Shown piece by piece: positions 1-64,000 of a DNA stretch of 64,000 bases. The DNA is from Antrihabitans stalactiti. Lineage in GTDB: Bacteria > Actinomycetota > Actinomycetes > Mycobacteriales > Mycobacteriaceae. The stretch lies in contig NZ_VCQU01000001.1 in NCBI RefSeq assembly GCF_012932915.1, forward strand, positions 682,001 through 746,000, in the 5' to 3' direction. Under the pieces are notes generated by a model. That model was not told the DNA's origin and ran no database searches. It saw only the letters and a program-made list of their open reading frames with translations. The position numbers were made by a program, and so were the translations under genes. Positions within the stretch are counted from its first letter, which is position 1; every line of letters begins with the position of its first letter.

Positions 1-1908
1 GGTGGCGGTCTGCACCAGAGCGACGTGATCGTCTACCAGCCGATCTTCCACGAGGGCAAGCTCTTTGCGTGGACGAGCGCGATCTGCCACGAACCCGACC
101 TCGGCGGCGTCGGCCTGGGCTCCTTCTCCCCCGCGGCCCAAGACGTCTTCTCCGAATCACTTCCGACACCACCCATCAAAGTGGTACGCGACAACGTCTT
201 ACAGTCCGATGTCGCCGACGCCTGGGTGCGCCGTTCACGAGTACCGATGCTCGTCGGGCTGGACCTGCGCGCCAAGATCGGCGCAAACACTGTGGGCCGG
301 AACCGCATCCACGCCGTCATCGAGCAGTACGGCGCCGACACCGTGAAAGCGGTAATGAAGCGCATGATGTCGGACGCCGAAGGGCGCCTGCGCGGCAAGC
401 TCACCAGCTTGCCCAACGGCACGTGGAAAGCGACCGGCTACCAAGACCAGTCGCACACCGGTGACCGCGGACTGCACAAGATCACCGTTGCCATGACCAA
501 GCGCGACGACCATCTCGTCTTCGACTTCACCGGGACCGACAAGCAGGTCGGCGTCATCAACTGCACCTACGCAGGCATGCGCGGCGGTGTGATGCTCGCG
601 CTGCTGCCGATCCTGGCCGGCGACATCCCTTGGTCCGCGGGCGGATTGATGCGCTGCTTCGACCTCATCTCCGAGGAAGGCACGATCAACAACGCCACCT
701 ATCCGGCCGCCGTCAGCCGCGGACCGATCGGTCCCGCGTGGCTGACGGGAACCCTTATCGCCGAGTGCCTCTCGCAGATGCTGGACCGGTCCGTCGACCT
801 GGGCCGCAGCGTCCAAGCCGCGTGTTGCGGAACCTGGGACACGGCCGTCATCGCCGGTCTCGACGAACGTCCCGAACAGCCAGTACCGTTCCTGAACATC
901 TTGATGGAACCGATGGCAGGCGGCTACGGCGCGCGTCCGGCCGCCGACGGCATGGATACGGGCGGCTTGTTCTGTATCCCGATGGGCCGCGTTCCCGACA
1001 CCGAAATGACCGAGTTCCTCTATCCCGTGCTCACGCTGTGGCGGCGCGAGGAACCCGACTCCGGCGGTCCGGGCAGGCAGCGCGGCGGCGTCAGCGCGTC
1101 CATCGCGATCACGCCCTACGGCACCAGCCTGCCGATGGGACTTGTCCTCGCCTCGGCCGGAAAGGCCGTGGCGCAGAACAACGGACTGTCCGGCGGCTAC
1201 CCCGGCAACACCGGCGTCGACATTCTGGCCCGCGGTAGTGGCGTCAACGAACAGTTCGCGAACGGCACGATTCCCGGCAGCCTCGCCGAGCTGGACGGTC
1301 ACAGCGAGCTCGGCGCCTGCTACGCCGAAAGTTACATCGCCCCAGGCGAAGTGCTGTACATGCATTGGCAAGGCGGTGGCGGCTACGGCGATCCGTTACT
1401 GCGCGATCCGGAGGCCGTGGCGGTCGACGTCCGCGAGGGCAAAGTCACAGCCGGTGCGGCCGAGTCGGTCTACGGCGTGGTTCTGGGCGACGACGACGCC
1501 ACCACCCGGCTGCGGACCTCGATGCGTGACGAACGCAGGGACCGCTCGTCCGGCTACGAGGCTGACGCCCCGACAATGGATCTGACGTCCGCCAGGCGCC
1601 TCGACGACAACCTCGCCGAGCTGACCATCGGCGATACCCACGTCATCGCGTGCGCACACTGCGGCCGACTGCTGGGCGACGACAAGAACGACACCGAATT
1701 GCACCTCGCACGGTTCGAAGGTCCGTCGAGCCTCGCAGGTCCGCAGGTGACGTCCGATCCGACCGAGTACGTCGACGCTCCGGTGGTATTCCGCCAGCTG
1801 TCGTGCCCGGGCTGCTGGACCGCCTTCTACTCCAGCATCGTCCCTGCCGATCATCCCGACCATGCCCTCGACCTCGCCCGGTTGCTCCCCGCGGCGCCGG
1901 CGAGCTGA
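1..1908 (+). CDS. Hydantoinase B / acetone-acetophenone carboxylase-type subunit (5' end missing)
   Basis: The reading frame is open from the first base, so the start codon lies left of the window. The visible 635 residues begin inside the conserved HyuB core, recognisable from GGLHQSDV, PIFHEGKL and the downstream FDFTGTDKQVGVINC segment. HyuB-family proteins form the large subunit of ATP-dependent oxoprolinases, hydantoinases and ketone carboxylases, paired with a HyuA subunit that would be expected just upstream. The C-terminus carries two CxxC pairs (codons at 1651/1660 and 1804/1813) flanking an acidic linker, which looks like a zinc-ribbon tail recalling the small metal-binding subunit of acetone carboxylases. 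Only 15 bases separate its stop from the start chosen for the next gene, so the two are probably co-transcribed. The substrate is unknown; the aromatic acid-activating and hydroxylating neighbours favour an aryl ketone or related aromatic. Confidence 0.8.
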   Translation, partial: GGGLHQSDVIVYQPIFHEGKLFAWTSAICHEPDLGGVGLGSFSPAAQDVFSESLPTPPIKVVRDNVLQSDVADAWVRRSRVPMLVGLDLRAKIGANTVGRNRIHAVIEQYGADTVKAVMKRMMSDAEGRLRGKLTSLPNGTWKATGYQDQSHTGDRGLHKITVAMTKRDDHLVFDFTGTDKQVGVINCTYAGMRGGVMLALLPILAGDIPWSAGGLMRCFDLISEEGTINNATYPAAVSRGPIGPAWLTGTLIAECLSQMLDRSVDLGRSVQAACCGTWDTAVIAGLDERPEQPVPFLNILMEPMAGGYGARPAADGMDTGGLFCIPMGRVPDTEMTEFLYPVLTLWRREEPDSGGPGRQRGGVSASIAITPYGTSLPMGLVLASAGKAVAQNNGLSGGYPGNTGVDILARGSGVNEQFANGTIPGSLAELDGHSELGACYAESYIAPGEVLYMHWQGGGGYGDPLLRDPEAVAVDVREGKVTAGAAESVYGVVLGDDDATTRLRTSMRDERRDRSSGYEADAPTMDLTSARRLDDNLAELTIGDTHVIACAHCGRLLGDDKNDTELHLARFEGPSSLAGPQVTSDPTEYVDAPVVFRQLSCPGCWTAFYSSIVPADHPDHALDLARLLPAAPAS

Positions 1909-1923
1909 CGACAAGGAATGGAA

Positions 1924-3612
1924 GTGACAGTCTCCGACTGGCGCGGGCGCCTCGTGCGCTACCCAGCTGAACGCGCACACGCCTACCGCACCAGCGGAGC
2001 CTGGAGCACCGAGACCACCGGACGGCGGCTCCACGGCGTCGCCGTCCGGTTTCCAGATCGCCTCGCCGTCATCACGGCGGACGCGACGATCACGTACGCG
2101 GAACTGGACCGGCGCACCGACCAGATCGCTGCCGGTTTGGCAGCGCTAGGGCTGCGTCCCAAAGACCCGGTGATCTTTCAACTGACCAATCGGCTGGAGA
2201 CCGTGCTCGCTTGGTACGGCGCGATCAAGGCCGGACTGATTCCGGTCGCCACGCTGGCCGCCCACCGCCGCCACGAAATCGGTTACATCAGCACCAAACT
2301 CGGCGCTGTCGGGCACATCGTGGAGGCCGGACTGCCCTTCGACCTCGTCGATTTCGCTCTCGAGCACGCCGTGGGTCACCCGACGATCCGACACATCATC
2401 GCCGTCGGCGACACCGATGCGGTCACCCGATTCGACACACTCGGCGCCGACGTATCTCCCTCCGCTGCAAGGGAGTTGGTCGAGCAGATCGAGCGCGACA
2501 CCGATCCCGAAGACGTCGTCGCGTTTCAGCTCTCCGGTGGCACGACGGGCGTCCCCAAAGTGATTCCCCGCCTCCATGCCGAGTACTGGAACAACGCCGA
2601 GTTCTACGCGAAGAGGCTGGGGTGGGACGAGCACACCCGTGTTGCGCACTTGATTCCGATCATCCACAACGCCGGGATCACGTGCGGAGTCCATGCGGCC
2701 CATTCCGTCGGTGCCTGTCTGGTACTCGCCACGGCCGACGCACGGAATGCGTTCCAACTCATGGCAACTGCCAAAGCGACCGCTGTGCTGCTCGGGCACG
2801 GCCACTATCAAGCGGTCCGGTTTCCCGCGTTCGACGCAACGCGGCCGCACCTGCGGCAGGTCGTGCTGTCGGGCGCGAAGGTCGACGCCGAACTCTTCGA
2901 CCGCGTGCAGACCGGCGGTGTATGGGCAGGGCAGTTGTTCGGAATGTCGGAGGGGATGTTCCTTGCAACGCCGCTGGACGCGCCGGCCGCGGCACGTCGT
3001 GCGACCGTCGGGACTCCGATCTGCGCCCAGGACGAAATCCGGATCCTCGAACCGGGCAGCGAAACCGAAGTCGGTGACGACACGGTCGGCGAGCTGTGCT
3101 GTCGAGGTCCGTACACGATCGTCGGGTATTTCGATGCGCCCGAACATAATCGGACCGCGTTCACCTCGGACGGCTTCTACCGCACCGGCGATCTGGCGAA
3201 GATCACCGTGATCGACGGCAAGCGTTACGTGTCCATCGAAGGCAGGATCAAAGACCTCATCAACCGCGGCGGCGAAAAGATCAACGCCGAGGAAGTCGAG
3301 CTGCTCCTCGCCGAAATTGCCGGCGTCACCGATGTGGCAGTGGTCGCCATGCCCGATCCACGTTTGGGCGAAAAGACCTGCGCCTACATCGTTTCGGCGA
3401 CAGGCGTACCGCTGGGCCTCGACGCCGTCCAGCACCATCTCGCCGAACTCGGCGTCGCGAAATTCAAATGGCCGGAACGAATCGAATGGGTCGACGCCCT
3501 GCCACGCAGCAACGTCGGCAAAGTCGACAAAAAGCGCTTGCGTGCGGAAGTCGCCGCGAAGCTCGATGCCGAACGTTCCGCAAGCGAAAGTGAACACTAT
3601 GCGACTCGATAG
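1924..3612 (+). CDS. Aryl acid-AMP ligase (DhbE/EntE/SdgA-like adenylating enzyme)
   Basis: This is a 562-residue ANL-superfamily adenylating enzyme. It shows the P-loop-like core LSGGTTGVPKVIPR, the hinge and A8 region NRGGEKINAEEVELLL, and the C-terminal catalytic lysine motif NVGKVDKK. These are typical of stand-alone 2,3-dihydroxybenzoate or salicylate adenylases such as DhbE, EntE and MbtA. No carrier-protein or siderophore gene is near; instead it sits between a ketone-carboxylase-like gene and an acyl-CoA hydroxylase-like gene, which favours catabolic activation of a hydroxybenzoate-type acid, as SdgA does in the Streptomyces salicylate-to-gentisate route. I chose the GTG at 1924 because AAGGA at 1913-1917 is spaced six bases from it; an ATG at 1918 directly abuts that site. 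The 3' end overlaps the next gene by 14 bases. Confidence 0.82.
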   Translation: MTVSDWRGRLVRYPAERAHAYRTSGAWSTETTGRRLHGVAVRFPDRLAVITADATITYAELDRRTDQIAAGLAALGLRPKDPVIFQLTNRLETVLAWYGAIKAGLIPVATLAAHRRHEIGYISTKLGAVGHIVEAGLPFDLVDFALEHAVGHPTIRHIIAVGDTDAVTRFDTLGADVSPSAARELVEQIERDTDPEDVVAFQLSGGTTGVPKVIPRLHAEYWNNAEFYAKRLGWDEHTRVAHLIPIIHNAGITCGVHAAHSVGACLVLATADARNAFQLMATAKATAVLLGHGHYQAVRFPAFDATRPHLRQVVLSGAKVDAELFDRVQTGGVWAGQLFGMSEGMFLATPLDAPAAARRATVGTPICAQDEIRILEPGSETEVGDDTVGELCCRGPYTIVGYFDAPEHNRTAFTSDGFYRTGDLAKITVIDGKRYVSIEGRIKDLINRGGEKINAEEVELLLAEIAGVTDVAVVAMPDPRLGEKTCAYIVSATGVPLGLDAVQHHLAELGVAKFKWPERIEWVDALPRSNVGKVDKKRLRAEVAAKLDAERSASESEHYATR

Positions 3613-5143
3613 CGTCGCGGTCCTCGGCGGCGGCCCAGGGGGGCTGTACGTCGCACGACTGCTCAAGTTGCGTCATCCCGACGCCGACGTGGTTGTCCAC
3701 GAACAGGGAAACCCCGACAAGACCTTTGGTTTCGGGGTCGGATTGGCTTCGCGCACACAGCGCAACCTGCACGACGCCGACCCTGCGTCGCTAGCCGCGA
3801 TCGTCGACGTCGCCTACCCACACGACATGTCCATGCAGGTCGGCGACCAGGTCGCCCGGCTCGCGCAGCGGAACCTGCTCGCCATCGCTCGGACCCAGTT
3901 ACTTGCTGTGCTCCAAGCGCAAGCCCAGGACGCAGGCGTGCGGTTGGAGTTCGGCACCCGACGCGATATCGCAGGTCTGACAGCAGATCTCGTCGTCGCC
4001 GCCGACGGGGTCAGTAGTGCGACCCGGAACGCGCTCGCCGACGATCTCGGCGTCACAGTCGAGACCGGCGCTGGGCTGTATCTCTGGTGTGGGACCGAAT
4101 TCGCCTTGCCCAGTGCGATTTTCGTTCCCGCGACGACCGAGCACGGAACGTTCGTCGCCCACGCGTACCCGTACGCGCCGGATCGCAGCACCTTCTTGAT
4201 CGAGACGGACGAAACAACCTGGCGTAAAGCAGGATTCGATCAAACCACCGACCGGACCGCGCCCACCGAGAACGACGAGGCAGCACTGCGCTACCTCGAG
4301 AAGGCGTTCGAAGGACCGCTGCACGGGCACAGCTTGGTCGGCAACCGCACGCGGTGGACGCAATTCCGGACAGTGAGGTGCGACGCCTGGCACCGCGGAA
4401 ATGTCGTACTGCTGGGCGATGCCGCGCACACCGCGCACTATTCGATCGGCTCCGGGACAAAACTCGCGATGGAGGACGCGATTGCACTCGACGTCGCCAT
4501 CGACGAATCCGCTGATTTGGCAACGGCGCTCGCCACCTACGAGGCGCGACGTCGACCTGCGGTGACGCACCTGCAGCAGATAGCCCACCGCAGCGAGCTG
4601 TGGTGGGAGTCGTTCCCATATCGGCTGGATCTCCCGGTCGAGCAACTGATGCTGGCCTACATGACGCGAGCGGGAAAGGTCGATATCGGTCGCTACGCCC
4701 ACTCGGCGCCGCGCCTTGCTCGCGAAGGACTCGCGGCGTACGCCGGTGTCGGTTATGACGACGTCCCCGACACCGACCTCACCGACTGGGTACTCGGTCG
4801 CCCGCTCACGCGCGACGGCGTCACCTTGAGCACTCGGATCGCCGACGACACCCTCGCAACGGCGGCGACCACGGCGGTTGTCCAGGTGGATCTGGACTCC
4901 GCATGGGGTGCGGATGCGGACAAGGTGGTCGACAATCCCCCAGCGGCGAAAACGTTGTGGCTCACCGGGTCACCGGACCGGTCCGCGCTGCTCACGAGGC
5001 TCGACGTCGCCGAACGGTTGAGCTGGCAGACCGACGCACTCATCGTCGTGGAGGGACCGCGCGACCACGTCGGCGACCTCGCTGCCGGACTTGCGAGTGG
5101 ACGGACCCACCTCGTTGCTTTTTGTGAACGAGGGTCGGCATGA
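3599..5143 (+). CDS. FAD-dependent aromatic hydroxylase, salicylyl-CoA 5-hydroxylase-like
   Basis: This is a 514-residue class A flavoprotein monooxygenase. The Rossmann GGGPGGLY motif lies near residues 9-16 and the FAD-ribityl motif LGDAAHTAHYSIGSGTKLAMEDA near residue 275. The SIGSGTKLAMEDA wording and the FGFGVGLASRT segment are characteristic of the acyl-CoA hydroxylase branch (SdgC, 2-aminobenzoyl-CoA monooxygenase), which acts on CoA thioesters rather than free acids. NAD(P)H and O2 would be co-substrates. After about residue 380 there is a C-terminal extension of roughly 130 residues with no motif I can name. The start overlaps the ligase gene by 14 bases and the stop overlaps the TetR gene as ATGA, so translation is probably coupled across the operon. 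No separate CoA-transferase gene is visible. Confidence 0.78.
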   Translation: MRLDSVAVLGGGPGGLYVARLLKLRHPDADVVVHEQGNPDKTFGFGVGLASRTQRNLHDADPASLAAIVDVAYPHDMSMQVGDQVARLAQRNLLAIARTQLLAVLQAQAQDAGVRLEFGTRRDIAGLTADLVVAADGVSSATRNALADDLGVTVETGAGLYLWCGTEFALPSAIFVPATTEHGTFVAHAYPYAPDRSTFLIETDETTWRKAGFDQTTDRTAPTENDEAALRYLEKAFEGPLHGHSLVGNRTRWTQFRTVRCDAWHRGNVVLLGDAAHTAHYSIGSGTKLAMEDAIALDVAIDESADLATALATYEARRRPAVTHLQQIAHRSELWWESFPYRLDLPVEQLMLAYMTRAGKVDIGRYAHSAPRLAREGLAAYAGVGYDDVPDTDLTDWVLGRPLTRDGVTLSTRIADDTLATAATTAVVQVDLDSAWGADADKVVDNPPAAKTLWLTGSPDRSALLTRLDVAERLSWQTDALIVVEGPRDHVGDLAAGLASGRTHLVAFCERGSA

Positions 5144-5898
5144 CTCGTGCCGCCCGTGCGGGCCGATATCCTTCCGCCATGCCCGCAGAGTCAGCGCCCG
5201 AACGCGCGTCGAGCAGTACCCGTCGCGACCTCGTCGAGAAGCAGATCATGGCGCACGCCACCGCGTTATTCGCCGAGAAGGGTTTCGCGGGCACCAGCCT
5301 GCAGGACATTGCCGACGCCATGGGGCTCACTCGCCCCGCGCTCTATCACTACGTCGCCAACAAGGATGAGGTGCTGGCAAGACTCGTCACCGAGATCACG
5401 GAAGAACCGGCGGTGATTCTGGCGTCGATCAACAAGCGCACCGATCTCGGACCGATCGACAAGCTGCATGCCATGGCCGAGGCGATCGCACTCCTGCAGG
5501 CCGCCGCTCCCGATCGCTTCAGACTGATCATTCGTTCGGAAGCAGAACTACCCGAACATCTTTCGAAGACCTACGATCAGAGCCGCCGACGGGTCCTCAA
5601 AGAGTTCATCGCCGTCATCCGCGCGGGCATCGACGCTGGACTGTTTCGTCCCGTCGATCCCCGGGTCGCGTCGCTCGGCATCATCGGCATGCTGAACTGG
5701 ATGGCCTGGTGGTATCAACCCGAGTCCGAGGCACACGCGAAGTCGGTCGCGAACCAACTGGCAGACATGGCAATCCAGTCGGTGCTCCAGCCTGGCGACA
5801 CCGCGAAGTTCGTCGATGGACCGGCCCGCGCGATCAGCCTGCTTCGTCAGAATCTCGACTACCTCGAACAGCAGCTCGGCGAGACCGGGCGCGACTGA
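5140..5898 (+). CDS. TetR/AcrR-family transcriptional regulator
   Basis: The protein has 252 residues with an N-terminal TetR helix-turn-helix (ALFAEKGFAGTSLQDIADAMGLTRPALYHYVANKDEVL, about residues 42-80) followed by a helical ligand-binding domain. Its ATG overlaps the stop of the hydroxylase gene in an ATGA junction, so it is the last gene of the aromatic operon and probably its own regulator, sensing a pathway intermediate such as an aryl-CoA. A second possible start is the ATG at 5179, after a low-complexity leader. The ligand cannot be read from the sequence. The gene is followed by a convergent intergenic region holding an inverted pair of palindromic repeats. Confidence 0.9.
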   Translation: MTRAARAGRYPSAMPAESAPERASSSTRRDLVEKQIMAHATALFAEKGFAGTSLQDIADAMGLTRPALYHYVANKDEVLARLVTEITEEPAVILASINKRTDLGPIDKLHAMAEAIALLQAAAPDRFRLIIRSEAELPEHLSKTYDQSRRRVLKEFIAVIRAGIDAGLFRPVDPRVASLGIIGMLNWMAWWYQPESEAHAKSVANQLADMAIQSVLQPGDTAKFVDGPARAISLLRQNLDYLEQQLGETGRD

Positions 5899-5923
5899 CA
5901 CAGTTTGCGCGCCTTCGGCGACT

Positions 5924-5968
5924 GTGCGCGCGTCTCACCCTCCCCGGGGTAAAAATCGCACACAGTTC
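5924..5968 (+). repeat. 45-bp nested palindromic repeat, copy 1
   Basis: The unit begins GTGCGCGCGTCTCACCC and ends GGGTAAAAATCGCACACAG plus TTC. It has an outer arm GTGCG(C)G pairing with CGCACAC-type sequence and an inner ACCC/GGGT arm, separated on each side by a five-base internal loop (CGTCT against AAAAT). It faces copy 2 in inverted orientation, and the two copies agree at 37 of 45 positions. Confidence 0.85.
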
Positions 5969-5986
5969 TGGTTGAGCCCACCAGCG

Positions 5987-6031
5987 CAACTGTGCGCGAT
6001 TTTTACCCCTCTGGAGGTAAGACGCGCGCAC
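5987..6031 (-). repeat. 45-bp nested palindromic repeat, copy 2 (inverted)
   Basis: Read on the minus strand this is the same unit as copy 1: GTGCGCGCGTCTTACC, then an eight-base centre, then GGGTAAAAATCGCGCACAG and TTG. Copies 1 and 2 are separated by 18 bases, so the pair could form a very long cruciform or RNA hairpin. It lies between the convergent ends of the TetR gene (5898) and the GGDEF-EAL gene (6129), where it could also act as a bidirectional terminator. Confidence 0.85.
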
Positions 6032-6128
6032 GGGTCGTCACGCTACTGCGACGGCGACTTTCTCCCGCTCAGCAGGAGCCGGTGCCAGCCCGAGGGCTGA
6101 CCAGCGCGGGGGGTGTGCACGCGTGGGT

Positions 6129-8336
6129 TCAGGTGCTTTGCTTGCGAAGTTCGGCGGTCGCTTCGTCGACAGTCATCGGTTTGCCGAGGAGATAGCCCTG
6201 GGCTAGGTCGCAGCCGCAGGCCTGCAGAGTGTCGAGTTGCTCGACGGTCTCGACTCCTTCACCGACGACGGTGAGATCGAATGCACGCGCCAGCATCACG
6301 ATGGCGCCGACGATGGCCTTGGGCCGCGCGGCGGGAAGGTCTTCGACGTAGGACCGGTCGATCTTGAAGCATTCGAAGACCGGATACCGGCTCAGATAGG
6401 CGATCGAGCTGTACCCGCTGCCGATGTCGTCGAGCGAAATCCCGACACCGATCCGGTGTAGCGCGGCAAGGGTGCCCGCCACCCGAACGGTGTCGGCGAC
6501 CCACACAGTCTCGGTGATCTCCAATCCCAACGCCGCCGGGTCGAGGCCGGTCGACGCCAACACAGTGGCAACCTTCCCCACGAATGCGGCATCGCGCAGC
6601 TGCAACGCGCTGACGTTGACGCGAACGCCCACATCCGAGAACGCTTGCCACGACGCAGCCTGCGTGCACGCGGTGTGCAGCGCCCACTCGCCGAGATCGC
6701 CGACCAAGCCGGTCCGTTCGGCGACGGCGACGAACTCGCCCGGATCGATCACACCGAGACTGGGATGGGTCCAGCGCGCGAGCGCTTCCATCGCGACGAT
6801 CCGCCGCGTGGTGATGTCGACGATCGGCTGATATCGCAGACTGAGATCGCCCCGACCCAGCGCAGAGCGCAGGTCGACGGACAGGCGACGTGTCCGGTCC
6901 GCGTCGTACACATCGTCGTGATCGAAAACGGCGTGGCCGCCCGTGCCGGTGTCTTTCGCCCTGTACATCGCGAGATCGGCGCGGCGGATGAGTTCCTTCC
7001 GAGTCGAATTCGCGTCGGAGATCGCGATGCCGATACTCGCGCTCAGCGGTGTCGGTTCGTACCCCGGTGCCTGTGGTTTGCTGATCGACTCCGACAAAAC
7101 GTTGGCCAACTGCTGCGCGTGGTCGACACCGCCGACGCCTTCGGCAATTATCAGGAATTCGTCGCCGCCGACGCGCGCCACCGTGTCCCCTGGCCGCGCG
7201 GCAGCGGCCAACCGACTGGAGAAGCGCAGCAACGCACGATCGCCCGCCTCGTGACCCAGGCTGTCGTTGATGATCTTGAAATCGTCGATGTCGAGCAAGA
7301 ACACCGCAATCGACGTGCCGGCCACTTCGGCCCGCGCCAGTGCCTGCTCGATCCGTTCGTACGCCAACGTTCGATTGGGCAGGCCGGTAAGCGGGTCGTG
7401 CATGCTGCGCTCGTGGAGCAGCGTGGCGAGGTCGATACGACGGATCGCCGCCGACAGCACACCGGTCACTGTCTGCAAGAACGACACATCGCGGTCGCTG
7501 TATATCCGATTTTGGTTGGCGTGCACCGAAAGGGCACCCCACGGCCCGTCCGCCCCTGGAATGGGGACGCAGACGCCGCTGCGGAAGCCGTAAGAGGCCA
7601 TCGCCACGGTCGAGAAGCGGGTCTCCAGGTCACGGTCTTCGCAGATGATCACGCTGTTGGTGACCAGCGCGTAGCCCATCAACGAGTTCGAGCCCGCGGG
7701 CAGGATGGCCGGGCGCGGCTGCTGGCCGGCGAATGCCACGACCGCGATGTTGACGTCGTCACCGTCGATCGGTCGGGTGATCATCGATCGATGCACGCCC
7801 ATCAATTTCGACGCAGCTGTGGTCGCGGCGGCGAGTAGCTGGTCGAGTTCGCCGTCGAGAGCCAAGGTGCTCAGCTCTGCCACCGCCTGCTGTTCGGCGG
7901 CGCGGTACTCCGACGCCTCGACAGCAGCCTGCCACTGCACGTGGCTGTGGCCTTCGCTCCGATCCCGCGTGATGGACACAATGACGCTCTGTCCACCGCA
8001 GCTGCGGTCGACAACGAACGCCGACACCTCCACCGGGATCGGTGTCTTGGTGCCGAAGTGCTGCAATTCGGTGAGACCGCGCCACTCTCGAAAACGTTGC
8101 AGCGCCGACTCGACCTCGCCCGCGACCGCCATTCCAGAGCGAGTGAAGAAGCCACGGGTCGTCACCGACCCGTCGTCGGGCACTTCGGCCAACCCGACCA
8201 GCGCGAGACCGGCTGGATTGACGTAGAGAATCCGTCCCGACATGTCCGACACGGCGATACCGTCGCGCGATCGATCCAACACCGAGCGCAGGATCCCGAG
8301 ATCGTCTATCGCGTCGTGCACCGCAACTCGCTTCAT
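6129..8336 (-). CDS. PAS-GAF-GGDEF-EAL protein (c-di-GMP synthesis and breakdown)
   Basis: This 735-residue cytoplasmic protein has, in order, a PAS domain (about 12-120), a GAF domain (about 160-305), a diguanylate cyclase domain (about 330-480) and an EAL phosphodiesterase domain (about 495-735). The cyclase signature GGDEF is intact, and an RxxD inhibitory site (RPGD) lies five residues before it. The EAL domain keeps EALAR, ITETVW, KIDRSYV, and the late glutamates GEGVET. The usual DFG(T/S)GYSS loop reads DIGSGYSS, a conservative change. Both activities may therefore be present, switched by PAS/GAF ligands, as in the bifunctional GAF-GGDEF-EAL proteins of mycobacteria. No membrane segment is seen. 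It is transcribed alone; its start at ATG 8336 has only a weak ribosome binding site. Confidence 0.93.
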   Translation of the reverse strand: MKRVAVHDAIDDLGILRSVLDRSRDGIAVSDMSGRILYVNPAGLALVGLAEVPDDGSVTTRGFFTRSGMAVAGEVESALQRFREWRGLTELQHFGTKTPIPVEVSAFVVDRSCGGQSVIVSITRDRSEGHSHVQWQAAVEASEYRAAEQQAVAELSTLALDGELDQLLAAATTAASKLMGVHRSMITRPIDGDDVNIAVVAFAGQQPRPAILPAGSNSLMGYALVTNSVIICEDRDLETRFSTVAMASYGFRSGVCVPIPGADGPWGALSVHANQNRIYSDRDVSFLQTVTGVLSAAIRRIDLATLLHERSMHDPLTGLPNRTLAYERIEQALARAEVAGTSIAVFLLDIDDFKIINDSLGHEAGDRALLRFSSRLAAAARPGDTVARVGGDEFLIIAEGVGGVDHAQQLANVLSESISKPQAPGYEPTPLSASIGIAISDANSTRKELIRRADLAMYRAKDTGTGGHAVFDHDDVYDADRTRRLSVDLRSALGRGDLSLRYQPIVDITTRRIVAMEALARWTHPSLGVIDPGEFVAVAERTGLVGDLGEWALHTACTQAASWQAFSDVGVRVNVSALQLRDAAFVGKVATVLASTGLDPAALGLEITETVWVADTVRVAGTLAALHRIGVGISLDDIGSGYSSIAYLSRYPVFECFKIDRSYVEDLPAARPKAIVGAIVMLARAFDLTVVGEGVETVEQLDTLQACGCDLAQGYLLGKPMTVDEATAELRKQST

Positions 8337-8400
8337 GAAAGGCCAGCATTCACTGGGTGTGTTCAGAGTAAGCCGCTACCCCGCTGTCCTGCGGAGATTG

Positions 8401-9609
8401 TTATCCGGCGAAGAACGGATCCTTGCCGGCCTCGCGAGGATCGCCCTTGGAACGCTGGACCCACCGCACGACCGGCTCGACGAACCGCGCGGCCGTCGGT
8501 CCGATGACGGCCATCAGCAGAACGTAAGTCGTCGCGAGCGCGGCGAGCTCGTTCTCGACGACACCCGCCGTGACAGCCAAGCCTGCGATGACGATCGAGA
8601 ATTCGCCGCGCGCAACGAGTGCCACGCCTGCGCGGGCGCGACCCATCTTCGCGACGCGCTGCCTGCTTGCCGCCCACCATCCGGTTGCGATCTTCGTCGC
8701 GGTGGTGACGACTGCCAGCACGATCGCCCAGCCGAGGACGGGCGGAATGCTGGCGGGATCGGTGCTGAGCCCGAACACGACGAAGAACATCGCGGCAAAT
8801 AGATCACGCAGCGGTTCCAGCAGTTTGGCGGCATCGCGAGCGGTCGTGCCCGAAATGGCGATGCCCAACATGAACGCACCGACAGCGGCGGAAACCTGGA
8901 GGAACGAGGCAATTCCTGCGACGAGCAACGCAGCGCCGAGGAGCTTGAGCAGAAAGACTTCGCGATCGGAACTGTCGACGATCCAGGAGACGTAGTGGCC
9001 CATCCGCAGGGCGACGACGAGCACGAACGTGATCACGAACAAGGCGATACCCAGTGCCTTCAAGCCACCGAGCCAGCCGACCCCGGCGAGGATCGCGGTC
9101 AGAATCGGCAGGTAGAGCGCCATCGCAAGGTCTTCGAACACGAGTATCGACAGCACGACCGGTGTTTCGCGGTTACCGAGCCTGCCGAGGTCGGTGAGCA
9201 CTTTTGCCACGATCCCCGACGACGAAATGTAGGTGACGCCTGCCATGGCAAGGGCACCGACCGGTCCCCAGCCGAGAATCAGTGCGACGACAGCACCTGG
9301 CGTCGAGTTCAGGACGACGTCCAAGAGACCCGCAGGCCATGACCGTCTCAGTCCGGTCACCAACTCCGGGGCGGTGTATTCGAGACCGAGGAGCAGCAGC
9401 AACAGCACGACACCGATCTCGGCCGCGACGTGACTGAACTCCCCGCCTGCGACGTCGAGTCGAATCACGCCGCCCGAGCCGAACGCGAGCCCACCGATCA
9501 GATAAAGCGGGATCGGAGACATGCCGAAGCGGCCTGCAAGACGGCCGAGTACACCGAGGGCGAAGAACACGGCGCCCAGTTCCACCAGTGCGAGCGCGTT
9601 GTTGCCCAT
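8401..9609 (-). CDS. CPA2-family cation/proton antiporter (KhtU/KefB-like)
   Basis: This 402-residue integral membrane protein has about 12 hydrophobic segments and begins ALVELGAVFFALGVLGRLAGRFG. The family exchanges K+ (or Na+) for protons across the cytoplasmic membrane. No C-terminal TrkA-N nucleotide-binding domain is present, unlike KefB/KefC; the short tail ends shortly after the last membrane segment. The regulatory TrkA-C domain is instead encoded by the upstream gene (9672-10178, 62 bases away on the same strand), which is the KhtT-KhtU arrangement of Bacillus. In that system the pair protects against alkaline pH or toxic aldehydes such as methylglyoxal. Ion selectivity cannot be told from the sequence. 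Confidence 0.88.
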   Translation of the reverse strand: MGNNALALVELGAVFFALGVLGRLAGRFGMSPIPLYLIGGLAFGSGGVIRLDVAGGEFSHVAAEIGVVLLLLLLGLEYTAPELVTGLRRSWPAGLLDVVLNSTPGAVVALILGWGPVGALAMAGVTYISSSGIVAKVLTDLGRLGNRETPVVLSILVFEDLAMALYLPILTAILAGVGWLGGLKALGIALFVITFVLVVALRMGHYVSWIVDSSDREVFLLKLLGAALLVAGIASFLQVSAAVGAFMLGIAISGTTARDAAKLLEPLRDLFAAMFFVVFGLSTDPASIPPVLGWAIVLAVVTTATKIATGWWAASRQRVAKMGRARAGVALVARGEFSIVIAGLAVTAGVVENELAALATTYVLLMAVIGPTAARFVEPVVRWVQRSKGDPREAGKDPFFAG

Positions 9610-9671
9610 CGCCGATCAGCCCGTCGCTTGTGCGGGACTGGTGCTCGCTGAAGGTGCGCGGGACACCGGCC

Positions 9672-10178
9672 TCACCCGTGGGCGAGGATCTTGGTTGCGC
9701 CGTCGAGGCCTTCTGAAGTTCCGACGACGACAAGGAGATCGCCGGCTGTGAACGTGAAATCCGGCCCAGGAGACGGATGTACCTGGCCGGCGCGCATGAC
9801 CGCAACGATAGACACCTTGGTCCGGGTCCGCATCGCGGTGTCACCCAGCGTCCGACCGTCGTAGGGCGACCCGTCCCCGATCGGCAGCTGCTTGGTGTTG
9901 ATTCCAGGAAGGTCGCGATGCTCTTCTTGCAACTGCGCAACGAGCTGCGGCGCGCCGAGCAGGTTGCCGAGGACCGCGGCCTCTTCGTTCGACAGCGGCA
10001 CCTGTGCGGCGCACGCGTCCGGATCGTCGCGCTTCGACACGATCAGATCGGTCGTTCCGTCGCGGTGCGAGACGACACCGATACGCCGCCCGGAGGCGAG
10101 TTCGAAATCTTTTCGAACTCCGATTCCGGGGAGCGGAGTCACTTCCACGTTCACGATTTCGAGAGTATCCCTGTGCAC
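9672..10178 (-). CDS. TrkA-C (RCK_C) regulatory subunit, KhtT-like
   Basis: This is a 168-residue soluble protein. The N-terminal part (VEVTPLPGIGVRKDFELASGRRIGVVSHRDG) matches the KhtT pattern, and a C-terminal RCK_C domain (about 85-165) contains DGRTLGDTAMR and GDLLVVVGTSEGLD. RCK_C domains bind a small nucleotide such as c-di-AMP and gate a partner transporter, here presumably the antiporter encoded immediately downstream. The GTG at 10178 has no Shine-Dalgarno match (upstream bases are C-rich). Starting at the internal GTG at 10154 (VNVEVTPLP) would also fit the family. The gene follows the DUF952 gene by 15 bases, so all three may form one transcript. Confidence 0.85.
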   Translation of the reverse strand: MHRDTLEIVNVEVTPLPGIGVRKDFELASGRRIGVVSHRDGTTDLIVSKRDDPDACAAQVPLSNEEAAVLGNLLGAPQLVAQLQEEHRDLPGINTKQLPIGDGSPYDGRTLGDTAMRTRTKVSIVAVMRAGQVHPSPGPDFTFTAGDLLVVVGTSEGLDGATKILAHG

Positions 10179-10193
10179 CGAGGAGGGGGCGAT

Positions 10194-10550
10194 TTATCCG
10201 GGTAAGGGTGCGAAGCGGCCGTCCAAGTCGGGCAGGTACTCCACGACGGCGGTCACCGCCGCTGTCGGGAGCGGTCCGTACAGATGTGGGAACTTCGAAT
10301 CAGCGGGATCCGATTCCACGCCCGCTTCCCACCGGACCGGCGAATTCAGGCGGCGGGGGTCCAGATGCAGGAGGACGAGGTCGGTACGGCCGGCGAAAAT
10401 CCGGTTCGCCGGAAGGTGGACTTGTTGCGGCGTCGACAGGTGGATGAAACCCTGGGAGACCAGTGAACTGGGCCGATACTCGCTCTCGCCACGCGCTGTT
10501 AACCAATCCTCGGCAGAACAGATATGGAGAAGTGTGTGAAGTTTGGGCAC
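10194..10550 (-). CDS. DUF952 family protein
   Basis: This 118-residue protein has the full DUF952 pattern: HICSAEDW, GFIHLSTPQQV and FPHLYGPLP. The fold resembles ADP-ribosyltransferase-like proteins, but the biochemical function is unknown. I set the start at GTG 10550 because GAAAGGA lies ten bases upstream on the minus strand; a longer in-frame extension upstream has no family resemblance. It leads the small same-strand group with the KhtT- and KhtU-like genes. Confidence 0.85.
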   Translation of the reverse strand: MPKLHTLLHICSAEDWLTARGESEYRPSSLVSQGFIHLSTPQQVHLPANRIFAGRTDLVLLHLDPRRLNSPVRWEAGVESDPADSKFPHLYGPLPTAAVTAVVEYLPDLDGRFAPLPG

Positions 10551-10574
10551 CGTGGGTAGTCCTTTCTCACACGG

Positions 10575-10596
10575 CACGAAACCACCGTGTTTCGTG
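10575..10596. promoter_or_regulatory. Inverted repeat upstream of the DUF952 gene
   Basis: A perfect 8-bp inverted repeat, CACGAAAC and GTTTCGTG, is separated by six bases and centred about 35 bases before the DUF952 start codon. It could be an operator or a 5'-leader hairpin for the DUF952-khtTU group. No matching second site was found. Confidence 0.4.
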
Positions 10597-10735
10597 TTAG
10601 TGACAACACAGTGAAACGCCTTTGGGAACAAAGCCTTCGTCCCAAACGTCTGACACAGTAGTTCTACCGCTCAGAAGATGCGGTGGACGAGGCCCAATGC
10701 AATCGGTGCAGACCGAGAGCTAGGACGGAGGAGTC

Positions 10736-10930
10736 ATGCCAGGAACCCTGACAATCACCCCGCTGACCGCTGCGGACCGGTGTGATCGGTGCGGTGCCGC
10801 CGCAAAGGTACGCGCAGTGCTTGCCTCCGGTGGAGAGCTTCTCTTTTGCCAGCACCACGCGAACGCCTACAACGACAAGCTTCGCGAGCTTCAGGCAACC
10901 ATCGAGGCCGAACCAGTCCCAGCGCTGTAG
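10736..10930 (+). CDS. DUF7455 small zinc-ribbon-like protein
   Basis: This 64-residue protein contains CDRCGAAAKVRAVLASGGELLFCQHHANAY, with one CxxC pair followed by CxHH, a likely single zinc site. Small proteins of this type are conserved next to sigB and ideR in mycobacteria (Rv2708c by memory). The ATG at 10736 is preceded by GGACGGAGG. The function is not established. A strong terminator hairpin follows 22 bases after the stop. Confidence 0.85.
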   Translation: MPGTLTITPLTAADRCDRCGAAAKVRAVLASGGELLFCQHHANAYNDKLRELQATIEAEPVPAL

Positions 10931-10952
10931 ACCCTTCGTCGAGAAACAATCG

Positions 10953-10984
10953 CAGCGGGCGGCCTTCGGGTCGCCCGCTGTTTT
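10953..10984 (+). terminator. Intrinsic terminator after the DUF7455 gene
   Basis: Perfect 9-bp arms CAGCGGGCG and CGCCCGCTG with a 10-base loop are followed at once by TTTT. This is a classical rho-independent terminator for the plus-strand gene, and it also separates it from the convergent helicase gene. Confidence 0.9.
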
Positions 10985-10997
10985 GTACCTCGAAGCG

Positions 10998-12737
10998 TTA
11001 CCAGCGGCGCAGGGCAGCGATGCGCTGGGTGAGTTGCTCGGCGCTGGCGATAGCCGTCGGCGGACCACCACACTCGCGACGCAACTCGCCGTGAATGATG
11101 CCGTGCGCCTTTCCGGTTCGGTGGTGGTGCATAGCGACGAGACCGTTCAGCTCCCGGCGCAAGTCGGACAACGACTGCGCGGCAGCAACACGTCCGGCAG
11201 CTTTTTCTTGGGCAATCGCGGTCTGTGCGCTGCCCGCTTGCCTGGTGACCATCTGCCGGTCCTGGCGGTCGCGCAGCAGCGCCCGCATCTGGTCGCCGTC
11301 GAGTAGGCCCGGTAATCCGAGGTAGTCGGCTTCCTCGTCACTGCCCGCGAAAGTCGCCGTTCCGAACGATGAGCCGTCGAAGATGACCTGGTCGAGTTCG
11401 GCATCAGCGCCGAGAGATTCGAAGGACTTCTCGTCCTCGCCTGGCTCGTCCTTCTGCTTGTTGGCGTCGGCCAGCAAGTCGTCGTCGAAACCTTCTTTGA
11501 CGCGATGCGGCTTGCCGAGCACGTGATCGCGTTGGGCTTCCAGCTGACTCGCGAGGTCGAGCAACACCGGGACCGACGGAAGGAACACACTCGCCGTCTC
11601 CCCAGCGCGACGCGCACGCACGAAGCGCCCGATCGCCTGGGCGAAGTACAGCGGGGTGGCAGCGCTCGTCGCGTACACCCCGACCGCGAGGCGCGGCACG
11701 TCGACGCCTTCGGACACCATCCGGACCGCGACCATCCACCGCTTGTCGGACCCGCCGAATTCGGCGATGCGGCTCGACGCCGTCGGATCGTCGGACAGCA
11801 CGACCGTGGGCCGCTCCCCCGTCAACGCTTCGAGCAGATCCGCGTACGAGCGAGCGGTCGCCTGATCGGTTGCGATGACCAAGCCGCCCGCATCGGGAAT
11901 GCCGTCGCGGCGCAGTTGGCTGAGGCGGGTATCTGCCGCACTCAGTACCGCCGGAATCCAGTCGCCGGTCGGATCGAGCGCCACCCGCCACGCACGGGCC
12001 GTCTGCTCTGCCGACAACGGCTCGCCCAGGCGCGCGGTGAATTCCTCGCCTGCGTTGTCGCGCCATCGCGCTTCGCCGGTGTAGGCGAGGAACACCACGG
12101 GCCGCACAACGCCGTCCTTCAGCGCGTCCGCGTAGCCGTAGGAGTGGTCCGCCTTGGATCGTTGGAAGCCGTCGGCATCCGGTTCGTAGGTGACGAATGG
12201 AATCGCGCTGTCGTCGCTGCGGAACGGCGTTCCGGTCAAGGCCAGGCGACGGGTTGCATCGCTGAAGGCCTCCCGGACTCCGTCGCCCCAGCTCTTCGCG
12301 TCACCGCCGTGGTGAATCTCGTCGAGGATCACCAGCGTCTTGCGATTCTCGGTGCGCACTCGGTGCCGGGTCGGATGAGCAGCCACCTGGGCGTAGGTCA
12401 GCACCACGCCGTGATAGTCGGCTGACGTCGAGCCCGTCGAGTTGGAGAACCTGGAATCGAGCGCCAAGCCGACGCGCTGCGCCGCCTCGGACCACTGGTG
12501 TTTGAGGTGTTCGGTCGGTGCCACGACCGTGACCGTGTCGACCGTGCGGTCCGCGAGCAACTCCACAGCGATACGCAGGGCGAACGTCGTCTTTCCTGCA
12601 CCTGGTGTGGCGACGGCAAGAAAATCGCGCGGCTTCGATGACAAATATTTCGTCAGAGCGCGGCGCTGCCACACGCGAAGGCCACCGCCAGTGCTGGGCC
12701 CCGCAGATGTTGCTGACTCGCGTCCTTCTGTCAGCAC
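10998..12737 (-). CDS. Superfamily 2 DEAD/DEAH (DEIH) helicase
   Basis: This 579-residue SF2 helicase has Walker A ATPGAGKTT (about residues 42-50), the Walker B box DEIH, motif III LTGTP, and motif VI AIGRFVRARR, so all ATPase motifs look intact. The second half has an acidic linker (DEPGEDEKSFESLGADAELDQ) and an alpha-helical tail. It resembles the restriction-type and XPB-like DNA helicase group found across actinobacteria, but I cannot assign a pathway. No methylase, nuclease or other defence gene is adjacent. Start is GTG 12737 with AAGGAGT about ten bases upstream. The gene is divergent from the YihY-type gene. Confidence 0.85.
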   Translation of the reverse strand: MLTEGRESATSAGPSTGGGLRVWQRRALTKYLSSKPRDFLAVATPGAGKTTFALRIAVELLADRTVDTVTVVAPTEHLKHQWSEAAQRVGLALDSRFSNSTGSTSADYHGVVLTYAQVAAHPTRHRVRTENRKTLVILDEIHHGGDAKSWGDGVREAFSDATRRLALTGTPFRSDDSAIPFVTYEPDADGFQRSKADHSYGYADALKDGVVRPVVFLAYTGEARWRDNAGEEFTARLGEPLSAEQTARAWRVALDPTGDWIPAVLSAADTRLSQLRRDGIPDAGGLVIATDQATARSYADLLEALTGERPTVVLSDDPTASSRIAEFGGSDKRWMVAVRMVSEGVDVPRLAVGVYATSAATPLYFAQAIGRFVRARRAGETASVFLPSVPVLLDLASQLEAQRDHVLGKPHRVKEGFDDDLLADANKQKDEPGEDEKSFESLGADAELDQVIFDGSSFGTATFAGSDEEADYLGLPGLLDGDQMRALLRDRQDRQMVTRQAGSAQTAIAQEKAAGRVAAAQSLSDLRRELNGLVAMHHHRTGKAHGIIHGELRRECGGPPTAIASAEQLTQRIAALRRW

Positions 12738-12885
12738 GACCGCCGGACTCCTTTGCGTTGGTTTACGTTTGCCACGTGAGCTTAGCGGGGTGAACCGACA
12801 GATCGTGAAGTCAGCGCGGTGAGAAAAAGGACACGGCGGCGTCTAGCAGGCGCAATGCGTGTTTGTCAGGAATGCTGGAGTCATC

Positions 12886-14046
12886 ATGAGCGATTCGAGC
12901 CCCACCGACACCGGTCGCGACGCCGCTGCGCAACCGGGCGGCGCGGTCGCAGTAGCGCGCGTATCGCCTTTCGTGCGCACCTGGCAGGTCTTCTGGCGAA
13001 CGATCACCAAAGCCTGGGACGATTCCATCTTCTCCAAGTCGGCGACCGCCGCTTTCTGGCAAACGCTGTCGTTGCCACCGCTACTGCTCGGCTTACTCGG
13101 TTGCCTCGGCTACGTCGGCGGGTGGTTCGGGCCGGACACCGTCGACATCATTCACGAGAAGATCATCAGTTTCAGCAACCGGACGTTCAGCGCAAACGTG
13201 GTCGAGGAAATCATCAAACCGACCGTGACCGACGTCCTGCAGCGCGGGCGCGTCGGCATCGTCTCGGTCGGCTTCATCCTGTCGCTCTGGGCAGGTTCGT
13301 CGGCCATGTCGACATTCGTCGACTCGATCGTCGACGCGCACGGCCAACAGGACGCCCGGAACCCCTTGTGGCAACGGATCTTCGCCTTGCTGCTCTACAT
13401 CCAGTTCCTCATCGCCTCGGTCTTCATTCTCCCGCTCGTCGCGCTGGGACCTGCACGGATCTCTGCTGGGCTGCCGGAGGATTGGCGTGAGGTCGGCACC
13501 CGATTGCTGGATTTCTTCTACTACCCCGGCGTCGGCGCGCTGCTGATCGTCGGACTCACGACCCTGTACAAACTCGCGCTCCACAAATCGCTGCCCTGGC
13601 ATCGCCTGCTGTTCGGTGCGCTCGTCGCGGGCGTGTTCTTCATGGGGGCCAGTGCCACACTGCGGCGCTACCTCAGTTGGGCGTCGCAGTCCGGGGTCAG
13701 TTACGGCGCGTTGGCGACACCGATCGCGTTCTTGCTTTTCACGTTCTTCCTCGGCTTCGCGGTCATCCTGGGCGCGGAATTCAATGCGACGATCCAAGAG
13801 TTCTGGCCGGCCAGACCGACCCGCATGGAGCAGGTCAAGGAATGGCTCGCCAACCAAGCAGGCGAGGACCCTGCGACGATCGGCCCGGTCAGCCTTGCCA
13901 AACAGCTGGCGACCGGTCCGATCCGAGTCGCGACCAGGGCGGTCGGGTGGGGTGAGGATTCCGACAGCGACGACACCATCGCCGACAGCAAAACGGAGCC
14001 GATTGCTCGGCCCAGGGATCACTCCCCCTTGCGCAACCCCTCGTAG
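12886..14046 (+). CDS. YihY/BrkB-family integral membrane protein
   Basis: This 386-residue protein has about six hydrophobic segments between residues 55 and 310, preceded by a charged N-terminus and followed by a hydrophilic acidic tail. The SATAAFWQTLSLPPLLLGLLG and SVSYGALATPIAFLLFTF-type segments are typical of the YihY/BrkB family, whose role in bacteria is uncertain. The mycobacterial counterpart is Rv2707 by position. Start is ATG 12886 with GGAG five bases upstream. The 3' end overlaps the convergent DUF3039 gene by 28 bases. Confidence 0.87.
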   Translation: MSDSSPTDTGRDAAAQPGGAVAVARVSPFVRTWQVFWRTITKAWDDSIFSKSATAAFWQTLSLPPLLLGLLGCLGYVGGWFGPDTVDIIHEKIISFSNRTFSANVVEEIIKPTVTDVLQRGRVGIVSVGFILSLWAGSSAMSTFVDSIVDAHGQQDARNPLWQRIFALLLYIQFLIASVFILPLVALGPARISAGLPEDWREVGTRLLDFFYYPGVGALLIVGLTTLYKLALHKSLPWHRLLFGALVAGVFFMGASATLRRYLSWASQSGVSYGALATPIAFLLFTFFLGFAVILGAEFNATIQEFWPARPTRMEQVKEWLANQAGEDPATIGPVSLAKQLATGPIRVATRAVGWGEDSDSDDTIADSKTEPIARPRDHSPLRNPS

Positions 14047-14264
14047 ACCTTCTTGCACTCGGGGCACACCGGCGATCCGGGTTTGGCGGATCGCGTGACG
14101 GGGAACACCTCGCCACAGAGAGCGACGACGTGGGTGCCCATCACCGCGCTCTCCGCAATCTTGTTCTTTTTGACGTAGTGGAAGAATTTGGGAGTGTCGT
14201 CGTCGGTCGATTCGTCGGTCGTCGAATCCGGCCTTACCTTGGTCTCGGTGCTCACGGCTTCCAT
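14019..14264 (-). CDS. DUF3039 zinc-ribbon protein
   Basis: This 81-residue protein has a disordered acidic N-terminus and the conserved core KFFHYVKKNKIAESAVMG, followed by VALCGEVF and VCPECKK. The three cysteines and the histidine suggest one metal site. It is a conserved actinobacterial protein of unknown role (Rv2699c by synteny). It is divergent from the DUF3099 gene, and its tail overlaps the end of the YihY gene. Confidence 0.85.
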   Translation of the reverse strand: MEAVSTETKVRPDSTTDESTDDDTPKFFHYVKKNKIAESAVMGTHVVALCGEVFPVTRSAKPGSPVCPECKKVYEGLRKGE

Positions 14265-14328
14265 GATGCCTTATGACCGACACGCCCGGGCTGGTGCATT
14301 TCGGTCACAGGAGTGGGAAGGTGGAGCT

Positions 14329-14685
14329 ATGGCACGAGCCGGATTCGAAGCGTGGGACGACACTGGGTCTGCGCGGCATCCTGCAGTCATCACTGAGGCG
14401 GCGGAGTCGTTCGAGGTCCAGCACCGCGCCCGCGTGCGCAGGTACACGATTCTCATGTCGATCCGAATTCCCGCCTTGATACTGGCAGGAATCGCCTACA
14501 GCGAGCTCGGAAACCCGTGGGTCGCAATCGCAATCATCGTTGCGTCAGTGCCGATCCCGTGGATCGCCGTTCTCGGCGCTAACGATCGGCCAGCCAAGAA
14601 GAAGAAGGAACGACTGGCCTACACCGCCGGACCGATTGCGGCGCCAGCGATCGAGCCTGCACGGCACACGATCATCGACGGCTGA
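14329..14685 (+). CDS. DUF3099 membrane protein
   Basis: This 118-residue protein contains the DUF3099 pattern VQHRARVRRYTILMSIRIPALILAG with two transmembrane helices (about residues 44-62 and 68-88) and a lysine-rich loop (RPAKKKKERLAY). The pairing with divergent DUF3039 matches Rv2698/Rv2699c. Start is ATG 14329 with GGGAAGG about seven bases upstream; the frame is open further left, but that part overlaps the DUF3039 gene. Function unknown. Confidence 0.85.
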   Translation: MARAGFEAWDDTGSARHPAVITEAAESFEVQHRARVRRYTILMSIRIPALILAGIAYSELGNPWVAIAIIVASVPIPWIAVLGANDRPAKKKKERLAYTAGPIAAPAIEPARHTIIDG

Positions 14686-14707
14686 GTCGCCACGCAACAA
14701 TGTTGGC

Positions 14708-16180
14708 GTGCTCACCGAAATCTGCGGACCGCTTCGTGCCGCCCTCGTCCGTAACCGATTCACCGCCGATGGCCTTGTCGACCTGCTCGGACCCGATGCC
14801 CACGCGGCGTTGACGCGCTCGGAGTCGGTGCCCGCACGGCGGGTCTCGCGCTCCGCTGGTGAACTGGGGACGTTGATTCGGTTGTTCCTGCTGGCGGACG
14901 ACTGCCCCGAGGACGAGGTTGCGGCGGCCCTGGCACCGCTCGAGACCGACCTCGCGGTCGCAGCCGGTTTGCTGGAACGGGACGGGACACAGGTGCGGAC
15001 CGCGCTCGACCTACGGCCGGTGGATCTCGGCTCGGGCGATCGCTGGATCATCTCCGACCTCGACGACGCGATGGCAGCGCGGTCGATCACGGCCGATCAC
15101 GTGCTCGGTCTGGGCCACGCGTCGTATTCGTTGCTGCGGGCGACACCGACAGCGCCGGTCGATTCGGTCCTCGATCTCGGCACCGGCTGCGGTGTCCAAG
15201 CAGTGCACGCCGCGGGGTATGCGAAACGGGTCACGGCCACCGACGTCAATCCGCGCGCAATCATGCTGGCTGCGGCGACAGCCGCGCTGAACGGTCTGGA
15301 TATCGAACTGCTGAAAGGTTCGTGGTTCGAGCCGATCGCGGGCAGGCGATTCGACCAGATCGTGGCCAATCCGCCGTTCGTGGTCGGGCCGGCTCGGGTC
15401 GAGCACACCTACCGAGACTCCGGGCTCGATCTGGACGGCGCGAGCAAGCTGGTCGTCTCGCAGGTTCCACAGTTTCTCGCCGAGGGCGGCACGGCAGCTC
15501 TGCTCGCATCGTGGGTCCATGTGGCGGGCGAAGACTGGCGCTCGCGCGTCGCGTCCTGGATCCCGGACGAAGGAATCGACGCGTGGGTGGTCCAGCGCGA
15601 CGTCGCCGATCCAGCGCTGTACGTCGGCACGTGGCTGCGCGATGCCGGCTTGGATCCGCGCGACAGCGCTGCGAAGGAGCAGGCCGAGCGCTGGCTGGAC
15701 CATTTCGCCGCGGCAGGTGTTAACGGCATCGGATTCGGGTACGTATTCCTCAGACAGATCGACGGAACATCCGATGTGCTCGCCGAAGACCTAACGCACG
15801 ATTACGACGACCCGCTCGGCGACGAAGCGCTCGCCTACTTCGAACGTTCGGCATGGCTACGGGACAACGACGTTCTCGAGACGAGTTTTTCGATCGAACC
15901 GGCGGTCGCGCTGGAACGTATCTACCAGCCAGGAGGTGATGGGTGGGAAGAAGTGGCGACGCGGCTGCACCGAACCACCGGACCGCGCTGGCAGCACGAA
16001 CTCGACGAATTGGCCACCGCGCTCGTTCGCGGAATGCGCGGCGACGGACTTTCGTTGCACGAATTGATTGCGATGCTCGCGATCGCACATACAGGGGAAC
16101 TGCCGGATACGGAGCTTGTGGCTGCCGCGAAACAGCTTGCCGAGGCGCTGGTTCGGCACGGCGTGATCGCACCTCGATAG
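14708..16180 (+). CDS. Class I SAM-dependent methyltransferase (MTS-type)
   Basis: This 490-residue protein has a central Rossmann methyltransferase domain with VLDLGTGCGVQAVHAAG (motif I, about residues 158-174) and the catalytic motif IVANPPFVVGP (NPPF). NPPF/NPPY motifs methylate nitrogen in nucleobases or amide side chains, so rRNA, tRNA or a release-factor-like glutamine are possible targets. The N-terminal 120 residues and C-terminal 170 residues are helical extensions seen in actinobacterial homologues. Start is GTG 14708, 22 bases after the DUF3099 stop. Substrate unassigned. Confidence 0.85.
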   Translation: MLTEICGPLRAALVRNRFTADGLVDLLGPDAHAALTRSESVPARRVSRSAGELGTLIRLFLLADDCPEDEVAAALAPLETDLAVAAGLLERDGTQVRTALDLRPVDLGSGDRWIISDLDDAMAARSITADHVLGLGHASYSLLRATPTAPVDSVLDLGTGCGVQAVHAAGYAKRVTATDVNPRAIMLAAATAALNGLDIELLKGSWFEPIAGRRFDQIVANPPFVVGPARVEHTYRDSGLDLDGASKLVVSQVPQFLAEGGTAALLASWVHVAGEDWRSRVASWIPDEGIDAWVVQRDVADPALYVGTWLRDAGLDPRDSAAKEQAERWLDHFAAAGVNGIGFGYVFLRQIDGTSDVLAEDLTHDYDDPLGDEALAYFERSAWLRDNDVLETSFSIEPAVALERIYQPGGDGWEEVATRLHRTTGPRWQHELDELATALVRGMRGDGLSLHELIAMLAIAHTGELPDTELVAAAKQLAEALVRHGVIAPR

Positions 16181-16293
16181 GTCCGGTTCGGCTCGCGTTC
16201 CCGCGACTTCGACATCTTCTGTGGTTCTCAGCAACTTCTCAGGACGACGGGCATGAAGCTGCAGCTCAGCGCGCTTTTGGGCTGCAGCAGTCC

Positions 16294-16320
16294 GGGAACT
16301 TTTCACACGTTCGCGCCGTT
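16294..16320 (+). promoter_or_regulatory. ECF-sigma-type promoter of sigB
   Basis: GGGAACT at 16294-16300 and CGTT at 16317-16320 are spaced 17 bases between GGAAC and CGTT. This is the SigE/SigH-type consensus (GGAAC, 16-18 bases, CGTT) and lies 38 bases before the sigB start codon. In mycobacteria sigB is transcribed by such stress sigma factors, so the same cascade is likely here. Confidence 0.75.
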
Positions 16321-16357
16321 GATCTGAGTGAGACACCACCGACGAGGGAGGACCGTC

Positions 16358-17326
16358 ATGACCCGACCCACCACCACTCGATTGCGACCGAGCGAAGCCG
16401 ATCTCGACGCACAGAGCCCCGCAGCCGACCTGGTACGCGTGTACCTGAACGGGATCGGCCGTACAGCGCTGCTCACCGCTGAAGAAGAGGTCGATCTCGC
16501 GAAGCGGATCGAAGCGGGTCTGTACGCGCAGAACGTCCTCGCGACCGCGAAGCGCCTGTCGATGACCCGCAAGCACGATCTCGCGCAGATTGTCCGCGAA
16601 GGTCAAGCCGCACGCGCTCATCTGCTCGAAGCGAACCTGCGCCTCGTCGTGTCGTTGGCCAAGCGTTACACCGGCCGCGGCATGCCACTGCTCGACCTGA
16701 TCCAAGAGGGCAACCTCGGCCTCATCCGCGCGATGGAGAAGTTCGACTACGCCAAGGGCTTCAAGTTCTCGACGTACGCGACGTGGTGGATCAGGCAAGC
16801 CATCACCCGCGGCATGGCTGATCAGAGCCGCACCATTCGCCTGCCAGTCCACCTCGTGGAGCAGGTGAACAAGCTGGCGCGCATCAAGCGCGAGCTGCAC
16901 CAGCAGCTCGGGCGTGAGGCCACCGACGACGAGCTCGCTCGCGAGTCGGGCATCCCGGTCGGCAAGATCGCCGACCTCCTCGACCACAGCCGCGATCCGG
17001 TGAGCCTCGACATGCCGGTCGGCAGCGACGAGGAAGCTCCGCTCGGCGATTTCATCGAGGATTCCGAGGCGACCTCGGCGGAAAGCGCGGTCATTGCCGG
17101 CTTGCTGCACTCCGACGTACGCACGGTGCTGGCCACGCTCGACGAGCGCGAACAGCAGGTGATCAAGTTGCGGTTCGGCCTCGAAGACGGTCAGCCACGC
17201 ACCCTCGATCAGATCGGCAAACTGTTCGGACTGTCCCGTGAGCGTGTTCGCCAGATAGAGCGCGAGGTCATGGGCAAGCTCCGCAAGGGTGATCGCGCCG
17301 AACGACTGCGCGCGTATGCGAGTTAG
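16358..17326 (+). CDS. sigB: RNA polymerase sigma factor SigB
   Basis: This 322-residue group 2 sigma-70 factor has region 1.2 ([16 protein letters not shown]), region 2 ([38 protein letters not shown] and [14 protein letters not shown]), region 3 and region 4 ([26 protein letters not shown]). It lacks the long acidic N-terminus of SigA, and its length and the [20 protein letters not shown] opening match mycobacterial SigB. It directs transcription of general stress and stationary-phase genes. Start is ATG 16358 with AGGGAGG six bases upstream. It has its own ECF-type promoter and a hairpin terminator. ideR, its neighbour in mycobacteria, lies 4 kb away here, separated by the acetylation genes. 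Confidence 0.95.
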
Positions 17327-17384
17327 CCACCGGAAGCTGGTGTGCTGGCGGTAGACCACGGTCGCCGACGGTCACCCTCCGCGC

Positions 17385-17428
17385 CGGTCGGATCGCCTGT
17401 AGCCCCCCTCAGGCAGACGATCCGACCG
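17385..17428. terminator. Bidirectional hairpin between sigB and the acetyltransferase gene
   Basis: An 11-bp inverted repeat, CGGTCGGATCG (17385-17395) and CGATCCGACCG (17418-17428), with an inner CCTG/CAGG stem, lies between the convergent 3' ends. It has only a weak T-tract (GCGAAAATAT downstream), so it may terminate transcription or just stabilise mRNA ends. Confidence 0.6.
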
Positions 17429-17443
17429 ACGCGAAAATATCGA

Positions 17444-20113
17444 TTAGCTCAATCGACGCGGACCCAAGTCGAGATGACTCGGCTCGGGTCCGATTCGCAC
17501 TCTGGCGAACAACAATTCTGCTCCGTGCCGGGAGGCGAGAATCGGCTCACAGAGCAATTCCCTGATCTCCGGCAGATCGTCGCAGAGCGCCGAAATCCGT
17601 TGCAGCACATCGACAAGCGCCTCTTTGTCAACCGGTTCGGTCGTTGCGGTTCCCGACAGCAGCGGAGCCGCTCGCGGGGCGTCGACCAGGATGTGCGCAT
17701 CGTCTTCGGTCAGCGGGAGCGCTCGGTAGGCGCGGTCGCCCAGCAGGTCCAGAATGAGCCCCGAGAGGCCGAACGAGACGACGGACCCGAACGACGGATC
17801 GTCCTGCACGCGCACGACGCACCCCACTCCCCTCTTCGCCATCCGCTGGATGTGCAGGAGCGGCTGGCCGGAGACTGCTGCCAGGTCGTGATAGGCGGTC
17901 CCGACCGACTCCTCGGAGTTCAAGTCGAGGCGCACTCCGCTGAGATCGGGTCTGCTCCGCCACATTTCGCCGGTCGCCTTTGCGGCCACCGGGTAGCCGA
18001 GCTCGGCGGCGGCAGCGACTGCTTCGTCGGCAGACGAGACTTCGCGGAAGTCGACGATGTCGATCCCGTAGGCGGCGAGCAACTCGACGACTTCGAGATC
18101 GGACAGCCAGCGACTGCCGGCATTCTCCGCCCATCCGGCGATGAGTTCTCGACCCCGATCGGCATCGATACCGGTCGGCCGAACGACCCGCGAGGCCGGC
18201 CTGGACCGCCATTGCGAGTACCGCCACACCCGCCCCAGTGCCCGCGCAGCCCGCTCCGGATCGGGGTAGGAGGGAATCGACCCCGCGATGGGGTTGCCGT
18301 CCGGACCGTTGACCTCCAGCCCCTGCGCAATGCCTTGCTCGGCGAAGAACGTGGTCACGACAGGCTTGTCGAAGCCTGACACGGCCGACCGGAGAGCCGC
18401 CGCAAACGGCGCCATCTGCACGTACACCGGCGGCACCACAATGGCGATCAGCGAGCCGATGTCGGGCGCGGCGATCGCGGACCGTACAGCCTCGGCGAAA
18501 TCGTCCGGACCCGCTTCCGGCGGCAAATTGATCGGGTCGTCGACGAGGAGACCTTCCGCCTCGGCGGCACCGACAGCGAGCCACGCCAGCGCGGCGCTGT
18601 TCCCGACAACAGCCAGTCGCGAACTCGTCGGCAAAGGCTGATAGCCGACCAGCACGGCACAGTCGAACAGCTCGGAAATCGATTCGACCTGAATGACCCC
18701 GGCTTGAGCGAATAGGTCCGCCGCGATCGAGTTGTCGATGATCTCCGTATGCGCTCCTCGTGCGCGCGTGGCCCCTCGCCCACTTCGTACGGCGACGATC
18801 GGCTTGGTCCGAGCTACGCGCCGCGCGATCCGAGAGAACTTGCGCGGATTACCGAAGCTCTCCAGATACAGCAGAATCACGTCGGTTTCGGGATCGGAAT
18901 CCCAGTACTGCAGCAGGTCGTTACCGGAGACGTCGGCTCGGTTTCCAGCAGAAACGAACGTGGACAACCCAAGTCGGCGGGCGTGTGCCTCGCCGAGAAT
19001 GGCGGCACCGAGTGGACCGGATTGGCAGAAGAAGCCCACCCGCCCTCTGGCGGGCATCACGGGCGCGAGGGTGGCGTTGAGGGCCACAGCGGGATCGGCG
19101 TTGGCGATACCGAGCGCATTCGGCCCGACCAACCGCATCCCATGCCCACGCGCTTCCTGTACGAGGCGTCGCTGCGCTTCGAACCCGTCCGGGCCGGTCT
19201 CGGCGAACCCGGCCGAGAGCACGATCAGACCCTTGACGCCCTTTTCCATGCAGTCGTCGAGCACAGCGTCGATCTGCGTCGCAGGGACCGCAACTACGGC
19301 AAGGTCGACGTCGTCCGGGATGTCGCGAACCGTGGCATAGGCGCGCACCCCCTGGACCGAGCGGCGGTCGGTATTGACCGGGAAGACCGGACCGGTGAAG
19401 TTCGCACCGAGAAGGTTGGACAGGACGGTGTTACCGACCTTCCCGACCTGAGTCGAGGCACCGATCACCGCAACCGATGTGGGCGACAACAGATTTCGCA
19501 CGCTGCGCGCCTCCGACGCACGCTCTCGCGAATTGCGGACCGACAACAACGCTTCGGTCGGATCGATCCGAAATTCCAGATGCAGGACCGAGCCGTCGAT
19601 GCTGCGGCTCACCTGGTAGCCGGCCTCTTTGAAGACCGTCACCATCCCACGGTTCTCCGCTAGCACCTCCGCAACGAACACGTCTATACTGTTTTCCGCC
19701 GCTGCGCCTGCCAGATGCTCGAGCAGGATCGAGCCGAGGCCGCGCCCCTGGTGTGCGTCGGCAACGACGAAGGCGACTTCGGCCGAGTTGGACCACGCTT
19801 CCGATGAGTCCGGGTCTTTCAGGCGCTCGTACAGTCCGACCGCGATGATCTCCCCACCGAGGATCGTGACGAGGGAGACTCGGTTGCGGTGATCGACATT
19901 CGTCGACCGCGCAACATCTTTCGCCGACATCGTCGGGTACGGACCGAAATATCGCAGGTAGCGAGTGCGCTCCGACAACCCGCTGTGAAACGCGACGAGC
20001 CGATCGGCGTCGGCGGGCGTGATCGGCCGCATGTGCACGACGCCGCCGTCGGATGCGAGGACGTCGGCCATCCAGTGGTCTGGAAACGCGGGCGCGGGTT
20101 CGGGTTCAGTCAC
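17444..20113 (-). CDS. Pat-type protein lysine acetyltransferase (GNAT plus NDP-forming acyl-CoA synthetase-like domains)
   Basis: This is an 889-residue two-part protein. Residues about 20-185 are a GNAT domain with the acetyl-CoA loop HQGRGLG. Residues about 205-889 resemble NDP-forming acyl-CoA synthetases: CoA-binding SVAVIGASTQVGKVGNTVL, CQSGPLGAAI, and an ATP-grasp part near the end (LGYPVAAKATG). Pat/PatZ enzymes use this architecture to acetylate and inactivate acetyl-CoA synthetase and other proteins; having the GNAT domain N-terminal is the reverse of Salmonella Pat. Whether the synthetase half is catalytic is not clear. The gene overlaps the upstream deacetylase gene by eight bases, forming an acetylation/deacetylation pair. 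Confidence 0.88.
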   Translation of the reverse strand: MTEPEPAPAFPDHWMADVLASDGGVVHMRPITPADADRLVAFHSGLSERTRYLRYFGPYPTMSAKDVARSTNVDHRNRVSLVTILGGEIIAVGLYERLKDPDSSEAWSNSAEVAFVVADAHQGRGLGSILLEHLAGAAAENSIDVFVAEVLAENRGMVTVFKEAGYQVSRSIDGSVLHLEFRIDPTEALLSVRNSRERASEARSVRNLLSPTSVAVIGASTQVGKVGNTVLSNLLGANFTGPVFPVNTDRRSVQGVRAYATVRDIPDDVDLAVVAVPATQIDAVLDDCMEKGVKGLIVLSAGFAETGPDGFEAQRRLVQEARGHGMRLVGPNALGIANADPAVALNATLAPVMPARGRVGFFCQSGPLGAAILGEAHARRLGLSTFVSAGNRADVSGNDLLQYWDSDPETDVILLYLESFGNPRKFSRIARRVARTKPIVAVRSGRGATRARGAHTEIIDNSIAADLFAQAGVIQVESISELFDCAVLVGYQPLPTSSRLAVVGNSAALAWLAVGAAEAEGLLVDDPINLPPEAGPDDFAEAVRSAIAAPDIGSLIAIVVPPVYVQMAPFAAALRSAVSGFDKPVVTTFFAEQGIAQGLEVNGPDGNPIAGSIPSYPDPERAARALGRVWRYSQWRSRPASRVVRPTGIDADRGRELIAGWAENAGSRWLSDLEVVELLAAYGIDIVDFREVSSADEAVAAAAELGYPVAAKATGEMWRSRPDLSGVRLDLNSEESVGTAYHDLAAVSGQPLLHIQRMAKRGVGCVVRVQDDPSFGSVVSFGLSGLILDLLGDRAYRALPLTEDDAHILVDAPRAAPLLSGTATTEPVDKEALVDVLQRISALCDDLPEIRELLCEPILASRHGAELLFARVRIGPEPSHLDLGPRRLS

Positions 20114-21341
20114 GTGGGTCGTCCGGATCCAGGCCGAGCAACGGAAAGACCGCGCGGCGGGTCGCTGCTATCGACGAATCGACGTGCCGGGTGGCCAGGT
20201 TTTCTTGGACACCGCCGGGGCCGTCCCACGGTCGAAACGATACGTCTGCCCCCTCACCCATCGTCGTTGGAAGGTCCGCGCGCGGCGCAATCGATCCGAC
20301 ATGGTCGCGCCAACTTTGTGGAACAGGCGTGTCCGGGTCTATATCGCGGTCGAGCGCGGCCGCCAGCAAATGCGTCCACGACCGCGGGACCACGCGGATC
20401 AGGCCGTATCCGCCACCGCCGACGGCAAGCCAACGGCCTTCTGCGTGCTCGTCTGCGAGGTCGCGCATCGCCCGGAACGCCGCGCGTTGACCGTCGACGG
20501 TGAGCCGCAAGTCGGCCAGCGGATCCTCCCGGTGGGTGTCGACACCGCATTGGCTCACCACGATCTGGGGGCGGAACGCCGCGATCGCTCCCGGAACGAC
20601 AGCGTGAAATGCCCGCAGCCACGCGGAGTCTTCGGTTCCCGGCAACAAGGCGACGTTGATGGCGGTGCCTTCCGCCGCACCGACGCCGACTTCGGTGGGA
20701 AACCCGGTGCCGGGCCACAAACTCGCCGGATGTTGGTGCAGCGAAATCGTCAGCACCCGAGGGTCGGCTGCGAACGCGGCCTGCACGCCGTCACCGTGAT
20801 GAACATCGACATCGATGTAGGCGATGCGATCGAAGCCGTTGTCCAGCAACCAGGAGATCGCAACCGCGATGTCGTTGTAGATACAGAACCCGGAAGCCAT
20901 ATTCGCCATCGCGTGGTGCATTCCGCCCCCGATGCTCACCGCTCGCTTGGTTCGGCCTGCCGCGATCTCGCGTGCGGCGGTCAACGTGCCGCCCGCGACG
21001 ATCGACCCAGCCTCGTGCATCTTGGGAAAGATCGGGTTGTCGTCGGAGCCGAGTCCGTACGGTGCGCCGAGGCCTTGTGGCTGGGCTGGGTTGTCGCCTG
21101 CGTGTTTGACCGCCTCGATATAGCTCGCGGTGTGGATGCGAAGGAGGTCGGGTTCGCCCGCTGCCGCAGGCTCGATAGTTTCCACGCCTTCCAGCAATCC
21201 GAGGTTTGTCGCAAGACGCATTGTCAGATCGAGACGGATGGGATTCATCGGGTGCGTCGGCGACCATTTGTACCCCAGATACTGCGGACACCAGATGACG
21301 GTATTGGCATCGTTGCGCGGCGGCGAGACCATGCTGTTCAC
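20106..21341 (-). CDS. acuC: AcuC-like class I protein deacetylase
   Basis: This 411-residue zinc-dependent deacetylase of the HDAC/AcuC family has the active-site pattern GGGMHHA (catalytic His pair), IDVDVHHGDGVQ (zinc ligands Asp and His), and later GVDTHREDPLADLRLT and GGGGYG. AcuC removes acetyl groups from acetyl-CoA synthetase lysines in Bacillus. Its coding frame runs eight bases into the Pat-type acetyltransferase gene downstream, so writer and eraser are made from one transcript. Start is ATG 21341; ATG 21332 is possible. It is divergent from ideR. Confidence 0.92.
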   Translation of the reverse strand: MNSMVSPPRNDANTVIWCPQYLGYKWSPTHPMNPIRLDLTMRLATNLGLLEGVETIEPAAAGEPDLLRIHTASYIEAVKHAGDNPAQPQGLGAPYGLGSDDNPIFPKMHEAGSIVAGGTLTAAREIAAGRTKRAVSIGGGMHHAMANMASGFCIYNDIAVAISWLLDNGFDRIAYIDVDVHHGDGVQAAFAADPRVLTISLHQHPASLWPGTGFPTEVGVGAAEGTAINVALLPGTEDSAWLRAFHAVVPGAIAAFRPQIVVSQCGVDTHREDPLADLRLTVDGQRAAFRAMRDLADEHAEGRWLAVGGGGYGLIRVVPRSWTHLLAAALDRDIDPDTPVPQSWRDHVGSIAPRADLPTTMGEGADVSFRPWDGPGGVQENLATRHVDSSIAATRRAVFPLLGLDPDDPRD

Positions 21342-21466
21342 GCTACTGTGCCCGGTGGGAAGGTAAAGGGCGGTCGTCGTGTTCCTAGGATGAGCGGCAG
21401 AGAATTGCGTGTGGTTATCGCCGACCGCGCGGCCGGTAGAATCCTTGACTGACGAAGGGGTATTGG

Positions 21467-22153
21467 GTGAAGGATCTTGTCGATACCACGGAGATGTATC
21501 TCCGGACCATTTACGACCTCGAAGAAGAGGGCGTCACGCCGCTGCGCGCCCGCATCGCCGAACGCCTGGAGCAGAGTGGCCCGACGGTCAGCCAGACCGT
21601 TGCGCGTATGGAGCGCGACGGCCTGCTGCTCGTCGCCGGCGACCGCCATCTGGAACTGACCGCCAAGGGCCGCAACCTTGCTGTGGCTGTCATGCGCAAG
21701 CATCGGCTTGCCGAGCGGCTGCTCGTCGACATCATCGGGCTCGACTGGGAGAACGTGCACGCCGAAGCTTGCCGGTGGGAGCATGTGATGAGCGAGGAAG
21801 TCGAGCGACGGCTCGTTGTCGTCCTCAAGAATCCGACCACGTCGCCGTACGGAAACCCGATTCCCGGCCTCGACGAGCTCGGTGTCGACAAGCCTGCCGA
21901 CAACGGCGAGGTGCTCGTGCGCCTCACCGATATTCCTCCTGGCACGCCGACCGCAGTAGTCGTCCGGCGCTTGGCCGAACATATTCAGACCGACCCAGAG
22001 GTGATCGGGCAGTTGCGCGAAGCCGGCGTTGTTCCGGATGCGAGGGTCACTGTGGAGAACAAGTCCGGCGTCGTGACGATCACCGTGCCCGGACACGAAG
22101 GATTCGACCTGCCGGACGAGATGGCACACGCTGTCGCCGTGAAGTGCGTGTGA
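21467..22153 (+). CDS. ideR: Iron-dependent repressor IdeR (DtxR family)
   Basis: This 228-residue protein begins [21 protein letters not shown] and has the DtxR helix-turn-helix ([24 protein letters not shown]), a dimerisation and metal domain, and a C-terminal SH3-like domain. All metal ligands known from IdeR/DtxR are present: Met10, Cys102, Glu105, His106 for the primary site and His79, Glu83, His98 for the ancillary site. It represses siderophore and iron-uptake genes when Fe2+ is bound. Start is GTG 21467 after GAAGGGG. The stop overlaps the galE start as TGATG. Confidence 0.96.
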
Positions 22154-23139
22154 TGAAACTGCTCGTCACCGGCGGCGCCGGTTACGTCGGAAGTGTGTGT
22201 GCTCAGGTACTCCTCGAACAGGGCCACGACGTCGTCATCGTCGACGACCTTTCGACGGGCAACGCTGACGGAGTCCCTTCGGGGGCGCAGTTCGTCGAGG
22301 GCGATGTCGGTGACCTGGCCGCGGAGATCCTCGGCAGCGACACCTTCGACGGCGTCTTGCATTTCGCGGCGCAATCGTTGGTCGGCGAATCCGTGATTGC
22401 ACCCGAGAAGTACTGGCAGGGCAACGTCGTCAAGACGCTGGCCCTGCTGGACGCCATGCGGACGACGAACACACCTCGGCTTGTCTTCTCGTCGACAGCG
22501 GCGACGTACGGCGAGCCGGAAGCGTCGCCGATCACCGAGAGTGCACCGACCCGACCGACCAACCCGTACGGCGCCTCCAAGCTCGCGATCGACCACGCGA
22601 TCACGTCGTATTCGATCGCCCACGGCCTCGCCGCGACCAGCCTCCGCTATTTCAACGTGGCGGGCGCATACGCCGGTTTCGGCGAAAATCGCGTCGTGGA
22701 AACGCATTTGATTCCGTTGGTCCTCCAAGTCGCCGCGGGAGTGCGTGACAAGATTTCGGTCTTCGGTACGGACTGGCCGACGAAAGACGGCACCGCGGTG
22801 CGCGATTACATCCACATTCGCGACTTGGCCAACGCGCACCTGCTCGCGTTGCAGACGTCGGAGAAGGGCGCGCACCGGATCTACAACCTCGGCAGCGGCG
22901 CCGGATTCACTGTGCGCGAGGTCATTACGGCGTGCGAACGCGTGACCGGTAAGCCGATTGCGGCAGAGGACGCCCCCCGCCGCGCCGGCGATCCAGCCGT
23001 GCTCATTGCGTCGAGCACGCTCGCGATGGACGAGCTGGGCTGGCGGCCTGCCTCCACTGGGCTCGACGAGATCGTCTCCGACGCATGGGAATTCCTGCAG
23101 TCTCTCGGCGACCGCTCCCACGCGGCCAAGCGGGCCTGA
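22153..23139 (+). CDS. galE: UDP-glucose 4-epimerase
   Basis: This 328-residue extended-SDR epimerase has the NAD-binding motif TGGAGYVGS at residues 6-14, the catalytic Ser in [10 protein letters not shown] and the Tyr-Lys pair in NPYGASK. The segment [10 protein letters not shown] is typical of GalE. It interconverts UDP-glucose and UDP-galactose, supplying galactose for arabinogalactan in mycolate-containing bacteria. Its ATG shares a base with the ideR stop codon (TGATG), implying translational coupling. The 3' end is eight bases from the convergent DUF4192 gene. Confidence 0.92.
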
Positions 23140-23147
23140 CGACGCGT

Positions 23148-24281
23148 TCACGCGATTACCGCCGGCGGCAACGTCACACCCAGCAGACGGGCGGCCTCGA
23201 AGCCTGCGTCGGCGATCGGGAGTAGCTCGGTGGGCCGCATCCCCGTCTGCAGTACGCCATCGAGCAATCGTGCCAAATAGTGGACCGGATCCGAGTCGAG
23301 CGCGGCCTCGAAGGCGATGCCCGCCAGCGGACCGTCGCCACGTACGTAGGCGCTGAAACCGAGAAGTGTTGCCGCGGTACTCCGTTCCGGGTCGGGCAGC
23401 GCTCGCGCCATGGTGAGCCATAGCTGCTCCGCGGCTACCGCGTACGGACCGACAGCAACAGCGAGCATTGCGTCCCGCACCATCGAATTGGCCAAAGCGA
23501 GACTCAATTCGGCGATCTCGGGTGCAAGGAGGCGCTGGCCCGACTCCGCGACCGCAATGTGGGCGAGCACCATGTTCAACTCGCGCCGACTCCTCTCTGT
23601 CGGATCCGGCTTGGCCGTAGCAAGTTTCCGCGCCAGGACGCTCGATTCCCTGGCGTTGTCGATGTGGTCGGCGATCGTCGCGCGTTCGATTGCGCTGGCC
23701 CGCTGCAGTGTTGCTGCCAATTCGTCGCGCGAACGGCGTATCTGCCGACCCTCGGCAACGTGGGCAGCCATGATCGCAGAAGTCTGCGGATCCGGCAGAA
23801 AGCCCGACCTCGGATCGTCGAGCAGACTCCACCAGAATCGTCCCTTCGCGATCTCGGCAACTGAGTGGACCCCGACCAGCTCGGTGCCGACATCATCGAG
23901 TCTGTCGAACAAAGCCTCCGCCACGGCTTCGTAAGCTACTGCCGCAGAGTCGTATTCGTCGTCGGACGCCTCGTCGACAACGAAAGCGATGGCCTTTCGG
24001 GCGCGCTCCCGGGCGCAGACACTCGCGAACAGGTCGATCGCAGCCACCATCGCGTCGGTGATGACGTACGGGTCGTCGAATTCGTCGGGCAGGATCAGGT
24101 CGTGACGTAGCACTGCTCCGAGTGCTGTGCCCACAGGCCCACCGAGGCAGACGAGGATCAGCGACCGTTCGGGAGTAAAGCCGAGCAGCGCGGGCAACGC
24201 AGCCAGCACATCGGCGGGATCGGACACACGCAGCCGATGCGCCGTCGCTGCTGGATCGGGCGGTGATGTTCGAGTTGTCAT
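23148..24281 (-). CDS. DUF4192 protein
   Basis: This 377-residue soluble protein of the actinobacterial DUF4192 family is recognisable from VSDPADVLAALPALLGFTPERSLILVCL at the N-terminus and LLGFSAYVRGDGPLAGIAFEAAL near the end, where the pattern resembles TPR-like helices. It corresponds by position to Rv2712c. The function is unknown. The gene is monocistronic on the minus strand, and the 162 bases before the next minus-strand gene hold nothing recognisable. Confidence 0.85.
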   Translation of the reverse strand: MTTRTSPPDPAATAHRLRVSDPADVLAALPALLGFTPERSLILVCLGGPVGTALGAVLRHDLILPDEFDDPYVITDAMVAAIDLFASVCARERARKAIAFVVDEASDDEYDSAAVAYEAVAEALFDRLDDVGTELVGVHSVAEIAKGRFWWSLLDDPRSGFLPDPQTSAIMAAHVAEGRQIRRSRDELAATLQRASAIERATIADHIDNARESSVLARKLATAKPDPTERSRRELNMVLAHIAVAESGQRLLAPEIAELSLALANSMVRDAMLAVAVGPYAVAAEQLWLTMARALPDPERSTAATLLGFSAYVRGDGPLAGIAFEAALDSDPVHYLARLLDGVLQTGMRPTELLPIADAGFEAARLLGVTLPPAVIA

Positions 24282-24443
24282 GGGTCAGAGCGTGTACCAA
24301 CGCGCCGACGAAACACGCCTCGAGAGGCCGGTTTCAATTCATCTGTGGATAACCCGTCGGGGTGTGGAAGAACTGCGCGTTTCGGCGGGTTTCAGCGCCC
24401 TGAAAATGGGATCGTGTCGGCGGCGTGTGGTAGCAGGGTGCAG

Positions 24444-25145
24444 TCAGGCCTTCTTGACTTTCAGCACCTGTGCGGTGAACAACTCGTCCAACGCAGCGGA
24501 ATCGGGCTTGGCATTCGAGAAGGAGATGTGTGCGGTCACGATGATCACGTCGCCGACCTGCGCCCACAGCTGCACACTCGTCTGCGTCAGCGGTTTGCTT
24601 CCCGACCCTGATGTGACTGTCCGCTTGAATGCCAGCGATTCGTCGGCGTCGACAGGCGCTGCAGGCGTCAACGCCACGTGGATCTTCGTGACGGTGCCGT
24701 TCTCCGTCGACGTGACGTCGGGGCACTTCTCGAACCGTGCCCGCTGATCTGCCAACGAACCTGTCGTGCGCGCCAGCGCCACCGAAATCGTCGAGCGGGT
24801 CGAATTGTCCGTCCCCACCACGATCGCAGCGTCGGCAGTGTCGAGGTCGATCAGGTCTTGGGCACAATCGGCCGGTTCGACCGTAGCGCCTGCGGCATCG
24901 CCGACCAGGTCGCCCAAAGCCTGCGACACCGCGGGACCAGGCAGTTTCACCGCGTCGTACGGAGGCGCGAAACTCGACGTGTCGAGGAGCAACCCACCGA
25001 GCTCGCCTGCGACGTGGGCGGCAGCCGTCGTTGCACTCGGCATGGCCTTGCCGTTCACCGTCGCGGAGCAGCCGGATCCGGCCACGGCGACGGCCACGAC
25101 ACTCGCGCACAAGCCCACGCGGAGCTTGCGCGTTCGTCGATTCAC
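24444..25145 (-). CDS. Secreted lipoprotein, DUF5642/PknH-sensor-like
   Basis: This 233-residue protein has a lipoprotein signal peptide: positively charged start RRTRKLR, a hydrophobic stretch VGLCASVVAVAVA, and the lipobox GSGC. The mature part of about 200 residues has two further cysteines, in PADCAQDL and FEKCPDV, in the spacing seen in mycobacterial extracellular sensor-type domains. It should be anchored to the outer face of the membrane. Start is GTG 25145 with AGGAGGA upstream on the minus strand. Ligand or partner unknown. Confidence 0.75.
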   Translation of the reverse strand: MNRRTRKLRVGLCASVVAVAVAGSGCSATVNGKAMPSATTAAAHVAGELGGLLLDTSSFAPPYDAVKLPGPAVSQALGDLVGDAAGATVEPADCAQDLIDLDTADAAIVVGTDNSTRSTISVALARTTGSLADQRARFEKCPDVTSTENGTVTKIHVALTPAAPVDADESLAFKRTVTSGSGSKPLTQTSVQLWAQVGDVIIVTAHISFSNAKPDSAALDELFTAQVLKVKKA

Positions 25146-25337
25146 GTCTGTCCTCCTGTTACATTTCAGCCCTTGTCGCCCACTGTGCCATCCGGACGCC
25201 TCCCACCCCGGTAAGAGAACCGGGTGTCGGTCCTGGAATGTGTTGGCACCCTCCCGACGTTGAACAACTAGAAGATCGGCGTGCGTTGGTGTCTTCGTAG
25301 GGGACACTGGAGATAATTCCGCAGGAAGGGGTCCGTC

Positions 25338-26285
25338 ATGGATGAGCAGTCGAGAATGTACGAACTGGAGTTTCCAGCGCCCCAATTGTCTGCTGCCGAC
25401 GGCGCAGGCCCCGTGCTCATTCACGGTCTGGAGGGCTTCACCGATGCCGGCCACGCTGTCCGGCTGGCAACCTCGCATTTGCGCGACAGCCTCGAGCACG
25501 AACTTGTGGCCTCGTTCGACGTGGACGAGTTGCTCGACTACCGCTCGCGTCGGCCGACGATGACCTTCAAGCTCGACCACTTTTCCAACTACGCCGAGCC
25601 TGAGCTCAAGGTCTATGCGCTTCGAGACACCGTCGGGACGCCGTTTTTGCTGCTGGCAGGCATGGAGCCGGACCTGAAGTGGGAGCGATTCACCACTGCG
25701 GTGCGGTTGCTGGCCGAGCAGCTCGGTGTTCGTCGGACGATCGGGCTCAACGCGATTCCGATGGCGATCCCCCACACTCGGCCGCTGGGCATGACGGCAC
25801 ATTCGAGCAACCGCGATCTGGTCGCCGACCATCAACGCTGGGCTGGTGAGCTGCAGGTTCCCGGCAGCGCGTCGTCGCTGCTGGAATATCGGATGGCGCA
25901 GCACGGGCACGAGTCCGTCGGTTTCTCGGTGCATGTTCCGCATTACCTCGCCCAGACCGACTACCCAGAGGCCGCGCAGACGCTGTTGGAGAACGTCGCC
26001 AGCAACGCCGGGCTCGAACTGCCGCTCGCCGCACTCGGCGAGGCAGCCGCGCGCATGCGTGAGCAGGTCAACGAGCACATCGAGGGCAATACCGAGGTCG
26101 AGGCCGTCGTCGCCGCGTTGGAGCGTCAGTACGACAGTTTCGTGAGCGCTCAAGAACAGCAGTCGACGTTGCTCGCGGGCGACGAAGCGCTACCCAGCGG
26201 TGAGGAAATCGGCGCAGAGTTCGAGCGATTCCTTGCCGAGCAGGGTGGATACGACGAAAACAAGGGCGGCGACGGTCCGGTCTGA
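25338..26285 (+). CDS. PAC2 family protein (Rv2714-like)
   Basis: This 315-residue protein of the PAC2 (proteasome assembly chaperone 2-like) superfamily has the full-length pattern ELEFPAPQLS, LEGFTDAGHAVRLA, ELLDYRSRRPTMTF and MAIPHTRP. It matches M. tuberculosis Rv2714 closely in wording and length. Whether it is linked to the mycobacterial proteasome is not established. It precedes the tandem alpha/beta hydrolases, as Rv2714 precedes Rv2715. Confidence 0.9.
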   Translation: MDEQSRMYELEFPAPQLSAADGAGPVLIHGLEGFTDAGHAVRLATSHLRDSLEHELVASFDVDELLDYRSRRPTMTFKLDHFSNYAEPELKVYALRDTVGTPFLLLAGMEPDLKWERFTTAVRLLAEQLGVRRTIGLNAIPMAIPHTRPLGMTAHSSNRDLVADHQRWAGELQVPGSASSLLEYRMAQHGHESVGFSVHVPHYLAQTDYPEAAQTLLENVASNAGLELPLAALGEAAARMREQVNEHIEGNTEVEAVVAALERQYDSFVSAQEQQSTLLAGDEALPSGEEIGAEFERFLAEQGGYDENKGGDGPV

Positions 26286-26378
26286 CCGCCATTGTTCGAA
26301 ACATCGGTGTTACTTGTCGTTCCCATACGAAGCGAGTTCGCGGATTAGGGTACTGGTCAAATAAGGCCAGGAGGCGAC

Positions 26379-27416
26379 ATGCCCGATCCGCGAGTGCGCA
26401 AACTCCGTCGAGTCCCGGACGCGAACACCAGGCTGGTATTTCGCACAATTCACGGTTATCGCCGTGCATTTCGTATTGCGGGCGAAGGCCCAGCCATCCT
26501 GTTGATTCACGGTATCGGTGACAGTTCGGCAACGTGGAGCGACATAATTCCGCACCTCGCGCAGCACCACACCGTAATCGCCCCCGACCTGCTCGGTCAC
26601 GGTCGTTCCGACAAGCCCCGCGCCGACTACTCGGTGGCCGCATACGCCAACGGCATGCGGGACCTGCTGGCCGTGCTGGGCATCGAGCGGGTGACCGTCA
26701 TCGGCCATTCCCTCGGCGGGGCGGTTGCAATGCAGTTCGCCTACCAGTTTCCGCAGCTCGTGGACCGGCTGGTGCTGACGTCGACAAGCGCGGTCACCAA
26801 AGATATTCACGCGTTGCTTCGGTTGATCTCGGTTCCGCTGGTCAACGAATCGCTACGCCTCTTCCGGCTCCCCGGTGGACGGCTCGCTGCGAAGCTCGCC
26901 GGAAATGTCGCTGCACAACTACACGCTGCGACGCTGCGGCCGATGGGCATTCTGAACGAGACGCCCGACCTCGTCCGAATACTCGGCGATATCAAGGACG
27001 GCACCGCGTATCTCGCTTTCTTGAAAACACTTCGAGCGGTCGTCGATTGGCGGGGTCAGGTCATCACATTGCTGGACCGGTGTTATCTGAATCAACACAT
27101 TCCGGTGCAAATAGTCTGGGGTGCGCAGGATTCGGTCTTTCCCGTCAACCATGCGTATCTCGCTCATGCGGCCATGCCCGGTTCGCGGATCGAGATCTTC
27201 AATCGCGCCGGTCACTATCCATTTCTCGACGACCCGATTCGTTTCCTGCGCGTCGTCGAATCCTTCATCGGTTCGACCTCACCGGCAACGTTCGACGCTG
27301 ACGCGTGGCGTACCACGCTGGTCGACGGTGTCGCGGAGTCGATCGCAGCAGGCGGACCTGCCGCTCGCATCGCCGTCCTCGACGCGCTCGACACCGCCGA
27401 ACGCAGCGCAACCTGA
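26379..27416 (+). CDS. Alpha/beta hydrolase, paralogue 1
   Basis: This 345-residue alpha/beta-fold hydrolase of the Rv2715 family has the nucleophile elbow GHSLGG with Ser111, the oxyanion-region motif LLIHGIGD, an acid in VWGAQDSVFPV and His in AGHYPFLDDP. Similar proteins are annotated as epoxide hydrolases, haloalkane dehalogenases or esterases; the substrate is unknown. Start is ATG 26379 behind AGGAGG. The last residues ERSAT are shared with the next gene and with Rv2715, an unusual conserved C-terminal tail. Confidence 0.9.
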   Translation: MPDPRVRKLRRVPDANTRLVFRTIHGYRRAFRIAGEGPAILLIHGIGDSSATWSDIIPHLAQHHTVIAPDLLGHGRSDKPRADYSVAAYANGMRDLLAVLGIERVTVIGHSLGGAVAMQFAYQFPQLVDRLVLTSTSAVTKDIHALLRLISVPLVNESLRLFRLPGGRLAAKLAGNVAAQLHAATLRPMGILNETPDLVRILGDIKDGTAYLAFLKTLRAVVDWRGQVITLLDRCYLNQHIPVQIVWGAQDSVFPVNHAYLAHAAMPGSRIEIFNRAGHYPFLDDPIRFLRVVESFIGSTSPATFDADAWRTTLVDGVAESIAAGGPAARIAVLDALDTAERSAT

Positions 27417-27490
27417 CCCTCGCACCGCCGGATTCGGATTCGCAGCGCCGCGACCGTCCTCCTCGAATCGCCAAGAACCAAGGAGTCGAC

Positions 27491-28525
27491 ATGAGCACTT
27501 CACCGACGCTGCGGCCGGTATCGGAAATCGACACCAGGCTCATCTTTCGGACCATTCACGGGTACCGTCGGGCCGTCCGCATCGCCGGCGACGGGCCGCC
27601 GCTGCTGCTGATCCACGGCATCAGCGACAACTCCGAAACGTGGAGCGATGTCATCCCGCATTTCGCGGCGAGCCACCGGGTGATCGCCCCGGACCTGCTG
27701 GGTCACGGACGCTCCGACAAACCGCGCGCGGACTATTCGGTGGCCGCCTACGCCAACGGGCTGCGTGATCTGCTGACCGTTCTGGGCGTCGAGCGCGCCA
27801 CCATCGTCGGCCATTCCCTTGGTGGCGGCGTCGCCATGCAATTCGCGTACCAGTTTCCCCACCTGGTCGAGCGCCTGGTGCTAGTCGGAACAGCGGGCAT
27901 TCGGGCCGACGTCCATCCAGTGTTTCGGCTCGCGTCGTTGCCTGGCGTCGCGTCCGTGTTGCAACTTCTCCAACTCCCCGGCGCCACGCCACTGCTCGGG
28001 TTGCTCGGGCGGCAAGCCGCAGCGCTGTATGCCGCGACCGGCGCATCCAGCGCGTCGATCATGCACGACGCCGTCGACGCGCTGCGTGTCCTGCAAGGGC
28101 AGAGCGACGTGATGGGGCACCGCGCTTTCGTCAAAACGCTGCGAGCAGGGGCGGATTGGCGTGGGCAGACCATTACGATTCTCGACCGGTGCTACCTCAC
28201 CGAACACGTGCCGGTGCAGGTCGTCTGGGGCGCGCGAGACGCGGTCATACCGGTCAGTCACGCTCGGCTGGCACATGCGGCCATGCCAGGTTCGCGGCTC
28301 GAAATCTTCGACGACGCAGCCCACTTCCCTTTCCGGGACGATCCCCTTCGGTTCGTCCGACTCGTCGAGCAGTTCATCGATTCGACGCAGCCGGCCATGT
28401 TCGACGAATCGGTCTGGCGCGAATCCCTGGCCGAGGGGTTCGCGGTCGCGCAGGTGACCGGCGGCACTGCTGCGCGGATGGCGGTGCTCAACGCGCTCGG
28501 TTCGGCCGAGCGAAGCGCAACCTAG
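27491..28525 (+). CDS. Alpha/beta hydrolase, paralogue 2 (tandem duplicate)
   Basis: This 344-residue protein shares long identical stretches with the preceding gene (for example PDLLGHGRSDKPRADYSVAA) and the same catalytic pattern: Ser109 in GHSLGG, the Asp in VWGARDAVIPV, and His in AAHFPFRDDP. It also ends in AERSAT. The two genes are 74 bases apart, so they are a tandem duplication, with this copy having an extended middle cap region (QLPGATPLLGLLG). Start is ATG 27491 with AGGAG upstream. Substrate unknown. Confidence 0.9.
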   Translation: MSTSPTLRPVSEIDTRLIFRTIHGYRRAVRIAGDGPPLLLIHGISDNSETWSDVIPHFAASHRVIAPDLLGHGRSDKPRADYSVAAYANGLRDLLTVLGVERATIVGHSLGGGVAMQFAYQFPHLVERLVLVGTAGIRADVHPVFRLASLPGVASVLQLLQLPGATPLLGLLGRQAAALYAATGASSASIMHDAVDALRVLQGQSDVMGHRAFVKTLRAGADWRGQTITILDRCYLTEHVPVQVVWGARDAVIPVSHARLAHAAMPGSRLEIFDDAAHFPFRDDPLRFVRLVEQFIDSTQPAMFDESVWRESLAEGFAVAQVTGGTAARMAVLNALGSAERSAT

Positions 28526-28551
28526 ATCGAGGGCACCACTAGCCTGGAGCG

Positions 28552-31047
28552 GTGCAACTATCGAGCGTGGTCGAGGAACTGCCTGCAGGCGGCAGCGTCG
28601 AACCCGACTGGCTCTACGACACGTTCACCGCGTGGACCACCGAGCGCGGCCTCGCACTGTATCCCGCGCAGGACGAGGCGTTGATCGAACTTGTGTCCGG
28701 CGCGAACGTCATCCTTGCCACACCGACCGGCTCGGGTAAGTCGATGGTCGCTGTCGGAGCGCACTTCGCGGCCTTGGCGAAAGGGCAGCGAACGTTCTAC
28801 ACCGCGCCGATCAAAGCGCTGGTGAGCGAGAAGTTCTTTGCACTCTGCGAGATCTTCGGCGCGGACCGAGTAGGCATGATCACCGGTGACGCCTCGGTGA
28901 ATCCGCTCGCCCCGATCATCTGTGCCACCGCCGAAATCCTGGCGAACCTCGCATTGCGCGAGGGTGCCGACGCCGACGTCGGCCAGGTCGTCATGGATGA
29001 ATTCCATTACTACGCAGATCCCGACCGCGGCTGGGCATGGCAGGTTCCGCTGATCGAACTGCCGAAAGCGCAGTTTCTGCTGATGTCGGCGACGCTCGGG
29101 GACGTCGAATTCTTCGCCGACGATCTGCGCCGCCGGACCGGCCGACCGACCACAGTGGTCGAGGGCACCGAACGTCCGGTGCCGCTGAGCTATTCGTATG
29201 CACTGACCCCGATCGGGGAAACGATCGAGGAATTGGTGGGCACCCATCAGGCTCCGGTCTACGTCGTCCATTTCACCCAGGCCGCCGCACTGGAGCGCGC
29301 TCAGGCACTCACCAGCGTCAACTTCAGCAGCCGCGAAGAGAAAGACGCCATCGCGGACGCGTTGGGCGACTTCAGATTTGCGACCGGATTCGGCAAAACC
29401 CTGTCGCGACTGGTCCGGCACGGCATCGGTGTCCACCATGCGGGAATGCTGCCCAAATATCGTCGCCTGGTCGAGAAGCTCGCGCAGGACGGACTTTTGA
29501 AGGTCATCTGCGGCACCGACACGCTCGGCGTCGGCATCAACGTGCCGATCCGGACGGTCCTGCTGTCGGGGCTGACCAAGTACGACGGCGTCCGCACGCG
29601 GCAGCTGAAGGCACGCGAATTTCATCAGATCGCCGGCCGCGCAGGGCGAGCGGGGTTCGACACCATGGGCACCGTCGTCGTGCAGGCACCCGAGCACGAG
29701 GTCGAGAACGCCCGGCGCGTCGCCAAGGCAGGCGATGATCCGAAGAAGCTGAAACGCGTGCAACGCAGTAAACCGCCCGAGGGTTTCGTGTCATGGAGCA
29801 AGCAGACGTTCGAACGCATCGTTGCAGCGCCGCCGGAGCCGTTGACCTCGCGCTTCGCTGTGTCCAACTCGATGCTGCTCAACGTCATCGCGCGTCCGGG
29901 CAACTGCTTCGACGCGATGCGGCATCTGCTGGAAGACAATCACGAACCGCGCCCCGCACAGCGCCGCCACATCCTGCGGGCAATCCAGCTCTACCGCGGT
30001 CTGCGTAATGCCGGTGTGGTGCAACAACTTCCCGAACCGGACGCGACAGGTCGCCATGCGCAACTCACGGTCGACCTGCAGCGGGACTTCGCTCTCGACC
30101 AGCCCTTGTCACCGTTCGCCCTCGCCACGTTCGAATTGCTGGACCGCGAATCACCGACCTACACCATGGATGTCGTGTCGGTCATCGAGTCGACACTGGA
30201 GGATCCGCGGCAGCTCCTCATGGCACAGCAGCATGCCGCCCGCGGTGAGGCGATCGCGTCGATGAAGGCCGACGGCATCGAATACGACGAGCGAATGGAG
30301 CTTCTCGAAGAGGTCACCTGGCCGAAGCCGCTGTCCGACTTGCTGATTCCCGCGTTCGAGACCTATCGAGGCGGGCACCCCTGGTTGTCAGAGTTCGCGC
30401 CGTCCCCCAAGTCTGTGGTGCGTGACATGGTCGAACGGTCGATGACGTTCACCGAACTGATCGCACACTACGGGCTGACGCGGTCCGAGGGTCTGGTGCT
30501 GCGCTACCTCGCCGATGCCTACCGGGCTCTTCGCCGCACGGTCCCGGAGCAGGCACGGACCGAAGAGCTGACCGACATCACCGAGTGGCTGGGCGAGCTT
30601 GTGCGACAGGTCGATTCGAGCCTGCTCGACGAGTGGGAACAGCTGACGAACCCCGGCGCAGAAACCGACACGGACCAGATCGCCTTCGACTCCGCTGCAC
30701 CACGCCCTATTTCGGCGAACGTGCGCGCCTTTCGGGTGCTCGTCCGCAATGCCGTCTTCCGGCGCGTCGAGCTTGCGGCCTTTCGCCGATGGGACGAGTT
30801 GCCCGACGACTTCCCCGAGCTCCTCGACCCGTATTTCGAGGAGTACGGAACGATCGGCACCGGCCCGAGTGCGCGCGGTCCGCAGCTGTTTCAACTGGAG
30901 CAGTCCCCGACGTCATGGACGGTGCGTCAGGTCCTCGACGATCCCGCGGGCGATCACGGTTGGTCGATCGATGCAGTCGTCGATGTTGCCGAATCGGACG
31001 CCGCAGGCGAGGTGGTCTTCGAGGACCTCACGGTCACCGCGGGCTGA
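28552..31047 (+). CDS. Ski2-like RNA helicase with DUF3516 domain
   Basis: This 831-residue SF2 helicase has Walker A ATPTGSGKSM near residue 58, the box DEFH (in place of DEVH), SAT motif LLMSATLGD, and motif VI HQIAGRAGRAGFDTMG. The C-terminal half (about 430-831) is the DUF3516 region found with this helicase type in actinobacteria. Ski2/Mtr4-type enzymes unwind structured RNA for degradation or processing, so a role in RNA turnover is likely. Start is GTG 28552, 26 bases after the hydrolase stop. The end overlaps the convergent CMD gene by 14 bases. Confidence 0.88.
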   Translation: MQLSSVVEELPAGGSVEPDWLYDTFTAWTTERGLALYPAQDEALIELVSGANVILATPTGSGKSMVAVGAHFAALAKGQRTFYTAPIKALVSEKFFALCEIFGADRVGMITGDASVNPLAPIICATAEILANLALREGADADVGQVVMDEFHYYADPDRGWAWQVPLIELPKAQFLLMSATLGDVEFFADDLRRRTGRPTTVVEGTERPVPLSYSYALTPIGETIEELVGTHQAPVYVVHFTQAAALERAQALTSVNFSSREEKDAIADALGDFRFATGFGKTLSRLVRHGIGVHHAGMLPKYRRLVEKLAQDGLLKVICGTDTLGVGINVPIRTVLLSGLTKYDGVRTRQLKAREFHQIAGRAGRAGFDTMGTVVVQAPEHEVENARRVAKAGDDPKKLKRVQRSKPPEGFVSWSKQTFERIVAAPPEPLTSRFAVSNSMLLNVIARPGNCFDAMRHLLEDNHEPRPAQRRHILRAIQLYRGLRNAGVVQQLPEPDATGRHAQLTVDLQRDFALDQPLSPFALATFELLDRESPTYTMDVVSVIESTLEDPRQLLMAQQHAARGEAIASMKADGIEYDERMELLEEVTWPKPLSDLLIPAFETYRGGHPWLSEFAPSPKSVVRDMVERSMTFTELIAHYGLTRSEGLVLRYLADAYRALRRTVPEQARTEELTDITEWLGELVRQVDSSLLDEWEQLTNPGAETDTDQIAFDSAAPRPISANVRAFRVLVRNAVFRRVELAAFRRWDELPDDFPELLDPYFEEYGTIGTGPSARGPQLFQLEQSPTSWTVRQVLDDPAGDHGWSIDAVVDVAESDAAGEVVFEDLTVTAG

Positions 31048-31612
31048 CGGCCAACGGGAACGGCTCGGCCCACGTTTCGGACTCCAGGTCCGCGACGTTG
31101 ATCACCCCGGACAGCAGTCGATACCACCCGCAGCAAATGACCGCCTCCAGCAGCAGGTCGTCGCTCCACCGCTCGCGCAGTACCCGCATCGTCTCGTCGC
31201 TGATCGACGTGGTCTCGTGGAGCTCGTCGGCAAGCCGCAGCACGGCGCGGTCGTGTTCGTCGTCCCATACGTCGTCGTCCGGGGAACCAACCGCGGTCGA
31301 ACGGATTTGAGCCTCGCTCAGTCCGACCTGGGGTCGCGCGAACGACGTCACGTGTACGCCCCACTCATAACCCGCACCTGAGCGAGCGGTGGTGCGCGCG
31401 ATGAGCAGCTCGCGTTCCCGGACGGTCAGGCGTGGTTTGCCGAGCAGCCCCGCACCGAGAGGCCGCATACGACCGAACAGATCACTGTGAATCGCGAGCA
31501 CGCGGAACAACGCGAGCGGTTCGATGCCGTCGTTTCCCGGCGGCATCCATTTCGACAACATGTCCGTGACAGCGGGCTCGTAAGGGGGCTCGACCGGAGC
31601 GATTCTGACCAT
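31034..31612 (-). CDS. Carboxymuconolactone decarboxylase (CMD/AhpD-like) family protein
   Basis: This 192-residue protein has the CMD-family helical pattern LTVRERELLIARTTARSGAGYEWGVHV and LLLEAVICCGWYRLLSGVINVADLE. Proteins of this group include decarboxylases and AhpD-type peroxidase partners; the AhpD CxxC pair is not present, so a peroxidase role is unlikely. Start is ATG 31612 with AAAGG nine bases upstream. It is divergent from an HxlR regulator with two operator palindromes in between, so it is the probable target of that regulator. Confidence 0.85.
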   Translation of the reverse strand: MVRIAPVEPPYEPAVTDMLSKWMPPGNDGIEPLALFRVLAIHSDLFGRMRPLGAGLLGKPRLTVRERELLIARTTARSGAGYEWGVHVTSFARPQVGLSEAQIRSTAVGSPDDDVWDDEHDRAVLRLADELHETTSISDETMRVLRERWSDDLLLEAVICCGWYRLLSGVINVADLESETWAEPFPLAVSPR

Positions 31613-31631
31613 CGTTCTGACCTTTCGTTGC

Positions 31632-31648
31632 GCTACTGTTTCAGTAGC
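31632..31648. promoter_or_regulatory. HxlR operator palindrome 1
   Basis: GCTACTGTTTCAGTAGC is a 6-bp perfect inverted repeat (GCTACT/AGTAGC) around five bases. It lies between the divergent CMD and HxlR start codons and matches the second site 29 bases further on. Confidence 0.75.
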
Positions 31649-31660
31649 ATCCACGGTAAC

Positions 31661-31677
31661 GCTACTATTTCCGTAGC
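31661..31677. promoter_or_regulatory. HxlR operator palindrome 2
   Basis: GCTACTATTTCCGTAGC matches operator 1 at 15 of 17 positions and keeps the GCTAC/GTAGC arms. It lies just upstream of the ribosome binding site of the HxlR gene, where binding would repress that gene. Confidence 0.75.
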
Positions 31678-31695
31678 ACAAGGGAGGAGACGATC

Positions 31696-31998
31696 GTGGC
31701 GACAGAAGAGCGCGCGCACGGCCGGGCGGTGACCGAGGTGTTCGAGTTACTCGGCAAGCGTTGGCAGTTGCGGATCATCTGGGAGTTGCGCACCGGCGCA
31801 GCAACGTTTCGTGAACTGCAGCAACGGTGCGACGGCGTGTCGCCGAGCGTGCTCGCCGCGCGCCTGCAAGAGCTGCGCGACGCAGCGATCATCGAGCACG
31901 ACGACGGCTACCGCCTCACTGCGGCAGGGGACGACCTACTGACGGTGTATCAGCCGATATCCGACTGGACCCGAAAATGGCGGTCGCCGGAGCCGTAG
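31696..31998 (+). CDS. HxlR-family winged-helix regulator
   Basis: This 100-residue single-domain winged-helix protein has the HxlR hallmark LLGKRWQLRIIWELRTGAATFRELQQR, then SPSVLAARLQELRDA and the wing GYRLTAAG. HxlR proteins act as dimers and often sense electrophiles or redox stress, but no conserved sensing cysteine is visible except none in the core; the ligand is unknown. Start is GTG 31696 with GGGAGGAG. Two near-identical palindromes upstream are probable own-promoter operators. The last 83 bases overlap the convergent OxyR gene. Confidence 0.9.
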   Translation: MATEERAHGRAVTEVFELLGKRWQLRIIWELRTGAATFRELQQRCDGVSPSVLAARLQELRDAAIIEHDDGYRLTAAGDDLLTVYQPISDWTRKWRSPEP

Positions 31999-32893
31999 CC
32001 CGCAGCAGTTCGGCTACCAGTTCGTAGTCCTGACGACGGGCGCTCGATCCACGGAACGCGAGGCCGATCGTCCGCCCCGGGACCGGCTCGGCGAATCGAC
32101 CGATCGCCAGCCCCGCACCCGCGATCGCCCCGACCGACATCTCCGGAACCAAGGCCACACCGAGCCCGCCGGCGACGCATTGCAGCAGGGTGGTCAACGA
32201 GTTCACCCGCGAACTTCCGACGGTGTCGGGGTGCGCCTCGACCGATCGGCACAGCTCCAACGTCTGGTCCCGCAAGCAATGACCCTCTTCGAGCAGCAGC
32301 AACCCGAACTCACCGAGCACGTCGATCGGCAGCTCGGTCTTGCCCGACAAGACATGAGCCTGCGGCACCACCAGTACGAAATTCTCACGGTAGAGGGGAA
32401 TTTCGATCAGTCCGTGCGAGTCGGCGGGCACAACCACGGTCGCGAGGTCGAGCGCACCCGCACGAAGGTCGTCGAGCAGTCGTGCCGTTTGGTCTTCGAC
32501 AACCTGCAACGCGAGTCCAGGCACATTTTCCCGCAACGCGGGCAACAACTCGGGCAACACGTAAGGCCCGATGGTCGGTATGAAGCCGATGCGGATCCGG
32601 CCGGTCAGGCTGTTGCCGACGCCAGCCGCGGCCGAGAAGAACCGGTCCGCAGCCTCGACAGTCGCCAGTGCATCCGGCAACAGATGCTTGCCCGCGGTCG
32701 TCACCAGCACCTTTCGCGTGCTGCGTTCGATCAATTGGACGCCGAGGGCATGTTCCAAGGACGCCAACGCCTGAGACAGCGTCGGTTGGCTCACGTTCAG
32801 ACGCGTCGCGGCAGTTCCGAAATGCCGGTACTCGGCGACAGCGACGAACGCGCGCACCTGAGACAACGTCGGTTGATGCGCTTGGTCCGACAT
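31916..32893 (-). CDS. oxyR: LysR-family peroxide sensor OxyR
   Basis: This 325-residue LysR regulator has an N-terminal helix-turn-helix (FGTAATRLNVSQPTLSQALASLE) and a substrate-binding domain. The redox pair of OxyR is present as Cys206 and Cys215 in EGHCLRDQTLELC, the motif that forms a disulfide on peroxide exposure. Usually actinobacterial oxyR is beside ahpC or katG; here the divergent gene is phzF-like and no peroxidase is in sight. About 15 residues extend past the usual C-terminus into the 83-base overlap with the HxlR gene. Confidence 0.9.
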   Translation of the reverse strand: MSDQAHQPTLSQVRAFVAVAEYRHFGTAATRLNVSQPTLSQALASLEHALGVQLIERSTRKVLVTTAGKHLLPDALATVEAADRFFSAAAGVGNSLTGRIRIGFIPTIGPYVLPELLPALRENVPGLALQVVEDQTARLLDDLRAGALDLATVVVPADSHGLIEIPLYRENFVLVVPQAHVLSGKTELPIDVLGEFGLLLLEEGHCLRDQTLELCRSVEAHPDTVGSSRVNSLTTLLQCVAGGLGVALVPEMSVGAIAGAGLAIGRFAEPVPGRTIGLAFRGSSARRQDYELVAELLRATAPATAIFGSSRISADTPSVGRPLPQ

Positions 32894-32894
32894 A

Positions 32895-32924
32895 CCGATA
32901 AGACTACGACGCCTGTTGCGTCGT
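32895..32924. promoter_or_regulatory. Possible OxyR half-site and inverted repeat, oxyR-phzF intergenic
   Basis: CCGATAAG at 32895-32902 matches a half of the mycobacterial OxyR site as I recall it (CTTATCGG on the other strand). Next to it ACGACGC and GCGTCGT form a perfect 7-bp inverted repeat with a five-base spacer (32906-32924). Either could mediate autoregulation. Confidence 0.4.
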
Positions 32925-32958
32925 GCCTGTCGTTTCGCATTTCCAGTAACCTGCCGAC

Positions 32959-33636
32959 ATGGGAGTCGAGGTCAACGTCGTACGCGTATTCACCGATCCG
33001 ACAGGAGAGTTCGGCAATATCCTCGGAATAATCGATGCCGCAGCGGTCCCGGAAGACCAAAGACTCTCCGTAGCAAAACATCTCGGCTACAGCGAGACCG
33101 TCTTCGTCGAGCTCGCCGCCCTCGGTTCCACGGTCCGGGCGCAAATTTTCACTCCCGCAACCGAACTGGCCTTCGCCGGCCATCCCACGGTCGGGCTCGG
33201 CTGGTGGTTGAGCGAAAGGGGCACACCGGTCGAAAGCCTCGAAGTGCCCGCGGGCCTCGTTGCGGTGACGCGGACGAACGGTCTGACGAAGGTTCGCGCC
33301 CGCGCTGAGTGGGCTGCCGAAGCCACCTTCCTCGACCTGCCGACCGCTGACGACGTCGTCGCGCTGGATCCCGACTCCTTCACCGACGGCCACCACTATG
33401 CATGGGCATGGTCGGACGAATCGGCAGGCGCGATCCGCTCACGAATGTTCGCCCCGAACCTCGGGATTCGCGAAGACGAGGCCACCGGTGCCGACGCGGT
33501 CCGTATCACGTCGCGCCTGCAGCGCGACCTCGTGATCACGCAAGGTCGGGGCTCGCAGATCTTCACGACCTACAACGGCGACGGCTGGGTCACCATCGGC
33601 GGCCGGACCGTGCCGGAGCGGACCTTCACCCTCTAA
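32959..33636 (+). CDS. PhzF-family isomerase/epimerase-like protein
   Basis: This 225-residue protein has the PhzF start VNVVRVFTDPTGEFGN, the catalytic-type Glu in SETVFVE, and ELAFAGHPTVGLGWWL, followed by a second half ending EDEATGADAVRITSRL. PhzF members act as diaminopimelate-epimerase-fold isomerases. At 225 residues it is shorter than the typical 260-300, mostly by a compact second domain. By position it corresponds to Rv2716. Substrate unknown. Confidence 0.87.
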   Translation: MGVEVNVVRVFTDPTGEFGNILGIIDAAAVPEDQRLSVAKHLGYSETVFVELAALGSTVRAQIFTPATELAFAGHPTVGLGWWLSERGTPVESLEVPAGLVAVTRTNGLTKVRARAEWAAEATFLDLPTADDVVALDPDSFTDGHHYAWAWSDESAGAIRSRMFAPNLGIREDEATGADAVRITSRLQRDLVITQGRGSQIFTTYNGDGWVTIGGRTVPERTFTL

Positions 33637-33640
33637 CCCC

Positions 33641-33685
33641 GTGCGCGCGTCTCACCCCTGCAAGGGTGAAATTCGCGCACGGTTC
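33641..33685 (+). repeat. 45-bp nested palindromic repeat, copy 3
   Basis: GTGCGCGCGTCTCACCC, a short centre, then GGGTGAAATTCGCGCAC and GGTTC. Outer arms GTGCGCG/CGCGCAC are a perfect 7 bp and inner arms CACCC/GGGTG a perfect 5 bp, with five-base internal loops. It fills the 48-base gap between the convergent stops of the PhzF gene (33636) and the aminotransferase gene (33685). Confidence 0.85.
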
Positions 33686-34911
33686 TACGAGGCGCGCAGC
33701 GCCCGACGGACCGCCGCCGCCATCTCGGCGACCTGCTCGTCGGTCATCACGAACGACGGCGAGAACTGCAACGCGCCCACACCGGCAGCCCGGCCGGACA
33801 CGCCGTGCTCACGGAGGGTCTTCACGAACGGCAGCGCCTCGGCGGGGTCGGCAAGCTGCACAGCCGCGACCGCACCGATCCCGCTACGGACCTCCTGCAC
33901 CCGAGGCTCGTCGGCCAGCGGCGAAAGATGTTCGTGCAGTGACGCTTCCAGCCGCTTCGACTCGACCAGCAAGTCCTCGCGCTCCATGATGTCGAGCGTG
34001 GCCATCGCGGCAGCCGCGGCACCGGCGTGACCGCCGTAGGTGTAGCCGTGGCGCCACCACACTCCCCCGGCGAAGAAAGGTTCCGCGATGTGCGGCGCGA
34101 TGAAGACAGCACCCATCGGCACATATCCGGACGTCAGACCTTTCGCCGTGGTCATGATGTCGGGCTGCAGGTCGAATCGCGACGACGCGAACCAGGATCC
34201 ACCGATTCGACCGAAACCGGTCACGACCTCGTCGGCGACGAACAAGACGTCGTGATCGCGGCAGATCTGGCGGACCTCGGCGAGGTAGCCCTCGGGCGGC
34301 AGGTAGACCCCGCCAGCACCGATGATCGGTTCGGCGAAGAACGCCGCGATGTTGTCGGCCCCGATCTCCTCGATCAGCGCGAGCAGGCTCTTCGCGTCGT
34401 CCCACGCCACGGTCCGCGCGTCGGCCATCAATTCGCCGTAGCCCTCGCGGTTCGGCGGGATGCCCGCCAACGCCGTGCCCGCGACGTGCATGCCGTGGTA
34501 GGCCTTCTGTCTGCCGACGATGATTCGCTTCGACGGCTTGCCGACCTCACCCCAGTACCGCCTGGCCAACTTTGCCGCGGTGTCGATCGAATCCGAGCCT
34601 CCGGAAGTGAAGAACACCTTGCTTCCCGCAACCGGCGCGATGGCGCCCAGCCGCTCGGCAAGCGCGAGCGTCACCTCGGGGACGAAGTCGCCGAAGTTCG
34701 AATAGTGGGCCACTTTCGCGAGCTGATCGGCGACCGCGTCAGCGATTTCACGCCTGCCGTGGCCGACGTTCGCGAACCACAACCCTGCGGTGGCGTCGAG
34801 ATACCTGGTCCCTGCGGAATCCCAGATGTAGGCGCCTTCGCCACGTGCGATGACGAACGCGCCCTTCTCGACGGCCCCCATATCGGCAAATCCGTGCCAC
34901 AGCGAACCCAT
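33685..34911 (-). CDS. Class III (omega) aminotransferase
   Basis: This 408-residue PLP-dependent enzyme of fold type I, class III, has VFFTSGGSDSIDTAAKLARRYW (phosphate-binding region), the Asp of the pyridine ring in VLFVADEVVTGFGRIGG, and the Schiff-base lysine in TTAKGLTSGYVPMGAV. Such enzymes transfer amino groups from omega-amino acids or diamines (beta-alanine, putrescine, GABA) to a keto acid. The substrate is not readable. I prefer ATG 34911, which has GAAGGGG upstream, over the TTG at 34929. The stop codon abuts a palindromic repeat. Confidence 0.88.
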   Translation of the reverse strand: MGSLWHGFADMGAVEKGAFVIARGEGAYIWDSAGTRYLDATAGLWFANVGHGRREIADAVADQLAKVAHYSNFGDFVPEVTLALAERLGAIAPVAGSKVFFTSGGSDSIDTAAKLARRYWGEVGKPSKRIIVGRQKAYHGMHVAGTALAGIPPNREGYGELMADARTVAWDDAKSLLALIEEIGADNIAAFFAEPIIGAGGVYLPPEGYLAEVRQICRDHDVLFVADEVVTGFGRIGGSWFASSRFDLQPDIMTTAKGLTSGYVPMGAVFIAPHIAEPFFAGGVWWRHGYTYGGHAGAAAAAMATLDIMEREDLLVESKRLEASLHEHLSPLADEPRVQEVRSGIGAVAAVQLADPAEALPFVKTLREHGVSGRAAGVGALQFSPSFVMTDEQVAEMAAAVRRALRAS

Positions 34912-35012
34912 GTCGCGACCCCTTCGCAAGCCTGACGATCTGTGTGGCGACTATCCCATGTCGCCGGTCGCGCGCGAAGGTCGGCCGTCTCCTTCGATAC
35001 CCTGGACCTGCC

Positions 35013-38000
35013 ATGACCAGGACATCGAACGCACCGGAGCTACGCGCGAGACTGGCGGCACTCACTTTCCGCGACGAGCATCGGCTGCGCAGGCAAGTCG
35101 ACCGCGCGGCCACCCCGGACGCGATCGAGAAGGTCGAACGCGACATCGCCGCTGCCGAAGTGCGCGTCGCCAACCGGCGGGCGTCCGTGCCTGTGATCCG
35201 CTATCCCGAAGCATTGCCTGTCACCGCACGTCGAGAAGACATCGCTGCGGCGATCGCCGCACACCAGGTGGTCGTCGTCGCAGGCGAAACCGGCTCGGGC
35301 AAGACGACGCAGATTCCGAAGATCTGTCTGGAGCTAGGCCGGGGCATTCGCGGAACCATCGGCCACACCCAGCCGCGGCGGATCGCCGCCCGCACGGTCG
35401 CCGAGCGGATCGCCGAAGAACTCGACACCGAACTCGGTGACGTCGTCGGCTACACAGTGCGGTTCACCGACCACGCGTCGGAGGGCACCCTCGTCAAATT
35501 GATGACGGACGGCATTCTGCTCGCCGAGATTCAAAGAGATCGGCTGCTGCGCCGCTACGACACGCTGATCATCGACGAAGCGCACGAACGCAGCCTCAAT
35601 ATCGACTTCCTGCTCGGGTATCTGCAGCAGCTGCTGCCGCGCCGACCTGACCTCAAGGTGATCATCACCTCGGCGACCATCGATCCCGAGCTGTTCGCCC
35701 GGCACTTCGCTCGCAACGGCGTACCAGCGCCCATCGTCGAGGTATCCGGGCGGTCGTACCCCGTCGAGATCCGGTACCGACCGCTGACCGTCGAGACGAG
35801 TACCGAAACGATCGATCGCGATCCCGTCGACGCGGTGTGCGATGCGGTCGTCGAGTTGTTCGCGGCAGGCGACGGCGACGTGCTCGTCTTCCTGTCCGGT
35901 GAACGTGAAATCCGAGACACCGCCGATGCATTGAACGATCTGAAGCTCGCCCGCACCGAGGTCGTACCGCTCTACGCACGCTTGTCTGCGGCCGAACAGC
36001 ATCGCGTCTTCACCGGTCATACGGGTCGGCGCGTCGTACTGGCGACCAACGTTGCAGAGACGTCACTGACCGTGCCGGGCATCCGCTACGTCGTCGATCC
36101 CGGAACCGCCCGAATTTCGCGGTACTCCCAGCGAACCAAGGTCCAGCGGCTGCCGATCGAGCCCATCTCGCAGGCCTCGGCACGACAACGGTCCGGGCGG
36201 TGCGGGCGCGTCGCCGACGGCATCTGCATCCGGCTGTATTCCGAGGACGACTTCGACGCTCGCCCACAGTTCACCGAGCCGGAGATCCTTCGCACCAACC
36301 TGGCTGCCGTCATCCTGCAGATGACCGCACTCGGCCTCGGCGAGATCGAGAAGTTCCCGTTCGTCGAGCCGCCCGACAACCGCAGCATCCGCGATGGCGT
36401 TGCGCTGCTCGAAGAATTGGGCGCCATCACCACGACCAACGGTCTCGCGCTGACCAAGGTCGGTCGCGAACTCGCCCAGCTGCCCGTGGATCCGCGGATG
36501 GCACGCATGCTCGCCGAGGCACACAAAGTTGCGTGTCTGAAAGAGATGCTCATCATCGTCTCGGCGTTGGCGATTCCGGACGTCCGCGAGCGACCGTCGG
36601 AGCACCAGCAAGCCGCTGACACGTCGCACGCACGGTTCAACGTCGAAAACTCGGACTTCCTCGCCTTTTCCCGGCTGTGGGACTACCTCGCCGAGCAACG
36701 CCATTCGTTGTCGTCGAGCCAGTTTCGGCGAATGTGCAAGTCGGAATTCCTGCACTGGTTACGCATTCGCGAATGGCAGGACCTGCACGGCCAGCTCCGC
36801 ACGATCACGCGCGGACTCGGCTGGGACGAGAACTCCACGCCCGCAGGCGACAACGCTGTGCATCAGGCGCTGCTGGCTGGGCTGCTGTCCCACATCGGAC
36901 TGCGCGACGCCGAGACCCGCGATTTCCTCGGTGCCCGCGGCGCGAAATTCGCGATATTTCCCGGCTCGTCGTTGTTCAAGAAGCCGCCGCGGTGGGTTAT
37001 GGCCGCGGAATTGGTCGAGACGTCGCGACTGTGGGGCCGGATGGCCGGGCGCATCGAGCCGGAATGGGCGGAAAGGCTTGCGCCACATCTGATCAAGAAG
37101 ACCTATTCCGAACCGCATTGGTCGAGCAAACGCGGCTCGGCGATGGCCTACGAGCGGGTGACGCTCTACGGCATCCCGTTGGTGACTAATCGGCCGGTCG
37201 GTTACGGCCAGATCGATCCCGAAGCGTCGCGCGAGCTGTTCATTCGACATGCCCTGGTGCAAGGCGAGTGGCGGACGAACCACGAGTTCTTCCGCCGCAA
37301 CGTCGCGTTGCTCGACGACCTCGAAGGTCTCGAACACCGTGCTCGCCGACGCGACATCGTTGTCGACGACGAGACACTGTTCGCGTTCTACGACGAACGA
37401 ATCGGACCCCAGGTCGTCTCGGCGCAGCATTTCGACACGTGGTGGAAGAAGACGCGCCGCACACAACCGACCCTGCTCGATTTCACTCCCGAGGCGGTCC
37501 TCCACGAATCGGCTGCACCGGTTCTGAGCGGCGACTACCCGGACGCGTGGCGACAGGGTGAATTGCAGTTCGGCCTCACCTACCAATTCGAGCCGGGCGC
37601 CGCCGACGACGGCGTGACCGTGCGTATTCCGGTCGCGCAGCTCGCGCGCGTGCAAGGAGTCGGCTTCGACTGGTCGGTGCCCGGCATGCGCGAGGAGTTG
37701 GTGACCGCGCTCATCAAGACCCTCCCGAAACACCTGCGCCGCAACGTTGTTCCTGCGCCGGACTTTGCTCGCGCGGCACTTGCGGCCGTTCGGCCGCGGT
37801 CGGAACCGCTGGTCAACGCCATCGCTCGGGAGCTGACTCGCCTCGCGGGCTCCCCCATCGCGCCCGCCGACTTCGACGTCGCCGCGCTGCCGGACCACGT
37901 CCGGATGACCTTCGCCGCGATCGACGCCTCGGGAAAGATCGTCGGCAGCTCGAAAGACCTGACCGCGCTGCGTCGACAGCTGGCCACCGAGGTCGCCACC

Positions 38001-38891
38001 GCGGTCGCGCGTGCAGCTGACGGGGTCGAACGCGCGCCGGCGTCGACCTGGACCGCCGACACGCTCGGGACGATCGCCGACACGATCACCCGCGATGTCG
38101 GTGGCCAACGGGTGACCGGTTATCCAGCGCTGGTTCCTGAACGCACTGGCGTGGCTGTTCGGGTGCTGAGCACGCCTGGTGAACAGGCCGCGTCGATGCG
38201 GGCCGGCACCCGCGCCCTGATTCTTGCTGCGGTGCCGACTCCCGCGAAGCAGCTCACAGCCGGACTGTCGCCCTCCGCCCGAGTCGTCTTGAGCCAGAAC
38301 CCGCATGGATCAATCGACGCGCTGATCGACGACTGCCGAGCATGCGCCGTCGATGAATTGCTCAGCGCCGCCCGTGGACCCGTGCGCTCCCCCGAGCGAT
38401 TCGCTGAGCTCGTCGCCACAATTCGACCGCAACTGTTTCCCGCGGTGAGCGAACTGGTCCGGGCGGTCGTTCCGATCCTGACCAAGGCGGGCGAGCTGCG
38501 AAGTCGGCTCGACGGAGCGCGAGGCGAGCCGGCCGACGACGTCGCCGATCAGTTGAAGAACTTGGTGTTCGCCGGTTTCGTCACTGATCTCGGCCGCGCT
38601 CGACTGCGTGAGCTGCCGAGATATTTGGACGGTGCAATCGCGCGCCTGGACGCCTTGCCCGCAAGCGCGGACCGCGACCGTGCCGGAATGGTTGTGCTGG
38701 ACCGGGTATACGCCGCCTACGACCGATTGCTCGAGGCGCTGCCGGAAGCCCGGCGCAGCTCTGCGAGCGTGGTCGAAATATCGTGGATGATCGAGGAACT
38801 GAGAATCAGCTTGTTCGCGCAGCGGCTCGGGACGCCGTATCCGATCTCGGCGAAACGCATCGAGCGTGCGATCGCCGAAGCCGGCCGCTGA
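35013..38891 (+). CDS. hrpA: ATP-dependent RNA helicase HrpA
   Basis: This 1292-residue DEAH helicase has Walker A AGETGSGKTTQ (about residues 92-102), DEAH in IIDEAHERS, SAT in TSATIDPELF and motif VI QRSGRCGRVADG, followed by the HA2 and OB-fold domains and a DUF3418 C-terminal half, the full HrpA architecture. HrpA unwinds mRNA and helps rescue collided ribosomes in E. coli. The start ATG 35013 gives the normal N-terminus (APELRARLAALTFRDE). It ends 19 bases from the convergent nrdR gene. Confidence 0.93.
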   Translation: MTRTSNAPELRARLAALTFRDEHRLRRQVDRAATPDAIEKVERDIAAAEVRVANRRASVPVIRYPEALPVTARREDIAAAIAAHQVVVVAGETGSGKTTQIPKICLELGRGIRGTIGHTQPRRIAARTVAERIAEELDTELGDVVGYTVRFTDHASEGTLVKLMTDGILLAEIQRDRLLRRYDTLIIDEAHERSLNIDFLLGYLQQLLPRRPDLKVIITSATIDPELFARHFARNGVPAPIVEVSGRSYPVEIRYRPLTVETSTETIDRDPVDAVCDAVVELFAAGDGDVLVFLSGEREIRDTADALNDLKLARTEVVPLYARLSAAEQHRVFTGHTGRRVVLATNVAETSLTVPGIRYVVDPGTARISRYSQRTKVQRLPIEPISQASARQRSGRCGRVADGICIRLYSEDDFDARPQFTEPEILRTNLAAVILQMTALGLGEIEKFPFVEPPDNRSIRDGVALLEELGAITTTNGLALTKVGRELAQLPVDPRMARMLAEAHKVACLKEMLIIVSALAIPDVRERPSEHQQAADTSHARFNVENSDFLAFSRLWDYLAEQRHSLSSSQFRRMCKSEFLHWLRIREWQDLHGQLRTITRGLGWDENSTPAGDNAVHQALLAGLLSHIGLRDAETRDFLGARGAKFAIFPGSSLFKKPPRWVMAAELVETSRLWGRMAGRIEPEWAERLAPHLIKKTYSEPHWSSKRGSAMAYERVTLYGIPLVTNRPVGYGQIDPEASRELFIRHALVQGEWRTNHEFFRRNVALLDDLEGLEHRARRRDIVVDDETLFAFYDERIGPQVVSAQHFDTWWKKTRRTQPTLLDFTPEAVLHESAAPVLSGDYPDAWRQGELQFGLTYQFEPGAADDGVTVRIPVAQLARVQGVGFDWSVPGMREELVTALIKTLPKHLRRNVVPAPDFARAALAAVRPRSEPLVNAIARELTRLAGSPIAPADFDVAALPDHVRMTFAAIDASGKIVGSSKDLTALRRQLATEVATAVARAADGVERAPASTWTADTLGTIADTITRDVGGQRVTGYPALVPERTGVAVRVLSTPGEQAASMRAGTRALILAAVPTPAKQLTAGLSPSARVVLSQNPHGSIDALIDDCRACAVDELLSAARGPVRSPERFAELVATIRPQLFPAVSELVRAVVPILTKAGELRSRLDGARGEPADDVADQLKNLVFAGFVTDLGRARLRELPRYLDGAIARLDALPASADRDRAGMVVLDRVYAAYDRLLEALPEARRSSASVVEISWMIEELRISLFAQRLGTPYPISAKRIERAIAEAGR

Positions 38892-38910
38892 CTTACCAGC
38901 TACCGCAACG

Positions 38911-39375
38911 CTATTCGATAGGCGCGGATGCCCGGTGGGCCCGCAGATCTTCGATTTCGCGCTCGAAGTCGTCGGCCGAACTGAACGACCGATAGACCGA
39001 GGCAAATCGGAGATAGGCGACCTCGTCGAGATCACGCAACGGACCGAGGATGGCCAATCCGACTTCATGACTGGGAATCTCGGCCGACCCTGACGCGCGA
39101 ACTGTGTCTTCGACTTGCTGTGCAAGGAGATTGAGCGCGTCGTTGTCGACCTGCCGGCCCTGACATGCCCGCTTGACGCCTCGCATGACCTTCTCGCGAC
39201 TGAACGGTTCGGTGACGCCACTTCGCTTGACCACCGCAAGCACTGCAGTCTCGACCGTGGTGAACCGCCTACCGCAGTTGGGGCAAGACCGTCGTCTCCG
39301 AATCGCGGCGCCTTCTTCTGCCTCTCGTGAATCGACGACTCTGGAATCAGGGTGTCGACAGAATGGGCAGTGCAT
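38911..39375 (-). CDS. nrdR: Transcriptional repressor NrdR
   Basis: This 154-residue protein starts with the zinc ribbon [18 protein letters not shown] and CPNC (Cys3, Cys6, Cys31, Cys34), followed by the ATP-cone domain ([25 protein letters not shown]). NrdR senses ATP/dATP and represses ribonucleotide reductase genes. No nrd gene lies here. Start is ATG 39375, the only one giving the family N-terminus. The 236 bases between it and the LysM gene contain nothing I can recognise. It neighbours lexA, as in mycobacteria. Confidence 0.95.
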
Positions 39376-39611
39376 GCCGAGTCCTTCTTCGATGCCGACA
39401 TGCTCGCGACCGACCAGCGCAACCGCTCGGGAGCCGTCGAACAACAACTCACGAAGCGGAACAGCGAAGTCGACGCGACCACTCGGCGTGGCGTGACCAA
39501 CAGGATCCGAGGATACCCGTCCGACTGCCAACCCATCGCGAACGCCCACAAGCAGTGGCGCGAGCCCAGACCTGGCCTGGGCCAATGACTCGAACATGGC
39601 CGACCCACGAA

Positions 39612-40061
39612 CTACTGGGCGACCGTGGCCGGTGTGATGAGCGACTGCCCCGGCGCGACACTCGCGGTCGACATTGCATTCAGATCGAGAATCCGTGCAA
39701 CTGTCTGGTCGACCGGCAGATCCGGCGCAACACGGGCTGCGACGTCGGACAACGACTCGCCTTCCTGCACCTGGACGACCACAGTGTCTGCGGGACCGTC
39801 GGTGAGCGCACCGGTCTTCATATTCCACAGACCGGCTAGACCGCACACGACCAGCGCACTGAGCAACGCGGTGGCAACTGCGACACCGAAGCCATGCCCG
39901 GTTCCGACCGCGCTGCGATGCGGCGCGGTCGAAAAACCGTCGCTGTGGTGGCCGTATTCGACAAGCCCGTTCGCGGGCCTGCTGAAATCCCGGCTGCGAG
40001 TGCGTGTTCGGGCAGGCGCCGTGGTGTCGATGTCGCGGTACTCGTGCGTTGCGATGCTCAT
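39612..40061 (-). CDS. LysM-domain cell-wall protein (ChiZ/Rv2719c-like)
   Basis: This 149-residue protein has a basic cytoplasmic N-terminus, one transmembrane helix (about residues 57-80, [20 protein letters not shown]) and an extracytoplasmic LysM domain ([26 protein letters not shown]). The M. tuberculosis counterpart is SOS-induced and inhibits cell division after DNA damage. It is divergent from lexA, and the intergenic region has one good and one weaker LexA box, so damage induction is likely here too. Confidence 0.88.
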
Positions 40062-40103
40062 CGCGTCCTCCGATAGTCCGTCTAGTGTTCGATCAAGCGT
40101 TCG

Positions 40104-40119
40104 ATGAACGCCTGTTCGA
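40104..40119. promoter_or_regulatory. Weaker LexA (SOS) box, LysM gene side
   Basis: ATGAACGCCTGTTCGA fits the actinobacterial box TCGAAC-N4-GTTCGA with two mismatches in the left arm. It lies about 43 bases upstream of the LysM gene start codon. Confidence 0.55.
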
Positions 40120-40167
40120 ATTTTCTACCACGGCCCACCGACAAAGTCTCTAGATTCGCGACACGTG

Positions 40168-40183
40168 TCGAACAGGTGTTTGA
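40168..40183. promoter_or_regulatory. LexA (SOS) box upstream of lexA
   Basis: TCGAACAGGTGTTTGA matches TCGAAC-N4-GTTCGA with one mismatch in the right arm. It lies between the divergent LysM and lexA genes, and suits autoregulation of lexA. Confidence 0.8.
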
Positions 40184-40329
40184 AACAGTCGGTGGATCGC
40201 GCTAGATTCAACACCGACACACCGAGGTCGGCGAGCACCGGCGCAAGGGCCGGGATTTCGCTCGGGATTTCGCTCAACGCGAGCAAGCCAACTGGGAGGA
40301 CGGTCGACGAAAATGAAGGACGGACACCA

Positions 40330-41019
40330 ATGAGCGACGACAACCACGACGGGCCGGATATCGCGTCCGGTCTCACCGATCGGCAGCGCAAGGTTCTCGA
40401 GGTCATCCGGGCATCGGTCAACGAGCGTGGCTACCCGCCCAGCATCCGCGAGATCGGCGACGCGGTCGGATTGACGTCGACGTCGTCGGTCGCACACCAG
40501 CTGCGCACGTTGGAGCGCAAGGGATTTCTGCGTCGCGACCCCAATCGGCCGCGCGCCGTCGATGTTCGCGGACTCGACGAATCGTTCGGCCCGCCGCCGC
40601 ACGACGATTCACAACCACCGTCCGCCGAACACGACGAGCTGCCGACGCCGACGTTCGTGCCGGTGCTCGGTCGCATCGCCGCCGGCGGGCCGATCCTCGC
40701 CGAACAAGCCGTGGAAGACGTCTTCCCGCTCCCCCGCGAACTCGTCGGCGACGGGTCATTGTTCCTGCTGAAGGTGGTCGGTGAGTCGATGATCGATGCC
40801 GCGATCTGCGACGACGACTGGGTGGTCGTCAGGCAGCAGAACGTCGCGGACAACGGTGACATCGTCGCTGCGATGATCGAGGGCGAAGCCACGGTCAAGA
40901 CCTTCAAGAAGTCCGGCAAGCAGGTGTGGCTGCTACCCCACAACCCGCTCTTCGAACCGATCAACGGCAACAACGCGGCAATCCTCGGAAAGGTGGTCAC
41001 CGTCATCCGCAAGCTGTGA
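40330..41019 (+). CDS. lexA: SOS response repressor LexA
   Basis: This 229-residue LexA has a winged helix ([44 protein letters not shown]), a linker, and a peptidase domain. The self-cleavage site is Ala118-Gly119 in GRIAAGGP, the catalytic serine is Ser153 in GESMID, and the lysine is Lys190 in ATVKTF. RecA-stimulated cleavage derepresses SOS genes. Start is ATG 40330 with AAGGA nine bases before; the frame is open upstream through the SOS box but has no family similarity there. Confidence 0.97.
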
Positions 41020-41038
41020 CGCTGCCCGACGCTCGCGC

Positions 41039-42184
41039 TCAGGCCAGGTTCAGGCCCCTGCCGATGATTTCCTTCATGATCTCGGTGGTGCCGCCGTAAA
41101 TGGTCTGCACGCGGGCGTCCATGTACGCCTTGGCAATCGGGTATTCCTTCATGTACCCGTAGCCGCCGTGCAACTGCAGGCAGCGGTCGATCAGCTTGAC
41201 CTGTGCCTCCGAGCTCCACATCTTCGCCATGGCGGCTTCCTGCACGGTCAGCTTGTCTGCGTTGAGCAGCTCGATGCACTTGTCGACAAAGACGCGCACG
41301 ATCGTCGTCTCGGTCGCCAGCTCGGCGAGCACGAATCGGGTGTTCTGGAGCGCGCCGATCGGCTTTCCGAATGCTTTGCGGTCGCGGCAGTACTGGATGG
41401 TCGTCTCGAGTGATGCTTCCATCGCGGCGATTGCCATGACAGCGATGGACAACCGCTCTTGGGGCAGGTTCTGCATCAGGTGGATGAAGCCCATCCCCTC
41501 CTGGCCGAGCAGGTTTGCCGCCGGTACTCGAACATCGGTGAAGTTGAGTTCGGCGGTGTCCTGGGCAACAAGGCCGATCTTGTCGAGGTGACGCCCCCGT
41601 TCGAAGCCGGCCATCCCGCGCTCGACCACGAACAAGCTGAAGCCCTGCGCTCCCTTGTCAGGATCGGTCTTCGCGACCACGATCACGAGGTCGGAATTGA
41701 TGCCGTTGGTGATGAAGGTCTTCGATCCGTTGATCACCCAGTCGTCGCCGTCACGAACCGCGCGAGTTTTGATTCCCTGCAGGTCACTGCCTGTGCCAGG
41801 CTCGGTCATGGCGATTGCGCTGATCAGTTCGCCACTCGCGAAACCGGGCAGCCAGCGCTGTTTCTGCTCGTCGTTGCACAGGTCGATGAAGTACGGCGCA
41901 CACACGTCGTTGTGCAGGGTGAAGCCCAATCCGCTGTAACGACCCTTTGTCGTCTCCTCGGTGATGACCGCGTTGTAGCGGAAGTCCTTGACACCGCCGC
42001 CACCGTATTCCTCGGGGACAGCCATCCCGAGGAAGCCCTCTTTCCCTGCTTCCAGCCACACGTCACGGTCGACGATGTGCTGTTCTTCCCACTTGTCGTG
42101 GTTCGGGGCGACGTGCTGCTCCAAGAACTTTCGGTACGACTCGCGGAACAGATCGTGTTCGGGCTCGAAAAGGGTGCGCTCCAT
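41039..42184 (-). CDS. Acyl-CoA dehydrogenase (FadE20-like)
   Basis: This 381-residue flavoprotein acyl-CoA dehydrogenase has FAD-binding AMTEPGTGSDLQGI, the helix region DRKAFGKPIGALQNTRF, LQLHGGYGYMKEYPI and the catalytic-base loop QTIYGGTTEIMKEIIGR with Glu in place. It is closest in wording to long-chain acyl-CoA dehydrogenases, and its position between lexA and hflX matches fadE20 (Rv2724c). Chain length cannot be read. Start is ATG 42184 with CAGGAG upstream. A perfect palindrome lies about 20 bases before the start. Confidence 0.9.
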   Translation of the reverse strand: MERTLFEPEHDLFRESYRKFLEQHVAPNHDKWEEQHIVDRDVWLEAGKEGFLGMAVPEEYGGGGVKDFRYNAVITEETTKGRYSGLGFTLHNDVCAPYFIDLCNDEQKQRWLPGFASGELISAIAMTEPGTGSDLQGIKTRAVRDGDDWVINGSKTFITNGINSDLVIVVAKTDPDKGAQGFSLFVVERGMAGFERGRHLDKIGLVAQDTAELNFTDVRVPAANLLGQEGMGFIHLMQNLPQERLSIAVMAIAAMEASLETTIQYCRDRKAFGKPIGALQNTRFVLAELATETTIVRVFVDKCIELLNADKLTVQEAAMAKMWSSEAQVKLIDRCLQLHGGYGYMKEYPIAKAYMDARVQTIYGGTTEIMKEIIGRGLNLA

Positions 42185-42204
42185 TGCGGCTCCTGAATAT
42201 TGGT

Positions 42205-42221
42205 GTTGGCACGTTGCCAAC
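42205..42221. promoter_or_regulatory. Operator-like palindrome upstream of fadE20-like gene
   Basis: GTTGGCACGTTGCCAAC has perfect 6-bp arms around five bases. It is placed between the ptsI stop and the acyl-CoA dehydrogenase start, a position suited to repression by a fatty acid-responsive regulator. The regulator is not identified. Confidence 0.5.
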
Positions 42222-42232
42222 GAGAATACCCG

Positions 42233-43915
42233 TCAGCCCAGGATGCCCGTCGCGACCGCCCTCGCTTGCGTCGGGTCGTCGGTAGCGAGCACCGCTTCCG
42301 CGGCGCGCCGACACTCGTCGAACGTCACAGACGCCACCCGCGCGCCGACGGACCCTACTGCGGCAGCCGCACACGACAACGAAGTGATACCCAAACCGAC
42401 GAGCACGCAGGCCAAAACTGGATCGGCAGCGGCCTCGCCGCACACTCCGACCGGCTTGCCCACCGCCGCACCCGCCGCAGCGGTTCGCGCAACGAGCGCG
42501 AGTACTGCCGGCTGCCAAGGGTCGGTCAACGCTGCGAGATCAGCCGACTGACGGTCCGCGGCCATTGTGTACTGGGCAAGGTCGTTGGTACCGATCGACA
42601 GGAAGTCCACGTGGGACAGGATCCGTTCCGCCAGCAGCGCCGCGGAGGGAACTTCGATCATCACGCCCGGCGACAATCCGCGCGACCGCACCTTCGCCGC
42701 AAACGACGCCGCCTCGGCCGGGGTCGCGATCATCGGTGCCATCACCCACGGTGCGGTGCCGGTCGCGGCAGCGGCCTGCGCAATCGCGTCAAGCTGGCGA
42801 TCGAGAATCCCGCTGTCGTGCATGGCGATTCGAATGCCGCGCACACCGAGGGCTGGGTTCGGCTCGTCGGGGTGGCTCGCGAATCGCAGCGGCTTGTCGG
42901 ACCCAGCATCCAGCGTACGAATGACGACCTTCCGGCCGCCGAACGCGTCGAGCACTGCTTCGTAGATCGTCGCCTGCTCGTCGACAGTCGGTTCGGTATC
43001 GCGGTCGAGGAAGCACAATTCGGTGCGAAAGAGTCCGACTCCCCCGGCAGCAGTCTGGCTGGCCGCTTGCGCCCCAGCCCCGTCCTGCACGTTCGCGAGG
43101 ATGTCGACGCGACGTCCATCGCTCGTCGCGCCCGGACCCGACCAGCGCGCCGAAGCCTGCGCGTTCACTCGATACGCGGCGACGGCTGCGGCAGCAGCTT
43201 GCGGGTCCGGGGCCACCTGGACCTCGCCCGTCGTACCGTCGACCAGCACAGCCGCACCTGCAGGAACGTCGTCGAGTCCGTCTACGGCGACGATGCACGG
43301 AATGCCCAGCTGACGAGCGATGATCGCGGTATGGCTCGTCGGCCCGCCGCGTGAGGTCGCCAGACCGAGGATGAGCGACGCGTCCAACCCAGCGGTATCT
43401 GCGGGGGCCAGGTCGTCGGCAAGCAAGATCGAGGGTTCATCGGGTATCGGGATGCCGGGCTCGGGAGCACCTGCGAGTTCGGCGATGACGCGATCTCGGA
43501 CATCGTGCAGGTCGGTGACCCGCTCGGCCATCAGCCCACCGAGTTTGGTGAACATCGTGGCGAATTTCTCGGTCGCGCCGGCCGCGGCGGCCGCAGCCGG
43601 AGTTCCCGCGTCGATGAGTTTCTCGGCAGCACGCAACCAACCACGGTCCTGGGCCATCGCTGCATTGGCGGCCAGCACCTCGGCGGCTGCGCCACTCGCG
43701 TGGCCTGCTCGTTCCTTCAACCGCGCAGCCACGGCCGACGTGGCGCGCGTGAATTCCTCACGCTGAGCGGATCGAAGGGCTTCGGCAACAGGGCGGATAT
43801 CGATATCCAGCACGGGACGCACACCCGGCCGGATCGCCCTCGCGTAGCCGACGCCGGGGACCACTGGGGTGCCGCGCAACACCGTGAGCGCTATATCCCG
43901 GACCGAATGTGTCAT
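42233..43915 (-). CDS. ptsI: PTS enzyme I
   Basis: This 560-residue phosphoenolpyruvate-protein phosphotransferase has the phosphorylated His195 in GGPTSHTAIIARQ, PEP-binding FRTELCFLDRD, and the C-terminal GTNDLAQYTMAADR and GVCGEAAADP motifs. It accepts phosphate from PEP and passes it to HPr. It is transcribed away from fruR-fruK-fruA-ptsH, so a complete fructose PTS is encoded here. No glucose-specific enzyme is present in the window. Confidence 0.95.
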   Translation of the reverse strand: MTHSVRDIALTVLRGTPVVPGVGYARAIRPGVRPVLDIDIRPVAEALRSAQREEFTRATSAVAARLKERAGHASGAAAEVLAANAAMAQDRGWLRAAEKLIDAGTPAAAAAAGATEKFATMFTKLGGLMAERVTDLHDVRDRVIAELAGAPEPGIPIPDEPSILLADDLAPADTAGLDASLILGLATSRGGPTSHTAIIARQLGIPCIVAVDGLDDVPAGAAVLVDGTTGEVQVAPDPQAAAAAVAAYRVNAQASARWSGPGATSDGRRVDILANVQDGAGAQAASQTAAGGVGLFRTELCFLDRDTEPTVDEQATIYEAVLDAFGGRKVVIRTLDAGSDKPLRFASHPDEPNPALGVRGIRIAMHDSGILDRQLDAIAQAAAATGTAPWVMAPMIATPAEAASFAAKVRSRGLSPGVMIEVPSAALLAERILSHVDFLSIGTNDLAQYTMAADRQSADLAALTDPWQPAVLALVARTAAAGAAVGKPVGVCGEAAADPVLACVLVGLGITSLSCAAAAVGSVGARVASVTFDECRRAAEAVLATDDPTQARAVATGILG

Positions 43916-43968
43916 GTGAGCTCCTCGTCACGTCTTGTGCCTTACGTGACCTAGCTTACTCAAAATTC

Positions 43969-43998
43969 TTGACAAAGCAACAGAGTCGGGCGTAAAAC
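43969..43998 (+). promoter_or_regulatory. Probable promoter of the fru operon
   Basis: TTGACA (43969-43974) and TAAAAC (43993-43998) are spaced 18 bases, 36 bases before the fruR start codon. The region to 44023 is strikingly A-rich (AACAACATATAACC), which could hold the FruR operator. The hexamers are only partial matches to the consensus. Confidence 0.45.
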
Positions 43999-44033
43999 AA
44001 CATATAACCAAATCAAACACAAAGGAGACGGAC

Positions 44034-44801
44034 ATGTACGCAGAGGAACGCCAACAGGCGATCGCCTCGCTTGTCGGTCAGCGTGGCCGCGTTTCGGTAG
44101 CAGACCTATCCGATCTCTACAGCGTCACGACCGAGACGGTGCGCCGCGATCTTGCGGTGCTCGACCGGATGGGCGTCATCCGCCGAGTCCACGGCGGAGC
44201 AGTGCCCGCTACCGCGTTGACGGCACTGGAGCCAGGTATTGCAGAACGCGAGGTCGCGCACGCAGACGAGAAGGACCGCATCGCCAAAGCTGCCCTCGAC
44301 TTCTTGCCTGGTGCCGGCGGCAGCATCTTGTTCGACGCCGGAACCACGACGGGCCGGATCGCGGCGCTTCTGCCTGCAGATCGGGATCTGACGGTGGTGA
44401 CCAACTCCATTCCGATCGCCGCGCGTATCTCCACACTCGGCGGCGTATCACTGCAGGTGTTGGGCGGACGGGTCCGCGGGCTGACCCAGGCCGCCGTCGG
44501 CGACGAGGCGCTCCGCGCCCTCGCCACGCTGCGCGTCGATGTCGCGTTCATCGGAACGAACGCCATCAGCACCGGTCACGGAGTGTCGACGCCCGACAGC
44601 GACGAAGCCGCCGTCAAGCGAGCAATGGTCGCCGCAGCCCACCACGTCGTCGTCGTAGCCGATTCGTCGAAGATCGGTCGCGAACTTCTGATCAGCTTCG
44701 GCTCACTCGATCGAATCGACGTACTGGTCACCGATTCCGACATCGCCGACGCCGACAGAGACGCGATCCGCGAACTCGGCGTCGAGGTCGTCGTCGCATG
44801 A
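44034..44801 (+). CDS. DeoR-family regulator of the fructose operon (FruR-like)
   Basis: This 255-residue DeoR repressor has an N-terminal helix-turn-helix (VSVADLSDLYSVTTETVRRDLAVLDRMGVIRRVHGG) and a phosphosugar-sensing domain (LPADRDLTVVTNSIPIA, FIGTNAISTGHGVSTPDSDEAAVKRAM). As first gene of the fru operon it is expected to sense fructose-1-phosphate (or bisphosphate). Start is ATG 44034 with AAGGAG; the stop overlaps the fruK ATG by four bases (ATGA). Confidence 0.9.
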   Translation: MYAEERQQAIASLVGQRGRVSVADLSDLYSVTTETVRRDLAVLDRMGVIRRVHGGAVPATALTALEPGIAEREVAHADEKDRIAKAALDFLPGAGGSILFDAGTTTGRIAALLPADRDLTVVTNSIPIAARISTLGGVSLQVLGGRVRGLTQAAVGDEALRALATLRVDVAFIGTNAISTGHGVSTPDSDEAAVKRAMVAAAHHVVVVADSSKIGRELLISFGSLDRIDVLVTDSDIADADRDAIRELGVEVVVA

Positions 44802-45760
44802 TCGTCACCCTGACCGCAAATCCGAGCATCGATCGGACGGTCGCACTCACCGAAGCTTTGCAACGCGGCGCTCTGCATCGCGCGCAAGCGGCAACCTCGC
44901 ATCCCGGCGGCAAAGGCATCAACGTCAGCCGGGTTGTCAGCGCGGCGGGAGTTCGGTCCGTCGCCGTGCTTCCCGGCAACCTCGAAGATCCGTTGCTGCT
45001 CACACTGACGGAGTTGGGCATCGAGCATCGGCACGTCGACGTTGCTGGGCATGCCCGCACGAACCTCACCATCACCGAACCCGACGGCACCACGACGAAG
45101 ATCAACGAGTCCGGCAACCTACTCGGCGCCGCCGATCTGGCGCGGCTCGAGCGTGTACTCAGCGAGGCTGCGGCAACAGCGCATTGGGTGGTGCTGTCAG
45201 GCTCGCTGCCACCCGGCGCACCCGTAACCTGGTACGCGGACCTGGTCGTGATGCTCGCGCTGAGCCCGGCTCGTATCGCTGTCGATTCGTCCGACGGGCC
45301 ACTCCGCGCCCTTGCGGCCCGCTTTCCGATCTCGGCACCACACCTGCTCAAACCCAATGCGGACGAACTGGCGCAGCTCACGGGCATCGACGCCGACGAA
45401 TTGGAACGCTCTGCCGCACACGGTGATCCAACGTTGGCAGCCAAGGCCGGTCGCACCCTGGTCGATCGGGGAGTCGACACCGTGCTGGCGACGCTCGGAT
45501 CGGCAGGCGCAGTCCTGATCACCTCCAACGGCGCGTGGCACGGCGCTCCCCCGCCGATCACCCCGCGGAGCACCGTCGGCGCCGGCGACTCCTCACTCGC
45601 CGGCTACCTGCTCGCGCACATCGACGGCGACGGACCCGAGGAATGCCTGCGACACGCCATTGCGTACGGCGCCGCAGCCGCTGCGCTGCCCGGAACCGCC
45701 CTGCCAACTCGCCACGACACCGACCCGGCGTCGGTGTCGATCACCCAAATCTTCGGCTGA
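44798..45760 (+). CDS. fruK: 1-phosphofructokinase
   Basis: This 320-residue PfkB-family sugar kinase opens with LTANPSIDRTV, has the substrate loop HPGGKGINVSR and the catalytic-base motif TVGAGDSSLAGYL. In operons with fructose PTS it phosphorylates fructose-1-phosphate to fructose-1,6-bisphosphate. Its ATG overlaps the fruR stop, and the FruA gene starts 32 bases after its own stop. Confidence 0.94.
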   Translation: MIVTLTANPSIDRTVALTEALQRGALHRAQAATSHPGGKGINVSRVVSAAGVRSVAVLPGNLEDPLLLTLTELGIEHRHVDVAGHARTNLTITEPDGTTTKINESGNLLGAADLARLERVLSEAAATAHWVVLSGSLPPGAPVTWYADLVVMLALSPARIAVDSSDGPLRALAARFPISAPHLLKPNADELAQLTGIDADELERSAAHGDPTLAAKAGRTLVDRGVDTVLATLGSAGAVLITSNGAWHGAPPPITPRSTVGAGDSSLAGYLLAHIDGDGPEECLRHAIAYGAAAAALPGTALPTRHDTDPASVSITQIFG

Positions 45761-45792
45761 CGCCCCGATCCGCCGACAAGTAAGGACCCACA

Positions 45793-47793
45793 ATGTCTGC
45801 ACCGACAACTCGACCCGACATCATCACCCCGGACCTCATCGCGCTCGACGCAGATCTGGGCAACTCGAAGGACGCCGTCATCGCCGCGCTTGCGACGCGA
45901 CTTGCCGACGCCGGAAGGGTAACGAGTCCCACCGATCTCGCCGACGACGCGCTCGCGCGTGAGGCGAAGTCGGCAACCGGACTTCCCGGCGGCATCGCGA
46001 TTCCGCACTGCCGCAGCGAATCCGTGACGACGGCGTCGCTCGGCTTCGCCCGGCTGGACCCGAAGGTCGATTTCGGCGCGCCCGACGGTCCGGCGGACCT
46101 CGTGTTCCTCATCGCCGCACCCGAAGGTGCAGGCGCCGAGCACATGAAACTGTTGTCCAAGCTGGCACGAGCCCTCGTCAAGCCCACGTTCGTCGCCGAC
46201 CTGCGGGCCGCCGCGACGCCCGACGCGGTCGTTGCACTCGTCCAAGGCGTGGTCAACCCCGCACCCAAGGCCGCCGTTGCACAGAAGACCGTAGCTCCCA
46301 CGCCAGAACCGTTGTCCGCCAAGCACATCGTCGCAGTGACCGCATGTCCGACGGGCATCGCGCACACCTACATGGCGGCAGACTCGCTCGTCGCGGCAGG
46401 CAAGCGAGCAGACATCACCGTGCACGTGGAAACCCAAGGCTCCAGCGGCAGTACGCCGTTGGCACCCGAGGTCATCGCGTCCGCACAAGCCGTCATCTTC
46501 GCCACCGACGTCGGCGTCAAGGGTAAGGAGCGGTTCGCAGGCCTGCCGGTCGTCGCGTCGGGAGTGAAACGCGCCATCAACGAACCCGACGCGATGATCA
46601 CCGAGGCCCTACGGGCAGGACTCAATCCGTCCGCCGCGAAGGTCGAGGGCGCCGCATCGACCGCTCCTGAAAAGGCCGCCGGATCGATCGGTTGGGGGAC
46701 GCGACTGCGTCAGATTCTGCTCACCGGCGTCAGCTACATGATCCCGTTCGTCGCCGCGGGTGGCCTTCTCATCGCACTCGGCTTCCTGCTCGGTGGCTAC
46801 GAGATCGCCGACAGCGCAAAGCAGATCGTGCTGGACAACTCGCTGACCCAACTACCCGACGGCGGCGTGAAGATCTACCTCGGCGCCGTGTTGTTCCAAC
46901 TCGGCTCGCTGGCGTTCAGCTTCCTCGTACCAGCCCTTGCCGGGTATATCGCCTTCGCGATTGCCGACAGACCAGGTCTCGCACCAGGATTCACTGCGGG
47001 CGCGGTCGCGGTGTTCGTCGGCGCCGGATTCATCGGCGGTCTGGTCGGTGGCATCATCGCCGGATTCACCGCTCTCTGGATCGGCCGGATCGGCGTTCCC
47101 CGCTGGGCCCGCGGCCTCATGCCCGTCGTCGTCATCCCACTGATCGCGACACTGACCGTCGGCACCTTGATGTTCGTCGTACTCGGTAAGCCGTTGGCCG
47201 CCATCACAAGTGGCCTGACGAACTGGCTCAACGGACTGTCAGGCAGCTCGGTGATCCTGCTCGGAATCATCCTCGGCCTCATGATGTGCTTTGACCTCGG
47301 TGGACCGGTCAACAAGGCTGCCTACGCCTTTGCGGTCGCCGGACTGTCCGTCAACGATCCTGCGTCGCTGCGCATCATGGCCGCGGTCATGGCAGCTGGA
47401 ATGGTTCCGCCACTCGCGATGGCTCTGGCGTCGACCGTGCGACCCGGATTGTTCAGCACCGGAGAGCGTGAAAACGGAAAGGCCGCCTGGCTTCTCGGCG
47501 CAGCCTTCATCTCCGAAGGTGCTATCCCGTTCGCTGCAGTCGACCCGCTTCGCGTGATCCCGTCCATGATGATCGGCGGCGCGGTCACCGGCTCGCTGAT
47601 CATGGCCACGGGCACGACACTCAGTGCACCACACGGCGGTATCTTCGTCTTCTTCGCGATCGGCCACGTGGTGTGGTTCGTTGCCTCCCTCGTCGCGGGG
47701 ACTGTCGTCGCAGCGACCTGCGTCGTCATCGCCAAAAAACTCATCCATCGCAAGCCGGTCGAGGCCGAAACCCCCGTCCTCGTCGCCGCATAA
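45793..47793 (+). CDS. fruA: Fructose-specific PTS enzyme IIABC
   Basis: This 666-residue membrane protein has EIIA at residues 10-150 (active His72 in GIAIPHCRS), EIIB at about 178-275 (active Cys185 in TACPTGIAHTYMAAD), and EIIC from about 300 to 655 with 8-10 membrane segments. It imports fructose and phosphorylates it to fructose-1-phosphate. The A-B-C domain order is the usual actinobacterial fructose type. It follows fruK in the operon. Confidence 0.95.
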   Translation: MSAPTTRPDIITPDLIALDADLGNSKDAVIAALATRLADAGRVTSPTDLADDALAREAKSATGLPGGIAIPHCRSESVTTASLGFARLDPKVDFGAPDGPADLVFLIAAPEGAGAEHMKLLSKLARALVKPTFVADLRAAATPDAVVALVQGVVNPAPKAAVAQKTVAPTPEPLSAKHIVAVTACPTGIAHTYMAADSLVAAGKRADITVHVETQGSSGSTPLAPEVIASAQAVIFATDVGVKGKERFAGLPVVASGVKRAINEPDAMITEALRAGLNPSAAKVEGAASTAPEKAAGSIGWGTRLRQILLTGVSYMIPFVAAGGLLIALGFLLGGYEIADSAKQIVLDNSLTQLPDGGVKIYLGAVLFQLGSLAFSFLVPALAGYIAFAIADRPGLAPGFTAGAVAVFVGAGFIGGLVGGIIAGFTALWIGRIGVPRWARGLMPVVVIPLIATLTVGTLMFVVLGKPLAAITSGLTNWLNGLSGSSVILLGIILGLMMCFDLGGPVNKAAYAFAVAGLSVNDPASLRIMAAVMAAGMVPPLAMALASTVRPGLFSTGERENGKAAWLLGAAFISEGAIPFAAVDPLRVIPSMMIGGAVTGSLIMATGTTLSAPHGGIFVFFAIGHVVWFVASLVAGTVVAATCVVIAKKLIHRKPVEAETPVLVAA

Positions 47794-47831
47794 ATCTCAG
47801 CACAACAACCAACAACAATCAGGAGAATGCA

Positions 47832-48101
47832 ATGCCCAGCACCACAGTCGTCGTCGGATCCTCCATCGGCCTGCACGCCCGTCCCGCCGGAATCATCGCC
47901 GACACGGTCAACAACTTCGGCTACGAAGTCACCCTTGCAGTAGTCGGCGCCGACGAAGATGACGAGCCGGTGGACGCCGGTTCAGCGCTCATGATCATGT
48001 CGCTCGGCGCCTCGGTCGGAACCGAAGTCATCGTCAGCAGCGACGATCCCCAGGCGGTCGCAGCCATCGCCGAGCTGGTCGCAGCGGATCTCGACGCCTG
48101 A
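47832..48101 (+). CDS. ptsH: Phosphocarrier HPr
   Basis: This 89-residue HPr has the active site GLHARPA with His15 and a serine at 51 (AGSALMIMSLG) in the position of the regulatory Ser46 seen in Gram-positives. It carries phosphate from enzyme I to enzyme IIA. Start is ATG 47832 with AGGAG. The stop is five bases from the convergent SDR gene. Confidence 0.95.
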   Translation: MPSTTVVVGSSIGLHARPAGIIADTVNNFGYEVTLAVVGADEDDEPVDAGSALMIMSLGASVGTEVIVSSDDPQAVAAIAELVAADLDA

Positions 48102-48106
48102 CGGAC

Positions 48107-48976
48107 CTACCGGCGCTGTGCAATCACGCGAGCTTCGACCTTACGGATGAGTGCATGAACACCCTTGTCGCCCGCCATCTTTTGATCGATGAGGACGTTC
48201 GCAGCGCCACGCAGCAACGAGTACGGCTGCCACGACGCGGGAGCGATAGTGCGAGCTGCTCGCTCGGCAATTCCGTCCGCGATCGACTTCGCTGCCTCGG
48301 CTGCACTGATCCGCTGGCTCAAGGGCCACGGCAGCAACGCGGCGACTTCGCCGACAAGGTCGTCCTCGTCGATGGTGTCGTGGGTCATGGCGGTGTCCAC
48401 GATGCCGAAGTACGCGACACCGGCACTCGCGCCGACGGCAGCAAGCTCGATCCGCAGCGCGCGGCCGAACTGCTCGACCGCCGCCTTGCTGATCATGTAC
48501 GGGGATCCACCCGCACCTGGCGCGAACGCGGCCGCCGACGACACCACAACCACATGACCGTTGTGCTCGATCACCTGCTCCAGAGCCGGACGGACCGTGT
48601 TGAACACACCCGTCAGATTGATGTCGATGACGCGGTCGAAGGCGTCCTCGTCGATGGTCCGCAGGGTTGCAGGGGGCGGTGCGATTCCTGCGTTGGCAAT
48701 GACAACGTCGAGCCTCCCGAAGCGCTCCACGATCTGCGCGACAGCGGCTTTCATGCCTGCCCGGTCGCGCACGTCGGCGGTCAGCGGCAAGGCACGCTCC
48801 CCGAACGCGTCCGCGGCGGCAACGACAGAATCGGTGTCGACATCGACCATCGCGATCGACGCGCCACGGTCGTGCAGCAAGGTCGCCAGCGCAAGCCCGA
48901 TGCCTTGGCCCGCTCCGGTGATCAGGACGACCTTGTCGCGAACGTCGTAGGACGGACTGCTGTTGAACGGAAACAT
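48107..48976 (-). CDS. Short-chain dehydrogenase/reductase
   Basis: This 289-residue classical SDR has the NAD(P) motif TGAGQGIG near residue 20, NAGIAPPP, the catalytic Ser in VVVSSAAAFAPGAGGSPYMISKA and the YxxxK pair in that segment. It is the last gene of the five-gene operon; its ATG shares one base with the stop of the flavin monooxygenase gene (TGATG). It may oxidise the alcohol product or intermediate of the pathway. An SDR beside a MymA-type monooxygenase is also found in the M. tuberculosis mymA operon. Confidence 0.9.
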   Translation of the reverse strand: MFPFNSSPSYDVRDKVVLITGAGQGIGLALATLLHDRGASIAMVDVDTDSVVAAADAFGERALPLTADVRDRAGMKAAVAQIVERFGRLDVVIANAGIAPPPATLRTIDEDAFDRVIDINLTGVFNTVRPALEQVIEHNGHVVVVSSAAAFAPGAGGSPYMISKAAVEQFGRALRIELAAVGASAGVAYFGIVDTAMTHDTIDEDDLVGEVAALLPWPLSQRISAAEAAKSIADGIAERAARTIAPASWQPYSLLRGAANVLIDQKMAGDKGVHALIRKVEARVIAQRR

Positions 48977-50433
48977 CAGACTGCACTCATCTCGTAGGAA
49001 TCGCGATCGAATTTGGCGGTGCGCCTTGCATATTCGAAGCTCCAGCCCGGGTACAGACCGGCATTGCGTCCGTCCGCCGTCCGGTAGTAGGTGGTTGCGC
49101 ACCCGCCCGTCAACCACACGGTGTTCTCGCTGCGATCGTTGACTTCGTCCAGGAATTCTTCCTGAACTTCTCCGCGCACCTCGACGCGGGTGAGTCCTTC
49201 GTCGCGCATCGTTGCCAACGCGTCGACGATGTATGCGATCTGGCATTCGATCATGTAGATCGCGGACTGATTCCCCACGGCGCCGAACGGCCCAAGCGTG
49301 CTGAAAAAGTTCGGAAACCCAGCCATCGCTGTGCCGAGGTAGGACTGCGGCCGCTTGGCAACGAGCTCGCCGATGCTGAGCCCGTCGGTGCCGTGAATCC
49401 GTTCTGCCACCGCAGGCGGAACGACAAACCCGGTGCCGTAGATGATGGTGTCGACCGGATGCTCGACACCGCCTCGCGTGACGATCGAGTGCTCACGGAT
49501 CTCGGCAATCGCGTCGTCGATCACCTCGACGTTCTCCTTTGCCAACGCGGGCAGGTACGAGTCGGAGAAGATCGCGCGCTTGCAGCCGATCATGTAATCC
49601 GGGGTCAGCCGCTTACGCAACGCCGAATCACGGACTTGACGGCGGAGCTGCAGCTTTCCGATGACCTCGAAGGGGTGGCGGAATCGTTTGTCTACAAAGC
49701 CGACCAACCCGAAACCTTCGATGCCGGTGTAGTAGCCGCCGCGCATGGCCTTGCCGATCAGCGGGAGCCGGCGCAGCAACCCACGTTCGATACGCGAGGT
49801 CGTACGGTCCAGCCGCGGAATGATCCACGGCGCGGAGCGCTGAAAGACCAGCAGCCGATCGACGAGCGGCTGGATCTCGGGCACGAATTGCACTGCGGAC
49901 GCGCCGGTTCCGAGTACCGCGACCACCTCCCCCGACAGGTCGTGCTCGTGATTCCAGTGCAGCGAATGGAATGCGGTGCCTGCGAACTTTTCGATGCCCG
50001 GTAAGTCGGGGTAGCGGGCCTCGCCATAGACACCTGCGGCTGAAATCAGGATTCTCGGGTGGAGCTCACCGTTGTTCGTCGTGACGGTCCAGCGCCGCGA
50101 CCGCTCGTCCCATTTCGCCTCCAGGACTTCGGTATCGAAGCGCATGTGCCCGACGACGCCGTTCTTTGCCGCGACCGTGCGCAGGTACTCCAGTATCTCC
50201 GGCTGCTTGCTGTAGGTGCGTGACCAGTCCGGATTCGGCTCGAACGAGTAGCTGTAGAGGTGCGACGGCACATCGCACGCGCATCCGGGATAGGTGTTGT
50301 CGCGCCACGTGCCGCCGAGCTCACTTGCTCGCTCCAGGATGACGAAGTTCTCGAATCCGGCTTCGCGCAGTTTGATACCCAGACCGATGCCGCCGAAGCC
50401 GGCGCCGATGATGGCAACGTCGATGTCGCTCAT
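48976..50433 (-). CDS. Flavin-containing (Baeyer-Villiger-type, MymA/EthA-like) monooxygenase
   Basis: This 485-residue FAD and NADPH-dependent monooxygenase has FAD motif GAGFGGIG (residues 10-17), NADPH motif VLGTGASAVQ, and the fingerprint FAGTAFHSLHW, in which the usual FxGxxxHTxxW reads FHSxxW. The YPGCACDVPSHLYSYSFEP segment is typical of the alkyl-ketone branch. It probably inserts oxygen into a ketone or oxidises a heteroatom. It sits in a tight operon, four bases after the aldehyde dehydrogenase. Confidence 0.9.
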   Translation of the reverse strand: MSDIDVAIIGAGFGGIGLGIKLREAGFENFVILERASELGGTWRDNTYPGCACDVPSHLYSYSFEPNPDWSRTYSKQPEILEYLRTVAAKNGVVGHMRFDTEVLEAKWDERSRRWTVTTNNGELHPRILISAAGVYGEARYPDLPGIEKFAGTAFHSLHWNHEHDLSGEVVAVLGTGASAVQFVPEIQPLVDRLLVFQRSAPWIIPRLDRTTSRIERGLLRRLPLIGKAMRGGYYTGIEGFGLVGFVDKRFRHPFEVIGKLQLRRQVRDSALRKRLTPDYMIGCKRAIFSDSYLPALAKENVEVIDDAIAEIREHSIVTRGGVEHPVDTIIYGTGFVVPPAVAERIHGTDGLSIGELVAKRPQSYLGTAMAGFPNFFSTLGPFGAVGNQSAIYMIECQIAYIVDALATMRDEGLTRVEVRGEVQEEFLDEVNDRSENTVWLTGGCATTYYRTADGRNAGLYPGWSFEYARRTAKFDRDSYEMSAV

Positions 50434-50437
50434 CTTG

Positions 50438-51931
50438 TCAGTTCCTTCCGTGCAGCAGCTTCACAAGCGCTCCTGCTATTGCGTCAGTCCGCTCGGTGCG
50501 GGCAAACGTTGTCAGTGCCAGCGGCGACGGAAACCGTTGCCGCGAGATCGCTTTGGCGTAGGTGAACTCCTTGAGACCTTCCGGTCCGTGCACGCGACCG
50601 AATCCGGACTGGCCGACGCCGCCCAACGGGAGCGACGGGATCGTCGCGTATGCGACGAACGCGTTGATCGCCACGCCACCGACCCGGAGCCGACGAGCGA
50701 TCTCGACTCCGCGTGCGCGCGAAAAGACTGTCGCACCAAGCCCATAGCGGCTTGCGTTGACGCGGTCGATCGCCTCATCCATGTCGGCCACCTTCGCCAC
50801 GGTCAACGTCGGACCGAACGTCTCCTCGGTGACGGCCAGCGAATCCTCCGGCACGTCCACCAGAATTGTGGGTTGAACGAATTGCCGGTCGATCGTGTCG
50901 AGCCCGCCGATCAGAGCACGCCCACCTCGTTCGAGTGCATCCGTGACGTGACGGAGGATGACATCGACTTGCGATGGCATCGTGATCGGGCCGATCTTCG
51001 AACCGTTGTCGGTGCCGGCGCGAATCGCCTTCGCCCGCTTGACGACCTCGGTCACGAATGCGTCGTAGACGGCTTCGTGAACGTACACGCGCTCGACCGC
51101 GAGACAGGTCTGGCCCGCATTCGACAGTCCGCCCCAGACCGCAGCGTCGGCTGCTGCTTCGATGTCGGCGTCCGCATCGACGATCAGCGCATCCTTGCCA
51201 CCGCACTCCATCAGAACCGGCGTCAGGCTCTCCGAACACGCGGCCATGACCTTCTTGCCTGTCGCGGTCGAGCCGGTGAACCCGATCTTGTCGACGCCCG
51301 AACGGCACAGCGCTGCACCGGTTTCCGCACCGCCGGTCACCACCTGCAGCACCGGATGTTCGGGGACCGCTCGCTGGAACGCCGCGACCAGCCACGCGCC
51401 GACCCCAGGAGTGAATTCGCTCGGCTTGAAGACGACGGCGTTACCCGCGGCGAGCGCAAACGACAACGAGCTCAGCGGAGTGAACACCGGATAGTTCCAC
51501 GGGCCGATGACGCCGACGACGCCCAACGGTGGAAACTCCACGCTCGCAGCCTGATTGATGGTCAGCAGACTCGACGGCACCGACCGGGGACCGAGCACCT
51601 TCGCCGCGTTCTTGCCACCCCACGCCAGGTGCTCGAGCGCCATCGCAAGCTCGAGCTTGGCATCCGAGACCGGTTTGCCCATCTCCGAATTGATCAGCTC
51701 CACCAGTTCGTCTGTGCCGCGGACTATTTCGCTGCGCCACCTCGCCAGACCCTTCGCTCGCTGTGCGAACGACAGCCCCGCCCACCACACCGCAGCTGAG
51801 CGTGCGCGTTCGACGGTCGCGGCGACGTCATCGGCTGTGTGGGACGGAAACGTCCCCACCACAGCACCGGTAGCGGGGCTGAGCACGTCGAAGGTCAGAG
51901 AGTCGGCGGTGAAAGCAATCGTTTCCGTCAC
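50438..51931 (-). CDS. Aldehyde dehydrogenase
   Basis: This 497-residue NAD(P)-dependent dehydrogenase has the general base Glu in LMECGGKDALI and nucleophile Cys in NAGQTCLAVERVYV. It also has the FTGSTATGKKV coenzyme motif and a late EETFGPTLTV. It would oxidise an aldehyde released by the oxygenase steps to the acid. It is nine bases downstream of the reductase gene and four upstream of the monooxygenase gene. Confidence 0.93.
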   Translation of the reverse strand: MTETIAFTADSLTFDVLSPATGAVVGTFPSHTADDVAATVERARSAAVWWAGLSFAQRAKGLARWRSEIVRGTDELVELINSEMGKPVSDAKLELAMALEHLAWGGKNAAKVLGPRSVPSSLLTINQAASVEFPPLGVVGVIGPWNYPVFTPLSSLSFALAAGNAVVFKPSEFTPGVGAWLVAAFQRAVPEHPVLQVVTGGAETGAALCRSGVDKIGFTGSTATGKKVMAACSESLTPVLMECGGKDALIVDADADIEAAADAAVWGGLSNAGQTCLAVERVYVHEAVYDAFVTEVVKRAKAIRAGTDNGSKIGPITMPSQVDVILRHVTDALERGGRALIGGLDTIDRQFVQPTILVDVPEDSLAVTEETFGPTLTVAKVADMDEAIDRVNASRYGLGATVFSRARGVEIARRLRVGGVAINAFVAYATIPSLPLGGVGQSGFGRVHGPEGLKEFTYAKAISRQRFPSPLALTTFARTERTDAIAGALVKLLHGRN

Positions 51932-51940
51932 GAGGTTCCT

Positions 51941-53038
51941 TTACAGATCGAGGACGAGGGGCCCGCCGTCGGAGCGGGAAACGCAGATGAGCATCGAGTC
52001 GTCGCGTTCGGACTCGAGCAGTTTGTTGTCACGGTGGTCGACTCCCCCGGTGAGCACGCCGACCTTGCATGTGCCGCAGTAGCCCTGCTGGCAGGAGTAG
52101 GTCACCGCGGGGACTTGGCGACGGATTGCGGCAAGCGCCGACTCGTCCGCGCCCACAGCGACGGTGATTCCGGTGCGCAGCAGTTGCACGTCGAAGGGTG
52201 TACCCCCGACAACGGGTGGAGCCGAAAACCGTTCGGTGTGCATCGATCCCGTGGAATCCAGGGTCGACATCAGCCGGCGCGCGGCGTTCAGCACGGGCGG
52301 CGGTCCGCAGACGTAGGTGGCACCGCCCGGCTGCGCCCGGCTGAGCAGATCGCCGATGTCGGGCAACCCGACCTCGTCGTCGGGCCGAATCTCGACAACA
52401 CCATTGGCGCAACGCACCAGTTCGGTGAGAAACGGCATGGACTCACGTGTTCGCCCGAGATACACCAGCTGCCATGGCACTTCACGTGCGTTGGCAGCCT
52501 TCACCATCGGTAGGATCGGCGTGATGCCGATTCCGCCTGCGATGAAGAGATAGGAGTCCGCTTCGACCATGCGGAAGGCGTTGCGCGGTCCGCGGACATG
52601 CAGCGTGTCACCGGCTTTCAGCGCCTGGTGAATCTCCCGAGAACCTCCACCGCCGTCGCGGATCAGCCGGACTGCGATACGGAAATGCTTGCGGTCGTGC
52701 GGATTCCCACACAGCGAGTACTGACGCTGCCGACCTGACGGCAGAAATATGTCGATGTGCGAGCCCGGACTCCATACCGGTAGATCGGCGCCATCGGGGG
52801 CTGCCAGTGCCAGGCTCACCACATCGTCGGCTTCGACCTTCACTCGTTCTACGACGAGATCCATGTCGAAGTCGTTATGCCGCAGCTTGTTCGAGCGGGC
52901 GAGAAACGGCGAGAGCCTGCTGTCGGCAACAAGACGCCGGTAGCCGCCTACCGCTGCGGCGACAAGCTTGAGGCCCGGTCCAACGGTGCCTTCGCGCGGC
53001 GGTGGGAGTTTCGTTGCGCCGCGGATCAATCCGCTCAC
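51941..53038 (-). CDS. Phthalate dioxygenase reductase-type flavin/2Fe-2S oxidoreductase
   Basis: This 365-residue electron-transfer protein has an N-terminal extension of about 45 residues, a flavin-binding barrel (RQYSLCG, the FMN-type RxYS signature), an NAD domain (FIAGGIGITPILPM, YVCGPPPVL) and a C-terminal plant-type 2Fe-2S ferredoxin domain (CQQGYCGTCKVG with a later CVSRSDG). PDR-type reductases feed electrons from NADH to an oxygenase. Its GTG start overlaps the stop of the upstream ferritin-like gene in a GTGA junction, which argues that the two proteins work together. Confidence 0.9.
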   Translation of the reverse strand: MSGLIRGATKLPPPREGTVGPGLKLVAAAVGGYRRLVADSRLSPFLARSNKLRHNDFDMDLVVERVKVEADDVVSLALAAPDGADLPVWSPGSHIDIFLPSGRQRQYSLCGNPHDRKHFRIAVRLIRDGGGGSREIHQALKAGDTLHVRGPRNAFRMVEADSYLFIAGGIGITPILPMVKAANAREVPWQLVYLGRTRESMPFLTELVRCANGVVEIRPDDEVGLPDIGDLLSRAQPGGATYVCGPPPVLNAARRLMSTLDSTGSMHTERFSAPPVVGGTPFDVQLLRTGITVAVGADESALAAIRRQVPAVTYSCQQGYCGTCKVGVLTGGVDHRDNKLLESERDDSMLICVSRSDGGPLVLDL

Positions 53039-53925
53039 TGCGCGTCGGCATTCGCCGCGGGCGAGGTCGCAAGATACCGCAATGCCTGATCCAGACTTCC
53101 CATCGACGAAGGATGAAACCCTGGCCGCAGGTACACCGGAATCTCGGTGAGGAAGTGCAGACCCGTAGGGATGAGCCCTCGAGCGGCCGCGCTGACGAAC
53201 TGCACCGGCCAGGGCTTTCCCTTGGGTGACGGATCGTGGCGCATCATGTACGTCACGCTGTAGGCGGTCAGCGCGGCGAGTGTGCCGCTGGCGAGAATTG
53301 CGGTCCGGGCACGGCGGGCAAAGCTGCCGTCGACGTGCTGATAGACGTCGTAGACGACGCTGCGGTGCTCGACTTCTTCGGCACCGTGCCAGCGGAGCAG
53401 GTCGAGCATCATCGGATGCATGCCGGCCTCGTCGAGTTCGTCGGCATCGAGGAGCCACTGGCCGACGATCGCGGTGTAATGCTCCAAGGCGGCGAACAAG
53501 CCCAGCCGCTCTTTCAGCCACAACTTCTTCGCGCGACCGCCGAGGCCGTGATCGACGAGGATTCTGTCGATCAAGTAGTTCACGCGATCGATCATCGGAT
53601 CGACGTCGAGGCCCTGCTCGATGAGGTGGCGACGGACTGCCTCGTGAGACGACGCGTGCATGGCTTCTTGACCGATGAAGCCGACAGCCTCCTCGCGCAG
53701 ACGCTCGTCCTCGATGTAAGGCAGCGCATCCGCGAGCGCGCCGGCCATCGCACGCTCGCCTTCGGGGAGCACGAGGTGCATGAAGTTCCAGATCTGGGTG
53801 ACCAGCGGTTCGCCGGGCACGTACTGGAGCGGAACGCCCGACCAATCGAATACGACGTTGCGCGCATTGATGGCATGCGCTTCGTCAAACCTAGGCTGCG
53901 CCGTTGCAGTCCGTTTCGTTGTCAT
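53035..53925 (-). CDS. PF10118 ('metal-dependent hydrolase') ferritin-like protein, candidate di-iron oxygenase
   Basis: This 296-residue protein belongs to the family annotated as predicted metal-dependent hydrolases (PF10118/COG3687). Counting from ATG 53925, it has candidate metal ligands Glu57, Glu87, His90, Glu148, Glu184 and His187. Two of them form ExxH motifs (QEAMH at 86-90 and EVEH at 184-187) on separate helices, the pattern of ferritin-like di-iron carboxylate enzymes. The first gene of the operon, it is co-translated with a dedicated reductase (GTGA overlap), so an oxygenase role is more plausible to me than hydrolysis. No direct proof exists here. A longer start at 53940 is possible. 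The tail has two hydrophobic stretches. Confidence 0.8.
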   Translation of the reverse strand: MTTKRTATAQPRFDEAHAINARNVVFDWSGVPLQYVPGEPLVTQIWNFMHLVLPEGERAMAGALADALPYIEDERLREEAVGFIGQEAMHASSHEAVRRHLIEQGLDVDPMIDRVNYLIDRILVDHGLGGRAKKLWLKERLGLFAALEHYTAIVGQWLLDADELDEAGMHPMMLDLLRWHGAEEVEHRSVVYDVYQHVDGSFARRARTAILASGTLAALTAYSVTYMMRHDPSPKGKPWPVQFVSAAARGLIPTGLHFLTEIPVYLRPGFHPSSMGSLDQALRYLATSPAANADAQ

Positions 53926-53940
53926 GTTCCGACCGTACAC

Positions 53941-53959
53941 TGTTACATATTATATGACA
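53941..53959. promoter_or_regulatory. AT-rich imperfect palindrome between the operon and its TetR gene
   Basis: TGTTACATAT, one base, then ATATGACA form an imperfect inverted repeat about 16 bases before the ferritin-like gene start and 50 before the divergent TetR gene. It is the only clear symmetry and the most AT-rich spot in this intergenic region, so it is a candidate TetR operator. Confidence 0.45.
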
Positions 53960-54008
53960 ATGTTGCATCTACATCGGTCGGGATGACGTTTCTTGATACC
54001 GTCGCCAC

Positions 54009-54599
54009 GTGCCTGACGCTCCGGATCCAGCGACCGAACGCATCCTCGACGCCGCACTACGACAATTCGAGGAAGTCGGAATGCGCCGGACCACGATCGA
54101 GGACATCGCCAAGCAAGCCGGCGTCGAGCGCGTCACGGTCTATCGCCGGGTGGGTTCGAAAGACGACGTTGTCTCGGCAGTCATCAATAGGGAGGCGCAG
54201 CGCGCTATCGCGAGTCTCGGTCTGGCGGCGGCAATCAGCACGTCGTTCGAAGACCGCCTTGCTGCGGGCTTCACCACAATCGTGCGCTTTCTGTGGAATC
54301 ACACGTTGGCGAACCGACTCATCGCGCTCGAACCCGAGAGCGCGTTACCGCGCTTGACCACCAATGGCTCACCCGTTCTGGCAGCATCGGTCGCGGCAAC
54401 TGTCGCGATGTTCGATCAGGCTGTGCGAGACGGACTACTGGACGCCGCCGACGATTTCGCCGAACGTGCCGAGGTGATCGTGCGGCTGATCCATTCGTTC
54501 ATGATGACGCGGCGCGTACACGTCGACCTCACCACCGACGACCAACTGGACGCTTTCGCGCGCCGCTACATCGTCCCGATCGCCGCCCACCCCTCGTGA
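54009..54599 (+). CDS. TetR-family regulator, divergent to the oxidative operon
   Basis: This 196-residue TetR protein has the helix-turn-helix ALRQFEEVGMRRTTIEDIAKQAGVERVTVYRRVGSKDDVV and a helical ligand domain. It is divergent from the five-gene operon at 48107-53925 and probably controls it. Start is GTG 54009. Its stop codon is inside the arm of a long hairpin. Confidence 0.9.
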   Translation: MPDAPDPATERILDAALRQFEEVGMRRTTIEDIAKQAGVERVTVYRRVGSKDDVVSAVINREAQRAIASLGLAAAISTSFEDRLAAGFTTIVRFLWNHTLANRLIALEPESALPRLTTNGSPVLAASVAATVAMFDQAVRDGLLDAADDFAERAEVIVRLIHSFMMTRRVHVDLTTDDQLDAFARRYIVPIAAHPS

Positions 54600-54635
54600 G
54601 TCTTTTCGGAGTCTCTGGACTCCTAAAAGACTCAC
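54596..54635. terminator. Bidirectional terminator hairpin
   Basis: Arms of 18 bases (GTGAGTCTTTTCGGAGTC and GACTCCTAAAAGACTCAC, one mismatch) close a four-base loop, with A and T tracts inside the stem. It sits between the convergent TetR and acyltransferase genes and includes the TetR stop codon (54597-54599). Confidence 0.75.
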
Positions 54636-54648
54636 AAGCAGGAAGGGC

Positions 54649-55479
54649 TCACAAGCCGCGGAGGCGTCCCCACAAGGTGCGGCCCGGGTCGCGGTCGCGC
54701 TCAGCGAGGAGGAAGTTGATCTCTTCCTCGACGGCCTTGCGGACCAGCAAACTCAGCTCGGCCGCGGCCGCATCGATGTTCGGATTGTCCTGCCACGCCT
54801 TCGTCTCGATCGGCTCACCGATCGAGAAGTAGAAGCGCTCGGGGCGCGGGATGGCGGTCGGTCCGACGCCACGAACGAGCGGCGGAGCCAGCTCCCACCG
54901 TGCGCCGAGACGCTCGGCGATCGCCTTGACCGGCTTCAGAACTGGGTGGTCGGCGTCCATCACGATGTCGAGCGCATCATCGATGCCGATCATTGCGGTG
55001 GGCAGAATCGGAACGCCTGCCTCGATCGCCATCCGCGCGAACCCGGTCCGACCGTCCCACTTCAGGACGTACTTCTCGTTCTTGCGACGGACCGCTTCGC
55101 GACCGCCGCCGGGAAACACCAGGACGAGATCGTCGTTGGCGAACAGCGCACGGCAATTGGCGCGAGTGCCGCGGACCGAGCCGAAGCGCTGAATCAGATG
55201 CCGGACGCCCGGCGTGCCGATGAGGACGTTCTCGGCGAGTCCGCGCATGATTCGCCCGCGCGTGCGCAGCACCTCTTCGGCCAGAAGTGGCACGTCGATG
55301 CCGCCGTACAGCGTGTGGTTGCCGACGAGCAGAGCAGCGCCTTCGGGAATGTTGTCGAGGCCGTAGAACTTCGGACTCGTCCATGCGCGCAGCGGGGCCA
55401 GGAAGGTACGAATCGCCCATTTGTCCGTGTCGGTGATGTCGACGTGGAGCGGGGCGCCGTCACTGAGGGTGTGATCCAC
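54649..55479 (-). CDS. Lysophospholipid/glycerolipid acyltransferase (PlsC-like)
   Basis: This 276-residue acyltransferase has the HxxxxD-type motif GNHTLYGGID, the phosphate-binding VFPGGGREA and the later RMAIEAGVPILPTAMIGIDD. It resembles the diacylglycerol/lysophosphatidic acid acyltransferase group that acts on the inner membrane face. I prefer GTG 55479 because AGGA lies ten bases before it; ATG 55497 lacks any ribosome binding site. Acceptor not known. Confidence 0.87.
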   Translation of the reverse strand: MDHTLSDGAPLHVDITDTDKWAIRTFLAPLRAWTSPKFYGLDNIPEGAALLVGNHTLYGGIDVPLLAEEVLRTRGRIMRGLAENVLIGTPGVRHLIQRFGSVRGTRANCRALFANDDLVLVFPGGGREAVRRKNEKYVLKWDGRTGFARMAIEAGVPILPTAMIGIDDALDIVMDADHPVLKPVKAIAERLGARWELAPPLVRGVGPTAIPRPERFYFSIGEPIETKAWQDNPNIDAAAAELSLLVRKAVEEEINFLLAERDRDPGRTLWGRLRGL

Positions 55480-55606
55480 CAAAACAATTCCTAACATCTG
55501 GCCGTACGAATATGCAGCGGGGGTGCACGGACGATGGTATACGCGGATTGTGGCCCGGAGCGCTCCTGAAGCCGCATTGTGAGCCGAATCTCAGAATTGA
55601 AACGCG

Positions 55607-56614
55607 TTACAGTTTGCGTCGTCGTCGCAGTGCGAATGCCCCAACGACCCCGCCTATGACCACGGCAGATCCCACTCCCGCCACCCATATCCACGTGTGC
55701 GGACCGGTGTCAATTTCGCGCTCGTGTGGCGCAGCGACCGGAGCTACCAGCGCCGTCGCTCCACGCAGAATCTGTAGTGGCGGAAACGGTTTACCGTCGC
55801 CGCCGGTCTCCGAACCCACCAGCAGATCGCCTGCCGGCGTGAAGGTGACCGACTCCCCCTGCGGCTGCGGACGCGGCGTCACCACGACCGGTGTGCCCGT
55901 CGTCAGCGCCTTCACGAAATCCCCTCCGGGCACTGCGAACAGGAAGACGTCGGAGTAGGTGCGCAGCGCGATGACCGTGCCGTCGGCACTGACCGCGCCA
56001 CCCGTGACCAGCGGACTGGGTCCGGTCTGCCCCGTTGCAGTGGGCTTGCGGAGGTCGACCTGGCCGACGCGTTGCAGTGGGGCCGGCCCGGGACTCGGCA
56101 GATCGGTGATTCGAGTGTCACCGGTCGGGACGTAGATCCCCGCTGGCCCCGAGAACTCTTTCGTCACGATCAACGGGCGGCCGGCGGGCTCGATGAGCAG
56201 CGCCTCGGCGTCGTGTTTGCCGTCGGGATAGGTCAAGCGATGAAGTTCGCCCGATCCGTCGTCCGGGCTCATGCTCGTGAGCGAGACGGTGTCGCGTCGG
56301 CGCAGGTTGTCGCCGGTATCGGACAGCCAGAGTTGTCCCTCGAAGGCGGCGACGTCCTCGGTGTCATAGGGGTCGACAGGCACGTTCAGCCACCGCACGA
56401 GGCCGCAATTGCCGTCGAGGACAGCCAGTTTGTCGTCGGTGCCGCTGTCGCCCAGCGCGTAGTACTTGTCGCCTATCGCGGCCATGCCCGACAACTCCTC
56501 CAGACCCGGAATGGCAGGCGTGCAGAAGTTGTCGAACTGCGGGCGCGGGTCGGCTGCGGCAGGGGCGCACAACAGAACGAGCGCGCAGACCGCTATGGCT
56601 AGCGCTCTACCCAC
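55607..56614 (-). CDS. Exported beta-propeller-like membrane-anchored protein
   Basis: This 335-residue protein has a signal peptide (ALAIAVCALVLLCAPAAA), then an extracytoplasmic domain with repeated YALGDSGTDDKLAVLD and LWLSDTGDNLRRRD units that look like an esterase- or phytase-type beta propeller. It ends with a membrane helix (WIWVAGVGSAVVIGGVVGAF) and RRRRKL, an outside-in anchor. It corresponds by order to Rv2721c. GTG 56614 is the start; it lies within the last codons of hflX (eight-base overlap), so it is translationally coupled to hflX. Function unknown. Confidence 0.78.
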   Translation of the reverse strand: MGRALAIAVCALVLLCAPAAADPRPQFDNFCTPAIPGLEELSGMAAIGDKYYALGDSGTDDKLAVLDGNCGLVRWLNVPVDPYDTEDVAAFEGQLWLSDTGDNLRRRDTVSLTSMSPDDGSGELHRLTYPDGKHDAEALLIEPAGRPLIVTKEFSGPAGIYVPTGDTRITDLPSPGPAPLQRVGQVDLRKPTATGQTGPSPLVTGGAVSADGTVIALRTYSDVFLFAVPGGDFVKALTTGTPVVVTPRPQPQGESVTFTPAGDLLVGSETGGDGKPFPPLQILRGATALVAPVAAPHEREIDTGPHTWIWVAGVGSAVVIGGVVGAFALRRRRKL

Positions 56615-58022
56615 CGTGGGCGTACTCGTGCAGCGCCGATGCCAGCGATTTCGGCACCCGAGCATGCACGCGAGTGCCGTCTTCGTCGTGCGTGGACCGC
56701 AGAATCCGGCCGTCCGCGTGGATCCGCGCGACGAGATCACCGCGGTTGTACGGCAGCAGCACGCTGACCTCGATATCGAGGCGACCGAGAATATCGGCGA
56801 GGCGAGCGCGTAGCTCGTCGAGTCCCTCGCCCGTGTGCGCCGAGATGAAGACGGCGCCGGGCAACATTCCGCGCAGCTGGGTCAACGTCACCGGGTCCGC
56901 AGCGTCGATCTTGTTGACCACCAGCAACTCCTGCGGGGCTGGCGCATTGGTCTCGCGCAATACCTGGGTCACGACCTCACGGACCGCTTTGATCTGCTCG
57001 GCAGGCAACGGATCGGACCCGTCGACGACATGAACGAGCAGGTCCGCGTCGGTGACCTCCTCCAGCGTCGAGCGGAACGCCTCGACCAGCTGGGTCGGCA
57101 GGTGGCGAACGAACCCGACCGTGTCGGTCAGCACGTATTCGCGACCGTCGGGGAGTCCGGCTCGACGGGTCGTCGGGTCGAGGGTCGCGAACAGTGCGTT
57201 TTCGACCAGCACGCCCGCGTCCGTCAACGCATTGAGCAGGCTCGACTTGCCTGCGTTGGTGTAGCCGACGATCGCGACCGACGGGATCGCGTTGTCGAGC
57301 CGCCGCGAGCGCTTGGTGTCGCGGGCCTTCTTCATGTCTTTGATCTCGCGGCGCAACTTCGCCATGCGTTCGCGAATGCGGCGACGATCGGTCTCGATCT
57401 TCGTCTCACCTGGGCCGCGCAGGCCCACGCCGCCGTTGCTGCCCGCCCGGCCACCGGCCTGCCGGGACATCGATTCACCCCAGCCACGCAGCCGCGGCAG
57501 CATGTACTCCATCTGCGCCAAGGCGACCTGCGCCTTACCTTCGCGAGACGTCGCGTGCTGGGCGAAGATATCGAGGATCAGCGCGGTCCGGTCGATGACC
57601 TTGACCTTGACCACCTTCTCCAGCGCCGTGAGCTGGGCTGGTGTGAGCTCGCCGTCGCAGATCACCGTGTCTGCGCCGGTCGCGAGCACGACGTCACGCA
57701 ATTCGATCGCCTTGCCGGATCCGATGTAGGTGGACGCGTCAGGGCGGTCGCGGCGCTGCACCAAGCCTTCGAGGACTTCGGAACCGGCCGTTTCGGCCAG
57801 CGCGGCCAATTCGGTCATGCTCGCTTCGGCCTGCGCCGCGGTGCCATCGGTCCAGACGCCGACGAGCACGACCCGTTCCAGCCGCAGCTGGCGGTATTCG
57901 ACTTCGGTGATGTCGGTGAGTTCGGTGGAAAGCCCGGCGACTCGACGAAGCGCGCTCCGGTCGTCGAGTTGCATCTCGCCGACGGTCCACGCGGGTGTGT
58001 CAAAAGATTCTGAGTTCGTCAT
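56607..58022 (-). CDS. hflX: GTPase HflX
   Basis: This 471-residue GTPase has an N-terminal HflX domain (LAQMEYMLPRLRGWGESMSRQAGGRAGSNGGVGLRGPGETKIE), G1 GYTNAGKSS, G3 DTVGF, and G4 NKID. It splits stalled 70S ribosomes under stress. I used ATG 58022; ATG 58061, 13 codons upstream, is possible and would give 484 residues, closer to the mycobacterial length. It follows dapF. Confidence 0.93.
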   Translation of the reverse strand: MTNSESFDTPAWTVGEMQLDDRSALRRVAGLSTELTDITEVEYRQLRLERVVLVGVWTDGTAAQAEASMTELAALAETAGSEVLEGLVQRRDRPDASTYIGSGKAIELRDVVLATGADTVICDGELTPAQLTALEKVVKVKVIDRTALILDIFAQHATSREGKAQVALAQMEYMLPRLRGWGESMSRQAGGRAGSNGGVGLRGPGETKIETDRRRIRERMAKLRREIKDMKKARDTKRSRRLDNAIPSVAIVGYTNAGKSSLLNALTDAGVLVENALFATLDPTTRRAGLPDGREYVLTDTVGFVRHLPTQLVEAFRSTLEEVTDADLLVHVVDGSDPLPAEQIKAVREVVTQVLRETNAPAPQELLVVNKIDAADPVTLTQLRGMLPGAVFISAHTGEGLDELRARLADILGRLDIEVSVLLPYNRGDLVARIHADGRILRSTHDEDGTRVHARVPKSLASALHEYAHGG

Positions 58023-58065
58023 ACGGTATCCATGGTCCCACGAATCGGACCCGGGTCGCATTTCT

Positions 58066-58932
58066 TTATTGCGCAGCCCACCACGCGTCGTCGATGTCGC
58101 CCGATGCGACCAGCACCGACGGACCGCGCAGATCGGCTTCACCTGCGTCGATCCGCACCCGGACCTCGCCGCCCAGCACCCTGACCACGACTTCGCCAGC
58201 GTCGGCACCGTCGAATCGCAACGCCGCGGCAGCCGCTGCGACGGTCCCAGTCCCGCACGAACGTGTTTCGCCGACGCCGCGTTCGTGTACGCGCATCTCG
58301 ACTGCGCCGCCCGACAGCGGGGTCACGATCTCGACGTTCACACCGTGCGGAAAGAAACCGGGATCGAAGCCAGGAGCAGCGGAAAGGTCGAGCGCAGCGA
58401 GGACCGCGGGGGTCACGTCCGAATCCACGCACGCCAGGTGCGGGTTACCCACGTCTATACCGATGCCCTCGAACACGCGGCCGCCGATGGTCGCCGACGA
58501 CGTGCCAAGCTCGCGGACCTTCCCCATGCCCACAGTGACGTCGCCACGGAAGCCGTCGACGCTGTGGACCGTGACCGGCCGTGCACCCGCGCGACTGCCT
58601 ACAACGAACGCTGACCGAGTTTCGAGCCCGCTCGACAGCAGGTAGTGCGCGAACACACGGACCCCGTTGCCGCACATCTCGGCGGCCGAACCGTCCGCGT
58701 TGCGGTAGTCCATGAACCAGTCATCGACAGCGACACCGTCGGGCAGCACGTCGAGCACACCCGTCGCCGTCAGTGCACCGGCTTTCGCCACCCGCAGCAC
58801 GCCGTCGGCGCCGAGGCCTCTGCTCCGATCGCACAGCGCCGACACACCTGCAGTGTGCAGCGTCAACTCGGCGTCAGGGTCGGGCAGAACGACGAAATCG
58901 TTCTCCGTGCCGTGTCCCTTCGCGAATCGCAT
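58066..58932 (-). CDS. dapF: Diaminopimelate epimerase
   Basis: This 288-residue epimerase has both catalytic cysteines: Cys87 in EMCGNGVR and Cys226 in RSCGTGT. It converts LL- to meso-diaminopimelate for lysine and peptidoglycan synthesis. It sits two bases downstream of the RNA methyltransferase gene in the miaA-trmH-dapF-hflX order that is typical for this group of bacteria. Confidence 0.95.
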
Positions 58933-58934
58933 AC

Positions 58935-59780
58935 CTAGGAGTTTAGCGAGGCGCGCTGACGGGCGATTTCGTAGAGGCAGATGCCACCGGCCGACGGCGC
59001 ACCCAGCGAACTTGCCGCTCCACCGATCGGAATCTGGACAACAGCGTCACAGCTGTCTCGCCAGCCCGCGCTCATCCCGCGCGTTTCGTTGCCGACGACC
59101 AAGATCGTGCCGCCCGTGAAATCGTGGTCGTACACGACCTTCGGACCGCTCTCGTCGGTGCCGACTATGGCCAAATCGACACCGAGTGCCCGCTGCCGAT
59201 CGCGGAACGTGACCATGTCGGATGTGTCGGAGATGCGCATCACCGGGATCGCGAACAGCGAGCCCGTGGAGGCGCGGACGCATTGCGGATCGAACTGGTC
59301 GGCGGCATGTCCCGAGACCACCACAGCGGCGGCGCCGAACGCATTGGCGGATCGAATCAGCGTGCCGAGGTTGCCGGGCGAGGTCGGCCGGTCGAACACG
59401 ACGATCACCGGCGCTTGACCGGCCGGATTCCAGGTCGCGAGGTCCGGCGTACGGACCTTGGCCACGGCAATCAACTCGGGTGCAGCAGCAGACTTCTCAC
59501 CGAGCTCGGCAATCAGGTCCGGCACCAGGCCGATCGTGGGAATCGGCGTCGTATCGAGCACGCTGCGCGCCCAGTCGGACAGATGCGGACCGCCGACTCG
59601 ATAGAGCAGCGATTCGAGCGGCCAGTCGTGATCGACGGCCTGCGTGATCGGCCGCACGCCCTGAACCAGGAAACGACCGGCCTTCGTCCGCTTGTTGCGG
59701 TTGTTCAAGTACGACTGCCATTGCTGGAACCCAGCATTGCGGGCACTCACTCGGCGGCTGCGCGCGCCTTCGACTATCAC
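58935..59780 (-). CDS. TrmH/SpoU-family RNA 2'-O-methyltransferase
   Basis: This 281-residue SPOUT methyltransferase has [23 protein letters not shown] (motif 1), [10 protein letters not shown] (motif 2) and the knot motif [22 protein letters not shown] (motif 3). The N-terminal part is an L30e-like RNA-binding domain. The target (rRNA or tRNA ribose) is not readable. It overlaps miaA by four bases. Confidence 0.9.
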
Positions 59781-60691
59781 TGCACTCCTAGTTCATCCAG
59801 CAGAACCGACAACGCCTGCCGGTCCGCCGCGTCGATCCATCTAACCCGACGGTCCCGACGGAACCATGAGCGCTGCCGACGCACATACCGTCGCGTCCCG
59901 ATCAGTGTGCGCTCTCGGGCCTCCGCTAGGTCATAGGTCCCGTCCAGAAAATCCAGGACATGTGCGTAACCGATCGCTCGCCGTGCGGTCACGCCATCGC
60001 GCAGCCCCAATTCGACCAATCGCTCGACCTCATCGACAAGGCCCAGGTCGAACATGCGATCTGTGCGCCTCCCGATCCGTTCGTCCAACTCCGCGGTGTC
60101 GCGGTCGACGCCGACGATGACGGTCCCCCAGCGTGGCTCACCGATCGTCGGCGCAGACGCCGCGAACGGCTTGCCTGTGAGCTCGACCACTTCGAGCGCA
60201 CGGACCATGCGGCGACCGTCCGACGGCAGAATCGTCGCGGCAGCCTGTGGGTCCGCCTCGGTCAGCGCGCGATGAATCGCCTCGACTCCCCCGTCCGCAA
60301 GCACTGCCTCCCATTTGGCCCGGACCTGCGGGTCCGTCGCCGGAAACTCCCACTCGTCGAGCAGTGCCTGGATGTACATCATCGACCCGCCGACGATGAT
60401 CGGCACGTTGCCGCGCGCTCGGATCTGCTCGACGTCCGCCGTCGCGTCGCGCTGATAGTTGGCGACGGTCGCCGTTTCGGTGATGTCGAGTACGTCGAGG
60501 CGGTGGTGCGGGATTCCGCGCCGATCTGCGGGCGCCAGCTTCGCGGTTCCGATGTCCATGCCGCGGTATTGCTGCATGGCGTCGATGTTGATGATCTCGC
60601 CGCCCAGCCGTTCCGCAATAGCGAGCCCGAGATCCGACTTTCCGGTCGCAGTCGGACCGACGATGGCGATCGGCGTGGTCAAGGCACCCAC
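59777..60691 (-). CDS. miaA: tRNA dimethylallyltransferase
   Basis: This 304-residue MiaA has the P-loop [10 protein letters not shown], the [15 protein letters not shown] motif, [16 protein letters not shown], and [15 protein letters not shown] near the end. It isopentenylates A37 of tRNAs reading U-starting codons. Start is GTG 60691 or TTG 60682 (4-bp overlap with the upstream stop). It is between the Rv2728c-like and TrmH genes. Confidence 0.94.
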
Positions 60692-61395
60692 AACCCGACG
60701 TGATAGCCGACGCCGTAGGGCGCGGCTTGGTAGAGCGTCGTGACCTGCGGTGTCGTGTCGCTGAAAACAGCGGCAAGCACCTGCAACGCGGGACGTCCGA
60801 CGGCGCCGAGCTCGAGGCACACAACGGGGTCCAGCTGCGCGAGCGTGTTGCAATCCCCTTGATCCAGCGCGCGATTCAACGCGTCTTGAAACTCCGCCGC
60901 AGCCGGATGGAATGCACCGGGAGCCTTGGCGGTCAGTGTGGTCGCTCCGTCCGCGACGATCAGCAGTCCGCGGGCTGTGTCGTCGGCATCGAGTTCGGCG
61001 CGCAGCTGGGCGCCGAAATCGGCGCAATAGATCGGTGACGAATCGACCGCCAGGATCCGTACGTCGACGACGGCGTCCGGCGCTGCCTGCCCGCGCAGCC
61101 AGCCGGCGACGAGCGCGGCGATCGGCATCGTCGGGTCCGGATCCCCCAAGGCATCGGCGGACAAACCGACGCGCACGTCGACCCCGAAGCCTGCAAAGGT
61201 GCCGACGCTCTCGGGTGCGACAGTCTGCTCGAACGCCCCGACGCCGACTACGGTCCACTGGTCGGCGAGCTCGCCGAGTCGCGTCGCGGCCGCGACCGCT
61301 GCGGTCCGCAGCGGTTCGGTGGGACCGGCCGAAGCGCCGTTGAGTTCGGGAACGAGAATGAGGGGCGACGGAACCAACGCCGCGGCAGTAAGCAC
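60679..61395 (-). CDS. Rv2728c-like protein (class III extradiol dioxygenase fold)
   Basis: This 238-residue alanine-rich protein begins [17 protein letters not shown], and its [32 protein letters not shown] part resembles the LigB-type extradiol dioxygenase fold. The metal-binding histidine pair of true dioxygenases is not evident, so an enzymatic role is doubtful. It is upstream of miaA (12-base overlap at most) and its start is GTG 61395. Confidence 0.78.
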
Positions 61396-61528
61396 GCCCG
61401 TAACCGTAGTGGGTGCTCGAGCTGCACGTTCTCGGCTGATTCAATGGTCTGTGGCGCTTGTACCGGGTTCAATGGGATGAGCAGGACGTATCCAGGCAGC
61501 CGTGACGCGCGGCAGAACGAGGAAAATC

Positions 61529-62869
61529 ATGACCGACGACACGCGACCAGTCCCCGGAGCACCGAAGCCGGGCGCACCCAAACCGGGCGGATTCAAGCCG
61601 TCTCCCCCCAAACCGGGTCCGGCACAATCGCATACGGTCGTGATCCCGGCGCACAGCGACCCGAGCCATTTCGGGCGCGTCGACGAAGACGGCACGGCCT
61701 GGGTCAAGACAGCGGACGGCGAACGCCAGGTCGGCTCGTGGCAAGCAGGTGATGCCGCCGAAGGCCTCGCCCATTTCGGGCGAAGGTTCGACGATCTCGC
61801 AACCGAGGTCACGCTGCTGGAGGCTCGACTCGCGTCGGGCTCCGGTGACGCGCGGAAAACGAAAATTGCCGCAACGCAGCTCGCGGAGACGTTGCCGACC
61901 GCGGCGGTCATCGGCGATCTCGAATCCCTGGCCCGCAGGCTCGCGGCGATCGTGGAACACTCCGACGAAGCCGCGGCGCACGCGAAAGAGGAAAAGGATC
62001 GCATCCGCCACGAAAGCACCGAGCGCAAGGAACAGCTCTGTGCCGAGGCCGAGAAGATCAGCAGCGAAGCGACGCAGTGGAAGGTAGCCGGCGATCGGCT
62101 GCGGGAGATCCTCGACGAATGGAAGTCCATTCGTGGCGTCGATCGGAAGGTCGACGACGCGCTCTGGAAGCGCTACTCGAAGGCGCGCGAGGCGTTCAAC
62201 CGGCGTCGCGGCGCTCATTTCGCCGAGATGGACCGTGACCGGGCCAATGCGAAGGCGAAGAAGGAAGAACTCGTCGCAAAGGCGAAGGAACTTTCGACGT
62301 CCACCGATTGGGCCGCGACGTCCGCAGTTTTCCGGGAGTTGCTCGTCGAATGGAAGTCGGCCGGCCGCGCCCCGCGCGAGGCCGACGATGCGTTGTGGAA
62401 GGACTTCAAAGGCGCCCAGGACGTATTCTTCGCCGCCCGTAATGCCGACGCATCCAAGAGCGACGCGGAATTCGAGGAGAACGCAAAAGCGAAGGAATCG
62501 CTGCTGCAGAAGTACGCCCATATCGATCCGGCCAACGACATCGATGCTGCCCGGGCCGCATTGCGGGAACTCATCGAGAAGTGGGACGCGATCGGCAAGG
62601 TCCCGCGCGAACGGATGGCCGACCTCGAAGGCAAGCTCCGCACGATCGAGAAGAAGGTGCGCGAAGCGGCTGACTCGCAGTGGCGCAGGACCGATCCCGA
62701 AGCGGTCGCGCGTGCGGCGCAGTTCCGCGAACGCGTGACGGCGTTCGAAGAGCAGGCAGCGAAAGCCGAGGCAGCAGGCAAACGCCGAGACGCCGAACGC
62801 GCACTCGCACAAGCCAAGCAGTGGCGCGAATGGGCCGAAGCGGCGGAAGGCGCGGTGAGCAACCGGTGA
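61529..62869 (+). CDS. DUF349 coiled-coil protein
   Basis: This 446-residue protein has a disordered proline/lysine N-terminus ([19 protein letters not shown]), then a long helical part with several DUF349 repeats, each marked by EWKS...R...DDALW-type segments ([27 protein letters not shown]). It corresponds to Rv2731. DUF349 proteins are RNA- or nucleic-acid-related by some annotations but unassigned. Start is ATG 61529 after GAGGA; its stop overlaps the MaoC start (GTGA). Confidence 0.87.
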
Positions 62870-63330
62870 CCGCCACTCGGATCGACGGGCTCGCCGGGCT
62901 CGAGGCGCGCGTCGGGTCCGAGATCGGCGTCTCGAATTGGATCGACGCCGATCAACCGATGATCGACGCTTTCGCTGAGACGACCGGCGATCACCAGTGG
63001 ATCCATGTCGACACCGAACGCTGCGCACGTGAATCGCCGTTCGGCGGCACGATCGCGCATGGCTTCCTGATCTTGTCGCTCGGACCGAGGTTGGCATACG
63101 ACGTCGTCGCGATCGGCGGCGTCAAGATGGGCATCAACTACGGGCTCGACCGGCTCCGTTTCACGTCGCCGCTCCGCAGCGGTAGCAAGCTCAGGCTGCG
63201 GGTGGTCCTAGCCGGAGTCGACGGCAAGCCCGACGGCAGCGTGCTGGTCCGCTGGACGTGGACGTTCGAAACCGAGGGCCAGGACCGACCTGTTGCGGTC
63301 GCGGAGATGCTGTCGAAGGTCTATCTCTGA
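62866..63330 (+). CDS. MaoC-family (R)-enoyl-CoA hydratase-like protein
   Basis: This 154-residue hot-dog protein has the hydratase 2 motif [10 protein letters not shown] followed by AHGFLILSL. Asp and His of that motif are the catalytic pair in (R)-specific enoyl-CoA hydratases. Start is GTG 62866, overlapping the DUF349 stop. Substrate not known. Confidence 0.9.
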
Positions 63331-63331
63331 T

Positions 63332-63784
63332 TCACCGTCGTTCGACATCTGTGCGGACCAACTGACACCGCACAGGTTGCTCGCCGATACGCCCGACGGT
63401 GGCGAAGATGACATGGACCGACAGCGGGTAGATCTCGGGGAAGTCGATGAATGCCTTGCTGTCGGTCGACTCGAGTGCGACGGTTTGCTGCGCGGCTCCC
63501 GCCGTCGTGACAGCGGTGACCTGCACCGTGCCCGGTCCATTCGCGTAGACGATCGCAAACATGCCATGACCGTTCGTAGCGGCCCGCCACCCACTCGGAG
63601 CCTCGCATACCGGAGGTGAATCATCGCTCGGTGTTCTGTCGGGCAGGTCGATCGCGTTCGTCCGGCCACCGAGCAGGCCGAGTGCGATCGCAGTAGTGAC
63701 GATCAGCTTCCCGTGCAGACCGTTCACCAGAAACACATCCTTCGCAGCGCCCCTTTGCACATGCGATCGAGTGTCGTTCAACAT
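63332..63784 (-). CDS. Small exported or membrane protein of unknown function
   Basis: This 150-residue protein has one hydrophobic N-terminal segment (GKLIVTTAIALGLLGG), then an extracytoplasmic part with two cysteines (PPVCEAPSGW and VRCQLV) that could form a disulfide. Start is taken as ATG 63784; a GTG at 63838 is possible. I recognise no family. It is convergent with the MaoC gene. Confidence 0.6.
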   Translation of the reverse strand: MLNDTRSHVQRGAAKDVFLVNGLHGKLIVTTAIALGLLGGRTNAIDLPDRTPSDDSPPVCEAPSGWRAATNGHGMFAIVYANGPGTVQVTAVTTAGAAQQTVALESTDSKAFIDFPEIYPLSVHVIFATVGRIGEQPVRCQLVRTDVERR

Positions 63785-63798
63785 TGAATCAAGCAATA

Positions 63799-63812
63799 GA
63801 GTCCAAGGACTC
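63799..63812. promoter_or_regulatory. Perfect palindrome GAGTCC-AA-GGACTC
   Basis: A 14-base perfect inverted repeat lies 14 bases before the exported protein start and 54 bases before the next gene. It may be an operator shared by the two divergent genes. Confidence 0.35.
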
Positions 63813-63874
63813 TCGACACTCCCGCACTGCACCGACATGCGCGAGCCAGCAGACCTTGCGGCACAATGGTTTAC

Positions 63875-64000
63875 ATGGGGGCAGAGTTCGCGGCCACGGC
63901 CACGGGGTGGCAGACATGGCGATTCGGTTGCGATGTCTGCGATCGCCGCATGTGGACGGCTCTCGATCGTGAAGCAAAGGCCATGGCGATGGCGAAGGCA
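63875..64000 (+). CDS. Start of a further gene, cut by the right edge
   Basis: The frame from ATG 63875 (or ATG 63866) is open to the last base and gives 42 residues beginning GAEFAATATGWQTWRFGCDVCDRRMWTALDREAKA-like in content, with one CxxC pair. It is divergent from the exported protein gene. The piece is too short to name a family; it could be a small zinc-binding protein. Confidence 0.45.
   Translation, partial: MGAEFAATATGWQTWRFGCDVCDRRMWTALDREAKAMAMAKA

Follow-up and report, generated by a model that had tools for sequence, protein, structure and literature searches.

A candidate di-iron oxygenase labelled as a metal-dependent hydrolase and its phthalate dioxygenase reductase-type partner in Antrihabitans stalactiti

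Data from an operon of Antrihabitans stalactiti and from surveys of related genomes point to a PF10118 protein, labelled 'metal-dependent hydrolase', as a candidate di-iron oxygenase. We consider it quite probable that this protein acts as the oxygenase in a two-component enzyme, paired with a phthalate dioxygenase reductase (PDR)-type protein, acting on a lipophilic substrate and followed by a downstream oxidation route. This reading was put forward in a preliminary description of the DNA, and both the predicted fold and the survey of reductase genes now lend it support. The analysis shows the gene order, invariant residues, the predicted fold and the linkage to the reductase. The family is widespread in bacteria and its label steers annotators toward hydrolysis; many genes probably carry it wrongly.

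Results

The operon and its five genes

The window, which is the whole 64,000-nucleotide stretch that was analysed, contains the following features.

53035..53925, minus strand: PF10118 protein of 296 aa, labelled metal-dependent hydrolase, proposed di-iron oxygenase component (Pfam, residue invariance, model, fold matches)
51941..53038, minus strand: PDR/VanB-type reductase of 365 aa, GTG start (Pfam, solved relatives, motifs)
50438..51931, minus strand: aldehyde dehydrogenase (ALDH), GTG start (Pfam PF00171, 431.9 bits)
48976..50433, minus strand: FMO-like flavoprotein, Baeyer-Villiger-type fingerprint at residue 150 (Pfam, solved relatives, motif)
48107..48976, minus strand: short-chain dehydrogenase (SDR), ATG overlapping the FMO stop (Pfam, start region)
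54009..54599, plus strand: TetR-type regulator, divergent from the operon (Pfam)
53926..54008, no strand: AT-rich intergenic stretch between the TetR and PF10118 genes, presumed promoter/operator (coordinates)

The PF10118 gene stands first in a tight five-gene operon, in which the GTG start of the PDR gene at 53038 overlaps the PF10118 stop TGA (53037-53035), gaps of 9 and 4 bases separate PDR from ALDH and ALDH from FMO, and the FMO and SDR genes overlap, the SDR start being most likely the ATG at 48976. The preliminary description had named this position, the GTGA overlap, the ALDH, FMO and SDR genes downstream of the pair, and the residues E57, E87xxH90, E148 and E184xxH187. All of these were recovered, the downstream genes by coordinates and start regions and the residues at the same numbers. 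By context, the divergent TetR gene is probably part of the unit; 12 of the 81 A-clan family loci (the clans are described below) have a comparable TetR gene nearby on the opposite strand. No inverted repeat of at least 8 bases, as might serve as a TetR operator, was found within 53915-54015.

The first protein matches PF10118 (Metal_hydrol) with 235.5 bits against a curated cut-off of 33.2, and its nearest named relatives are from Nocardia, with 65% identity. The reductase carries flavin, NAD and C-terminal 2Fe-2S domains together with RxYS and CxxxxCxxC motifs, as PDR/VanB proteins do; among solved structures it is closest to the P450 chain 6kbh (residues 475-785 of that chain) and to phthalate dioxygenase reductase 2pia. 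Type I Baeyer-Villiger monooxygenases have the fingerprint FxGxxxHxxxW(P/D). The fingerprint of the FMO-like protein matches only when N is allowed as the last letter instead of P/D, and most of its 37 listed solved relatives bear Baeyer-Villiger-type enzyme names.

Residues and predicted fold of the PF10118 protein

The proposed ligands in the window protein are E57, E87, H90, E148, H180, E184 and H187, and H94, H180 and E186 are invariant across PF10118 alignments. The model, built with an alignment of 78 of the 80 scan loci (two long reading frames, L043 and L071, were dropped), is an all-helical bundle. Its predicted helices 40-70, 74-103, 130-160 and 171-186 carry the proposed ligands, with H187 one residue beyond the last helix, and the ferritin-like pattern (E, ExxH, E, ExxH on four helices of a bundle) is present in the model.

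In two structure searches with this model, all 50 rows listed in each were ferritin-like di-metal enzymes by title, including R2, R2lox, CmlI, VlmB, acyl-ACP desaturases and an aldehyde-deformylating oxidase, and the alignments to R2 and CmlI extended over nearly the whole length, which would imply that the ligands converge on a single site. Among the rows listed, the best Foldseek E-value was 0.063, none reaching 0.001, and TM-scores on the query were 0.27-0.50. These moderate statistics count against the reading; they are what one expects of helical bundles, whose Z-scores are middling by nature. The ligand spacing resembles that of R2 and of an AurF protein of the same genome. A fold prediction had been proposed as a check on the di-iron site, and the predicted bundle, its di-metal matches and its ligand spacing all speak in favour of such a site.

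In sequence comparisons with solved structures, the window protein alone found one chain (E 0.75), a 79-sequence PF10118 profile found one R2 chain (E 0.3), and a 61-sequence profile found no ferritin-like chain, its matches being YEATS, lysozyme and a designed protein (E 0.23-0.48); all of these were taken as chance. Alignments of PF10118 with AurF by hhalign were not significant (P 0.037, 0.18 and 0.02 for three alignments, probability at most 2.3%), and the register of HGAEEVEH over HVAEEARH on helix 4 in two of the three is a hint only. AurF (PF11583) was matched by 8 of 61 PF10118 relatives at E up to 1 (best 1.3e-4), and unrelated families too matched one or two of the 61 members (best 9.2e-4). 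The window protein itself did not reach the cut-off, and at E up to 10 it was listed for neither PF11583 nor PF00268.

These comparisons bear on the labelled function, in which PF10118 is a metal-dependent hydrolase and the PDR serves another enzyme. The family label itself speaks for hydrolysis, and a passage of a correlation study treats PF10118 as a protease candidate (PMC8960859). However, among 25 families listed for the 61 members no metallohydrolase match beyond PF10118 itself rose above the single-member chance level, the structure-search rows listed contain no hydrolase fold, and Rieske or P450 motifs are almost absent near the pair. This explanation is almost certainly wrong.

Because the closest folds listed include R2 and R2lox, PF10118 could also be a radical or oxidase scaffold of their kind and not an oxygenase. 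Yet the position of the R2 radical tyrosine, which we take to be E+7 of the first ExxH (Y110 in the R2 of this genome), is the invariant His94 in PF10118, the operon genes include no R1-type partner, and the pairing with an oxygenase-type reductase is conserved. A scaffold of this type is very unlikely.

Linkage of PF10118 to the reductase

In 20 genomes, a PDR gene lies directly downstream on the same strand in 33 of 73 PF10118 matches, versus 0.026 predicted for chance from the numbers of genes and the sizes of the genomes (2 of 75 rows under the Pfam cut-off were dropped, and the count includes rows that are fragments of a single gene). Counted from the reductases, 33 of 65 PDR matches at E up to 1e-30 in these genomes sit directly downstream of PF10118. 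The 32 best-scoring PDRs all adjoin PF10118, 31 downstream and 1 upstream, the last (genome G198) being taken from coordinates and not from the script's count. For the nearest relatives of the window protein, the PDR is directly downstream on the same strand in 79 of 80, with the exception at a contig end; these 80 scored best among at least 588 relatives, and the proportion is thus one for near relatives. A further survey used 100 loci picked by hand from the listed rows, best scores first, which is not a random draw; among its 80 A-clan loci, 7 had no same-strand PDR match and 1 had the PDR one gene further. The earlier expectation that PF10118 genes occur beside PDR-type reductases more often than by chance was therefore borne out by a wide margin, but for only one of two clans, the other having no PDR directly downstream.

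Around 156 PDR-linked rows, to a distance of 5 kb, a search of reading frames of at least 250 aa passing a codon-bias filter found a Rieske motif in 2 (one of which resembles, by eye, a cytochrome bc1-type protein) and a P450 motif in 0. Since the PDR is regularly beside PF10118 and Rieske and P450 motifs are almost absent, the candidate electron acceptor is, as a rule, the PF10118 protein.

Two other partners for the PDR were considered. Service to a nearby Rieske or P450 enzyme was rejected as a rule by these counts (2/156 and 0/156). Service to the FMO gene was likewise rejected as a rule: in 68 of the 80 loci of the scan, most of them from Streptomyces, none of the tested operon enzymes lies within 5.5 kb of the pair, some of the contigs concerned being short.

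Two clans of PF10118

PF10118 was matched in 98 of 121 genomes sampled from the family of the host, with up to 17 matches per genome, some of them pieces. The proteins split into clans A and B, and linkage to a PDR was recorded for 156 of 167 A rows (including L063, set as linked by hand since the gene was seen) and 0 of 29 B rows. On the tree, from which 2 of 198 rows were left out as shorter than 200 aa, the B clan forms one side of a branch with support 98, for which the program warned of long branches meeting. The PDR label needs 4 changes on this tree (195 of 196 rows counted, L010 being omitted). In A. stalactiti itself, both A genes have a PDR, and none of the six B genes has one directly beside it; near three of these, at a distance of about 4-6 kb, are weak homologues of PDR (26-28% identity). 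Because the B clan carries the same site as the A clan but has no PDR directly downstream in any of its 29 rows, the PDR is not obligatory for the PF10118 fold, and the choice of electron donor does not follow from the site alone.

Several loci depart from the common arrangement. The A-clan PF10118 gene at L172:4450-5661 lacks a PDR; the gene after it is of the ferredoxin-reductase type (Pyr_redox_2/Reductase_C) and may represent a swapped electron donor. A nitronate-monooxygenase-family gene, perhaps another flavoprotein partner, adjoins PF10118 in place of PDR at L287:5992-8063 (annotated) and L231:4780-6843 (by eye). Plasmids of Acinetobacter baumannii carry PF10118 genes at L248:6983-7852, scoring with the B clan, and at L247:6947-7897, with a score low for the A clan, neither beside a PDR. 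One genome of 3.6 Mb (G232) has 17 PF10118 matches, of which four stand in succession on the same strand and some are pieces of one gene. In addition, in 13-16 A-clan loci (L194, L157, L179 and others) the pair lies near dnaN-, recF- and gyrB-like genes, by eye an apparent replication-origin region.

Neighbouring genes

Neighbours were surveyed by tblastn domain matches, with group labels assigned by hand. A TetR-like gene (by eye) follows the pair in 64 of 76 scan loci. Among the 81 A-clan family loci, an FMO-like gene occurs on the same strand within 5.5 kb in 23 and an alpha/beta-hydrolase domain in 43; in all three such representatives scanned with Pfam, the alpha/beta hydrolase is fused to an SDR, while other related loci have an unfused alpha/beta hydrolase next to the pair. 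A same-genus relative, with a PF10118 protein 81% identical, has an AMP-binding ligase between PDR and ALDH. On a Rhodococcus plasmid, a CoA ligase and an aldehyde dehydrogenase precede PF10118, PDR, flavoprotein and SDR genes, with fatty-acid oxidation genes near, and on a Rhodococcus fascians plasmid a limonene-1,2-epoxide hydrolase family gene comes directly after PDR.

Elsewhere in the A. stalactiti genome, three other PDR homologues above 200 bits occur with a VanA-type Rieske oxygenase, with a flavin monooxygenase (as a fusion), and with a P450-domain reading frame about 1 kb away. In the same genome, a 791-codon reading frame (L279:1923-4298) joins AurF to flavin, NAD and 2Fe-2S reductase domains. 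The genome also carries, at L280:625-7835, two AurF genes with a flavin/2Fe-2S reductase and a fusion of alpha/beta hydrolase with SDR downstream on the same strand. Thus, AurF-type and PF10118 proteins occur in similar gene settings. A large reading frame at L284:3985-7104 joins a FAD_binding_3 monooxygenase to PDR-type domains.

Discussion

We infer the metal, the oxygenase activity, the electron flow, the order of steps and the substrate class as follows. The ferritin-like helical PF10118 protein would hold a di-iron (or Fe/Mn) site formed by the seven proposed ligands. The co-translated PDR-type protein would pass two electrons from NAD(P)H, via flavin and 2Fe-2S cluster, to reduce this site, and the reduced site may then activate O2 and insert oxygen into a lipophilic substrate. 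By the most likely route, the SDR would oxidize the resulting alcohol to a ketone, and the Baeyer-Villiger-type flavoprotein would convert the ketone to an ester or lactone. Hydrolysis of the latter would fall to an enzyme encoded elsewhere, the esterase needed by this route being absent from the window operon. After hydrolysis, ALDH would convert an aldehyde to the acid, and CoA ligation may follow in the relative with a ligase in its operon.

The neighbours fit oxidation of a lipophilic compound to alcohol, ketone and ester, and then to acid and acyl-CoA. The earlier proposal that they carry the product to an acid would agree with this, including the AMP-binding ligase of the relative; the order of the steps and the substrate are suggested here from gene content.

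The insertion product may instead be an epoxide opened by a dedicated hydrolase, which would be a sub-case of the oxygenase reading. The frequent alpha/beta-hydrolase domains, their fusions to SDR and the limonene-1,2-epoxide hydrolase family gene in R. fascians agree with this. However, the window operon has no such hydrolase gene, and the alpha/beta hydrolase could equally be an esterase cleaving the Baeyer-Villiger product. We consider this sub-case rather unlikely, but a serious alternative.

It is somewhat more conceivable, though still doubtful, that PF10118 is a di-iron enzyme other than a C-H hydroxylase: an N-oxygenase like AurF, CmlI or VlmB, a desaturase, or an aldehyde- or acid-cleaving oxidase. 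Such an enzyme would use the same site and electron supply and overlaps with our preferred explanation. CmlI, VlmB, the desaturases and the aldehyde-deformylating oxidase are all among the fold matches, and H180, proposed as the third His, matches the AurF pattern. On the other side, none of the operon genes was recognised as coding for an amino-compound enzyme, and the ALDH, Baeyer-Villiger and SDR set fits oxygenated carbon skeletons better.

Beyond the single operon, we see about an even chance that the PDR-linked clan is a separate, undescribed class of di-iron monooxygenases. In actinobacteria, its members would be single AurF/R2-like proteins with an invariant His at the R2 radical-tyrosine position and their own PDR-type reductase, and would attack lipids, terpenoids or xenobiotics at unactivated C-H or C=C bonds. 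The B clan would use the same site with other electron donors, and the 'metal-dependent hydrolase' family as a whole would consist of oxygenases. In the open-access literature (subscription journals and preprints lay outside the scope), nothing was found for COG3687, the Pfam short name, or AurF with phthalate dioxygenase reductase. A passage in PMC4428276 mentions a 'metal-dependent hydrolase' downstream of prmABCD, with the family unstated there. If PF10118 proteins are di-iron oxygenases with a dedicated reductase, many actinobacterial oxidation genes become testable by a simple two-protein assay, and a new family of non-heme biocatalysts would be opened.

Comparison with known systems

The candidate enzyme differs from each of the systems that it resembles. 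Unlike R2 and R2lox (PF00268), PF10118 has His94 in place of the radical tyrosine and H180 on the fourth helix, and the window protein gives no PF00268 match at E up to 10. With the AurF/CmlI N-oxygenases (PF11583), it shares a third His four residues before the last ExxH, the invariant H180; of 30 AurF proteins fetched, 29 retain the AurF His column and 29 the ExxH column. It differs from them in the invariant H94 and E186, in its PDR/VanB-type partner and in the lack of a PF11583 listing at E up to 10.

Bacterial multicomponent monooxygenases have a multi-subunit hydroxylase and a regulatory protein encoded together. Pfam matches for the five proteins of the operon and for two neighbouring proteins include no regulatory or further hydroxylase subunit. 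The window reductase carries its 2Fe-2S domain at the C-terminus, in the PDR order, which sets it apart from that of the soluble methane monooxygenase hydroxylase family. The oxygenases driven by PDR/VanB proteins, namely Rieske VanA and 6kbh-type P450, share with the candidate an electron donor of the same family, and a VanA_C-type Rieske oxygenase stands beside a PDR homologue in this very genome. In contrast to both, the proposed PF10118 oxygenase would be ferritin-like, neither Rieske nor P450.
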